In this document: in pieces, positions 1 through 64,000 of the stretch
Position numbering within the stretch: the first letter of the stretch is position 1
Layout: each line of letters opens with the position of its first letter
Assembly (NCBI GenBank): GCA_903813345.2
Contig: CAIIXF020000004.1
Coordinates: 23,189,985-23,253,984 of the forward strand
Length of the DNA stretch: 64,000 nt
DNA from: Owenia fusiformis
Taxonomy: Eukaryota; Annelida; Polychaeta; Sabellida; Oweniidae
Reading direction: 5' to 3'
Program-made: the position numbers and the translations under genes
The notes under the pieces: model-generated
Databases searched by the model: none
The model's input: the letters and a program-made list of their open reading frames with translations, nothing else
Told to the model about the DNA's origin: nothing

Positions 1-866
1 TGTATGAGGCCATGAAATTTTTCTGGAGCCTTGTTTCTGTTTCTTATTTCAAAATCTTTTGACTCGAAGTCCACATTCTACATACATCCTAAAATACATG
101 ATGAAGATCATAACTATTTATGCACATGCTCCAAAAATATTGAAAAATATCAAAATTAAATAATCAACAATCGTACCGTTAAATAAATTTTCCCATCTAT
201 GTATCCATCCTGTGTGATAGTTAAATTAGACGATCCCTGTATACAGATTTTGATATTATAGCCACAATGCCTTACATGGAATATCCAGTCTTTGATGAAT
301 AATTGAAGAATTGTACGGTTGATATAGATCCAAATCATTGTACAATGTACTGTATTCCATGCCTAAAGAAGAATCGATGAATACTTATAGTAATAGTATT
401 CGTCGACTAATTATAGTTAATTGTTCGATGTAGTCTTATATTTGGTGTGTATTAGGTTTAGAAAATATCAACTTTCCTGTACAATCAACATAAAATAATG
501 TATATACTTACTTGATTTATTTTGCTCGAGTGAAGTTCTTAAAGCCATATCATGCCCACTAAGTTATCATTTGGGTTACTTGTTTATAATTCGCCTTAAT
601 CTCAAATCTACTTTATATAGAGATTTCTATTGAGGGTCTTGATAAATCGAGATTTATTCATTGTAACTTTATACAAGCTTATATTAGGATTAGTCCCGTA
701 TTCATAAGCTCAATGATCCAGTTACCCGGATTCGTGGGTTTATTAGAGAAAATGTTATTATGAAAATTTAATGAGCTTGTTCTAAAGGGTTATTGCGGAA
801 GGTCGGCATGCAGTTTCTTTGTTTAAAAATGTGTAAAGTTTCTCTGGTTGCAGAGTTATTGCAATA
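1..866. other. Intergenic, no gene seen
   Basis: AT-rich sequence with only short open frames in all six frames. I see no splice-flanked coding segment, RNA gene or clear repeat here. Confidence 0.6.
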
Positions 867-868
867 TA

Positions 869-1649
869 CACTCCCCTCCATAAGTTTGGCAACCTTTTTC
901 CCCCATTGAACTGCGTGTTAAAGCCTCTTTACGTTTGAATTTTTATTTATTTAACCGGTGATGAAATAACTTATAATATTGATGAAAACGTAATTTGACT
1001 TTAATTCTAATACCTCCAAATTTTCTCAATTTTTTCTTCAATTACAATAGGTCGAAAATTGATGATAAATTTGATGAATTTTTGAAAATCGTCATTCCCA
1101 TGTAATATTGTCTAACTTTTTTGAACACTAAGTGTTTAGTTTATTTGATGAATATTAAAGTTACAGCGCTTCAAAGTCATTTTTGAAAATAATTTTTCGC
1201 CTCCTGTGTTATTTCAATGGGAGAGTTTTTTTGAAAAACAATTTTGACTTTAAAGCCCTTTAACTTTGTTGAACCTGAAGAAACATATCAATTTTTTGTT
1301 AAATAAAGTTAGCAAATTCAATTGCCTGCCTAACTCGTATTTTTTGCAAGGACTCGGATAGATGGATATTCTGTCATATGGCTTGCGGCAGACCTACCAT
1401 TTCCCATTGGTTAACATGGGAATGTCGATTTTCAAAATTTCATCAAATTTATCATCAATTTTCGACATATTGTAATTGAGGAAAAAAATTGAGAAAATTT
1501 GGAGGTATTGGAATTAAAGTCAAATTACGTTTCCATCAATAGTATAAGTATTTTCATCGCAGGTTAAGTAAATAAAAATTCAAAGGTAAAGAGGCTTTAA
1601 CACGTAGTTCAATGGGGGAAAAAGGTTGCCAAACTTATGGAGGGGAGTG
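869..1649. mobile_element. Non-autonomous TA-flanked inverted-repeat element (family A)
   Basis: The left end (CACTCCCCTCCATAAG, from 869) and right end (CTTATGGAGGGGAGTG, to 1649) are inverted copies. The arms stay complementary for well over 150 bases inward, including the motifs AAGCCTCTTTACG/CGTAAAGAGGCTT and TTTATCATCAATTTTCGAC. TA dinucleotides flank both ends (867-868 and 1650-1651), the target duplication expected of Tc1/mariner-type insertion. No transposase frame is present, so it is a MITE or fold-back derivative. A solo right arm of the same family lies at 45168-45421, and a diverged left end near 39653. Confidence 0.8.
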
Positions 1650-1849
1650 TATGTACCTGTACTTGGGGTCCAAAACCTTCAGAAGGTGTAAACAATAACG
1701 AATCACATTGTTTGATCTGAAAAGAAGTGGTATCGATATGAAGAACTGAATTCAACAATGTTTTTCTCTTAAACCAATCATTGAAAACATTCTGTAAAAA
1801 ATTAGTACCGTGGGTACTGGGCTCACATGGTGTTGCTCAAAAATGAATG

Positions 1850-2560
1850 ATGTCTACAATGACAATGCAGGACACCTGAAATTATTTGTTAAGCTAGGAA
1901 ATGGGCCAAAAAAGAATTTCCCGAAACAAAAATGGCGGCCATTTTGAAAATAGCTTTTGAACCAGGAGTCATAAGGGAGTTTTTGTATTGATGTTGTACA
2001 AAAAAAAACTTTAAACTGGAATCCTATCGACAGAGGTTTCAAGGCAATGGTCGAAAAGTGGATTTCGTGAGACAGATGGACAATTTCGTGAAACAAAAAT
2101 GGCGGCCATTTTGAAAATAGGCGAACTTTTGAACCAGGAGTCATAGGGGAGTTTTTTTTATTGATGATGAACAAAAATAACTTAAAACAGGAATGCTATT
2201 GACAGAGGTTTTAAGGCAAATGGTCCAAAAGTAGATTTCGTGAGACAGATGGACAAATCAATGTGAACTAAAATGGCTGAAAAAAAACAGATATAATTTT
2301 TTGCCGATTTTTTTAACAAAATTATTTCATACAACTACACTTTAAATTGACATGGATTTTAACAATGCAGAACGTCTGAAATTATTTGTAAAGCTAGGAA
2401 ATGGGTCAAAAGTGAATTTCGCGAGACAAAAATGGCGGCCATTTTGAAAATAGGCGAGCTTTTAAACAAGGAGTCATAGGGGAGTCTTCTGTATTGATGT
2501 TGAACAGAAATAACCTAATACAAGAATCCTATCGACAGAGGTTTTAAAACGTGCCATTAT
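1850..2560. repeat. Tandem repeat block with AAAATGGCGGCCATTTT palindromes
   Basis: At least three imperfect units follow each other. Each contains AAATGGCGGCCATTTTGAAA, then GAACCAGGAGTCATA, then a CCTATCGACAGAGGTTT-like end. The block continues at 3393-3750 after an 832-base insertion. The minus-strand open frame across 1854-2174 is a by-product of the repetition. Confidence 0.7.
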
Positions 2561-3392
2561 CACAGGCTGGTATCGAAAGATTTGTCCGCTGTGACGGAGC
2601 ATGCTATTTTTCATAAAAACACTAAGAATGGTTCACGATTTATTTTTTAACTCATATGTTTCGTTATATCAAAGATAATTACTTACTCCATGCAACGGAT
2701 ATACCATTTGCGTGTAACCTTCACTTCTGTTTGAAGTCCAATAACGCTAGGAGTAAAATCTATTGAAAACAACGCCAGAGTATCAAACTCTAAAATGTAC
2801 CATTTCTTTTTTAACTTTTTAATGGCATGATATAGTGATACGATAATATTAACATTTGTTTTCACCATAAGTCTGAATTTATTAATGAGATATTAATGCA
2901 TTGGGTCTTTTTAATGTTTTTATAAAAAATAATATTAATATTTTTTGTCCGCTGTGACGGAGCATTTTCACAGTTCACATTTGCAATTGCTCCGTCACAG
3001 CGGACAAAAAAAATCAAACATTATTTTTTATAAAAGAATTAAAAAGACCAAATACATCAACATCTCATTTATACCTTCATAGTTATGCTGAAACCATGTG
3101 TAAATATTATCGTGTCACTATATCGTGCCATTAGAAACTTAAACAAGAAATGGTACATTTTAAAGTATGATACTCCGGCGCCATTTTCAATAGCTTTTCT
3201 TCCCAGCGTAATTGGACTTCAAACAGAAGTGAAAGTTACCCGCAAATGAAATATCCATTGCTCGCAGTAAGTAATTTTGTATGGTATAACGAAACATATG
3301 ACTTAAAAAATAAATCGTGAAGTATTCTTAGTGTTTTTATGAAAAATAGCATGCTCCGTCACAGCGGACAAATATTTCGATACTAGCCTGTG
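2561..3392. mobile_element. Fold-back inverted-repeat element with 5-bp target duplication
   Basis: The ends CACAGGCTGGTATCGA (2561) and TCGATACTAGCCTGTG (to 3392) are inverted. Both arms carry TTTGTCCGCTGTGACGGAGC, and the same motif occurs again as an inverted pair at the centre (about 2945-3007), giving a nested palindrome. ATTAT occurs immediately outside both ends (2556-2560, 3393-3397). A paralogous repeat unit around 3740 has the same surrounding sequence without the insertion, so the insertion site is visible within the window. No protein is encoded. Confidence 0.8.
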
Positions 3393-3750
3393 ATTATTGT
3401 TGACAGAAAAGTAGATTTCACAAGTCAGATGGACAAATCAATGCTAATTAAAATGGCTGAAAATTAAAAAAATGGATATAAGTTGTTGCTGATTTTTTGC
3501 AACAAAATTATATGATACATCTACTCTTTACAACGACATGGATTTTTACAATGTAAGACACCTGAAATTATTTGTAACGCTAGGAAATGGGTCAAAAGTG
3601 AATTTTGCGAGACGAAAATGGTTGCCATTTTGAAAATAGGCGAGCTTTTGAACCAGGAGTCATAGGGAAGTTTTCTGTATTGATGTTAAACAAAAATAAC
3701 TTAAATCGGGAATCCTATTGACAGAGGTTTTAAAACGTGCCACTATTGTT
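3393..3750. repeat. Continuation of the GGCCATTTT tandem repeat
   Basis: Resumes the repeat that was interrupted at 2560, with the same order of motifs (GAATTTTGCGAGACGAAAATGG, GAACCAGGAGTCATAGG, then a GACAGAGGTTTTAAAACG end). It runs directly into a GACG-type microsatellite. Confidence 0.65.
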
Positions 3751-3797
3751 GACGGACGGACGCACGGACCGACGGACGCACGGACAGACAGACGGAC
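3751..3797. repeat. GACG microsatellite
   Basis: Imperfect tandem GACG/CACG/GACA tetranucleotides closing the preceding repeat block. Confidence 0.85.
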
Positions 3798-3919
3798 ATG
3801 TGAATGATTGCAAAAAACACGGTATTTTATGTAATGTTGACTGATTGACAACAATTTATGCGAAAATAATTTAGAAATATTTTATATAATTGTTTTTGTT
3901 AACATTTTTTCTAGTGCAA

Positions 3920-4292
3920 TTGTTTTTGCTCCTTTCTATACCAATTCTTGAGAATGAAATAAAATGTCTTTTCGAACCTTGTTGGAACAAAATAGCATAT
4001 ACAACATGTTTTTAGACCTCTCAATATTATAGTTATATAAAGGAATTTTTGGTTGATTAAGGTTTGGTTAAAAAAGTATTCAAAAAATTAAAACAAAATG
4101 CCCCAAAATGGATAAAAATCAAGATAAACCTTTTATTTCATTTAAGATACTTTTTTTAAATCAACCAAAATTCCTTTGTACAATTACAATATTGAGAGAC
4201 TTAAACATGTTGTTTTAATGTCGTTTTGTTCCAATGAGGTTGGAAAAGATGTTTCATTTCACTCTGGAAACATGATACCAAGAACAAAACAA
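3920..4292. mobile_element. Fold-back element, about 370 bp
   Basis: The two halves are inverted imperfect copies. TTGGAACAAAAT...ACAACATGTTTTTAGACCTCTCAATATT in the left arm pairs with a right arm ending in TTTTGTTCCAATGAGG, and AAAGGAATTTTTGGTTGATT pairs with AATCAACCAAAATTCCTTT. No coding capacity. Target duplication not resolved. Confidence 0.65.
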
Positions 4293-5490
4293 GTGTTTGA
4301 TGTGTTTTCTAAAACAATATAGATGAAAGTATATGTATTTCAAATTATATTGTTACCATTCAAAAGATGACCATTAAATTGACGATGCGTAAAATTTTTA
4401 GATTTTTTATGACTGGTTTACGAGAAACGTGTGTTCAAAAAGTTCTCCATATCGATACCACTCCTTTACATACATGAACAAACTCTTTATACTCTCCAGC
4501 TGTCATGACATTTGGTTCATATTTGCTCTTGAAAAAATGAATATATCTGTGTCCCATTTTTATTCACACACCCTGTACTCTTATGAAGGATTAATAGACA
4601 TAATTATAATGTCATTATAATGTCGTTATAAAACACTTAGACGACACCCTTATACTGAAAACCTTGATGTTTTGAATCAGTATTTGACCTCTCAGCGAAA
4701 CAGGTCAATTGTACGTGTTCTAAAATATAATGTTTTTTATAACCTCTCCTTGATAATATTATGGAGCATGACTTTCTTAAATTAAAAGTTAATCCGTCCT
4801 TATAAAGGATGGATGTCGATCAAGCATTCGTTTCTGGACAAACATCGATATACCGACGTCTTTAAGTGTTTTATACCATCTGGACTGTATCTTCAAAATC
4901 ATCTTATAATAGGATAGAGCAGATAATTAATAGTCCGGTATCATTTGAATCAGAAAATATCAAAAATGACCTTAACGGAGTTTAGAAGATCATTAATTCT
5001 CTGGAAAAGATAATCATTGACTCGAATGTTTTGTTGTGCTAATCAATGCTCAACGCCATTTAATGGTGATTTAAAAATGTATCATGCCGAACATCTAAAG
5101 ACATTGCTATATGAAAAAAGGCTCAAATTAAATTAATACTATCGAAATACTTTGTATTTTCCCCATATTTTCATTTGAACCCCTGACCACTGGTCACATC
5201 AAACTCTGACTTGTTTGTGCACAAATTTGATTAAATTTGATAGTAAATTATATCTCAATTGCGATCTTAATTGATTGTGTTAAGCCACCAGCTGCACATG
5301 TGAAAACAGCTTGAAACAAGTTAATTGTCAAAGTTCAACCATCATGCCTTGACAAAGCTGACAAAGCCTTGACAAACAGTGGCGTGACTTTAAGGCCGAT
5401 CCAAAATGTGTTTCGCAGAGAGTCACGTGATGCGCTAAATAATAAACAAGATACAATTGGTCGGTTGAATCACGTGACATAACGTAATCA
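4293..5490. other. Intergenic, no gene seen
   Basis: AT-rich spacer before the first gene. Short open frames only, none with splice-site or family support. Confidence 0.5.
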
Positions 5491-5545
5491 GATTGGCCAA
5501 AACCGGTTGATCTATAAATGCACGTCTATATTTACGGAAAGTAAT
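5491..5545 (+). promoter_or_regulatory. Probable core promoter: inverted CCAAT plus TATA box
   Basis: TATAAAT lies at 5513-5519 and ATTGG (CCAAT on the other strand) at 5492-5496, about 90 and 115 bases before the predicted start codon at 5607. A transcription start some 25-30 bases beyond the TATA box would give a 5' UTR of about 60 bases. This is inferred from motif placement only. Confidence 0.5.
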
Positions 5546-5606
5546 TGGTCCGAAAAAAGTACTACAGAATACAACACTGCCTGGGAAGAGAGGTTTAAGT
5601 CTAATA

Positions 5607-8600
5607 ATGTCCAGATTTTTTAGTCTCGTTGCACTATGTTTAAGCTTCAACTTCATCGATGGCCAAGGTAAGTCACTGTATACCCTTTGCATTCGCTCAA
5701 CTTCACTTCTTAAAAGAGAGTTTCGTCTTCAGTAGTTTATTACTAGACGCTGCGCGCAGGGTAGTCACTGTGGCTGATGTCGTGGGTTCAATTTCCACAA
5801 TGTTAAGCTTCATTTACCATATTATATTTAAACTCCATAATTTGAAAGACTTATGAAATGAAGCGGACGTGGTTCTTGATTCAATGATTTTGACCATGAT
5901 CAGATCGAAATGTACATGTATCTTGCAATATACAGTACACAATATTTGGCTCGAAATTAATATTAGGGAACATGTAAGTCTTAATTTCTTCATCATACAG
6001 CTAGTAAGGACAACTGTCTATCGATCTAATTTGATTTTAACCAATATTTAATACTTTTATTCATTTATTTATTTTCAAACATCCGGTGAAATATAAACGT
6101 GCATGTACAGTTAAGGCGGATGACATCACAGTGGGCATATTATCCACTTTTAATTTTACTTTATTTGTTCACCAAACATTGTAAAACATTTTTCCTACTT
6201 ATACTTATATCGAATAACTTTAGAAAAACAAGGACATGTAGCCGAAAATGATGTTCCTAGTATACAACAGTCATCACGATTAGCGTTGAAAATATAATTT
6301 TGTTCAGATCCCCCAGATTTTATGGTGACAACGTCTTGTCACGCTGAGGGTCCAGCTTTGGTGGCGTGCCAAGAAAAATATTTTGGTGACCTAATTGGTG
6401 ACAACGGGCCTAATAGCTACGTCTGTGGTTACGACTCTGATATAGATCCCACTGGTAACAATCCTCCCGTGTGTGACATCGATGAATGCACATGCGTTAA
6501 CGGTATGTGGATATCTCCATCAAGAACTTAATAAGTCTCGGTTATGGTAAATTTAACTCGCTTGTCCTACATTAACTTAAAAGTATTTGAGAAATCTATT
6601 TTCTGGTTATTTTACTTACTCTTTATACAGGATTGCTCGCTGCAACTTCCTCTTTGGATAGTCGCTATGCAGAAGTATTTGGTGTTGACATAAGCGGTAT
6701 GGAAGCGCAAGCATACATGGATCTAGACCAAATTTTGGATGATCTGAATGATTTGTATGGAGTAGAGCTGAGCGATGAAAACAGGTTATATCTAGCTGCT
6801 AACAATGAAGAATTGAATGGTACCCCTCGTTGTACATACTTGAAAAATGTCTCTACGTCTGTATCGACTATGAAAACTCAAATAGACGACTATATATCAA
6901 ACAACCCGTCTGTATCAATTACCATATTGGGTGCACTGCAAAGGATGAGTAACTACTTCAACTGGGTGTTGACGATATATCTACCAAACTGTGAGTATTT
7001 CTATAAAAACGCCTCTCCATGTCACTTGTAGTCATAGTCACGTTGTCATTTTGATTGATTTGATTGGTTCCCATCATTTATTTAGCTTCATAATATGACT
7101 GCATCAGTGTTAACCTGGAAAGATGATATATTTGGGGGGGGGTTGACCTCGGGAACTGGTTAGTACCAAAAATTAAATACACGCCCGTAATTTTTCCAGG
7201 TGGATACGTTTTTTTAAATAATTCACGGGGGGTTCGTATTTGAAAATTTTTGTCCAGATTCACTTATAAATTGTTCAAAATGGTGAATACTTGAAAGCAT
7301 TTTGAATACATTAAGATACCATTACGAAAATGATATTTCAGTTAATTTTTCAAACCTGGCAAAAATAAGTCAATAATATAAGCAAACGCTGAGACACTAT
7401 TTGTAAAAAGGGGCAGGACACCATTGAAGAGTGGCACATGCCAAATTTTGTATTCCAAAGCTTTTATTCTTATTTGAAAGTATGACTAATATGGAAGCTA
7501 AAATATGTTATAAAAATAATTTTATTTTATATTGAATAACATTGGTTAATATGTGTATATTAGTTGCAACGAGAGAGGGTTTTACGTGTATCAGTGACGA
7601 CCAGTGCTTAGGTACTAGACATCGCAGATTATGTGGATCTGATTGCCAGTGTTCCTTGCAATGCCGAGTGAACAACGACTGTAGCGACCCCTCCAGACCA
7701 AATTGCAGGTTTTTATTATTTTATTTCATAAATATAATTGCATGTTGAATCAGCAAGTCGACAGGAATGTTAATATTATCTAGCTTTTCATCTAGGCGAT
7801 TGTTGAAAATTGTAAATTTACTTGAGAATATACATTAGAATTAAACGCAAAGACATAATTTTAAGGTAGGTGATGCAACTACAACGTACCCCGCAACTTT
7901 TCTAACATTGATGTGATATCGATCAAATTTAAAGCTAGCCTACATGTTTTCACACTATGCTTGTCATTTTAAGATCTTTATAACGAACCTGAGGCCTCAT
8001 TATCATCTGGTCGCAACGCAAAATCGCATGCGAATCGCATCGCAAGACATCGCAACGCAACTATTTCCCAAAAATGTTATTATCATTCCATCGCATCGCA
8101 AGTCTGACGCAAAGTTATCGATTTTCTGATCGCAACTAAACAAAAAGTTGCGACGACGTTTACCCTGTCGCAAATCAAATCGCAAATCTAGTTCATCTTT
8201 GAGCGTTATTTTATCTATGTTAATGGATATTTTGTGGTGTTTTATATCGGTCATCTCACTACCTGTTAAGTATTAATCAATAGTATCGAAGAAATTGTTC
8301 AATTTTATTTATTTAATATGATTAAAATATACATTTAATTGAGCCTGTAAATCCTTAAAAATCACGTTTGTTTCTAAATATTGCGAACGCATCACATACT
8401 GTATACGTCTAAGATTGGTGCCTGCAATATTTCGTGCTCTTTGGAGCATAGGATTTTCGCCAATTAAATATTTATCTAGCTAATAAAGCTTGTTTGGTGA
8501 ATTAATCTTGCCACTACTACACTAATGTTCTGAGTATTCCTAGTGTATATGTACCTCACCTACATTGTCTGCAAAAGTACAAGAACAAGAACACCAAGAT

Positions 8601-11600
8601 GTTTCATTTCATTCTGGATCACCACAATCGTATTGGCCGAAGAGTATTTCGAGATAGGTTTAACCATGTTCCTAGATATAGATTAAATATTAAAGACATT
8701 TTATTCGATCGCGTTTGAATATGAATAGAAACATAACGTTGTTAATGGCATATCACTGCAAATTACTAAGTTGTTAAATTTAATAGTTTAAAAATGAAAA
8801 AGCACGATTTTCTTTTTTACATAGACTCTGTATCTGTTGTTCAAGCATCACCCATCGCATTGAAGTTGACTCGTCGGAAAGAGTTAGATTTTCAATTTAA
8901 AATGAGAGTTCCTCTCAAAATTGTAGATTTTTACATTTTCATCCCGACCCTGATTCAAACATGATTTGCTTTGATCACAATGCAAAAGACGTGTTTCATA
9001 TTTTGTTCCAAAGGAAAATAAATGCAATACACTGGAGACATATTTAAACATATATCGATATGGAACCCACAACTTGCAATTTTCTTGCATGTGTATAAAA
9101 TGTAAAATATACACCACCAAATAGAAAACTCATTAGCTGTTATCGTTTCATTGTCTGTTGAAAAATTATGTTGACGGATTTTAGATAGAAGCATTGTAGA
9201 ACACATACAACAACGGCCAAAAGTTCATTTTATTTCAGTTAGTTTCAGTAACATGACAACTTCCCGTTTTAAAAGTTATTTATTTTCAGTGATGTGTGAC
9301 TTACATATTCATCCTCATTTCCACACCAAGTGAACTTATTTTTTCAGCTACCCTTACCCAGCAACTATCCTGTGACTGTATTGTTATTTGACAGCTAAGT
9401 GGTGCCAAAAGAATATTTGCATCCTTCTCAATGAGAGATACTAATAATTCTTGTTCATCATTTGTCCAATTCCTTGCCCTCGAAATGTTTCTTCGACTAC
9501 CGTCTGTTCAATGTAAATCGATTTGCATTTTGGCGCACTTATGTCTTGCACAAGTGTAATGCATGCGCAACCAATCAAATCATATAAATTATTGGATTTC
9601 TATCAATTTCAATCAATCAATGTCAAAAACTAGCGCCAGTGTCCTTTTAAATTTCGCGCCAAAATACACTCTAGACTTGCGATCGCAACTTACGTTTTAA
9701 TTGTTTTGCGATTGCTTTGCGTCTGCGATTGCGCTCAATTGATAATATCACGCATCGCATGCGTTACGAATTGCGATCGCAATCGCATCGCAGACGCAAC
9801 GCAACTATTTGCGACCAGATGATAATGAGGCCTCTGGTCTTTATCACAAGTCAAAAAATAAAAACCATTGAGAAATTGTATTTTCAGGTCTAACAGAGCA
9901 GGTATAATGGTGTGTGGTGATCCACATATCTCTCAGACTATCAAGGGTAGTAGCCATAAACTATGCTATGACTTCTTTGGGGAATCAGGGGCGACCTATC
10001 TTGTCTTTCGAGATCATAACTTAGGTAATTTATCGTATATATTGTAAAGTCATAAATGTGCTCGAGGAAACTATACGTCGCTAAAATATCAAAGAGAAAA
10101 AGTTTTATTTGGCATTTGAATTTTAAGAAAAAATTGAAAAATTATAAATTACTTTTCCGCATTTAAAAAAATAAACATATGATATCGCATATATTCAGGG
10201 CGGAATAATGTTTCAGATGTTATGGCAACGTTTATAACGTCGACTAAAACCAAATATGGCATTGTTGAGTACGTCGGAGCGTTAGAGGTCAGGACGAAAG
10301 ATTTCCGAATGTCAGTAACTCCTCTGATGATAACTTTGCATTCTCCAGGCAAAGATACTCAGATATACAAATGGATGCAGCAAACATTGAACATCGAGAT
10401 TGGATGGGCATCTGTGTCTAAGAAACAGGTACTGTGTCCACTGATTGGGTTGTTTATTTAATTGCTTGATTTTTACTTTATTGCTTAAAAACTATTGCAT
10501 TGGCGAACTTAGAACTCATGAGTGTTTTGAAATCGTAACGTACGATAACTACCAGTTGATACGTTAAGGTTTAAACTATTTTGAAGATACATCTTTAGGG
10601 TACATGTTTAGCTTTTTCCTCCTTTTTCGTTATTTTTCTATAAGTATAAATTTTTGACCGGATTATCTATTACACATGATGCAGTATGCGTGTGATGCAC
10701 ATATTGTACGGCTGGTGTTATCATGTGATCCGTAGTTGTATTGTCGTAGACTTGTTCCTGAAAATATAAAGTTAACTCCTGATTTAAATATGTATTATAC
10801 TTTTGGGTCGCCCTGTTTATGGGACATCTTCTAAAAATGTTCAGCAGTAAAGATTATTACACCTTGGGGTGGCTCTGTTTATTGGACACCTTTTAAATGT
10901 TCATGTTAAAATGTTCAGCAGTAAAAATGATGACATATACAACCAGTATCATTCATCAATTTCTTTATCGTGTGTTTTCATTAACAGGTGCGCATATTTA
11001 TCGATGGTGAAATGGAAATTCTAATCATTCGTAAGGGAAATGCAAAAGGCGAGCAGTTCCTGAACTTCGGTGTTACCGAAATTGATGGCGTCTCTAAATC
11101 AGCCGGTGGTATTCTAGGTGAGCGATGATTATGAATCATTGGTTTAGGTCCATGATGTTCAGATGTTTAATTAACATCAATTAAAACTTAATCATGAAGT
11201 TGAAGTGTTCTGGGTACTTACGCTCTTTGGTAAGCAAAAAAAAGAGTAACATCACTAAGTAGGTTCGTTGTTGGCTATATAATATGATGACGTAATTTTA
11301 TTATAAATAAAACATAATGTTATATACATGTAACAATACTTTTTGCCGATAGGTCTAACAACCAAGAGTGTAATAAAATAGAACTGAGAACATTGTATTG
11401 CATCTGAATCTGAATGGGTACCAATATTAGGCTGATATAGCCATGGCGCTAATGTTTGTTCTAAAACCCCAAGTTAAAAAATAACGTTTCTTTGTGTCTG
11501 GATTATAAAACGACCAATCAGTAGGATATTAGTCGCAGGTCCCTCTGGGCAACTATTACACACAAATCTATCTTTTAGGCCTTGGGTTTAATTTACGAGT

Positions 11601-12025
11601 GTATCCTTTATAATTCTTTTTTTTTAATTTCACCGTCTTTAAAATCAGAAAACAAAGGTCAAACATCCCAAAAATGAGATGTTATAACAAGTTTTTCAGC
11701 AATGGATGAACCAAATCTTTGGAAGACTTTTCCTTGATAACTTTAGGATACCCGACACAAGTCTATAAAAAACCTACAGGCAGTGTGTATGCACTGAATG
11801 AATACTTTATTTTAATATTTTTCAGGATCGATTGGACAATCGGCAATCTTCGATGCACAAACGTCCCACGAAGGTGTCCTTTATTGGGCAAATGTTACAT
11901 TTCCTGTAAAAATAGCCCATCATCAATGCTTGAAGATTTCTGAGAATTTTCAAGACAAATTCAATGACATTTTGCAAATGTTCAAAGTATCTAATGAAAG
12001 ACCAATAGGTCATATTATTCAATGA
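5607..12025 (+). CDS. Secreted protein with ITIH C-terminal-like (GDPH/VWD-like) module, 8 exons
   Basis: Exons 5607-5667, 6308-6502, 6631-6990, 7564-7708, 9888-10024, 10199-10428, 10988-11117 and 11826-12025 all have GT-AG borders and join in phase to 485 aa. Residues 1-20 form a signal peptide (MSRFFSLVALCLSF). Residues 21-205 are Cys-containing and acidic, and I do not recognise them. About 206-253 is a small Cys-rich module (about 10 Cys). From about 254 the protein has CGDPH, then KLCYDFFGESG, an all-beta-looking stretch, and a GGSIGQ motif near residue 420. This order matches the C-terminal domain of inter-alpha-trypsin inhibitor heavy chains (Pfam ITI_HC_C). The VIT and VWA domains of true ITIH proteins are absent, so it is a stand-alone relative. 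The acceptor of exon 6 is ambiguous (10199 or 10217). Function unknown; probably extracellular. Confidence 0.8.
8599..8718 (+). pseudogene. Harbinger transposase N-terminal relic
   Basis: A 39-codon frame reads MFHFILDHHN then RRVFRDRFN followed by a basic stretch. The RRxFRDRxN pattern is typical of the region ahead of the catalytic core in PIF/Harbinger transposases. The DDE core is missing, so this is a fragment. Confidence 0.5.
9301..9495 (-). pseudogene. Myb/SANT-like DNA-binding fragment of a Harbinger element
   Basis: Reading down from about 9495, the frame gives RNWTNDEQELLVSLIEK, about 20 residues later CWVRVAEKISSLG, then stops at 9301. The spacing of W, the E/L-rich helix and the second W is that of the Myb/SANT-like protein encoded beside Harbinger transposases. 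It is on the strand opposite to the transposase relic. Only the N-terminal domain remains, and no start codon is assigned. Confidence 0.5.
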
Positions 12026-12061
12026 TACAAGGAATTTTGAATTATATGAAAATCTTGTTGT

Positions 12062-12067
12062 AATAAA
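12062..12067 (+). terminator. Polyadenylation signal of the ITIH-like gene
   Basis: AATAAA lies 37 bases after the TGA stop (12023-12025), with a second overlapping copy just downstream. Confidence 0.6.
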
Positions 12068-12282
12068 ATAAAATAGAATCAGACTGAATAAAAATGTTGT
12101 TTTGAAGAGAAAAATGTAAAATAAGATTGATAGTATAGAATATTTTTCTTCCATAGATTATCCTATAAAAAAAGTATACAAGTGATAAAGAATTTGGATT
12201 ACATTGGGCCATGAATTGCTAATTTACTTGAAACTGTTAAAAGTTGTGTTGCTCGCCCCCTGGCCCTTATTTTATTTTTTAA

Positions 12283-12938
12283 CCCTAGAAGCCCTAAGAG
12301 GGGGGGGTCAAAATGACCCCCCCCTGTTAGGTTTTTTCCCCATAACTTTTTATTGGCATCTGGTAGGGTCTTCACATTTTCAGTAGCTGAAGCAGATATA
12401 ACAGGTATAACAAATGTTTTCTGAAAAATCAGCAAAATTGCACATAGGGTTATTGATTTTTTATGATGTAATCATCAGATGCAATAGACAAAATCGGAAA
12501 AAGCTAGCACTATTTTTACCATACGTGTTATCTTTAGAATAAGATTACACAATCTTCAATCATCATAGTTGTTAAAGTAATAACACCAAGTTGTAGATAA
12601 TTGAATGAAGTATATTTTGGGAAAGTTTGAACTGCCTAGCTTTACTAATTTGTTATTAATTTATTATGATGTAATCATCAGCTCCAATAGACAAAAGCAG
12701 AAAAAAGCTAGCACTAATTCTACCATACGTGTTGTCTTCAGAATAAAATTACGCAATTTTACACCATCGTAGTTGTTAAAGTTTTTACACCAAGTTGTAG
12801 ATAATTGAAGGAAGTATATGTGGAAAATGTTTGAACATCCTAGCTCTACTAATAAAAAATTTACAAGGGGGTGCCCTTTTGACCCCCCCCCCCCCCTTAG
12901 GTGTTCGTGTGACTATTTTTACCTTAGGGCTTCTAGGG
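12283..12938. mobile_element. piggyBac-like MITE with TTAA target site and internal duplication
   Basis: CCCTAGAAGCCCTAAG (from 12283) and CTTAGGGCTTCTAGGG (to 12938) are perfect inverted 16-mers, flanked on both sides by TTAA (12279-12282 and 12939-12942). TTAA targeting and CCCTAGAA-type ends are characteristic of piggyBac. G/C homopolymer runs follow each end. The interior holds two direct copies of a block of about 200 bases (about 12455-12650 and 12660-12850) sharing GATGTAATCATCAG, AAAGCTAGCACTA and ACACCAAGTTGTAGATAA. No transposase is encoded. Confidence 0.85.
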
Positions 12939-12942
12939 TTAA

Positions 12943-13601
12943 TCAATGCTGTGAAAATTTGAAAATAAGTGGGTGCGAGTGACACAACTGTGTATTTGCC
13001 CCACTATATGGCCGATTGCGAACAGTGAGCCAATGCGGCCGAAGTAATAATTCATGGACCAGGAAGTAAAACTATGAATCAATAATGTAACTGTAAATAT
13101 AACCTGAGAACTTCAAAAAATCAAATTATCGCTTACTTTAACACTTTTTGGTATATTTTGGTATTTGTCAACAAATAATAATTCGTTTTAAATAAAAATT
13201 ATGAATTCGGTTTGGGAAAGTTTGTTTTACTTTTCAAAGTAGGAATACAGATTGATTTTAGGTGGATGCCAGATATTGTTAAGAAATATCATTAATTACC
13301 AAACAATATGGAAATAGAGTTCATGGGGCTATTAACCCGACACGGAAGTAGAATTACCATGAATTAACAAATTGGTTGTTCTATAACAATTCAACCAAAG
13401 ATTATGACGTGGGCCTACGCCCTTTTGAATGGCTTTGGGTATTTTTATACAAGCTTCGAGTTAGTCAGCGACAGATATAGCAGTAGATGTATATTAAATT
13501 CGCAAAGCTCTTGTCTTGATCTATACGTAAATATAAGGAATTAATTACTTTTAAATAATTTTTAATTCAAACATAAGAATTGGTTAGTTTAAATATCAAA
13601 A
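12943..13601. other. Spacer and probable promoter region of the CILP-like gene
   Basis: No coding sequence seen. A TATA-like stretch (ATTTTTATACAAG, about 13440-13452) lies about 150 bases before the ATG at 13602 and could be the core promoter. Motif evidence only. Confidence 0.35.
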
Positions 13602-16600
13602 ATGGCAAGCTCTCGATATAGATATGATCAAAACTTGGACATTCGATACAAGATGGATAATCGTGACTATGGCAGCACAGTCGGGAATTCTACCAAAATC
13701 CAACAAGGCAATGAGGATTCGTCTATGATTAAAAGAAATCAGATCGTGCCAAGCTCAACAAAACCACACCTTACCGAGGAATCCATGTTTTGCGGCGGAA
13801 TAATAAAACCTGTGGTGTCTGTCGTCGCAGTATTGGTTATCACATTAACGGGCGTTGGCCTTTGTCTATACTTCACCGGTATCTTTAGAGGTAAGCACAA
13901 CCAGTAATTATTTGTTAAAATTCTGAGAGAGTAAGCAGCATTTTAAGAACGATCCATTCAAAGTCACACCGGAATAGCCTGACAACGGTTAAGTCAGATA
14001 CCGTTGTCACAAACGGTTGTTAATTTTCTATTTTTCTAGTTTTTCTTTTTATACGTTTTTCAAAATTAATGTTGAAATTACTGTATGGTTTGCGTTTAAA
14101 TATCAGGTAATCTCACTTAAACCTTTAATAATTGTTTGAGTTGTTGTTAGTAAAGGAATTATGAAGTAATTTTTGTTCCAAAATAAAAATAGGAAATATA
14201 AGACAAGACACTTCAAAAAACAACTATACAACCACAACAGTTGGTGTTCCGATCATACCAGACGTCTCGACGACAGTTGAACAAAACAACAAGATGACAA
14301 CAGAAGATACCTTGGCAACAGTTGAACAAAACGCCAGGATGACAACAGCAGATGCCTTGGCAACAGTTGAACTAAACGCCAGGATGACAACAGCAGATAC
14401 CTTTGCAACAGTTGAACAAATTGACAAGATGACAACAACAGAGCCCTTGACAACATTTGAACAAAACGTCAGGATGACAACAGCAGATGCCTTTGCAACA
14501 TTTGAACAAGACGCCAGGATGACAACAACGGATACCTTGGCAACAGTTGAACAAAATGCCAGGATGACAACAGCAGATACCTTAGCAACAGTTGAACAAA
14601 ACGCCAGGGTGACAACAGCAGATGCCCTTGCAACAGTGGAACAAAACAACAAGATGACAACAACAGAGCCCTTGACAACAGTTGAACAAAACGCCAGGAT
14701 GACAACAGTAGATACATTGACAACAGTTGAACAAAACGCCAGGATGACAACAACAGATACATTGACAACAGTTGAACAAAACGCCAGGATGACAACAGCA
14801 GATGCCTTGGCAACAGTTGAACAAAACGCCAGGATGACAACAACAGATACATTGACAACAGTTGAACAAAACGCCAGGATGACAACAACAGATGCCGTGG
14901 AAACAGTTACACAAAACGCCAGGATGACAACAGCTGATACCTTGGCAACAGTTGAACATAACGCCAGGATGACAACAGCAGATACCTTGGAAACAGTTGA
15001 ACAAAATGAAAAGATGACAACAAAAGAGCCCTTGATCAATGAAGATGATACTTTCATAGGTAATTAAAGGTCACGTCATTTCATTAGAAAAATACGTTTT
15101 TGTTATATTTATAACTTTTATATAGTAAACCCATATTTGTTATTTGCATATTTAGATGTATATTTGCGTCAAAATTATGCGTTCTTAAAAAAGGTATACG
15201 TATATCGGTCAAGTCAAGTAACTTAGTCAACATTCGATAATCGTATGTTCATCAGTATTCACTAAGAATGGTGCCACAATTGAAGTAAACCTCTGGTTAA
15301 TTATTTTCAATAAACCTATTAGCAAACGTGTAAATGATAATTTTGATGTTCTGTTACATATTGGTGAAGCAATCTTTGGGATATGACCTAAATTTCTGAT
15401 TTTCCACTGTGTCCCTGTATACCCCTACTTCAAAAGATGTATGTTATTTGTCATTTTTCATTATGAACCAACCATAAATGTATTTTTTCTTGTTTACATA
15501 CAGAATGAACTTCCTGTTTTTAAATATTGCAAGATTTTACTGTATTTATTTCTTCATGATAAGGAGCAAACAAATGCGTGTCAATTTACACTGTAATATC
15601 ATACATACTTATATTTCAAGGGTAGTATTGAAGAATAATCAAGAAAATACATGTTTTCAAATGGATTCATCCTTGTCAAAGAAGGTAAATGAGGATATGC
15701 GGTTTGAAAAACTAACAACATGTTTCAAGTTCTTACAATTCTTGATTAAAACAAATAATTTGAAAGTTGTGATTTGGAATGTAATATCCTACTCAATAAA
15801 ATGTGTTGATATTTGTGAATTTTATCTTTCGGAATGCACATTGCTGGATCACAGAACCTTGCCTTGTTCGAGATACACGAAAAATGTATTGTTGATACTT
15901 GACGCCCTTCGGATATTTGGATGTGATTGACGTTTTCTCCTACCACTGTAACTTCCAACTTAATTTTTGGAAGCCAAATGTGATAGTCACGAATTGATAT
16001 TTAAGTCACACGTTTATGCATACATCATGTGTGTACATTAACTGTCGAATACATGCCGACTTACATTTTTATAAATATCCACAGTTAACTCCAATCATCA
16101 ATTCTCGAAACGGTTTCTCATATAACCTGGTGAGTTTAATGTTTTTATTTTAATTTATAATTATGGTATCAGATTTGAGTATGATATAAGTCGAGGCTTA
16201 AACAAAGCAATAAAATTACGTGAAACCTTTTGTGAAAATTCGAACGATTTTTCAAGAATCCTCCTTCAAAGTGTTACCAAAGTGCTCCCCGGGAGTGGAA
16301 ATTTCGTCTTGTGTAATCAAAATTATAGCGGGTGGTTTGAATTTTTGTTTGAGTTTATTGCTTACATCTATAAAAAAAACCATATCGCCTAATTGAGAGC
16401 TACATGCAGATTTTGGCGATCTATCATTATAAAAGGCAAAATATTGTGCAAAAACAGGAGTTGACACGCTTTCATTTGGAAATGAAATTTCCTACATAAT
16501 CGTCGACTCATGTTTAAAAGTCATGAAAACAAGATTGAACACAAAACATTGACCCAGTTACTGTCTATTTAGCATGAAATCACTAAGGGAAATATTATTA

Positions 16601-19600
16601 ATGACTTAAATCGTTTACAGTTAAGTTGTATTCCAAGAAACTTATCAATTTAGAAATGCAAAATGTTCAATTTTGTTTTTCAATTATAAAAAATGGCACC
16701 TGTAGAGAACAACGTTTTCAAAATTATTTAGAACAGAGATATTTACATATGTAACTTTGATTGGCATGTGTCAGGAAGTAAATAAGAAGCATATGCATTT
16801 AATTCTATATCTTGTTCCCAAAAGAGTTTGTTAAGTAGCGGTATATCTTTACGTACTCATATCCCGAACTCAAACACTTCGAATACTTATTTCGAGAACG
16901 CTTTGTTGAGAATGGATTCGAGATGTACTCAAAATTAATACGTTAAAATGTGTATTATTATCTTGATAACCACCTCACAAATTATTTTGGAAATCAAAGA
17001 TGTACGATTTTTGAGATTTTTATGTTCGAATGTTGACTTACTTACTTGACTTGACTGATATATCAAATGAAACATATTACTATAGAAAAATATACGAGGG
17101 CATCGAGTACAGTATGGCAAATGATTTTAGATCTCAGATTATTTAAGCAATATGAACACTCTGGGTCGATCTTTGTTATATACCATGAGCATGATTTGTT
17201 CCTGATTTGGTACTTAAAAGGTTTTTTTCAAACAAATGAATAAAGTATGACTGTCTAAAAGCATACACCATATCATAGGTCTTTTTGTAATGTTAATTCT
17301 CATTAGTTTGTAGCCATGTAAAGATATATAATCACATATATCTATCTTGTAGAACGGTATCTATTAACAGCATTGGAATATCTTTTAATCATAAAAAGTG
17401 CAGCGAAATACCCATTCTAATAGATGAGTTGCGAACAGAAACAATATTGAATTTCATTTCTAACGTACACATAATTTTTAAACTTTTAACCGAGTAGATT
17501 TTTTAATTAAAACGCTACATAGACTAAACATAGACGTTTACTTCCGGGTGTATTATATTTTAGTTTGTAAAGAACCAACTTCGTTCAAAACCACAAAATA
17601 CCTCAATCGAACTGAATGGGCCATATCTGTAGGGCATTGCGTCTATCGTTCAATATCTTTTCAGCCAATATTAAAACTTGAATACTGTTCAATAATACAC
17701 CGAAATCTATGGACACTGTATTTGAAATAATGTTGCTGTTGGTCTTGTAATGTCAAATATTTTAGGTTAAAAGGTTGCATATGAAGTTTTTATACGAGAC
17801 CATATTTACACAGTCATACATAGTTACTTATAAAAGGTCAGATATGATGTTTACAAGCTTTCATACATAATCATAAGTATTTACAACTTCAGTAACTTAT
17901 GGCGAATGGACAAAATGGAGTCTTTGGTCAAGTTGCAGTGTCACGTGTGATAGAGGAAGTCAGACCAGAACGAGGCTTTGTCGAAAGAAATCACCAGAGG
18001 ATATTGATTGTGATGGAGAGGACGCAATTACAAGAATCTGCGACAATGGAATGTGTCCTGGTAAATAGGTGTTTGCTTTCAATATTTGCAAAATACATTG
18101 AGTGACCAATGCTGTTTACATTTAAAAGCCCTTCTTTTGCGCAATTCCCCCTCCTTCAGCAACAAAAAGAACCTAGGTCACTAAATAATGTTTCTCAAAT
18201 TAATAAGATAAATGAATTATCGAATGTTTTGTGAAGCAGAAATGGAACTTATAACGCATTATTTTGTTTACAGATTGTAATAAAACGTGTCCATCGAATA
18301 AACTTTTGAATGGAAACTGCACAGCTTGCATATGTCCTTCTAATATTAGACACATCCAAGTTTTCAATACAAAAATGGTCCCAATAGATGGCGTGACTGT
18401 TGCGAATCTGGAGACTCAGTACGAAATATTGGGAACAACCGCCGATTCAAATGGGAATACAATTGATTATCTTTGTGAATCAGATTTGTTGATATTCAAG
18501 AAGTTGAAGTATGTGGATGTCACATTATCTGTTGGTGGGGTCTCTTCCGATCCGATTGTGGTTACCATGGAAACAACAGGTAAATCATATATAGCCCTGA
18601 ATAAAATGCAACCGTGAATTAACAACGCAAATGATCTATACTTATGTCAGGGTCACGTTTGCCCCGATCTATCGGCCGGCCGAGTTTTTTCAATATTGTA
18701 TTCAATTTTGAACAAAATACTCAATCGGCCGGGCGCCGTTGTGAAAATCGGAGCAAATGTGACCAAGGCATAAGCGGGAAACAGAGAAGATTTTATTATA
18801 GTATTTGATTTCTTCTATCTTTAGATTAATGTATTTTATGAACGATTTTCTCACAGACATTAGTTTTCTTGTTCTCAAAAGATGATCTGCTCTTATGTTA
18901 TTGGGAAATATAAAAATGGAATGTAGGGTATATCTTTTTTTAATTATGCCCTATCTGCCTATTTCTTCTAGAAACAATTGAGATCGTGAGCCATCCTCAA
19001 GATGCAGTAGCCTTGACTGGTGATTCCGTCAACTTCACCTGCAGAGGTATAGGGAAACCTGCGCCCGACGTTTATCAATGGTAAGCTTTATATGAACTAA
19101 TTTATATTTATATTGCGATGTTAAAGTGTCTAACATATTCGATCAAAACTTGCCATGCAAACATGTTAGTCTACTTTACTGCCCCCCCCCTTGCTGTAAC
19201 AAGGAACACAAAACACATTAAAACGTAAACATAAACCAATTAGTCACTTCACTATGAAAGTGAGGGGTGTTAGCAAATGTGTATTAGCAGAATACGCTGT
19301 GTGCATGGACTAACACAATATCAGTGGTCATTTCCTGTGTCAACTTAGTAACCCTTGCATATCGTGCTCATTCAAGTATTGAATAATTTTTTTTATGATC
19401 TAAATGTTTGTGGTTTATAAAAAAAATTGATATATTTTAGTTAGAAATACATTAATAAATATATTCATTCAAACAGCACTAGAATGCGGGAAGAAAGAGC
19501 AATGGTGACAAAATGCAGACAGAATTTTCCGTAAGGGTTTCAAACATTTCTGGACACAATCATACATGTACTTCACGTGTACTGTTATTTTTAGTGCTGT

Positions 19601-22600
19601 ATTTATAGATATAATTTCACCTATTAAAATCATATTTTCCAGCAATGACTTCAAATTCGGAACCACACCGATATCACATTTTCTTCAATAACTCCAAACA
19701 TGTGTAAACATTGACCATGTGCATATAAATTCAGATTTCACGAGCTCTTTCCTATTCGAGTACCTCATACACCCCTGCATGGATTTGAGTTGGATTCGCC
19801 TTTTATACGTGAGCCGATACACATCGCAAACGCTGATTGGATAAAGATTGCGAGAATCTTTAAGGCAAATTCAGACATATATATAAAGTTGCAGGCTGCG
19901 TTTTCAACATTACAATTTTACATCTCGATTATATTATATATAAAATGTGTACATTTTGATGAAGTTATTCAAAGGGACAGGGAAGACTCATGATCAGTGT
20001 AAAATCTTATCAAAATATAAATCTTGTAGTATGTTTATGATGCAGAAGTATACAAATGAGTTAAGGCAGAGTTGTGGCAAGACAGAGAATGAGTTGAGCA
20101 TAAATATTGCATAAGTTCTAAAATAAGCCAATAAACAATAGACTAATACGCGATAGATGAGAACATGGTCATTAACATAAATATCCCCCGCAATGTATCA
20201 CTTCAAGCGGGACAAATTTTCATTGGTCCGTTGATTAAACCAAATTCTCCCAACCTTAAAACCATGTTTTTGCATGGGGAAAACCCCGGATGTAAAAAAT
20301 CTGTTCCCGGAATTGGAGCTCTTCAACAGGGGAGGTGAGAATATTGTTGTCATTCTGAACTATCGCGTTCACCTCTATTGTACGATGCTTGTTTTAAACT
20401 TCAGGTTTAAGAACGGGAAACTTCTAACAATCAACCCATCATCAAATGATATCCGATTGACGTTAACTGGTGTGAATGATAGTGACAAGGGACTGTATTA
20501 CTGTAAAGCTAGCTCAGACTATAGCTCTGCAATATCCAATATCGCTTCCCTTGATGTTAAAGGTAATTGGCATTAATATTTTCGAATTTTTATTTTGAGC
20601 TTGGCTGCGTTTTTGAATGACCGCTGCGCAAGTCAATTACATGATATCTACATGAGTCATCTTCTAGGGTATCATGAATAGAATCAATAGCCCCTGCAAA
20701 GCGAATAGCATGGTGACACGTTTTCAACAACAACAAAAAACAGATCATCCAATGGCACTTATAACACTGCTTAATTTCGCTGTGAAAATCTTGCCAATCA
20801 CACTTGCATTGCCTTGTTGCTGATGCACCACAGAATTCCATTTCAATAGACCAAGGCGTCTGTTAAAAGAATTCAAAGAGCATAGATGTGCTTGAATGAG
20901 TTATTTTAGGGATAAAGGAATTTTTCAGATAAGCCTTAATTAAGCTGTTTCCTCCTGTTCATCCTGCAATTGTTTTGATGAGTTCAAATGATGAAACATA
21001 TATTCCTGCATACGTTTTCACTTGTTGAGCACTTGTCAACATTACCATTTACTTATTATTGAGGGGTTTAACAGGGGTCCACAAAAATTAAAAAATATTA
21101 GATTTTGATATTTTTGAAGTTTACAACGGAGTATCTACTTATGCAGTCAATATGGTACGACGAAAATGGGACTTCTGCGCATGTTAAAATTTTTCGTCAA
21201 AACTCAACTTTTGTTCAAGTTCATACGATTGTCTTTCGAACTAGAGACTTACCTCATTCGAAAGATCATAAAAGACTTTATCTCTACTGAAAATCTTAGA
21301 TCCAAACATAGTAGAATACGCCGTCAGTCCGCATTTGATTTTTTGAAGTGAGTTTCGTAGATCGTCAGATTTCTCCGACTGGTATCGGGTTATCTCAAAC
21401 TGGTTCGTTTATAAATACGAATTTCTTTACCGTTGTAAGGCGCATGCGCAAAATTGATTTATAAACCTTATTGGTTGATAATTTTTCTCCTGCGCATGCG
21501 TGAAGTCTGATGAACACTTATGACGAAGACCGGAGCAAACATTACTAGCTCTCGACCGAAATTCCAAGATTCAGGTCATTTCGCCGTGTTTGCTAAGCGT
21601 GTATACGTGAATGACAAGCTGTTTTGAGTAGATCAGGTACCTGTTTTAGACACAACATTGATTTAGCTTGACATTGATGTGCACATTGGCACTTTTGAGC
21701 ATGTTAATACAAGTTTTTACACTATTAGCACGAGACGGGTTTTCGAAAAATCTGTTATCTGATTCACTCGATTATCGTATGGATATGTATTTCTGCTGGC
21801 ATTTCAACACCACATCACATAGAATTACGATGCAGAATGATAATAAAACACAAAACAACTACTAAATTCCACTTGTTATTTCACAGGAGGTAAAAATGCA
21901 AACTGCCTAGATTCTTTGTAAGGATCGTCAGACATCGGATTGGCCGCCATATTTGAAATGAAAATATCACTAAATAGAGGTCTGCGCATGTCTCAACATT
22001 TCGACTGTATGAATCGGATTTTGGGAAGGTTATTAGCATGACATATTGATTTTATCTGTTTAATTGAAAATAAGATCGTCTGTCTGATTATATTTTGCAT
22101 TCAAAATGATTAAAAATAATTGTTCCATTAAGTTCACTTTCTTTTAACATCATCTTGTTTTTTGTTGATCCGCCAATTGTTTTGATATCTTTAAATGATA
22201 AAACATATATTCCTACATACGTTTTCATCCGTTGAGGACCTGTCAACATTATCGTTTACTTATCATTGAGGGGTTTAACAGAGGTCCATAATAATGAAAA
22301 ATATTAGATATTGACACTTTTGAAGTTTACAACGAAGTATCTACTTATGAATCGCCTTTTGCATTTAAATTATAATTTAAGATGAATTAAGAATTTATTC
22401 CCGCTATTTATAAAATTAGATTTTAACATCAATAAAGCATATGATATGATGTGGGGTGAAAGGATATATGATTTTTGCAAGCACATTACTTTAGTAATAG
22501 ATTATTTTATTTGGTAGAAAATAGACTTTCCCATGAGGCAATGCTAGAACCCAAACGCTCTATATTGAAATTAATAAATACCGCCTCGCACAATATTTTT

Positions 22601-25600
22601 TTCTCGAATAGGTATTCTGCCATATCAAGCTCCTGATCATCCAGTATTTGTTTAATATTGCCCGCAGAAATGAGGTTATTAGTATTACAAAAGTTAATGC
22701 CCAGGGCTAGAATAGCAAAAATTATATGCATTGAAAGATATGTCATTTCCCGGGGAAAATTGCTGGGCGTTAATGCATAATTGGCCCGCAACTATGGCCC
22801 GCCACTATGACGTCATATATTGCTCAGATCGATAAAGTAACATGAATGCCTTCTAAACTAGCACTAAAAACCCTATAACATTCCCGGCAAGGTGGTAATA
22901 ATAGTAATTGATCTGAGTACTATCCACAAAAATATTCATCTTTTTGAATTAGACTTGAATTAAATCTTCAATAAATGAAAATCTGAACCATTTTAAGATA
23001 TTCGAAAAATTCAGAAACTGCAAATAATTCAATTATAACTATTTAAATAATTTAAATTGCTAGGATATGATTATAACCTTAAAATGTAAACATTTGATTA
23101 GTTATACCAATCATTGTGATTTTAGAGCCCAAATGTTATCTCGTTTTACAGTTTCAATTGTATAAATCTTCTTGCTGTCAACGTATTTATAATACTCTAC
23201 ACTTATTTAGTGCCTGTTTATAATGATACCGACATTATTGTAATATTGAAATCATATAAGTAATAAATATCCCCAAGTGGAGGTCAATGCCCCCTTCCCC
23301 CCCCCCCCCCCCCCATTTGTGACATGGCCTTGTACGAATTAGGTTGTAGACATCAGAATGAACCCTGTTTTCATCATTCATACACCTTAATGATGTAATT
23401 TAATCGTAACAATGTACTAGCTCTCCATCTAAGAACTATCCGGAAAAATATTTAATTTTCGTAAAATAGACCCCTGCTGAAATCGTGTATAAATGAAGTT
23501 CTATAACCTTGTATGGTGCACAAAAATTCATGAATGGTCAATGATATAATCCTAACTAACAAAAGCAAATTAAAAACATAAGACTGTAACAATAAGTTTA
23601 AAAAAAAGTATACAGTGTTTGATGAGTTATACCCCCCATTGTGAACTTGGATTCCATTTTGATCTAACTTTTCAGTTGAAATTTTACATTATGCTCTCGA
23701 TATATAATAATTCATACTTTTTGCACTTATTTATTATCTATTCACAAGAAATCTTTAAAAATGATTATTTCTTTAAATAATGGACCCCTGCTTAAATCTC
23801 AAATAAATGATAAATGGTAATGTTGTGTGGTTCTCAACAAGCAATACCATATTCAGTGATATTAAATCTATCAATATAATCTATAAAAATGATTGCAACT
23901 TGAACAGGAGGTAATTTTAAAATTATAGTCAATTCCTTTAACACTATTTTTGTTGAAAACGTGTGACCATGTAATTTGCTCCCCTCGGCTTATTGTTCTT
24001 TTCAATGATACCCAGGGAGAAAACTTACTAAATATTACGCAACTGGCTTGAGCCACGGGCAGTTCAAAAGCGCAGAACGTGTTCCATTTTGATAATTGAT
24101 AAATAGAATAAAATACACTGAAAAAGCACTCCTTCGTCTGGTGTTTTGAATTATATTTTAAATATCATGTTATATATGGGTCATTTTAGATGATGGAGAG
24201 CGTTTCTGTGATACCTCACCCCTATCACACCTCAAAACATTGCCAAAAGACTGTCCACAGACTAGTGAAAATCCCCTGCTGTATGAAGTTGGTCGTTGCC
24301 GTAGAAACGAGTGTATTCAGCGGCCAAAGTCAAATACTGAATCCGAATATTGCTGTGGTCCCATACGCCAGACAACCAGAAGTATTGCATGCGTGGACTA
24401 TTCAATCGACATTGTTGTGACTTTGGAGTGTGGTTGCATCATTTGTAATCAGGCTAATATTACAGGCAATATGATAACTAGCGTTCGTAAGATCACTTTT
24501 AGCGGATTTGCTCATGATATAGTTGATAAAAATTTCCCTCTTAGATTTGGAAAGGTATTCTTATTTGATGAAGAGGTTGCAACAGCAAGTTTTAATGGTG
24601 AGTTTAGTTTTCCCGTCCCTCTTGATATGACAAGAATCGTGGTCATTTTTAAGGAAGGATTCATCAAAAATAACTTCATTGAGACATCTAAGGTGTTTAA
24701 CATACCCAAAGACTTTTCCGGTAATTTCTATAGAGACATTCCGCTTTTGAGAAAATCTACTGTTGTAGAAATTCCATCATCAGAAACGACAACTCTCTCC
24801 TTGGCTAACTCAACGTCTGGGAGTTCATTTGCTGACGTCATTATTCCCGGTGAGTCATTTTACAAAGCTAATGGTGAGAAATACAACGGTCCTGTTCAAA
24901 CAGCTATAAACTTCTTAGACCCTCGGAATAATGAAGACCTCAGTGCCATGGTAGGGGATCTAACATTCACTAATGACGATGGGGATATTGGGTCATTGCA
25001 AACATTCGGAATGTTCCACCTAGCATTTAGTGATACGGCCGGAAATGATCTTAACATCAAAGGAGAAGTAGGCATGGCAATAAGCGCTGATGTCATAGGT
25101 GCAGGACTGCAGAACGCAACGAATGTAAAGCTTTGGTCTTTTAACCCCTCCTCTGCGAGATGGGAATATGAAGGGAATTTGAGACGAGTGTCAAATAGAA
25201 AAAAGCGATCACAGGCTCAGGACACCACAGACTTTTTTGTTGGTGACGCAGTCATAACAGATCGTTACTGGTTCAACTTTGATAACAATCAGTTAAATTA
25301 CTGTTTCATTAAAGTGAAAACATATAGTGACTCGAGCTCAGCATCACCATTACCCTGGGACAGCTCTCTAGAACCTACTGTAATTTCATTGGATCAAACA
25401 TCAAGGCAGGCTGGCAGCGCAGGACGCATTGTCACAGGCAGTATGAGTAAAGATTATTTCACAGGTGTAGAATCTAATAAAGACTGCATACTAACAGTCT
25501 GTGGTGATAATGATTTCCATGGATACCTGTTCATGGACACTCCAGAAGGTTCATTGAGCGCTTCACCAAATCTTGGTGGCTCTAGCTCAGCTGTCCCCAG

Positions 25601-26503
25601 TGTGAATATAACACTTGATCAACTGAAATCAACCAGTCGAGGGAAAGTAATTGAGACGTTAGTTTCCCCACTCACATCAGATGGTCCTGTATATCATAGC
25701 AGTACACATCTCTGTTACAATCAGAGTTCACAATTCTGTATGAATTGCACTTCATCTAGACATCCAGAATGTAGATTTTGTAATAGGAAATGTATGTATC
25801 CTATTGTTTTGTCTTATGCTATGTGTTTGAAAGCAAATGAAACGGCCCCACATTATAGTTTCTATCAAAGTACAGTTTCTTTATTTGAGTATTCTGTATG
25901 TGAGACATTGCCACAAGATTGCCCTTCGGTACCAGATCTTTGGCCTTTAGCATGGTTTCCCCGAACTACACCTTCATATTGGGTTTGGTATATAAAGGTT
26001 CGCGTAGTCGTTGAGATGACAACAGAGGAATCATCTGTAAGAGTTGTAAGCAGAGGAGGAAATCATCCAGAAACCTTGGGAACCCTTTCGGTATCCGTGA
26101 AGACACAACCATAGATCAAACAACATGTATTGAATTCAAAGGAAGTGGAGATATAGTTACACAATCTGGTATAGCGTCAGACCAGACTATAGTTGAAGTT
26201 CTTGTAGAAGGCACAGACTGTACAGTAGAGTCTGTTGCTTCTAGTCTGCAACAATACCAGATAAACACAACGTATAATAATGCATCAATAGTTTCATTTA
26301 AACCACCTTCTGCCTCTCTCATAAGCGGGATAGATTTTGGGATATACGTAGATGATAATAACGATGTCCAAACTGCCAAAACTACCGCCAAAGCAAGGTG
26401 TCTATGTGCTGATTTTCAGCAAGGCCAAACGTGTAATACACCCGAACCAACAGTCGGAGTTGCAGTAACTATAACATGTAAGACTGGTGATGATTATGGT
26501 TAA
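13602..26503 (+). CDS. CILP: Cartilage intermediate layer protein-like, membrane-anchored, 7 exons (frameshift in last exon)
   Basis: Exons 13602-13890, 14193-15059, 17893-18060, 18274-18579, 18972-19080, 20405-20562 and 24190-26503 join in phase. Residues 1-65 are polar with no signal peptide. A hydrophobic segment (VVSVVAVLVITLTGVGLCLYF, about 70-90) predicts a type II membrane protein. Next come a Thr-rich repeat stalk (about 124-378), TSP1 (386-441; WTKWSLWSSCSVTC), a carboxypeptidase-regulatory-like module (442-543), an Ig domain (544-632; FTCRG, LYYCKAS) and the large CILP body (633-1403). A furin-type RKKR sits at about 969-972, where vertebrate CILP is also cleaved. Near 26086 the frame breaks: one T appears missing in CCCTTT, and the next frame continues with GIRED to TAA at 26503. 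With one base restored, the total coding length divides evenly by three (1403 aa). Confidence 0.88.
14273..15037 (+). repeat. 17 tandem copies of a 45-bp coding minisatellite
   Basis: Each unit encodes a 15-residue repeat close to TVEQNARMTTADTLA. Copies 1, 4, 9 and 17 are a variant class with a Lys before MTT; copies 4, 9 and 17 also end in EPL. The Thr content suggests an O-glycosylated mucin-like stalk between the membrane segment and TSP1. Nucleotide identity among units is high, so copy number is likely to vary between individuals. The repetition also keeps the opposite strand open in several frames, which are not genes. Confidence 0.95.
18641..18774. mobile_element. Small palindromic MITE, 134 bp
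   Basis: CTTATGTCAGGGTCACGTTT at the left pairs with AAATGTGACCAAGGCATAAG at the right, and CGGCCGGCCGAG pairs loosely with CTCAATCGGCCG inside. It lies in the CILP-like intron 18580-18971. Confidence 0.65.
20967..21143. repeat. Direct repeat, copy 1 (partner at 22173-22349)
   Basis: A block of about 177 bases starting CAATTGTTTTGAT and ending GTATCTACTTATG recurs in the same orientation about 1.2 kb downstream at roughly 85-90% identity by eye. Both copies are in the 3.6-kb last intron of the CILP-like gene. Confidence 0.75.
22173..22349. repeat. Direct repeat, copy 2 (partner at 20967-21143)
   Basis: Shares CATATATTCCTACATACG, TTGAGGGGTTTAACAG and GAAGTTTACAACG-type motifs with copy 1. 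The 1.03 kb between the copies has no recognisable coding sequence, so a solo duplication or a very short LTR-like element are both possible. Confidence 0.7.
23948..24075. repeat. Diverged half of the 48.5-49.3 kb fold-back family
   Basis: TTGTTGAAAACGTGTGACC, then ATGTAATTTGC, then TTGTTCTTTT and GATACC occur in the same order and spacing as in the right arms of the elements at 48541-48906 and 48967-49339. It lies just upstream of the last CILP exon. Confidence 0.6.
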
Positions 26504-27112
26504 CCAAGTTCCGCCATACATCCTCACCGGACCTTTTTCTTTTTATTGGTTTAAAATGTTTTTGATACAGTAGTATACCATTTGTGCAAACAATTTTATA
26601 AATTTAGTAAGTTTGATCCATGACTAGCTCGAACTTCTGTATTATAATTTGTATGCAAAGATATAAAAGAGTAAAATAAGCTAGAGTAAAGGTTTTAATT
26701 TTGTTTGCTGATTACGGTGTTATTTTTTAACATAATATGCTTATATTATATTACGAAATCTTACTTTGTATATATGGACATGCATCTTTGATCACTTCAA
26801 AGTTAATGCTTCCCAATATATATCAAAATTAATCTCGCTTTATATACACAATTCGAATATTTCATACTTTCCATTATATTCAGGAATTAGAGGGTTTCAT
26901 CTTTAGGTCGTCTATATTATATATAAACAATTTATTTCAATATAGAGAAGCATTTTTTGAAACACGGAATATTGCGCATGTTCTAAATAACTAATGTCTT
27001 TGCTTTGTAAAAATAAACACTGTTTGAAATAATACGAGCTACCGTGTCTGTTCGCCTCGTGTAATGTTATTATCTATGGGGGTGAATGATATTTCGATAT
27101 ATGTTTCATGTC
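26504..27112. other. CILP-like 3' UTR and spacer
   Basis: AT-rich; no coding sequence. AAAATAAACAC near 27010 is a possible polyadenylation signal about 510 bases after the restored-frame stop. Confidence 0.4.
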
Positions 27113-27325
27113 AGGCCCGTTGTCAGGATTTGCCAAGGGGGGTTCACTTTTTGAAAAATTCCAGGGGGGTTCACTTGCGACAACTTTGGTCCAAAAATGG
27201 CCAAATTAACTTTAAAAGTACTCAGAATGGTGAAAAACTGCATGACTTTGAAAGATTTTTTGGCCAGGGGTGGGTTGCTCGAACCCATCGACCCCCCTCC
27301 CCCCTCCTGGCTATACGGCCCTGCA
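27113..27325. mobile_element. Short repetitive element with GGGGGGTTC blocks
   Basis: Imperfect inverted ends (CAGGCCCGTTGTCAGGA and TCCTGGCTATACGGCCCTG) enclose a plus-strand GGGGGGTTCACTT pair, then TGGGTTGCTCGAACCC and a C-rich tract. This resembles the GGGCCGTAGCCAGG-type repeats common in marine invertebrate genomes. It is non-coding; the short open frames across it are artefacts. Confidence 0.55.
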
Positions 27326-27774
27326 TGTTATTTGATAAAATTGCAAGGTTTATCTTTATTATACAACACAACATTTTAATATATAATATGCTGTTTACTA
27401 TGCTGTATAACATTCTTAGTTAATGATATATTCATGACGTATTTTAATGTTTGCCTTGCATGCTGTAAACCATATACGAGTTTGTTACGTTGTTAAATAT
27501 CGAAGAAAAATCTAGAGATATATTTTTAGATGCATTTCTGTGTTATTGCATCAAAATTCTCGGGTCTAAAGATAAAGTATAGGATATTTGTTTTTTTTTG
27601 TTTTCCTTATGGCTGATTGTACTTTCAGATGTTCCGTTTTCTTTTGTTGTTTATAACACTTTTTTAGTCTCTCTTTTGCACTTGAGCATACTTATCTGTG
27701 TAATGCAATTAACAATTCAACAGAGTCGAATATGGACATTCTTAAATTAAGAGAATTTCTTCATAATCACGACA

Positions 27775-27780
27775 TTTATT
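27775..27780 (-). terminator. Polyadenylation signal of the acid phosphatase gene
   Basis: AATAAA on the minus strand, about 31 bases past the TAG stop at 27811-27813. Confidence 0.6.
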
Positions 27781-27810
27781 TTTGATAAGACCATGTGCAT
27801 GTGGCATTAT

Positions 27811-30800
27811 CTACATTATTGGCCACTCTTCCGGTATCTTAAAACCATGTTTAGGTTCCGTGTTATCATTACCATCTATCTCTGCTTTTCCTTCAGAAGC
27901 GGGCTTTGTAGTTTTCCTGTCATGCATCATTGTCTTTAATCGATCTTCCACATTTGACATTTGTGCTTTAGTTGTTTTTATATCATTCACTGTTGACGTA
28001 GCTTTGATTAGTGTTGATTTTAAATCACTTACTGTTGATGACGTAAAAGAACTAATTGTTGACGCGGCATCAAGTAACGTTGATTGATGACTATATCCTG
28101 TTGACTTTTCATTATTTTTTGTTGACTTTAAATTATTTATTATTGACTTAGCACTAATTATCGATGATTTTGCATAGATCTCTGCTGATTTCGTTAGAAA
28201 ATCGGATGAAGTTGTTGTGTCACTCTTAATGTTTTGTGCGACACTTTTGTCTTTTCTGACACCCTTCACTGTTGTTGATGCATCATTTTTTACACCTTTT
28301 TCATTATTTACAATATTTGGAACTTCGTTTCCGGATGTATTTGCATTGCTTTCACCAGCCTCAGTTGTTTGTCTGTTCGTCATGGTCACGTGGTATACAT
28401 CTTGATTTAGACCGTTGAATAGTGTGAGATTCATTAAATATTCGTTTAGTTGAACATAACCAAAGCCACCCATTGATCTCTCTTCAGCGGAGAAAAACTT
28501 TGATGATGCCTCAGGGACATTGTTTATGTGCAACCTTTGGTTGTCCATTCTTGCCGCACTGCCTATCACGAAATAATCCACATTCCATTCATGCTCTGTA
28601 TGCCTCAAATGCTGCAATGAGATAATCACGAAAAATTCTTTTCATTTCGAAATAATCCAGTTCCAATTACTGTTTTTATTTGAATTGTTATATCCACTAA
28701 TCAGCTTATTGCTTTTTAGAATTGTTTATTTTATTTAATCATTTGTGTACTTTATATGTAACGCATAATGGGGATGTTATATACCTACCTGTAAATTGTG
28801 ATCGTGGCCCGAAAGATATGCGTTCACCCTGTATTTGTATAACAATGGCTTTAGCCTCTCCATAAGACAATCGGTTGGCCCATGTTTGCCTATTGAGAGA
28901 ATAGGATAATGCCCCGCAACAATCAGAAAGTCAGATCTGAAATGGATCAGTTTTATATTTGAATTCGTGTAACTTGCTGTTCATTTGATTAGAATGTAGC
29001 ATAAAACAGAGTGACGACTATGCACTCTGTTAACATGAGGAAAATCATGAAATAATTTCTGATAGTTGTTTAAAAACTAGGATAACGGCCCCCCTCTCAA
29101 TTTTCTTTTCGGTGGCTTAGTTTTGAATATTTATTTTCAATTGCATCTAAAATCCTACGAAGGGTGGGGGGTTATCCCTAGGGGACAATCATTCGGCGTT
29201 CATGGACTATCTCTCTTCAAACGTGTAGCTTAACTTCCTATCAAATCGCTTGGCGATACGCTGATTGAAATAATTATATAAACAAGGCATTAACATGCAA
29301 AATGTCACGACTCACGACACGACCTGCCATTTGTTACAAACGCCAACCGACGAACATCGAACTTCGTCCACAAAATAGTTGGAGACTATAACAACATATT
29401 ATAACTTCTCGTGATGACATAATAAATGCAGAATGTATGTGTTTGTATACGTATTTACCTCGATGATCTTAACTTCTCTTCTATCCATATCCAATTTTCT
29501 TCAGCCTTTTCAGGATTTTCTGGACCAAAGGGTGGATCGTCTGGATGAATTGACCCGCTGACTCCACACAATAAAATAGTGTCCAGCATTAAAATCTGCA
29601 CTGTCTTTTCCGAGTCCTTGACAATAGGGAATGTCAATGTATAGTTAAAGTCAGGAAAATTCCTGAAAAATTAAGGTTCCGTAGAAAATCAAATGGACCA
29701 TTGTACAGAATTTTCTTAAACAGTACTGCATATGCACATAATCATTAAGCTTACCTCCAGTTTTTAATCGATGTGGTTTATACAGGTTTCGTAGCCAATA
29801 AAATGGACGGAGTAAATAAAAGAATATCAGGTATATGTTATCGCTAAAATTCTAGATTGGTCTATTTTCATGAGATTATTTTATACGATTGATAGTTACA
29901 TTCAGGAATGCTAGCAATTGTTGCAAAATCATTCATCAAAATGTCTTCTTCAATATTTATCATGTTTAAACAAATTATAAACGAGCCTTATAATTACAGT
30001 ATAAACCCGCCCTCCATTTTGGGACCTCAAAAATAATATATCAGAGCAGATGACAATAGTTTTCTTACCATCTTTTTGATTTCTGTGTATATTCTAGCTG
30101 AGCACGTACATTTGAATGATAGTCGTGGTTTCCAAGGATTGTGTACCAGGGGACTTGCAGAGAAGGCGCCGTGTAGACATCTTCGAATGTGTCCTGAAAT
30201 ATCACATTCGTTCATTACCTAACAATCCAATTTGAATCATTTCGTATGAAGTTAGATACAATTTGAATCATTTTGTATGAAGTTAGATACAGGGTATTAA
30301 AAAACGCAACCCAAAGATATTGCTATATCTTGAAAAATACTGGTTCAATTATGTTCATATTTTCAGGAAATAAAGAAGAGACTGTGTGTGAATAGCCCCT
30401 GTCAATGGTTAGTTGAAAAACATTATGCCTTGGACACCTGCTCAAAAAACAGTTGTACTAGCAAAATGCGAAAACCGCAGTCAGGGGTGACTACAACCGC
30501 AAAAAATTAAATAACTTCCTAACCATAGTGTCTTGGCTCTTCAAATTTGGCACAAAGCATCTTCATTCACTGTTTGATAAATCTGTAGAGTGAAATCAAA
30601 ATCACTTCAGGGACTTCACTGTCATGGTTGAAATGCTTTGAAATCGCAGTCAAACGCCCTGGTTCAGGGAGACTTAAGAAGGCATTTTGACCATGACTAT
30701 AAAGTCCCTGAAGTGATTTTAATGAAACTTCACAAATCCACTACACATTGAAAAGGGATAATTTATGCCAAATCTGAAGTGCCAAAACACCATGGTTAGA

Positions 30801-33117
30801 AAGTTATTTGGTTTTATTGCTGTGGCAGTCACCTCTGACTGCGTTTTCATATTTTCCTAGTACAACTGTCATTTGAGCAGGTGTCCAAGGCATCAAGTTT
30901 TACAACTTACTGACAACAGGAGCTATACACACACAGTCTCTTCTTTCTTTTCCTGAAAAATAAACATAATTGAATTAGTATTTCCCAAGATATAGTTATT
31001 TTCCATTCATGTTTTTCGTATTTTGCTAGTACAACTGTCTTTTGAGCAAGTGTCCAAGACATCATGTTTTACAACTAACTAACAACAGGGGCTATACATA
31101 CACAGTCTATTCTTTCCTTCCTGAAAATATAAACATAATTGGATTAGTATTTTCCAAGATATCGCGATTTCTTTGGGTTGCGTTTTTTTGAACACCCAGT
31201 ATTAGAATAATACGTTCAAATGCCAAAGGGAAGGGTGACTAAAAACTTTAAAGAAACCCAACAAGAAAAGCAAACTGTAAGTGTAATAAGAAAAGTAGAC
31301 CCTATATATCTCAAAACCATGATCTAACGTGAAAAGAAACAATGTCTAACATCCTCCTCCCCCCTCCAATTGAGAACCAACAATATCACAATCCAGGACC
31401 AGAACACCAAGGGACATTTCATTCATACTGAAGTCATTACAATACATGTTGAAGAAAAATTGAAAAAATTGATAGCCAATACTCATAACATCAAAAATAG
31501 TTGTAGATACTAGTACTCATAAAAGATAGAGTATACAGTCTCAAATGATGTGGGATATTCCAGTCTTGAAGTCCATAGGCAATTCAAAGGGTCAACATCC
31601 GTTCGCAAGACCGTCATCATAATCCATAAAACACAACAATTCACAATGGTCATCAGGAGAAAACTATGGCTGGTTTCGATCCCTATTTCTCAAACATTAA
31701 TGCCATAGCCAAGAAATTGAATAAAAGTTCAAATTTTAAGGGTGAATCGATGTTGTTATCATTATCCTATTTTATATCATTGTTACTGTGTGTATGTAAT
31801 ACATTTCAAATATCTTTAATAAGTTGTCGATTAAATCGTTCATTCTTCTTAGATACCATGCTGTATCATTTTTCATTATTGACTGATTGATAACAGTTGT
31901 ATCAAAATTAAGAGCCATATCCATCACTCTGCTATCCAGCAGTTTAACTTAGCACTTACCTTAAACCTTGGGTCGTCCACAGATTTTACCCCGTCCTCAT
32001 AAAAATTGTCTCCAAGGGAAAGAACAAACTCTGCTTCGATCATGCTAGCTGTGACACCCATAGCTTAAGAAACAATCATTTGTGTTCCTGAATTATGTGA
32101 TATTAGGTATAGTGCGAAAGGCTAGTTTTTTTATATGGGGATTTGTTTTAAGGATGTATGTGGTTTTTGAAGTTCTTTTATGCTATTTCATTGTAATCGA
32201 AGAGCAATCAAAAAGTGGAAAGTCCGAGATCTCAAGATTTTGAAGGGGGTGTAGTAGTAAGTATAAAATGTATTTTACCGCTGGCCACTGCTTTTTGGTA
32301 GGATGAATAAAATGGAGAATACGGGACACCTCCCCAATCTCCGAGTACCAAAAAGCTCAACACATTGTCGCCCTGGGGTGATTTTGAAACATGGCTTAAA
32401 CCTAAAATATGATAATTTGGGGTTCAATATTGCAAATAAGGGGCATAAAATATAACTGATAAAACTGCTCCTAAGGGTTAACCATACAAAGTGCGATTTT
32501 CATATTTAGATAAACAATGTAAACGATTTAATCATGATATTAGTTACACATTGGTAAAACTGATCTGACTGTCCCATGCACTTCTTGTCCAAAGCACAAA
32601 ATAAGTGATTCCCGTCCGCTGGACGATTTAATCTTTATGTATATGAAATTGGTAATAAAATCCTAGGAAAAAGCTGTTAATTATGATTAATTGACCCGAT
32701 CCAATTCTATCCTTTAAAAATAACGGACTCAATCTATCCTTTGTTAATACAGACTCAATACCCATTATAAATATAACCCTCTTGGACAAAAAAAACTAGG
32801 GATGTGGGTCGCACGGATTTCGACTTCTAGTTTTAACTTTCCGTTGGACAATGATTACCTTGGGATATCGGAACATTATGTATTGTATTGTGTCGGCCCC
32901 TTTATAGCAGTTTTCAAGACTATACGAAAAATAGGTAATCATTAACCATAATATTAACCATATAAAACCTCGCTTTAAGATAAGTTCAAATGTAAATATA
33001 ACTTAACTATTATGGCTTACCTTCGATAGGCACAATTCTAGAGTGAACAAATCTCAATACCAATACACTAATGCAGGCTTTAAGACAAATTCCCCCTCCC
33101 CAAGTCACAAACTCCAT
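27811..33117 (-). CDS. ACP5: Tartrate-resistant (purple) acid phosphatase, ACP5-like, with long C-terminal repeat tail; 7 exons
   Basis: Exons (minus) 33117-33021, 32401-32279, 32063-31960, 30193-30069, 29662-29459, 28936-28789 and 28611-27811 have GT-AG borders and close in phase to 533 aa. The ATG has a good context (AACAAGATGG) and begins a plausible signal peptide with a hydrophobic core (CISVLVLRF). All binuclear-metal motifs of the family are present: GDWGG (53-57), GDNFY (91-95), GNHDY (129-133), AGHYP (225-229) and GHDHNLQ (261-267). The enzyme hydrolyses phosphomonoesters at acidic pH in lysosomal or secreted compartments. The catalytic domain ends near residue 343. The remaining 190 residues, rich in Ser, Thr, Lys and Asn, are a degenerate heptad repeat not found in vertebrate ACP5 (about 325 aa). 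The signal-peptide exon is the least certain. Confidence 0.9.
27992..28204 (-). repeat. Degenerate 21-bp coding repeat in the phosphatase tail
   Basis: On the plus strand GTTGA-type motifs recur at 27992, 28013, 28034, 28058, 28079, 28100, 28121, 28142, 28163 and 28184: steps of 21 bases apart from one of 24. On the coding strand this gives 7-residue units ending in Lys-Ser or Ser/Thr, such as [14 protein letters not shown] and TKNNEKS. Confidence 0.85.
30229..30289. repeat. Short direct duplication beside the 30290 element
   Basis: TTTGAATCATTTCGTATGAA and GTTAGATACA occur twice in tandem with a period of about 32 bases immediately before the transposon end. Confidence 0.8.
30290..31199. 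mobile_element. TA-flanked fold-back element, about 910 bp, with an extra arm
   Basis: The left end CAGGGTATTAAAAAACGCAA and right end TTGCGTTTTTTTGAACACCCAG are inverted and flanked by TA (30288-30289, 31200-31201). The arms share ATATCTTG, AAACATAATTG, AGACTGTGTGTG, CAAGGCAT/GTGTCC and AGTACAACTGTC-type motifs. The right-hand side carries that arm twice (about 30840-30990 and 31010-31199), and about 30600-30720 is a further palindrome. No transposase. It lies in the acid phosphatase intron 30194-31959. Confidence 0.75.
31376..31680. repeat. Dispersed repeat family B, copy 1
   Basis: Shares TTCATTCATACTGAAGTCATT and CATAACATCAAAAA with 46170-46520, and GGTCATCAGGAGAAAACTAT, AATGATGTGGGATA and CATAGGC-type motifs with 54690-54890. 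Non-coding interspersed repeat of unknown class, inside the acid phosphatase gene. Confidence 0.65.
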
Positions 33118-35381
33118 CTTGTTAAATGTTCTGTCGCTTGGTGTTACCAAATTACGGGCTGCATAATTTCCAATCCATCATTAAGTTATTTATGCACCAC
33201 AGAAATATTTGTGCAGTACCCATTCCGTCAGGGTGTATTTCTGCTGTAGTAATTGTCAACATATAAGTATATACAGTGTATGTATAGAAAATACTATAAT
33301 ATCGACGAGGCTTACAGAAAGCCTACCCTGTATGTATTGATTTACAGCTGCAATAAAACTGCTATTCAAATAAATCTAGTGCTTTTACTGTATGCAATAG
33401 AGTTATACCTTTGGGACGTCCAAAGTTCGCTTTTTGTCTCTGTTGAACTGGGTACACTGAACGAAAACCATTTCTCTATAATAATTGTTAAAATCTAATA
33501 GCAAATTAATGTGGCAGCAAAGAACACAGAATAAAAAGTGTAACAAGCAATATTAATGAAAGGTAATTTGCCATAACAATCTTATTTTATATATACGTAA
33601 TGTTTACAGTCAAATGTAGAGGTTATTGACAATCCACGTATATACAGATATATCCAAATTCGTTAAGATCAATGAAGAAGGATTTATCCAAGTATGTGGG
33701 TTCGATTCCCAGCAAGGTGGAATGACTTTTTCACATCAGTTAGGATTTGAGATTAAGTAAAATAAACCATTGACCAAATCACAACTGTAAAGACCATTGA
33801 CTGGAAAAGACACAGCGTAGTCTCTTTGTTTCTTTAACATAAAACTTTTTCCATTCTAAAACTATATTTCAACAATAAATAATGAATTTTAAACATTGCA
33901 AACATTGCGTTTTCACATTAAGGGAGAATGAATTAAAATTGAGTTAAGCTTGACATAGAAATTACTTCACGATATTGATCCCTGGATGTAGCAAATACTA
34001 TATAAACGATTTTTATAGTGCAGTTTTTTGTCCTTAGTTTTTTTAAATTTTATATCTATCATTCATTAACATAACATACAAATCAATATTTCAAACAACA
34101 TTATTTCAAAAAAATACATTTTCTCAATCAACAATGTTTCTCACATATTTTTGAATTCAAACATATATGTTCCTTTCATTTGAATACTTAAGTCGTGTAT
34201 AGTTTTCTTTATTACAGTGACTTACATAATTTTTGATCTAATATTCCTATCCATATTTTCTCATTATCACTCAACATTGCATCTTTAAACTACATCTTAC
34301 AATATTTTAATATTATTGTCTTATTATGAACAGTACATACGCAATATTTTACGTATCATAGCATTCTTTCATTAAATGTTCGGTATTAACAATGACATAC
34401 TCATAACATCTTTCTGTTTCACCTGAAACATGCTCTGATATTATGAGGCATATATTCTGTGATCTGAGCACATCCGATGGGAAGAGTTATAACTGTCAAT
34501 AAGTGTGATTGTTATCATGTAATCATCAACCTAATGTCAAGACATTACATAATAGGCATTGTATCTAACAGCAGATATTACAACAGGCACAGTTACACAA
34601 GTTTTATGACCCCAATATTAAATGAAATATGAGCTGGGATGAAAGATCTCAAAAATCCTCAACTTTGGGGTTTCCTGGATCGCCAAATCAAGCTCATTAT
34701 ATCATGGTATCTGAGGGCTGAGAAGATTTTAGATGTCATGTTTTAACATCATGATGACATGCCTTTATCATAAAGGAATCGTAACAAAGACCTTTATATC
34801 GAAATATAATAAAATAAAACCATATATTAAATAGTAAAGTCTACTGTATATTTACACAAACAAATCCAAACATAGCAAGGGTCGGGTGCAGACACTACAA
34901 AGCTGGACAGTTATTGGTAATAGACTACTACAGACAATGTGTACATGTACTTCAAATTATGAAACATGGTTATTATAACTAAATCGTGTTTTATATTAAT
35001 GATATATTTTAATGTACGTGCGTTCACTAGTCTTACGGTTACGGGGATTCACACCTGGTTAAGGCAATCCTTATAATATAAGGTTAGTAAAAGGGTGTAC
35101 TGTGTCAGTAGAACAAACATCGTGCTGTCATACACAATTCAACCAAATCCCATTTCAGCGTTAATGTACATGTACTTTATTGAAAGGCGCTGATTCGGAT
35201 TAAGGGTACCGCATCAAACTAATGTTGAATATGACACCATTCAGATTCTTTCAAATACGGCAATGAAATCGAACGATATAAATCGAGCCTCAGTGTACGT
35301 GTGAATTCATTGAATTGCCGAAAAGTTGAGTTGTTGCAGAGTATTTGGAATAATCAGTCTGATGACTAATTTGGCAAGTCA
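33118..35381. other. Intergenic, no gene seen
   Basis: AT-rich sequence between the phosphatase and YHYH genes. A GTGGGTTCGATTCCCAG segment near 33697-33713 resembles a Pol III B box (tRNA-derived SINE or tRNA relic), but no tRNA fold or A box could be supported. Confidence 0.4.
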
Positions 35382-35387
35382 TTTATT
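35382..35387 (-). terminator. Polyadenylation signal of the YHYH gene
   Basis: AATAAA on the minus strand about 44 bases after the stop at 35431-35433. Confidence 0.55.
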
Positions 35388-35430
35388 AATGAGATATTGC
35401 GTACTCAACAGAATCAGCTGTCGGCAATCA

Positions 35431-36327
35431 TTAATTAATATCAGGAAAAGTAACGACAGCACTAACAATGGCGAGTCCAACTTGGAAGAGGAATGTCGTA
35501 TGAAGAATGTTACCGGCATTCCCATTATTTCCGTTTCCGTCAGTCGTGTAGCATGAGCTTGCTTCCAACGTGGCTTGATTAGCAAACGAACATTGTGCCT
35601 CACCGCCACCAGGTGGTCCACTTTGTCGCTTTTTTCGCATCATCGCGGGACCTCCCATAGAAGACACATACCCCCCTTTATAGCATCCAAGGTAATAGGG
35701 GTAATCGTGAGTGACCCGATATCGGTAATTTCCGTTCACGGTTTCTCCGTGGCATTCGTCCAAGTCGGCACTTGTTAGGTTTTGACCGGCTGAATTCAAT
35801 GGTCCATATATTGGAAATCCGTCGAGGGCAACACCTATGAATTGATCGTTTGTGCCGTCTACAATACAGTTTGGAACCATGTGGTAATGGTAGGCACCAT
35901 TTGGAGCGGGGTGGGCATTACATTCATCGAATTCCTCCGCGCCACTTCCCTCAACCGCATTACACCCTTCTAACGTAAATGGGTTGAAAATTGCGACACC
36001 ATTTTTTGCAATTCCTATCACCCCCATAGATAGACACGTTGGCTCAGAAGCAATACTTGGATTTTTAGGAATATCATATTCATGTGTCTGTGTAGATATC
36101 TCATTAGGGTTAGATCCGGCAATCGGGAAGTCGCCTGTATTATGATCTGGCACGCCATTACTCTCAAGTTTCCAAGTGTCCCCGTTGTCAGTGATATTGA
36201 CCCATCCAGAGAGTCCATGGTAAATTCCTAGCGAACCATCGTTCTCAAACAGCGCAGCTTCTTGGGCAGAGAGGCCAAGTGTACATCCCACTAGGCCCAT
36301 ACATAATAAAAAGCTTACGGTGGCCAT
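35431..36327 (-). CDS. YHYH-domain secreted or GPI-anchored protein
   Basis: A single coding exon of 298 aa with a start in strong context (ATCACCATGGCC). Residues 1-20 are a signal peptide. The core matches the YHYH family (Pfam YHYH protein): HPAPNGAYHYHMVPNC around 139-154, LDGFPIYGP at 168-176, and a second Tyr/His-type motif YRYRVTHDYPYYLGC at 201-215, where YHYH has become YRYR. A furin-type RKKR occurs at 231-234, followed by a Gly-rich linker. A C-terminal hydrophobic segment after GNAGN (about 275-293) looks like a GPI-attachment signal. The biochemical role of the family is not established. A non-coding first exon probably ends at 36709 (donor) and joins the acceptor ahead of 36335. 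Confidence 0.88.
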   Translation of the reverse strand: MATVSFLLCMGLVGCTLGLSAQEAALFENDGSLGIYHGLSGWVNITDNGDTWKLESNGVPDHNTGDFPIAGSNPNEISTQTHEYDIPKNPSIASEPTCLSMGVIGIAKNGVAIFNPFTLEGCNAVEGSGAEEFDECNAHPAPNGAYHYHMVPNCIVDGTNDQFIGVALDGFPIYGPLNSAGQNLTSADLDECHGETVNGNYRYRVTHDYPYYLGCYKGGYVSSMGGPAMMRKKRQSGPPGGGEAQCSFANQATLEASSCYTTDGNGNNGNAGNILHTTFLFQVGLAIVSAVVTFPDIN

Positions 36328-36708
36328 GGTGATTTCTGAAAGTAGACCAACAATATGCTTTATTTTATATTAGTAACGGAGTGTCAACGTACGAGCTTGA
36401 TATATTTCCATTATGAATTTCTTTAGTTAGCTAGTTAAAAATAAGGTTAATGAAAATAGAGTCTGTGCTGTGACCATCCTAGTGTTATTCTTAACGGTTT
36501 ATATAATCTAGGATGACGTCACGTATCTCACAAAATTAACTCACGATACACCAAATGCAGGTTCAATGGAATTCATGTTTAATAGCTGATTGAACTCTTA
36601 AATACTTATAAAAACATTGCAACGTATTCAGATTATCGTATATCATTGTTAACGACATAACATTTTAACAGCATGCTTTCTAATATTCTTATATAAAAAA
36701 TACCTTAC

Positions 36709-36855
36709 CTCAACGTCGGTGTCGATCTATAACAGGTAATGCAACCAGTTCTTTTAGTGATACTGTTTAACTATGTGTTGGATACCAACTGGTTTTATTG
36801 AATTTTGCTCGCACTTAGTTTCTTGTAAAAGGGCGATGTTCCTATGCAGTCATTG
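36709..36855 (-). other. Probable 5' UTR exon of the YHYH gene
   Basis: On the minus strand, GTTGAG|GTAAGG at 36709 is a strong donor, matched by the TACTTTCAG acceptor directly before 36335 in the coding exon. The upstream limit is set by a TATA box about 30 bases earlier and is approximate. Confidence 0.5.
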
Positions 36856-36880
36856 ATTTTGTCGCTCTGAGTCTGTATTT

Positions 36881-36890
36881 CTTTTATACT
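36881..36890 (-). promoter_or_regulatory. TATA box of the YHYH gene
   Basis: AGTATAAAAG on the minus strand, about 25-30 bases before the inferred start of the 5' UTR exon. A CRE-like TGACGTCA palindrome also occurs at about 36514-36521 in the first intron. Confidence 0.5.
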
Positions 36891-36899
36891 AGCGGTAAG

Positions 36900-39210
36900 C
36901 ACCCTATTGTTGATGTGATTCATTCATGTTCAATCGTCGGACGCGGGATGAATCAAGTCACGATGATGGCCCAAATAAGCTCAACGCAAATGAAGGGCGC
37001 CTAGAGCGAAGGCCAATGTTTACTAAATATTTGTTTTGACAGTCAATAAAAAATATATGTCAACAGTAGCATGGTCGGGTTGAGAAGCTGATAAAAGTTT
37101 ATTTCTTGATACTTTTTTTCTTAATTTACAAATATTTCCATTGGATTCATATAAGCTCAATTTGCATGCAGTTTGATGATATTGTCCACGTGCAAAGTGA
37201 GATATAATATTTCAACCTGAAAAGGGTCAAGGTCAAGCGTCGTTCTATCTTGAAATTTATAGATCGATGGTTTCCCCCATCACATATTTTTCTGTCCATT
37301 TCACCTACTTTAGTTTCATTTACTTTCTAATTCAAACAATATATATAGCAGCATTCAATTAACATTTCTGGATCGGAATTATTCAAATAATTGATTGTGG
37401 AACAAAAAGCTGGCGGAACAACAAAAAATATGCAACAAAAACCGGGAGAACTGTGTTAAATTTGTAAAGGTACACGAAAAAATTGACGAAAGAATCAAAA
37501 ATTGCGAAGAGACAAAGGCGATACCTGCGTACAATGAAGGACCATTTCCCTGAATCCCTAAACATATAGTCTAATATATAAATAGCGTTATTCAATAAGA
37601 GTGTACTTTAGAACTATCGATCGCGATAAGTTTAGTTTACTGTTTTATGAGAGCAATAAAAGTTCTTACAAGTAGTGTATGAAGTTGACTGTTATTCACA
37701 CGTTAGAACACACAATATGAAACGAACATAAAACTACAAATAGATTAATTATTTCGTACAGCGTAAAAACGTTCAAAATACTCCCTTTTGAATTATTTGT
37801 GAGGAGAACGCAAAGTTAGTTGTTACATGCAATGTCAATTCGAATAGTTTATATAAACACTGTTTCACAACTAGTTACTTTGACGGAACTTCCTGGATAC
37901 AAAAAACTCATAACCAGGAATTTCATCCATTGTGTTACATTGGCATTCAGCCAAAGTAACTAGTTGCTGTGGAACAGTGGTATACGAGTTGAGCAGTATT
38001 ACACACTTTAATTGTAAAATCCATGCACATATTGACTAAAATTGTACCTGAGGTCTCTTTTATTAAAGCTACGGATTCTATGTTTTTTCTGTGAAATGGA
38101 TCACACGTTTAGGTAGAACTCTCTTTACGTTTTGGTCAGAGACATATAAAACATGCATGTCTCTGGTTTTGGTCCATCGAGATGCATGTTAAATTGACAA
38201 CGTTTAACTTGGAATTTCTAAAATCTCATTCGGTTTCAAAATCGGTTTTCAAAGAATATCAATGAAAAAAGCAACATCTCACATTTCTGTCAAAAAATAT
38301 TCGACGAAAATCAAAACGTCTACTCTCTTATATAGATGGAGTTTTAAAACGTCATCATATTTGTGGGTATAAGACTATAATCTGTGCATTAAATGTCTAC
38401 AAATTAGAGTATTTTATTTAAAGATGGTGCTATGGTTTACCATTAAAGTCCCCAAACAAGTTTTTAATGGAACTACTTTCATCATATCACGAAATAAACT
38501 AGCTGAGTAAGGATAGTACAATCTTATAATTGTTTGCCTTTAACCGAAACCATGGGTTTGAAGAGAGACAATATATGTAACCATAGCAACATACTTTCAC
38601 CAATCAGAAAGGATTATTAATGATTAAACACGGGATTGAGTGCTTTGTATGTGGAATATATCATGAGTTTATTGTAGCTCATCTTTAACCAAGACTGTAG
38701 GTCCAACCGGTTTCAATGCATTACTTCGGCCCTTGCTCTGTATGTAACATGGTTTTGATTAATACGATAATAAAAACCTTTAAACCTAAAACCAGTTCCA
38801 ATACGGTTGTTCACTTGAAAAGAGAGCGTTCTCCCATTCAATGTTTTTTCTCATTTTACAGTATGCACCATTGTATCATATTTGAGGAATAAAGGCCGAC
38901 ATTGTTTTGCCTTTGGCGCACTATATAACCGAAAATCGGATTCTGTTCATTGTAAATGTCTTTAGCAATGGCCAAAATAAAATTTGAAGTCATAATGTTC
39001 CATAAATGTTCCATAATTCATTTATGAATTTTCCATCCGTTGTAAAATATAAAGAATGATTATATACATGTATACTAATTTCAGAAAGTGATATATAATG
39101 CCAAACTATGTGTGTATAATGTTGCCATCACTCTCGAGACTATTGTTGAAAATCTACGTCTTTTTGAGTTCATTAATGCTGTTATTCCTCAGGGGTCTTT
39201 TTGCGAAATA
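36900..39210. other. Intergenic with one small MITE
   Basis: No coding sequence recognised apart from the element at 37856-37981. Confidence 0.45.
37856..37981. mobile_element. Palindromic MITE (family C), about 125 bp
   Basis: CACTGTTTCACAACTAGTTA at the left pairs with TAACTAGTTGCTGTGGAACAGTG at the right (one inserted triplet), with CTTTGACGG against a CATTCAGCCAAAG right part. A longer relative lies at 51095-51588. Confidence 0.7.
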
Positions 39211-39216
39211 TTTATT
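39211..39216 (-). terminator. Polyadenylation signal of the SLC28 gene
   Basis: AATAAA on the minus strand about 30 bases beyond the TAA stop at 39245-39247, supporting the short last exon. Confidence 0.55.
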
Positions 39217-39244
39217 GTATCCAAAAGATTAGTTAATACTTAAA

Positions 39245-42200
39245 TTAAATGTCGGATTCTTGGTACAGCACTCCTGAAAATAGAAAATAGTCATCGTGTA
39301 TTCATTTGAGATTTTAGAATAAACCAATTTTTGTTATGCTGTCTGTTTATAATAGTAAGGGGATATTGAGCTCTTTCTCGGGAAAACGACTAGCACGTTC
39401 TGTACAGGCTCTCAGTCTCTTGCTGTTAAGTTCATAATATTTTGCAAGGGATTTTAGTGAACTAAGTCAAAAAGTCGTGTTTTTGTGTAATTGAAACATT
39501 AATCGAAACGGGACTTTAAATCAACAAAATAGGCATGTTCCATATTCTAATTTCCAGAATGTATCAAAATCGTCTGAACTTCAGATGAAATAGTAATACG
39601 TTATTTAAACAATAGTATTACTATCATTACGTATGGCTACTGCGCCTTACAAGTATACTCCTCTCCATAAGTTTGACAGCTTTCTTTTGGATAACTTATC
39701 AAATACTATTTTTGCAGTTATATGTTATTCAAACAAATCATCAAATTTGCTATAAATTTCCGAACTGCAGTAATCAAAGAACAAAATTAAGATCCATACA
39801 TCGACATGCTTTGATATTAGCTTTCTAATAAATATTCCGGTTTCCAAACTATTGAGGGATCACTGGCGGATTAGGGGGCCCAAAAAAAATTTGGGCCAAA
39901 AAAGGCCTCCAAGCCCGAAAAAGTGGACCTTTTTGGTCATTACTGGGCCTTTTAAGGCCTTATTTTTTAATTTCAGGTCAAATTTTGAAGAAAATGGGCC
40001 TCAAAGTCCTAAATTTTTTTCCGCGCAAGAGCGAACGTTTTTTCTCTGACTTCAAATTTGGGCCCCCCCCCCCCTTGTTGGTTCCCAGATCCGCCCCTGG
40101 GGATGGTATGAAAGTGTGATTTTGTTACCTGCGACGGAAGCAGTCATCAAACATGCAAGACATGCAGCCACAAACGAACTAAGCGCAATCTTTGAAATGT
40201 CCTCTGGAATTAAAATATCAATTACTGTTAGACTGTGTGTTAATTAATACATAACATACGGACGCAATAATGCATTGTTTTTGAAGCTCTCAAAATCGCA
40301 GATTCCCAATTTTGATGTAAGCACATGATGAGTGAATAAGGGTTAACACCTGATAGAGGAGTATCTATATTGCTTTGAAATCTCGCTAATTCTCGTTTTT
40401 CGTGAGATGTGCATATCAAACCTCCAATGACTTACTTTTCCTTCTTTGAATTCAGTAAACCTTTTTCTACAATAATAACTTGGATTTATAATAACTTAGA
40501 TTTATACAGTTATGTCATCTTAATAATTTTCCATGACTTTTTAAAAAAACTTGGGCCAAATTTCCATTGATGCAATGCTGAAATTCTTTAAAAACTTTGG
40601 CGGATAGAAAACGCATCCTAGATTGTGAGCAAGTGGCGTACATAATTGTGCTTAAATACCTTAACATCGAACAAAGTAAATTTCGTGTATCTCATAGGAA
40701 TTTAGATATCGAACACTACATGAGCAACAAATTTTCAGATTTTCTGACCTTTCCTTCTGGGTGCAAGAGATCCCACGGTTGCTATGTTAATTGCCAAACC
40801 AGTGATACTTGCCATGTTACAAATGGCGTAGGTTCCCAAAATCTCAGAACGAGGCTACAATGAGATAGATACACAAAGGGATAAAATTATAAAAAGAAAT
40901 AAGGGAGAGGTTAGACTGACAAAATTATATAGAGTCTTAATGAGTAAAAAGTGTAATATCTTGACAGCAATATTTTCAAAAATTGTCATATTTTTCGATA
41001 GACAATCCTAATTTCAGAGAAATATGATCAATCAACAAAAGGTATTGAAGATTTCAATTTAAAGATGTAGAAATTTCCAAATGTATTTGAAGTGAAAGTC
41101 CACTTAAAATCATGAGACTGTCCTGATAGAATTCAAAGGGACTTGTCTTTTGATAAATAGGCACGACTTGGAAAGAGAGCAAACAATGTCATTTTATCGC
41201 AACTTGCTTTGAACCCATCGTTTCCTTAAAGTATTCAATATACTGTACAATTTATATTGACTTTTGTAGAATTCAATTGACCATGTAATCAGACCAGGTA
41301 TCGGTTTACAGTAAAGGGACTCAATTCCTACAGTCTACAAGATTGAGCAATCTATAAATCAAAATTACACATACGCTAAGATAGGGCTCTTTACCCTCAA
41401 TGCGATTTTTAATTAAGTCAGATATTTTCACAAACGCGACCAGGCCACTGAGGATCGTTGACGTGCCTAGGATGTTCCCAACTTCGACGACATCCGGAAC
41501 GTCAACTCCAATCATAAGCGCCAACGGACTGAACAAATATGCACAGATTGTCTGCAAAAAATAAAAGTGCAAAATCAGGGAATCCCTTTCAAAGCGTGGT
41601 CAGTTTTATGACTCGAATCTATTCCACGAGGTCAATCTCTTTTTTAAAAAGCATCTTATATTCACAATTGAAAATAACTACACTCAGAGGAAGTGTAAGT
41701 TGCCACTCGTTATTTTTTGTGATTGAAGTTCCTTACATAATTTCGCGGCTTATCACCCCATTTCCTGATTTTGAGAGAATGTGTTTTGAGGAACAATAAA
41801 AGGTCAGTGAGGCAATTTAGAAGGTGGTGTCAAATTGCTATAGAAGTTGATTTTGAACTGTAAAGTATATGCACAACTTCAAAATCACCAACAAGTCGCC
41901 GGAGTGACATTCTACATTTCCTCCAAGCTAGATTACAATGCCCATATGTGATCCGAGGGAGAATTAAAAAACAGCGAATCATGACTCCAAAGTGCAACAA
42001 CCTACCTCAAAATTGAGACCTTCGATTCCAATTCTGCCCCCCGTCCATTTCATAGCCTCGTTTAAGAATTGGCGCATGGCTACGAATCCTATGAGGGTTG
42101 CAACGATTTGACCAAGCAAACGTGGTATGCGACCAACGGCAATTATAATCGCATGGAGCAAATTTTGTACCTCTCTGTAATGACAAAAACATGTTTTGGA

Positions 42201-45200
42201 GGATACAATTGTTAGATACGTGGTTTTGTATAACGAGAGACTGGTTATAGTTTTTGATGCTGCATTGTTTATATGATATGAAGTCGACCAACATGGCCAT
42301 TATTAAAGGTATCTTGTGACGCAACGCTTGAAACAATTAAGTTTATTTTCCATGATAACTGCTACGCAATACAAGTTTGATAAAACATCCCAAACATTCA
42401 TATGTTCTTGACTGAAAGAGAACTGCAATTTTAGGCGATGAATTTAGAGGGTATACCTTCTTTCATAATACAAACGAGTTTTTAGTTATAATTCTAGTTA
42501 GAAAATTGTACCGGATAACATTTCCTTTGATCGTACACTCCGCTCTATAATTGTGGAAATCACAACTCCTTCAATAGACTGTGTGTTAAAAGTTCATTAG
42601 AACAGAAATACCAAACCTATCACAAATACAAGTGGGAAAAATAAACAGTTTTTAGCAGTTAGCACCTTATCCAATGGATAGTCGGCATTGTCAAACTCTT
42701 AATGAAATATGTACATCGATGTTTCCCAATGTTTGGAGGGAGGTGTACATGTTGAATTCTGTGTCAACATAGGATCCATACAAGCAAGACATGGTTGCTA
42801 TTTTAGCAGTTAGCAACCTTTCAAATGCTTAGTTGGCATTGTCAAACTCTTAATGAAATATGTACATATGATTAATTGATGTTTCTCAATGTTTGGAGAG
42901 AGGTGTACATGTTGAATTCTGTGTCAACATAGAATCCATACGAGCAAGACATGGTTGCTATTTTAGCAGTTAGCAACCTTTCAAATGCATAGTCGGCATT
43001 GTCAAACTCTTCATGAAATATGTACATATGATTAATTGATGTTTCTCAATGTTTGGAGGGAGGTGTACATGTTGAATTCTGTGTCAACATAGGATCCATA
43101 CGAGCAAGACATGGTTGCTATTTTAGCAGTTAGCAACCTTTCAAATGCATAGTCGGCATTGTCAAACTCTTCATGAAATATGTACATATGATTAATCGAT
43201 GTTTCCCAATGTTTGGAGGGAGGTGCACATGTTGAATTCTGTGTCAACATTGGCACTTTACTAAACCTTGCATTTTGTGTTCATGAGCATCCCATTAGGC
43301 TTATTAGTAATGATTATGTTATTTGTTTTTATTTGTCTGTTCCTTATTAATGGTTTATTATCGGATGACTGTTAGATGTTAATAAATTACTTTCAAAAAT
43401 ATACTAAACAATACAATTAGACAAACAGAGTATCTTATGCATTTCTAGGGATTAGGTATAGTAGAGTGATTGGGCTCCGAGAAAGACATGGCACAAATAA
43501 AAATTAATATTATAGTACTATTATACCAGAAGATGGCCGTAAGCTTTATAGGAGATCAATGATTCTACTTTTGCATAATGATGTCATCAACGTACCCATA
43601 TATGGATTATACTTTTATTCGATCTATTTACTCACATCTCTGACATCATAAACTAGTGACTTGTTAACCGAAAATGAACCGTTGCTCATACCGGGGGTTT
43701 ATACATATTATGGTGTATTGGTAACATAACATTATTGCACAAGTTCAAAAATATATTCATAACTTTTTTTAAATTAATGTACTAAAATTTTCCATGGTGT
43801 TGTTTTAAGTTTATGGTAATGATTCCCAAATGGTGTAGCGGGGGGATTATACATTGCTTTTTGTACGTAAGATCATAGATTTAGATAATTGGGACTCGTG
43901 ACCTACATACTTTGAAAGAAAAGAAATTAAGTGCATGTTGTTCCTTTGTTAATTTAATTTGTAATTGACTAATATACTACTCAAAAAGGCTAAGGACCAC
44001 ACGTCTAAGTTCTCAACGCATGTTAAATTGTTGTCTTCTAATAAAAACACCATCTAGATGAATAAAATGCGAAAGAACAAGAAACTATTAACTACGGGAA
44101 AAAAGTTAAGAGAAAATTAAAAAGTGGTGGTGGACCTTAACTTAGTAGTAGTATATTTCACATCAGCAAAGGCCGAGTAAAATTAGCAGGTATTTATGGC
44201 AAATTCGTCACATGATTTGCAAGAAGTTCAATATTTTCCTCGTCTAATCGGTCACTTTTTTTCAAAAACCATCCATTTACATATTATGCTCAGAAAATAC
44301 ATTTTCGTGTACGTACTCTTTGAAGTAACATATTTCCTTTATTGCCTGTATACGTGATCTTTTTGTTTCTGGTCGCAGAAGCTTGGACATTACTAGTGCC
44401 GCAGGTGCAGACATCATAGATGCACCAATCAAACTGCTTCCGGGGACCTATGATAAAAAAAACTATATGCCCGGGATGAATAAGTGAACCGAACGAAAAT
44501 GTAGCAGATAGTCATTACGTTAACGAAAAAGAGGTAAATCATTTTTCATTCCTCTATTTTTTAATTTAGAATGACTTTCACCAATTCCTAAAACTAGATA
44601 CAGTCCTATATAAATACGATTATATTAGTGCTCACTGTGTGATTGGGCCCAAACATATATAATCTTATGTCAATGGGTATAATTGAAAACATATAAAACG
44701 ACAAACTCGACGCATTATGTAGAGCTGACACTAAACCGAACAAACACATGCACGCAATGTCAATCATGGACTATTATCAGGGTATGAGATGAATTCTGTC
44801 ATTCAAATTACCCCAATTGAGATGAACATAGCCATCCCTCCCCCAGATATGGAGGCCAGTCCACACGTCAGTACAACATGAAGCTCCGAAATGGTCATAT
44901 CGTCGAGTAAGGATAGCACTGTCATCGCTGAACCAGTCTAAAAAACAAGGAATATAAAGGATGACACAGAAATTAAAATCATCTTCATGTAGTTTGGAAT
45001 TACTCTCTCGATGATGATGGAGCGTTTTCAAACTTCAGTTTGAATTTATTTTTTGAGAGCAAATGGTAGAAGTAAAATTTGTCTCAAAGTTCGACACATG
45101 TATGAAAAGTACATCATTCTGGTCATACATGTACTTTTACAGAAACAAAAAATAAATTAACCCTCCATTTCCCATTGAAATACATGGGAATGTCGATTTC

Positions 45201-48200
45201 CAAAAATTCATCAAATTTATCATCAATTTTCGACTTATTGTAATTGAGGAAAAAAATTGAAAAAATTTGGAGGTATTGGAAATAAAGTCAAATTATGTTT
45301 TCATCAATAGTATATTAAGTATTTTCATCGCATGTTAAGTAAATAAAAATTCAAACGTAAAGAGGCTTTAACACGTAGTTCAATGGGGGAGCGAGGGTTG
45401 CCAAACTTATGGAGGGGAGTGTATGTCCATAGGACTAGCCAGGTGTGAGGCAAGAGAGGCAAATACCTCACCAAAAAATATGTTTCCCTTGTGTGCTTTG
45501 CCTCCCCTATACCTAATTATTAACCTCATGATGGCTTCGACCCTCTTTGACTTACCGTCCCTAGGAATATGTTAGCGGTAGCCACAAACGCCTCAGCCGG
45601 AACGACGGGTACAACAGCTGCAATGAGGCCACCAATCACCTTAATACATGCCTGCATCACACCAAAATGGTACAATGTAGCGTTCACAGCAGCAAAGAAT
45701 GTGGCTGTTCCAACAATCTGAAATAGATCGAGTGAACATATTGATATGAATGTAATAAAAATGACGGAAGAAGAGACATCCAATTTACACAAAATAAGTT
45801 GGCTTTGTCATCCTCGGTATTAAGAAAAAATGGCTGTCGATTGCTCTTAAATGTCAAGTTCAGAGAGGGAGTCCAGAAAAGTTAGTTTAGTTTAAAGAAT
45901 GGAGTCCTCAACTTGAGTATTCCCAAATTTCCCAGTTGATTTAAGTGAGTTAACTCATGGGAAATAAGGTATGCTGTTGATTACAAAAGTGATTTGCTCA
46001 TTTTCCTGAAATGACTTTGAAAACTACGAAAAAATCTCATTAAAATTTGAGACCCTGTCAACTAGTATGTAGCGTAAGGTAGTGCCAACTAGAGTACAAA
46101 TAATTGTTACAGAACAGAAAAAGATATCCAAGAGAACACAGATCATGACTCATGAGGAAAAAAAAAACCAACTATCCCAAATCCAACGTGAAAGTAACAA
46201 TAGCATATAGCTCTTCCCCGACAATTCAAGTAAGAATGTCACAATCCGAGACCATAACAAGAAGGGAACTTTCATTCATACTAAAATCATTACAATATAT
46301 GTTTAAGAATAAATTTAAAATTGAAAGCCACATATTAATAACATCAAAAAAGTAGATACTAGAAATAATATTCATAAAATAAAGATCTGGAGCAAACAAA
46401 ATCTAGTCTTGAAGTTCATAAGGAGCAGTGCCCCTCCACCCCCCCCCCGCCCACCCCCCACACACAAATCGAACCTGACTGGCCTGTAAGCGTATCAAAG
46501 GGTCGACATCCATTCTCAAAGCAGACGCTCTTAAATCGAGGAAATCAATGCTGAATTGTAAAATCCTCTTTACATGTTTCTATCCAAAGTAAATAAATTG
46601 ATCCTCAAAACCACAACGTTAACTTTATCAAAACAATCTCAAAACAATAGAACATACACTAATACATTAGCTACAGGTGTACATTATTTGCTGATTTGTT
46701 GATTGGAATATTGAATTTCTTAAAGTACATTACAAACACATAAAAATCATCCATGATCGGTCCAATAAACCTTTACTCTGGGAATCATACATGCTTTGTG
46801 TTATGATGTCATTTAGAAGTTTCCCCCAGTTTCAGAACAGAAATATTAACTCAATTTGTGTATCACTTATCTTCAACAACTTCATACAATTTTTCGCAGT
46901 CATAGTGGGCTTTAATATGATATCATAAATCTACCAAACATGCTCTAGTTTCTTTGGTTCACAAAAAGGGGTTTAAAAAAACATGTCATGTTGTTTTAAC
47001 GATGATCTCATTTTTCCTTTTTGCTGACAACCATTGCTTATTGCAAAGTATGTCATCATACATCTAGCCAATACTAATACAGCAAAACAGATGTAGAAAT
47101 ATGATTAACTTAAACCAAGGGGAGGAGATTTCCCAAAGAGTTGATATTGGGTCACGTGGTATCCACGTGATAGGTCCATATAAGACCCCTAGAACCACAA
47201 AGGGATCCAACCGTTATCCGCCATTTTGGATGTCATCTGATAAATGTAGGACCATGGAGGGAAGCAAGGGGGAAGTCCATGATACCAAGTGATACCAAAT
47301 AATTGTGGGAGCTACTCACTTCTGCAATATACCTTAAGTGTCTTCAAGTTGATTCAAAAAGAGCAAGAATGTATTTCCAAGCTCCATAAGGTAAACATCA
47401 GTTTTTTGATAACTTACTTACGCGAAAAATAAAATGATCCGTCCATGACTCTCCAAACACACCAATTAGTCCAGCTCTCGAATACGCGAGAAAACGCGTG
47501 ATTTCTCCAGAAAACGCAGACATTGCATCTGAGCCAGTCTTCCAGCGGAGTAACAGCAAACCGATTAGAAACTGTAGCAGCACACCAGAGTAAACGATGT
47601 CCCATCTTATCTAGATTATTGAATATACATTTAACAAATGTAAACTCTGTTGTAAATTCAATTAACTGTTAATCTTGATAATATAAATACAAAATGAGAA
47701 TATCATATTTCACAAAGTCCTAAATTCAATGAAGGAAGTACATTTCTGTTTGACCACTTACCGAAACTACATGAAGCAACTAACAAATGGAATATGTTAA
47801 TTACATTAATCTAATTCATTCTCAAATATGTGTGTGTCCATTATATATTGTAAACGTTAGCCTTTAAGTTTTTTATTACATTGATTTATTACGAATCCTT
47901 TAATAGTTAAATACTATCAATATTATCAGAAAGGGACCAACTCAGTAATTTTGTCATCTTTCGGTTCAGATATGTTACAGGGTAGATAAAAAAAAGTATA
48001 AGCTTTTGCTAATTTGCTAACACCCCAGTCACATTTCTAACGGCGACCTTGCGGTCTATCATTTCTGCGGCCAGTAACATTTCTACGCTCGCCGTGGAAT
48101 TTCTGCGCTCTCATACTTTTGCAGTCACATTTCCCACGGCAGCCGCACGGTGAACTTTAAATTTCTGTTGATAAATAATACTTTTTCATTTTATTTACAT

Positions 48201-50498
48201 CGGGACAATTTATAAATGTTATTCATAGTGCTAGGATGTAATATCAAATGAAAAGTGATCGTGAAACATTGACAAATAATGATTCAATCTTGTTGAGTCA
48301 GTTGATTTCTACGGGGACCTCAAAAATGAACAAATAGTATATCTCCGAGTTATAATTTCTACGGCGACCCTGCGGCCTGTAAAAAACTGGATACGCCGTA
48401 CGGAGGCCGCAAGGCGAGCGTAGTTTTCCTACGCTCGCCGCAGAAAAACACTGATTTAATTGATCTGCGGTCGACGCACGGCCTCCGTACGACAAATGTG
48501 ACTGGGGTGTAAATCTTGTTACAAATTCTTGTTACAAGTGGTGCATTGCGTAATAGGTAATGATATTTCCCCCCAGGTATCAAAAAAAGAACAAAAAGCC
48601 CTGTAGCGCAAATTTCATGGTCGTATGTTTTCCGAGCGCACTAACACTCACATAAACCTTTTGAGAGACATCACGATTTATTGCAATCGAACTCCTGTGG
48701 TGCACTAGCAATTGCAACACGCCGGCGCAGTTGACGTACGCTGTTAACCAACAAGTTTAACACATTGTAATTAGCGGTGTGAGCTAGTGCGCTTGGATGA
48801 ACTGTTTTTGTTGAAAACGTGTGAGCATGTAATTTGCATCGCATGGGCTCATAGTTCTTTTTCGTGATACCTAGAGGGAATACTTATTATTTAGTATACA
48901 ATGCACTCCCAACGGGTAGTTCAAAAACGCGGTCTAATGCTGTTTTTTTAATTCCCCGCGGCGGTGGTGCATTGCGTAATTGGTGAGATTTTCCCCCAGG
49001 TATCAAGAATAAGAACAAAAGGCCCCGTAGCGGAAATTACATGGTCGCATGTTTTCAACAACAAAAAAACTTATCCGAGCACACTAACACTCATATTAAA
49101 TTTTTGAAAGACATTACGGTTTTTTACAATCGAACTCCTGTGGTGTACTAGCAACAAGCCGGCGCAGTTGACATACGCTGTTAACCGACAAGTTTGACAC
49201 ACCGTTATTAGCGGTGTAAGTGCGCTTGAATCAACTGCTTTTTTGTTAAAAACGTGTGAATGTGTAATTTGCATCGCATGGGCTCATTGTTCTTTTTCTT
49301 GATACATAAGGGTAACTTATGATATATTTTGCAATGCACTCTCCTGCGGGTAATTCAAAAACGCAATCTAAAAGTAGGCTTTGACATCGTAAATCTAATA
49401 TATACCTAGTTTCCTAGTTAGTTCAAAAAATTTACTGGAAAGGTTAAACGATTATAGATTACATTTAGATCGACCTGTTGACATTAAGGGGTTTAACACA
49501 CCATGACTTTATTGTGTGAAAACAATACTCCAATTCCGAGAATCATCATTATTCCAAATAAGGACACAATCTTCAGGGGTGTTTGCCAGACGTCCACGAA
49601 AGTGACGCCAAGTATCACTAATACAGTAAGTACTTTTAGAGATACTATCAATCTGGAAATATACATAGTATGCGAAAGTGCCATAAGGGTGAATACTGAA
49701 AGAGTATTAAAACAGACAGAAAACGAATATCTATAAGTACATATTTTGCCATAAGGGAACGAATCCCTAATGTCCCAAAATATGGTTAAATGTACAAGGA
49801 ATGAGAGTCAAGCACCCCCCCCCCCCCCAGTTCCCTCCACCCAGAAACCATAGTCACAATCCAACACATCAGGCCATGCAGAAAAGACTAGTTATCTTCT
49901 TATCTCAATTTCATGCACTTTTTAATTCACAATATTATTCAACTGTTATGAATTATAAAAAGCTAAAACAAAAAGAAAATGCATTTTTATTTTATCCATA
50001 CGGCTTATCGTTTGATCCTTTGAACTTTAAAGAGGTTTAAAACACGTGACTAAATAGTGTATTCAAGATTCACTAAATGTTGTTTTAGGGGAGGGGATAG
50101 GGCCTGGGGCCTTGTTATCATTACCTGCGACGTTGAGTGTATCCAATGCATTCGTGAAACCTTTTTTGAAGTCGATGACACCAACGAATGAAACATCCCG
50201 AAAATAGGCTATGAAGAATATGCAGAACAAAAATCCCAACAAATCCAGCCGTAAGTCCTAATAGAACGACATTCTTGTGGAAATCCAAAAAGATTGCGTA
50301 TCCAAAATACACAGAGTATGCCAAGACTAAAAATACGCGTGTCCATAGTCGAATGTTTGTGTTGTGTGTGTATTTGAATTTTTGTACTTTACAGATCACG
50401 TCACTAACCAATTTGTTAATCCTTGCGTAGTCATTAGGATCATATTCTATCGTTGATGTTCCCACACAGTCATTTGCTAAATTCCCCTTTGTATCCAT
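39245..50498 (-). CDS. SLC28A3: Concentrative nucleoside transporter (SLC28/CNT) homologue with altered substrate site, 11 exons
   Basis: Exons (minus) 50498-50125, 49652-49502, 47610-47422, 45717-45556, 44937-44812, 44447-44317, 42174-42006, 41551-41375, 40854-40749, 40203-40129 and 39273-39245 close in phase to 562 aa. Family landmarks run in order: LLQFLIGLLLLRWKTG, VFGESWTDHF, AEAFVATANIFLG, MTISELHVVLTCGLASISGG, IGASMMSAPAALVMSKLL, IEGLNFETICAYLFSPLALMI, YLSPRSEILGTYAIC and PRRKEDISKIAL, ending AGVLYQESDI. CNTs are multi-pass plasma membrane sodium- or proton-coupled nucleoside importers. Here GQTE reads GTTG, NEFVAY reads SGLVAF, and CGFANxSS reads CNMASITG. Asn of ANIF and Ser of SISG are kept. 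The C-tail is much shorter than in human CNT3. Transport of ordinary nucleosides is therefore doubtful. Confidence 0.9.
39846..40100. mobile_element. Short element with GGCGGAT/ATCCGCC ends
   Basis: ACTGGCGGATTAGGGGGCCC at the left and GGGCCCCCC...CCCAGATCCGCCCCTGG at the right form imperfect inverted ends around a GGGCCAAAAAAGGCCT-rich interior. It lies in the last SLC28 intron and is non-coding. Confidence 0.6.
42650..43252. repeat. Tandem repeat, about 161-bp unit, 4 copies
   Basis: Units start near 42655, 42806, 42966 and 43127, each with GCAGTTAGCA, GTCGGCATTGTCAAACTCTT, GTTTGGAGGGAGGTG and GAATTCTGTGTCAACAT. The first copy lacks about 10 bases and the last is partial. Located in the SLC28 intron 42175-44316. 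Spurious short frames repeat through it. Confidence 0.9.
43972..44156. mobile_element. Candidate MITE with ATATACTACT ends
   Basis: ATATACTACTCAAAAAGGCTAAGG at left against CCTTAACTTAGTAGTAGTATAT at right, inverted with gaps. About 185 bp, no coding capacity. Boundaries uncertain. Confidence 0.4.
45168..45421. mobile_element. Solo right arm of element family A
   Basis: Matches the right half of the 869-1649 element from the TTTCCCATTG region to the terminal CTTATGGAGGGGAGTG, followed by TA (45422-45423). The left arm is missing. It lies in an SLC28 intron. Confidence 0.8.
46170..46520. repeat. Dispersed repeat family B, copy 2
   Basis: Similar to 31376-31680 over TTTCATTCATACTAAAATCA, ATAACATCAAAAAAGTAGAT, AGTCTTGAAGTTCATA and CAAAGGGTCGACATCC. 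It contains a C-rich run (about 46436-46458). Confidence 0.6.
48021..48509. mobile_element. PIF/Harbinger-type MITE with TAA duplication
   Basis: CACCCCAGTCACATTT (from 48021) and AAATGTGACTGGGGTG (to 48509) are exact inverted ends, flanked by TAA on both sides (48018-48020 and 48510-48512). The interior is GC-rich for this window, with repeated TACGCTCGCCG and CGGCCTCCGTACG motifs. It lies in the SLC28 intron 47611-49501. Confidence 0.75.
48541..48906. mobile_element. Fold-back element, copy 1 of a tandem pair
   Basis: GTGCATTGCGTAAT...CAGGTATCA...AGAACAAAAAGCC...GCAAATTTCATG on the left is inverted at the right as CATGTAATTTGC...GGCTCATAGTTCTTTTT...TGATACCTAG...ATGCAC. The arms are about 100 bases. 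The middle contains CTCCTGTGGTGCACTAGCAA and CGCCGGCGCAGTTGAC. Confidence 0.7.
48967..49339. mobile_element. Fold-back element, copy 2 of a tandem pair
   Basis: A near copy of 48541-48906 in the same orientation, only about 60 bases downstream. It shares GTGCATTGCGTAATTGGT, CCCCCAGGTATCAAG, CTCCTGTGGTG and GCCGGCGCAGTTGACATACG. The pair suggests a duplication or a target preference for its own sequence. Confidence 0.7.
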
Positions 50499-53023
50499 AT
50501 TTTGACAATAGCAAGTGAAGTTTCTATTACTACTAACCCTTGTTTGTGTTGGGCAATTAATTCGACAAATGTTTCATTGCATTGTTTTATTCAAGAACGA
50601 AGCTCCCTAAAAAGATAACACTGTTACCCATATCATAAGAATAGTGCTATGTCATCTAGCATCGACGCAATCGTGTTGAACATAAGATCTTAAAATATCA
50701 CTAAAGCTTGCACTTTGGTAATTAGTTTTTGAGATTCCTTCAAAAAGAAATTTACGACTTACCTAATCTCAAGATGAATAGTTGATCAAGCAGTCAATCA
50801 TAAGTCAAATGCTGTCGGCCAATCACGGACAGTGCGGATTTTTAACATTGAGAGTTAAACGATGTTTGCACTCAACATTAAAGTCATCACTACTTTCTAA
50901 CCGATTTGACATTAATTGTTCTTATTCTAGGATGATCCTACGTTTTTACCCATCGAAATATATAAACTGTGGACGCCTCCTTTAGGGGTTTGGAATTGGG
51001 CTAAAGATGAATTCTCTTCAGAAAGCTATCTACAGCTCCAAAATCGTTGCCACTTATGCACTGGCCAATTTTTGTCCAAAGCAGTTCTTATGAACACTGT
51101 TCCAATACTAGTTACTTTGACGGAACGTCAATGGAAAATGGATGAACATCCTGGATACATTTTTTGGTTTTCTCGATTTAAACCTACTTATAAGTCAAGT
51201 TGCGGTAGGCGCAACGTTAGACAATATAGTATACCTTTAAGAAATGCTCTCGGTTCGGAATTTGATTGTTTAAATAAAGCTGTAATTTATGCATTTAGAC
51301 TATTGCTTTTGTTACATTGACGTAAGTCGTCAAAGTAACATACATTGGTAATATAATGGACTTTCATCAATGTAACAAAAGCGAGGTACTAAATATATGG
51401 ATTGCAACTTCATTAACAAAACAAATTCCAAATCGAAGAAACTTGTTAAAGCAAGACTATATTTTCAAGCTTTGTGCAGAATAAATAATCTGCAACTTGA
51501 CTTAAAGGTAGGTTTAAATCGAGAAAACAAAAAAATCGTAACCAGGAAGTTCATCCATTTTGTTGCATTGACGTTCCGTCAAAGTTAAAACAAAAACGAC
51601 ATCAAGACACATGGAACAATACAATATGACAAGTGTGCTGTCATTTTTAAATTTTATATATTTATATTTCAACATATTTTATTTAAAGTTAAACAGTATA
51701 CATAAGATTCGATAAAATGTGCAACAGACTATATCCAATTGGTTTATATTGGAGACAAAAATTTGAGTCAATTTGAGAATGTTGTGTAATGCACGGTTAT
51801 ATCATATGAAGGAGGTACAGGCATACAGTTTACCTGAGGTACTATATATATGTAGAACCTATTATGTAATCAAATAATTCAAGGAGGAAACTTAAAATTC
51901 TTGCTTTTTCTTGTGTTTAATAATATCGTTATTTTGGATAAGATTTTAAATTCTTACTTTTTACATCCAAAACCTGTCCTTTTTCAATAATATCATTGTT
52001 TGGATAAAATGCAAAGTTTCAACTTTTATCTGACTATAAAGGTAATTTTTCGCTTTGCACTTCCAAAATCTGTTCTATGTTTAATAATATATATATTTGG
52101 ATACAAACTTTGTGGACTTTTTGCTAACTTCCAAAACAATTTTTCTGGTTAAATTTCACCTTTTATCTAAATTTTATTCAAAAGTTAAACTGCTCCTGAA
52201 CATGGTCCATTGCACACAGTTTATTCGATTCACTACACAGATACACAATAAGCATACGTGGCTTCTAAAATCCACTTTTAGAATGCATAGCTTCTAAAAT
52301 TATTTTATATTGTTACAAAAACAAAACTAACATAATAATTTAGCTTAATGTCCGTTATAGATTTCAATCACATTAATTATTAACAAACGTATAAAACACA
52401 AGAATGGACAATTTCAAGTTTAGTTGGTGGATTGATCGATAAGAACAAAAACAAATAAACTAATAAACCTTGCTTCATTGTTTGGACCAAATATTGCGTT
52501 TTTACGTAATTTCTGAAGTTTTTCATAATTGATGAATTGATATATTACATTATTTCTGTCATAATGTTCATATTGTCTTTTGAGTACCTTTAAAAAGGAA
52601 ACAACAGTTAGGTGATTGAATTATCTTTACGACAGCACTGGTAGCCAGAGGGGTTTAAATTGCATTTATATTTTCTTATGTCCAAACGTTATACTAGTAT
52701 ATATATATATTATAAATAGCGCTCCTAATATGTACATGGTTCTTCTAATACATGATGAAATCTACGCTATGCAATAATTCCTAAATGTTACATTTTACTT
52801 TTACTCTCGGCAAATCGGTGATGTATGTGTAACCCATATTTTTGACTATAATATATAATATAAAGCACACGCCCCAGTCACGTGTGTGTTGTCTAGAAAG
52901 GGAATGGTCATGGTCACATGACGTCCTGATAAACAATAAACTCATATGACACACCATGTGTGTGGTATTTAAGATTCTATTGGACGGATCAATGTAATCC
53001 TGAGTCGTTCGAAGTGCAGCACT
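50499..53023. other. Intergenic, upstream of the SLC28 gene
   Basis: Apart from the element at 51095-51588 I see no coding sequence. Only short AT-rich frames without splice-site or family support. Confidence 0.45.
51095..51588. mobile_element. Element family C, longer member
   Basis: It starts CACTGTTCCAATACTAGTTA then CTTTGACGGAACGTCAATGG, and ends CATTGACGTTCCGTCAAAG. The terminal AACTAGT part is missing at the right. An internal palindrome (TTGTTACATTGACGTAAGTCG with TCATCAATGTAACAAAAG) lies at about 51305-51380. Related to the 37856-37981 MITE. Confidence 0.6.
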
Positions 53024-53198
53024 GACAAATTAATGGGTGCATGTGCACTCTATGAGTCCTGTACATGGACAAATTAATGGGTGCATGTGCACTCTATGAG
53101 TCCTGTACATGGACAAATTAATGGGTGCATGTGCACTCTATGAGTACTGTTCATGGACAAATTAATGGGTGCAGGTTCACTCTGTGCGCCCTGTCATG
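53024..53198. repeat. 44-bp minisatellite, 4 copies
   Basis: The unit begins GACAAATTAATGGGTGCATG and ends GAGTCCTGTACATG. The first two copies are identical; the third and fourth are progressively diverged. Confidence 0.95.
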
Positions 53199-54689
53199 GA
53201 CGATTATTGTTGTTTTATACACCACTTTTTTCTTGAGCTTTGGGCTCCAGTTTTAGAGTATGGACGGATATCTGTTAAACCCATAGATATGTCATCGGGA
53301 TATTGGCAGCAAAGCATACGATCATCCAAGTATAATCAAAATATGTTGTCCTTATGTTCCAAACATATTCCAGATAATTAATATTTTATATAATAAACGA
53401 ATTAAAATGTAGATGTGAATATTCCAAACTTCATTTCACAAAGGGTTTCTATACAAGATGTTCTCTAAGTTAAAACCAATGAAGGCATCCTATCTTCGCT
53501 TTAGATGGACGGATCAATTTCTGTAAAATTTGTATTTTTGCTGCAATGTTTATATTATCTTCGTATTCGATTAATATTCTTAATCCTTGAATGTTAATTT
53601 AGTTCGGTTTTGCTTCATGCGTAAGTAACCACGCAAAGGATTATGTTGAGAGTTACTGCTCTCATATCTGTTTTCCATTTGTTCTATAAATCTGCTGACT
53701 AGCATAATATGACAACGAGATGGCCCCAGAGGGACAGTTATCCCAGGGGTAAAGTATACCTGGGAAACAGTTAAATATTTCAGGTAAAAGCGGTCTATGT
53801 TCCTTCAATGACGTCAAGCTCTATCATCGATTTGGTACCCATCCACGGTAAGGACGTAAAAGAGGGGTGAGGTCAATTGCACTCCTTGACGAGTGACCTT
53901 AATACGACATTTATGATCGAATATAGCGAAATCCATGTCGGTCCCATCATCCTCGTCGGCAAAGTTGATCTGGAATTGGATTTCAATGTAATGATTTATT
54001 AATACAGTATAACAGTTTGCATAGTAGCTTTATTTCATCAATTGATCATGTTTATCAGGCAATTGACACCAATATGGGTGTATATAGTTTCATATGATTA
54101 GATCATATACAATAGTATACCATACTTGAGTGGGTTTGGGGTAACTATCACCCGGGAATATATATCATATCTAAGGAGTGGGCAGAGTATATTGAATATG
54201 TCCTGCTCTAGGCCAAATGCGGGCAAATATAATATATCCATCCTGCTTCCGGTATGGAATTTTTCAAAAGTTTAAAGAATTAAAAAAGTTCAAATGTTCC
54301 AATATCATTGTATTGAACTAAAGGAATATGACGAAAATGTTAATTATGAATTGTACTTTAACAGAACAGACCTATCTTGTCATTTGAAAAAGGTGGAAAG
54401 GGTTATATCTACCCCAAACCCATTCAAGTATGAGATACACCAGTTATGTACGATCGGTTTAGGATACAGGGTATATTCCTCGGGAACTCGGGGAGTTATA
54501 AATATATCCCTCAGGAGACACCCTATATCCAGAACCTCCCAGTACATAACCTTTACATATATTAGCATTCAAAAACAAAAACGTTAAGAGACAAAACATA
54601 TTAAGTCAAAATGTTCATCTACTTTATAATGATACTACTTAATTTAAAGAACTTTAAAATGTCCTTTTTAAATTTCACATCGAAAAAAG
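53199..54689. other. Intergenic, no gene seen
   Basis: Short open frames only. The frame across 54294-54587 has no splice-site or family support. Confidence 0.4.
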
Positions 54690-54890
54690 CTGTAAATACG
54701 AGTTTTCATACAAAAAAGTCCAATCACTTTCAAATAATGTGGGATAGAAAAATCCGGTCTGAAAGCCCATAGGCGTTTCAAAGGGCCATCATCCCTTCTC
54801 AAAGCCGTCGCCATATTCCATAAAACACAACCATTTTCAATGATCATCAGGAGAAAACTATGAATGGTTTGGATAAAATGAATGAATACA
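54690..54890. repeat. Dispersed repeat family B, copy 3
   Basis: Shares CCATAAAACACAAC, ATCATCAGGAGAAAACTATG, AATGTGGGATA and CAAAGGG with the copy at 31376-31680. Confidence 0.65.
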
Positions 54891-54929
54891 TATTGAAAAA
54901 GAAGAAGAAATGGTGGAGGAATACTTCTA

Positions 54930-55996
54930 CGAGGGTTGTCCCAGAAGTAATGCACTTTATGCTCTAACTTTATCAATGGTTAATATTTTTCCATGAAATT
55001 TTCAGTAAATGTTCCTTAGAGACATTTTGATTATTCTACAAATTTTCATGTTGACTGATAAAACTATATTGATGTTATAATAAAATCAAGTAGGTGAGTT
55101 TGGGTAGGGCGGGGCAGGTTATACAGTCACGTCAAAAGGAATAAAAAATTGAAAATATGAAATAATTGATCAACAAATACCATTTTGTGTAGCTATAAGA
55201 AGTATGCCCAAAAATACATTTTAAGATACTAAATTACAATGAGCACATCTGAGATTTAATGGATGTATATTACACAGTGTCATATTTCACATTTTCTCAG
55301 AATATTGCCCTTTGTATGTTATGTACTTTTGATGCCTGTCAGGTCAAACACTCTTGGCAATTTCTTCCACTGTGACTTGTGAAGTCTTTGCCTCCCATGT
55401 TTGGAGTTGTCATCCAGGGTCAAGTCATCTCTTTTAAATCTCTTCTGCCACCTCATAATTGTAGTTCTATCTGGTATATACTCCTTATATACTTTCTTCA
55501 TGGTAGCATAAGTTTTGCATGGCTGTGAGTCCAAGTGAAGTATGAAATTAGGCCACCAAACGCAAGGCCTTCTGTTATCAGGTGAGAATTTCAGCCATTT
55601 TTGCAATTTTTTGACTTTGACTGTATTTGAATTTTTGACTATTGAACTGTGATATTATGACAACACAGTGCTAAATGTCATTATTTGTACTTGTTTAACA
55701 TCATGCTGAATAAATTTAACAATTTCCCAAACATTTTGATCATTTAAAAGAAAGAAATATTAATAAAATAACACTTTGGATCTTTTCATAATTAGAGAAA
55801 TTGGTACCTGCCCCGCCTACCCCTACCCCCATGTTGCTATAGCAACCATATTAAGACTTAATATTAATGTTTGATGCTGAAACTTCAGAATATAATAGAC
55901 AAGACTTCGATTGTTATATACACAAAATTTCGGCTGAATTGAAGAATATTGAAGCAAGTTAGAGCATATAGTGCATTACTTCTGGGACAACCCTCG
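54930..55996. mobile_element. Mariner-like element, 1067 bp, decayed
   Basis: CGAGGGTTGTCCCAGAAGTA (from 54930) and TACTTCTGGGACAACCCTCG (to 55996) are perfect inverted ends with TA on both sides (54928-54929, 55997-55998). The inverted similarity runs on through AATGCACTTTATGCTCTAACTT. It is close to known mariner ends with a GTCCCAAAAGTA-like core. An inner inverted pair (GTAGGGCGGGGCAGGT near 55110 and ACCTGCCCCGCCTACC near 55807) marks a second palindrome. Only a transposase N-terminal relic remains. Confidence 0.85.
55319..55606 (-). pseudogene. Mariner transposase N-terminal helix-turn-helix relic
   Basis: 95 codons containing PDRTTIMRWQKRFKRDDLTL then DDNSKHGRQ. This corresponds to the second helix-turn-helix and the D-x-x-R/K-x-GRP linker of mariner transposases. 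The catalytic DDD/DDE domain is absent, so it cannot be active. Confidence 0.6.
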
Positions 55997-58200
55997 TATT
56001 AAAAATTAGCAATAAGTTCATAATGCTATCAATTTGTAAACGTTGCTCCCTACGATCTATGATATCATAAACATAGTGAATATATTTCGGTTTCATCTGC
56101 CTGACAAAAGAGGGCGGGTATGTTGAAAAAGGTAATTTTAATGAAGTTAATTAATGTTTAATTAAGTGATGATACGTAAATTCAGTGCATGTCACTTTGA
56201 GGAGTACAATACAACAAGTGCCACATTCTATGGACACATTGGCAAAACTTTGGGGGAAACACAATTTCTAATTTTTAATGGCGATGAAGATGTCGATCTT
56301 AGTGAGGTTAAATCTATATGCACTCCCGCAACTTAGATGCTATTGTTGCCAATATTTGTATTTAAGATCGATTGGAGAAAGTATGTACAAAAATGAGTTT
56401 TAAGATTGCTTCATTACTTTGAGTTATGTGGGTTTATTTCATATAATCAAGCGATATTAATTTGTAAAAAAATCAAACGTTTAAAATCAAAATGTATGAG
56501 AACAAATCTATTTAATGCAATAAACGAATATTGAATGGTGTCTGTGTTTACGAATTGTCAAATAATGTCGCTAGCTTCGTACACTTTATCCAATTGAACG
56601 CAAAGACAAGATTTATTTTCTCGGTCTGACACGCAATGTCTGCCTTCTCAAAGCTGCTTTATTCAATTACATATTTCATTAACTAGCTAAATTGTCAACA
56701 ATGACAACAGACGAGATATGGATACCTCCCTAAAAATCCAACAATTTTTATTTCATGAATATGTTATGAACCTCATGCTACAATATTTAGAATTTCCTTG
56801 TTGATAACATCAAATTAGATATCCGAATTCTTCTATTCAGGTAATAAAATCAATATCACAATGGAAATTATCTTATGCCTTAGACAAATATTCCTCCCGC
56901 ATTTGCATATTTAAATGAATAAACACAAGGAGCACATCGAACTCGCGTCTCGAACCCGCAACCTCGTGGTTACGGCGCCCAATCGCCTAGCCCGAACGTG
57001 CCGTAACATATCCTGTCACCCCGTAAAGGCATGTTTACTAACCGTAGTTTCCATAGGATGGTTATTACACCATAGCTCCATGCTATCCTTCTTAAGGGTA
57101 AGAGAGCATGGCCTGCTGTCTAACGTCCAGTTCCATGTCTTGTAAACCTGGTCTTCTCCAGTCCTTGTGTATGCCGATAGTTCTGGATTAGGAGCTGGCT
57201 TTGTCCTGGAAACAGACGAACAATAATGCTTAATTAATGAATTAAAAGCTGACGTGTGTAGTCCTAAGATTTATAGGAATGCAGAGGTATAATGGGTAAT
57301 TGAATTCGAAAGACGACATACTTTGTACTTGATGCTAAGGAGAAATGCGTCACTGATTTAAAAAATCTACATATTTTGTCCTAAAAGCAGAGGAATAATG
57401 GATTGTAGAATTTTAAACTGATATGCTTTGAAAGATAGAGGCTGCCATGCTTTGTTATTAATACAAAAGAACAATGAAATATAAGTAACGAATAATTAAA
57501 GCTGACATGCTTTGCCATTAAGGCCCCTTACATATGAACTAAAGCCCCTCGACGTCAACTTGCGTTTACTGACGAATAGGACTTGAGTAAAATCCGTTCC
57601 AATTAATAGATGTACGTTGCACACCGTTTGGGTGTTCGTATGCGGAAGAATCGTTTCGGGAAGCTTCGGACGGCTTAAGGAAGTATGCGCTTCGGTTCGC
57701 ATGTTATCGTTCCCAATCGCCATGATCTACAATTTACCCAATTCGCAAGGCTGCTTTAATGAATTCATTCATATGTGAGGAGGTATATATGATGTAGAAG
57801 AAGAATGAATCGTCAAATTTAAAACTGACAAACTTTATCGTAAAATGTAAAAGTACAGCGAATTACACATCCTTGAAGAGCCTAGCTTTCAATTTTTGTA
57901 TGATCTAAGATGGATGAGGCTTTACCCGATATTACATCAAAGCAATTTTGCTCAAAATTACTTTTCATTTCTTCGTGTTTCATTAGCGAACTATTGATTT
58001 CTACTGTGTCAAATAAGTTTATCCTTTGTTTGTCTTGTTCTTTCAAGTATGTTTTAATTATGATATTGTTGATGTCAGGCAACCAGAAATAACAGAAATA
58101 TGATCCGATTTGATATGTTTTCCTGATTTAGTACTTAGCCTTTGGCAATAAGGGTTAATTCGTTAATCAGAAAAAAACAAACTATGCTTGTTGTCAAACA
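55997..58200. other. Intergenic with SINE-like and retroelement-like fragments
   Basis: No host gene recognised. It contains the tRNA-like segment at 56930-57030 and a short plus-strand frame at about 57144-57229 reading LVYADSSGLGAGFVL, which resembles the first catalytic strand of retroelement RNase H domains. Confidence 0.4.
56930..57030 (-). repeat. tRNA-derived SINE-like segment
   Basis: On the minus strand, GGTTGCGGGTTCGAGACGC has a good Pol III B box (GGTTCGAGAC). It is preceded by TTCGGGCTAGGCGATTGGGC, as in the anticodon-arm-to-T-arm part of tRNA-derived SINEs. A full tRNA cloverleaf is not supported. Confidence 0.45.
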
Positions 58201-58202
58201 AG

Positions 58203-58940
58203 GAGACCTGTTGTAACAATTTAGGTGTTGATATTAAATCTTGGATGAAACTGTCGTCTGCTTAAAAGGGAAGCTGATGTAACAATTTAGGTGTTGAGAT
58301 TGAATGAAACTTTCGTCTGCTAAAGCAAATAGCCCCGGTGTAACAATTTAGGTGTTGAGATTGAATGAAACTTTCGTCTGCTAAAACAAAAAGCCCCGGT
58401 GTAAAAATTTAGGTGTTGAGATTTAACCTTGAATGAAACTTTTATCTGCTAAAACTAAGAGCCCTGGTGTAGCAATTTAGGTGTTGAGATTTAACCTTGA
58501 ATGAAACTTTTATCTGCTAAAACTAAGAGCCCTTGTGTAGCAATTTAGGTGTTGAGATTCAACCTTGAATGAAACTTTTATCTGCTAAAACTAAGAGCCC
58601 TGGTATAGCAATTTAGGTGTTGAGATTTAACCCTCAATAAAACTTTCGTCTGCTAAAACTAAGAGCCCTGGTGTAAAAACTTAGGTGTTTAATGAAACTT
58701 TCGTCTACTAAAACAAATAGAGCTGATGTAAGAATTTAGATGTTGAGATTCAATCCTGAATAAAACTTTCGTCTGTCAAAACAAAGAGCCCTTGAATGAC
58801 AATTTAGGTGTAGTTGATATTAAAGCTTGAATGAAACCTTTGTCTGCTCAAACATAGAGCCCTTGTGTAATAATATAGGTGCTGATATTGAACCGTGAAC
58901 GAAACTTTCCATGGTGTAGTAATTTAGGTGCTGAGACTAA
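58203..58940. repeat. Minisatellite, units of about 54-70 bp, roughly 12 copies
   Basis: Each unit contains AATTTAGGTGTTGAGATT, a variable TTAACCTTG segment, AATGAAACTTT(C/T)GTCTGC and TAAAACTAAGAGCCC(T/C)GGTGTA. Unit length differs through presence or absence of the middle segment. Confidence 0.9.
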
Positions 58941-59559
58941 AACTTGATAATATTATTAATTAAGTTGCTTAGAATTTGTATTTCAACATAATTTTGCTTG
59001 AAACCTTTTAATATTTCATAAAATTCTAAATCTCGTTCAAACGAGATTTCATAAATATCCTTATTCACTGGCATTTCACAAACAAATGAAATATGTCGAT
59101 TGGTTATTGATCTTACGAAATTTTTATTTTCAATGAAAGTTGAACATGGTGCTATTGAATGCAGTTAAATGTCGAACATCCAATCTTTATAATGGGCAAA
59201 CGATTTTGTTACGTAGCCGTTGACCCTGTAGTTCAGTCGTTTACTGTTTATTTGTATATAGCTAAAGCGTTATAGATTTATGGATAACCAGTATCGGTAA
59301 TACGTTCAAACTTTACAAAACAAATTTCATTTAAAGCCACATGTCGATACACTCTACTTCAAAAGATCTAAACGCTAGATGAAAACAATTAAATGAAGGA
59401 CAGTGTTTCACAATAAAAATAAATATGTCAACACAAGTGCCGAATAAGGTCAGAACCAGCGATGATCCAACGTCCAGAAAAATTGTCTTAATTTCCTGCG
59501 AATTGTTGTGACTGTTTTTGCTATTTATTATAATTACACAATGTGATAAAGAGGCTAGA
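58941..59559. other. Intergenic, no gene seen
   Basis: AT-rich spacer between the minisatellite and a mariner relic. Nothing else recognised. Confidence 0.4.
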
Positions 59560-59561
59560 TA

Positions 59562-59850
59562 CAGGGTGACCCAAACTGAATGCAACTCACAACACATAAA
59601 ATAAAACTGCTATAACTTTCATTTTTAGCTTTTCTTGGGTAAACGATAATAAAGTTAAGCATAGTTGTTTCTAAAGAATGCTTTGTACAACTGAACAACT
59701 GAATTATCCTGCATGAAGACCTACTTTGAGAACAAGTCCTTTAAATCTGCGTAAGAAAAATTTCGAAGACAGTTCCATATCAACTGTTATCCTGACAAGA
59801 GCCAGATTTACGGATGCGCTAAGTTAGAGCAAAGGAAATTGTGATGAATT
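59562..59850 (+). pseudogene. Decayed mariner-type element with transposase N-terminal relic
   Basis: CAGGGTGACCCAAACTGAAT follows TA at 59560-59561 and looks like a mariner left end. Downstream the plus strand reads MKTYFENKSFKSA, a stop, then EKFRRQFHINCYPDKSQIYG. This matches the YFxxKSFxxxxxxFRRQF pattern of the DUF4817-type helix-turn-helix in invertebrate mariner-like transposases. Stops and a shift break the frame. The right end was not found. Confidence 0.55.
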
Positions 59851-62328
59851 CAAAGTGAAGGGGGCCAAACTGGACGACATTTGAGAGTTTGGATAGTCTC
59901 AAAAACGTGACGAGCCTATTGGCAGGTGCGAAAGATCGAAAAAACGTAAAAAACTACATGCTTTTAGAACAAATATGGTAGAGCGTTTTCTCCCCCTGAA
60001 CCTTTATAATTAAAAACAGACAGAACAAACGTGATGCTACAGTGCGACCTATGGCATCATTCGCCTAGCCACTATATCATAGCTGCCTTAATGTACCAAA
60101 AGGTGGCAGGGTTTATTCTTCTATATGCTATCGTATTCGGGAATTCCCCATTACATGATGTCCAATCAAATTGCAGGATGTGATCACGTGAAAAATCATG
60201 ATCATGTGCTCTTACAATGCCGCGCATGAGCAAAGTAAAATTTGAAATCGTGGAAATGGCGTTAACATCAGTTCAACTTCATCATTTCAAAACTACGGTA
60301 ATACTATTGAAGTTACTCGATCAAAACTTGTAGAGAATACTCATAAAACAACAGCGAACATCGAGAGATTCATTTCAATGGAAAATGAGGTATGTAAATA
60401 TAAAATTTGTTATCGAACGTGCCAATACAAAAGGTCATCTTTGGGAAATCCCCCCCCCTTGCATTTTCCGTGTTCTGCGCATGTCCGCGAGTTATCAAGG
60501 TCGATGAAACTAACTTATTACCAAGCGACCCAGAATATTGATGAATTGAACAAAGTCATGTTAGATAGAGTAGATATAATGTAACAATAAATGTAACTAG
60601 TTCAATAAATATTGAACAACCAAGGCACTAATTCTACAATTTCCTCTCGAGTCGCTCAATCAACATTTTACAGTAAATTGATTCAAACACGTAAATTATG
60701 AGAAAGTGATGTTTACCTGTACGTAGGCTACTACAGCCGGTTTTATGCTTTGTTTTACATCATGAAAAGCACCTTTTATTATATGGCCATGAGATAAAGA
60801 GGTCTCTTATTATCTACCTCTTTTATCCATAAACTTGTTTAAACAGAAAATACGTAAATAATTCCGAAATAATCGATGGGATGCTAAATGCTCTGTACTA
60901 TCTTACCATGTTAATACGTTATGCAAATGGTTCCCGTTCATTGTGTTCATTGCTATAACAGTGAGTTAGTCAATGATTGGCAAAAAACGCTAATATCTTA
61001 TGAACTGAAATAAAAGGTATAAAATGGCTCATATGAGCCACATATGGTTTAATACTAGATTTTAGGCAATCTGGCCATTTATTTGAACAGGAACTGAAAA
61101 TCTAGTCATAAAATGTTGGTCCCTAAACTAGTAGATTGTTAGGTTTGAGACAGTTGATACCATGTGTATTCCCCATGGGAAAACACTATGAAACATATGG
61201 TCTTCATCTTAATTGCTTTTTAGGTATCTTTTACATTTTGAGAAATCGAGATCATTTAGCTTTACAATTTGTAATCGAAAATGTCGAGTTGGGGTCCTTA
61301 TCCATCGATTAGTGCATTCCGATTGATTAATGAAGTTATGAAATAGCTGGTCTACTATTGGATACTTTACTACCCTAGAGTTATAACTTTCTTCTAAAAA
61401 AGAGTATTACTAAACAAGGCAAATGTCATCACCTACCATTTGTTACAGATATCGAACGCCGTCCTGAAAAAGCAGTTTCAATAACAGTGTCAAACAACGC
61501 TGCCAACTATAGCCACTCCAAAGACACAATGACGAAACGAAATTGATAAGACATATACTTATATACTTATACTGTACTTCAGAGATCTCCCGCTGTCACT
61601 TTACCGCCGCCCCCCCCCCCCTTCTTGAAACCAAAAGCACCCCAGTTGGCACCCTGCACTTCAATTTCCGATTTGAAAAATGAGTGAAATAAGCAGCAAT
61701 CTGGATACATCGTAAGCGTAGCGAGCGCCGGTTTTTTCAGACTTGAAAAATTGCACCCTGTTGAAAACTTTTTTGGGGGAGAACCCTGTACTTGAAACTT
61801 GGGTTTTCTATTTTCAACAACTTTTTCCTATATACGTACTAGACTACATTATTGCAATGCTACGATTTCAAACTGCTTTTCCATTAACGCCTATAATTTC
61901 CTCACGTATCTAAGGTTTTTCATTATTAGGCAAAATAACACAAAAAGTTATAACTTGCCCCACTGGGCATCGATGTTTACGTGGGCATCGATGTTTACAT
62001 GATGGACTTAAGGCTAGGTTTGGGCAAAAAGTAATTCAAGGATCCGTTTGTTTACAAGAGATTGATTGTCTTCTGAAAAACGATGAACATATCATACTGA
62101 TATGCATTCAAATGGGATCAATAGTAGAACAAGTGTCTGAATCAATAAATAAACAATTACACCATTAATGTTTACGCACTTATTTATTCATATTGTACTT
62201 TAGTGTAACTATAGCTTCTCTAACTAAGTCATCAGTACATTATCATGTGCTACGTTACTATGGTGCTTCATTTTACCTTACTAGACTACCTAATGACTTT
62301 TCTGTATTATTGTCTCATATAACCTTCT
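59851..62328. other. Intergenic, no gene seen
   Basis: No gene recognised. A C-rich run occurs at about 61606-61621, and an 18-bp doublet (GGGCATCGATGTTTAC) at about 61967-61998. Confidence 0.4.
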
Positions 62329-63760
62329 CTAAAATACCATTTGATAACATTAGTTGAAAGTTGTAAATTATATAGATCACACTTTGAAAGTAGATGATAT
62401 GATATAAGAATTTGTGTCACTGACTTATATTACGTTGTTCTAAAATACCATTTGATAACATTAGTTGAAAGTTGTAAATTATATAGATCACACTTTGAAA
62501 GTAGATGATATGATATAAGAATTTGTGTCACTGACTTATATTACGTTGTTCTAAAATACCATTTGATAACATTAGTTGAAAGTTGTAAATTATATAGATC
62601 ACACTTTGAAAGTAGATGATATGATATAAGAATTTGTGTCACTGACTTATATTACGTTGTTCTAAAATACCATTTGATAACATTAGTTGAAAGTTGTAAA
62701 TTATATAGATCACACTTTGAAAGTAGATGATATGATATAAGAATTTGTGTCACTGACTTATATTACGTTGTTCTAAAATACCATTTGATAACATTAGTTG
62801 AAAGTTGTAAATTATATAGATCACACTTTGAAAGTAGATGATATGATATAAGAATTTGTGCCACTCGCTTATATTACTTTGTTCTAAAATACCATTTGAT
62901 AACATTAGTTGAAAGTTGTAAATTATATAGATCACACTTTGAAAGTAGATGATATGATATAAGAATTTGTGTCACTGTCTTATAATACTTTGTTCTAAAA
63001 TATCATTTGATACCAATTAGGTGGAAGTTACAATGAAACTATAGTTCTTTCATCCTTTCACCTTTGCAAACAGGTGATATGGTATTGGCGACATTGTGTA
63101 CCTGTCTTATATTACTTTGTTCTAAAATATCATTTGATACCAATTAGGTGGAAGTTACAATGAAACTATAGTTCTTTCATCCTTTTACCTTTGCAAATAG
63201 GTGATATGGTATTGGCGACATTGTGTACCTGTCTTATATTACTTTGTTCTAAAATATCATTTGATACCAATTAGGTGGAAGTTACAATGAAACTATAGTT
63301 CTTTCATCCTTTTACCTTTGCAAATAGGTGATATGGTATCGGACGCATATTGTACCTGTCTTATATTAATTTATTTAAAATACCATTTGAAAAGAAAGTA
63401 ACAACTTCAACATAATTTGTTGAGGTTGAAAACTTTCTTTCACCTAATTAGAAACCCCTGTGATGATAAAATATTGGAGACACTGTAGACATGCCTTAAA
63501 ATTCTGTCTCGAGTCATATCATTTGATACATTAGTTGAAAGTTGAAAACTATGTTTCTTTCACTCAAATGGATCACACTTTGAAAATAGGTGATATATTA
63601 TTGGAGACATTGTATCTAGTCTTATACTACTTTCTTCTAAATAATATTTGATGACATTAGTTGAAAGCTGTAAACTAATATTTCTTGAACCTAAATAGAT
63701 CGCCCATAATGTCCCTGTCTCATATTATCTTCTTCTAAAATACTAGCTTACGATATTAAT
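62329..63760. repeat. Satellite-like array: 111-bp units followed by 127-bp units
   Basis: The phrase CTAAAATA(C/T)CATTTGATA recurs at 62329, 62440, 62551, 62662, 62773, 62884 and 62995 (period exactly 111). It then recurs at 63122 and 63249 (period 127) with a different interior (AATTAGGTGGAAGTTACAATG and GGTGATATGGTATTGG). More diverged units continue to about 63760. The first five units are nearly identical. Confidence 0.95.
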
Positions 63761-64000
63761 CTGACAACTCGTATACTACATTCCTTCCCCTAAGAAGACA
63801 ACGTTTTTGGCAACTGATTACCTACTACTAGTGACCTAAACAGAACCCAATTGAAGTAGTGCAATTTAACAGCACGACTGTCTCGTATTTTAGTGTTTTA
63901 CTAATGGAGGGTATTCGTCACGCCGGGTAACTCCATTCGAATTCTCAAGTTATCAACATACCAATTTGCTAAAACATGCCAACCGTGCTAGTTCGATTAC
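63761..64000. other. Intergenic to window end
   Basis: No feature recognised. Confidence 0.4.

Follow-up and report, generated by a model that had tools for sequence, protein, structure and literature searches.

A divergent SLC28 homologue in Owenia fusiformis retains the sodium-site positions and has replaced seven of eight nucleoside contacts

What does a member of the SLC28/CNT family do once the residues that hold the nucleoside have been replaced? The question is raised by a gene on the minus strand of a 64,000-nucleotide stretch of Owenia fusiformis DNA (hereafter, the window), which a sequence-only reading had described as an intact SLC28 homologue lacking nucleoside-binding residues. 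We rebuilt this gene, compared its product with canonical CNTs, and weighed the possible explanations of its altered motifs.

The rebuilt gene (minus strand, 50498-39245) has 11 exons and encodes a 562-aa product, with the start codon at 50498 and the stop codon ending at 39245. Its ATG has an A at -3 and a G at +4. All ten introns are GT-AG and the phases close, confirming the earlier description of an intact gene; no broken frame, in-frame stop or lost splice site of the kind expected of a pseudogene was found across the 562 codons and ten introns. The features of the locus are as follows.

50125-50498, minus strand: exon 1; start codon, short N-terminus and initial portion of the hydrophobic N-terminal region (phmmer alignment to the N-terminal region of CNT3 chains)
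49502-49652, minus strand: exon 2; the N-terminal region ends and the CNT core begins (KIVSLFG)
47422-47610, minus strand: exon 3; Nucleos_tra2_N region
45556-45717, minus strand: exon 4; to the HP1 tip, ANIFLGT; sodium-site N287 (45573-45571) and L290; T292 (45558-45556) replaces Gln154
44812-44937, minus strand: exon 5; T293 (equivalent to Thr155); G294 (44934-44932) replaces Glu156; sodium-site S321/I322 (44853-44848); G326 (44838-44836) replaces Val188
44313-44447, minus strand: exon 6; VPGSSLIGASMMSAPAAL...
42006-42170, minus strand: exon 7; H385 replaces Asp/Glu247; A390, I394 and Q400 replace Gly252, Gly256 and Asn262
41375-41551, minus strand: exon 8; HP2; S465 replaces Lys327; S469/G470 (G470 at 41446-41444) replace Asn331/Glu332
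40749-40854, minus strand: exon 9; CNMASITGLAIN; M507 (40815-40813) for Phe366, S509 (40809-40807) for Asn368, G512 (40800-40798) for Ser371
40129-40203, minus strand: exon 10; remainder of the core; includes C546, aligned with Cys602 of human CNT3 (hCNT3), a residue of the proposed second sodium site
39245-39273, minus strand: exon 11; short C-terminus GVLYQESDI and stop
39211-39216, minus strand: AATAAA, candidate polyadenylation signal, 29 nt past the stop

The GC content of the coding sequence was 0.44, compared with 0.36 across the whole locus. A tandem repeat (42650-43250; 160 bp, 3.8 copies) lies within the intron preceding exon 7, and the second intron holds diverged direct repeats (48561-49315) that are 423-443 bp apart and 78-89% alike. 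Elsewhere in the window are a threonine-rich open frame built on a 45-nt tandem repeat of 16.7 copies (14165-15064, plus strand), a gene like that of cartilage intermediate layer protein (CILP; 24162-26500, plus strand) whose CILP domains were matched by two overlapping open stretches, and a YHYH-domain protein of 312 open codons (35434-36369, minus strand). Weak Ig-like matches neighbour the SLC28 homologue, and a weak, sub-cut-off match to the Mos1 transposase HTH domain (55322-55654, minus strand) is possibly a mariner remnant. The introns together with the CILP-like, YHYH and Ig-like neighbours would suit an invertebrate genome.

Wrong exons or an assembly error could in principle produce odd motifs, an explanation that we consider very improbable and that our data largely refute. 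The model is known from DNA alone, and the exon 6-7 junction is the one junction at which, as read from the sequence, alternative donors and acceptors are possible; the alignment to hCNT3 crosses this junction without a gap. However, six canonical CNT queries matched the same core exons and nothing else below E 1 in the window, and the altered codons sit within aligned exons. Sequencing error is not plausible, because about 11 nucleotide changes (a hand count from the codons) would be needed at the contact codons. RNA evidence of exons restoring GQTE, NEFVAY or FANxSS had been named as a finding that would overturn the sequence-only reading; as a partial test, the window was searched with the canonical queries, which revealed no further significant copy of the exons for HP1, HP2 or TM8, and the protein itself, used as the query, found no paralogue there. 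An extra 67-nt exon at approximately 42578-42512, picked out by eye for its splice-like ends, was rejected, as the alignment to hCNT3 has no need of the 22 residues that it would contribute.

A search of PDB chains with the product gave CNT3 as the closest match (8tzd, the best-scoring chain, E 4.3e-81; 6ksw, SLC28 member 3, E 1.4e-76), with alignments spanning both the core and the N-terminal region; vcCNT (3tij) was matched over the core (E 6.2e-51). Chain 8tzd and the 8tz1 series are presumably bovine CNT3. Beyond residue 152, the alignment to hCNT3 is interrupted just twice, by a one-residue and a seven-residue gap. The Pfam models Nucleos_tra2_N (62.6 bits, cut-off 27) and Nucleos_tra2_C (169.6 bits, cut-off 32.3) were both passed; the Gate (nucleoside recognition) domain scored 22.4 bits, below its cut-off of 29.6, compared with 70.6 for hCNT3, which passes all three. 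The NupC-type model TIGR00804 gave 303.9 bits, under the curated cut-off of 442 (hCNT3 control, 515.5). A tree was built from 85 sequences (the SLC28 homologue, two mammalian CNT3s, vcCNT, and 40 and 41 loci, respectively, from the two prokaryotic samples described below). In it, the homologue joined the mammalian CNT3s with support of 100/93, a placement made with only two animal references and in a tree where long rows are placed unsurely. Judged by these relationships, the protein is an SLC28/CNT member by descent, with its fold set by homology. No relatives were found among 92 pattern matches in viral contigs.

Table 3 of PMC5465479 gives the residues of the sodium site and seven contacts to uridine, and an eighth nucleoside contact, V375 of hCNT3 (V188 of vcCNT), comes from PMC7440666. 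Compared with these eight positions (Q154, T155, E156, V188, E332, F366, N368 and S371 in vcCNT numbering), the SLC28 homologue reads T292, G294, G326, G470, M507, S509 and G512 at Q154, E156, V188, E332, F366, N368 and S371, respectively; T293, at T155, is the only contact retained. The loss of nucleoside-binding residues was thus verified, and the rebuilt product reads GTTG for GQTE, SGLVAF for NEFVAY and MASITG for FANxSS, with the Gly294 and Gly470 codons where they had been placed. The earlier list of contacts also stood when checked against the two sources. Its account of change in three motifs was correct in that all three are altered; it understated the change, since F366 and V188 are replaced too.

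The sodium-site positions N149, V152, S183 and I184 correspond to N287, L290, S321 and I322, each of which is a residue type that also occurs in canonical CNTs; the Asn of ANIF and the Ser of SISG remain, as had been proposed. The one change, V152 to L290, falls at a backbone contact of the vcCNT sodium site (PMC5465479). C546 aligns with Cys602 of hCNT3, a proposed component of a second sodium site (PMC7440666). On the strength of these kept positions, the protein would still bind sodium, and it may still make the elevator movement.

Mutants of hCNT3 bear on whether the protein could nevertheless transport nucleosides, binding them through other residues or water. Such residual transport, which we regard as quite improbable, agrees with the retention of the T155 equivalent and with the mutants N565A and E343A, which still bind uridine (at about 280 uM and, in weakened form, about 1.19 mM, respectively; PMC7440666). 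However, all three ribose contacts (E332, N368 and S371) are replaced here, and uridine binding was abolished in E519Q, E519A and S568P (PMC7440666), the last of which differs from the Ser-to-Gly change in the homologue. Table 3 of PMC5465479 marks hCNT3 mutants at E343, E519, S568 and F563 as non-functional. In agreement with E519Q, E519A and S568P, the ribose or base would no longer be held in the known way. Among the titles and abstract openings listed by searches of open-licence full-text literature, none concerned SLC28 members without the nucleoside contacts.

How the family as a whole treats these positions was assessed in two prokaryotic samples. The first comprised 80 CNT loci found partly via the pattern NIFxG[QT]T[EG] and is therefore biased at positions 149-156, so that the second was relied on there. 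For this second sample (n = 41), two Pfam surveys of 399 genomes, with 96 match rows between them, supplied 40 rows: the lowest-scoring 21 that still passed the cut-off, all under 228 bits (leaving out the second piece of one split match), and 19 with higher scores. The locus L090 was added to these. E332, F366 and N368 were each present in 80/80 loci of the first sample and S371 in 78/80. In the second, E156 was invariant (41/41), E332, F366 and N368 were each found in 40/41 and S371 in 38/41 (Thr in the rest); the corresponding counts were 24/41 for N149, 25/41 for Q154, 11/41 for T155, 13/41 for V188 and 32/41 for Ser or Thr at 183. These second-sample counts indicate that, in prokaryotic CNTs, the sodium site and the contacts to the base are free to vary, whereas E156 and the ribose clamp are held. 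The SLC28 homologue is the reverse of this pattern, keeping the sodium site and replacing E156 and the clamp. When the 121 loci were pooled, Glu occupied E156 in 121 (the first 80 being pattern-biased at this position) and E332 in 120, and Asn occupied N368 in 120; L090 was the sole exception at E332 and N368.

L090 is the second CNT of a Microcoleus genome that has a canonical CNT as well, and the tree placed it apart from the SLC28 homologue. A deliberate search for its relatives in 146 cyanobacterial genomes yielded 12 loci, from L132 (L090 itself) to L143, that are 59-100% identical to L090. In all 12, the QTE of HP1 is one residue shorter, reading IE or VE, and N368 is replaced by His; E332 is replaced in 11 (L142 has Glu in the column), and the NEFVAY of HP2 reads ETAIPPY in nine. 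The L131 copy (6329-7891) scored 276.8 bits with the nupC model, below the cut-off of 442, and passed the Gate model with 47.3 bits. As the alignments indicate, the HP1, HP2 and TM8 motifs are altered independently in this group, with a conserved result. Since most of the changes are shared among these loci, a CNT with an altered ribose clamp can persist across species, and the group may represent a CNT subfamily that takes a different substrate. Gene context was uninformative as a clue to that substrate: homologues of the DUF3318 protein of L131 occurred in three of five regions, and two other pairs of neighbours were common to two of five (Pfam was run on L131 only, and sharing between regions was determined by BLASTP).

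Change in the SLC28 homologue was not confined to the three motifs. Among 83 canonical CNTs, a mostly bacterial set with two mammals, we identified 74 columns with conservation of 95% or more. The homologue differs at 27 of the 74; the corresponding figures are 6 for hCNT3 and 5 for bovine CNT3, and no canonical row exceeded 7 when each was left out in turn, and its end branch was the longest of the 85 in the tree, at 2.69 changes per column. Chance does not explain the loss of contacts, because six of the seven conserved contact columns differ and only 21 of the 67 others do (Fisher p = 0.008); stricter conservation thresholds gave p values of 0.010 and 0.012.

Charged residues behaved similarly. 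Of the 22 columns where 70% or more of the family carries a charge, the homologue has lost it at 11, and for the 11 columns with charge in 95% or more, the loss affects five (E156, R162, D/E247, K327 and E332). Three of these five are nearly fixed in the second sample (K or R at 327, 41/41; R or K at 162, 39/41; D or E at 247, 39/41), and the charges that the homologue keeps vary there (E142, 28/41; E172, 22/41; K218, 16/41). The charges therefore show the same reversal as the contacts, with family-held charges lost and variable ones kept. The His at 247 also occurs in 1/80 of the first sample. Six charges were gained where less than 10% of the family is charged (R359, R412, E417, K420, R425 and E486).

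Glycines 252, 256, 365, 377 and 378 are replaced by Ala, Ile, Asn, Ala and Thr, respectively. In terms of summed residue volume, the eight contacts lose about 345 cubic angstroms, and the five glycine positions gain about 274. Shrinkage at the contacts combined with larger residues at the glycines may reflect a reshaped pocket, an interpretation weakened by the variability of the glycines: the second sample has Gly in 29/41 at 252, 39/41 at 256, 28/41 at 365, 31/41 at 377 and 22/41 at 378, and hCNT3 itself has Ser at the 256 position.

Divergence on this scale raises the possibility of decay. We simulated neutral point mutation of the coding sequence, with 200 runs per level; the 36% level corresponds to the 27 of 74 conserved columns and assumes build-up without constraint. 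At this level, stops appeared in 200/200 runs (mean 9, at least 3 in each). Old pseudogene decay is therefore unlikely, in line with the earlier reading of an intact gene. A recently inactivated or relaxed duplicate in which decay is only beginning is a separate matter; the long end branch and the excess of changed conserved columns would suit it, and 5/200 runs at 20% change and 14/200 at 10% were free of stops. However, the gene has no stop, no frame break and ten intact introns, the simulated neutral route to its observed divergence left stops in every run, and its product matches hCNT3 at 0.62 of the most conserved columns as opposed to 0.22-0.37 elsewhere; we consider recent inactivation improbable. 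The changes away from the contacts (21/67), together with the consensus being kept at 0.62 of the most conserved columns compared with 0.89 in hCNT3, would also be produced by relaxed constraint.

Taken as a maintained gene, the SLC28 homologue probably carries something else or no longer carries. Glycine and small hydroxyl residues now predominate at and next to the aligned contacts (T292, T293, G294, S469, G470, S509, T511 and G512), so that the likeliest cargo would be not a nucleoside but some other solute that is small, polar and uncharged; the six gained charges may count against the notion of an uncharged pocket. We judge the chances to be about even that this is a functional, fast-evolved paralogue that has kept sodium binding and the elevator and moves such a cargo. 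A broader proposal, which we hold more tentatively, is that a CNT in an animal lineage became a sodium-driven elevator transporter for another uncharged small solute, its clamp emptied and its pocket reshaped, with a comparable change occurring independently in cyanobacteria.

Alternatively, the protein may be a non-transporting or uncoupled paralogue that acts, for example, as a sensor, as a sodium leak path or as a regulatory member of trimers that it forms together with ordinary CNTs. E519 of hCNT3 is reported to be important for cation coupling too (PMC5465479), and coupling may therefore be lost in the homologue, in which both binding glutamates are missing along with R162 and K327; moreover, hCNT3 is a trimer (PMC7440666). 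Set against this, the sodium site, which a mere trimer partner would not obviously require, is kept, and the alignment to hCNT3 beyond residue 152 is nearly gapless. We regard a non-transporting role as rather unlikely. In an animal protein with a sodium site and no clamp, the recognition of cargo would be set apart from the machinery for sodium and the elevator, and such a protein would serve as a test of substrate change in elevator transporters. It also cautions against calling such genes nucleoside transporters on homology alone.

Among known systems, the cyanobacterial group resembles the SLC28 homologue in that its members are CNT homologues in which N368 and, with one exception, E332 are replaced; unlike the homologue, it keeps a Glu aligned with E156, carries the one-residue HP1 deletion, mostly has ETAIPPY in HP2, and includes a copy that passes the Gate model. 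vcCNT shares the core and the sodium site at 32% identity; however, its GQTE, NEFVAY and FANxSS motifs are those altered here, and the N-terminal region of the homologue is absent from bacterial CNTs (PMC7440666). Mammalian CNT3 (SLC28A3; 6ksw and the 8tz1 series) differs in holding the seven replaced contacts as well as R349, K514 and E434, and in having longer termini than the short N- and C-termini of our gene model, whereas its 36% identity, the N-terminal region beyond the bacterial core, the SAP and APxRK motifs, the sodium-site positions and the Cys602 equivalent are all shared with the SLC28 homologue.
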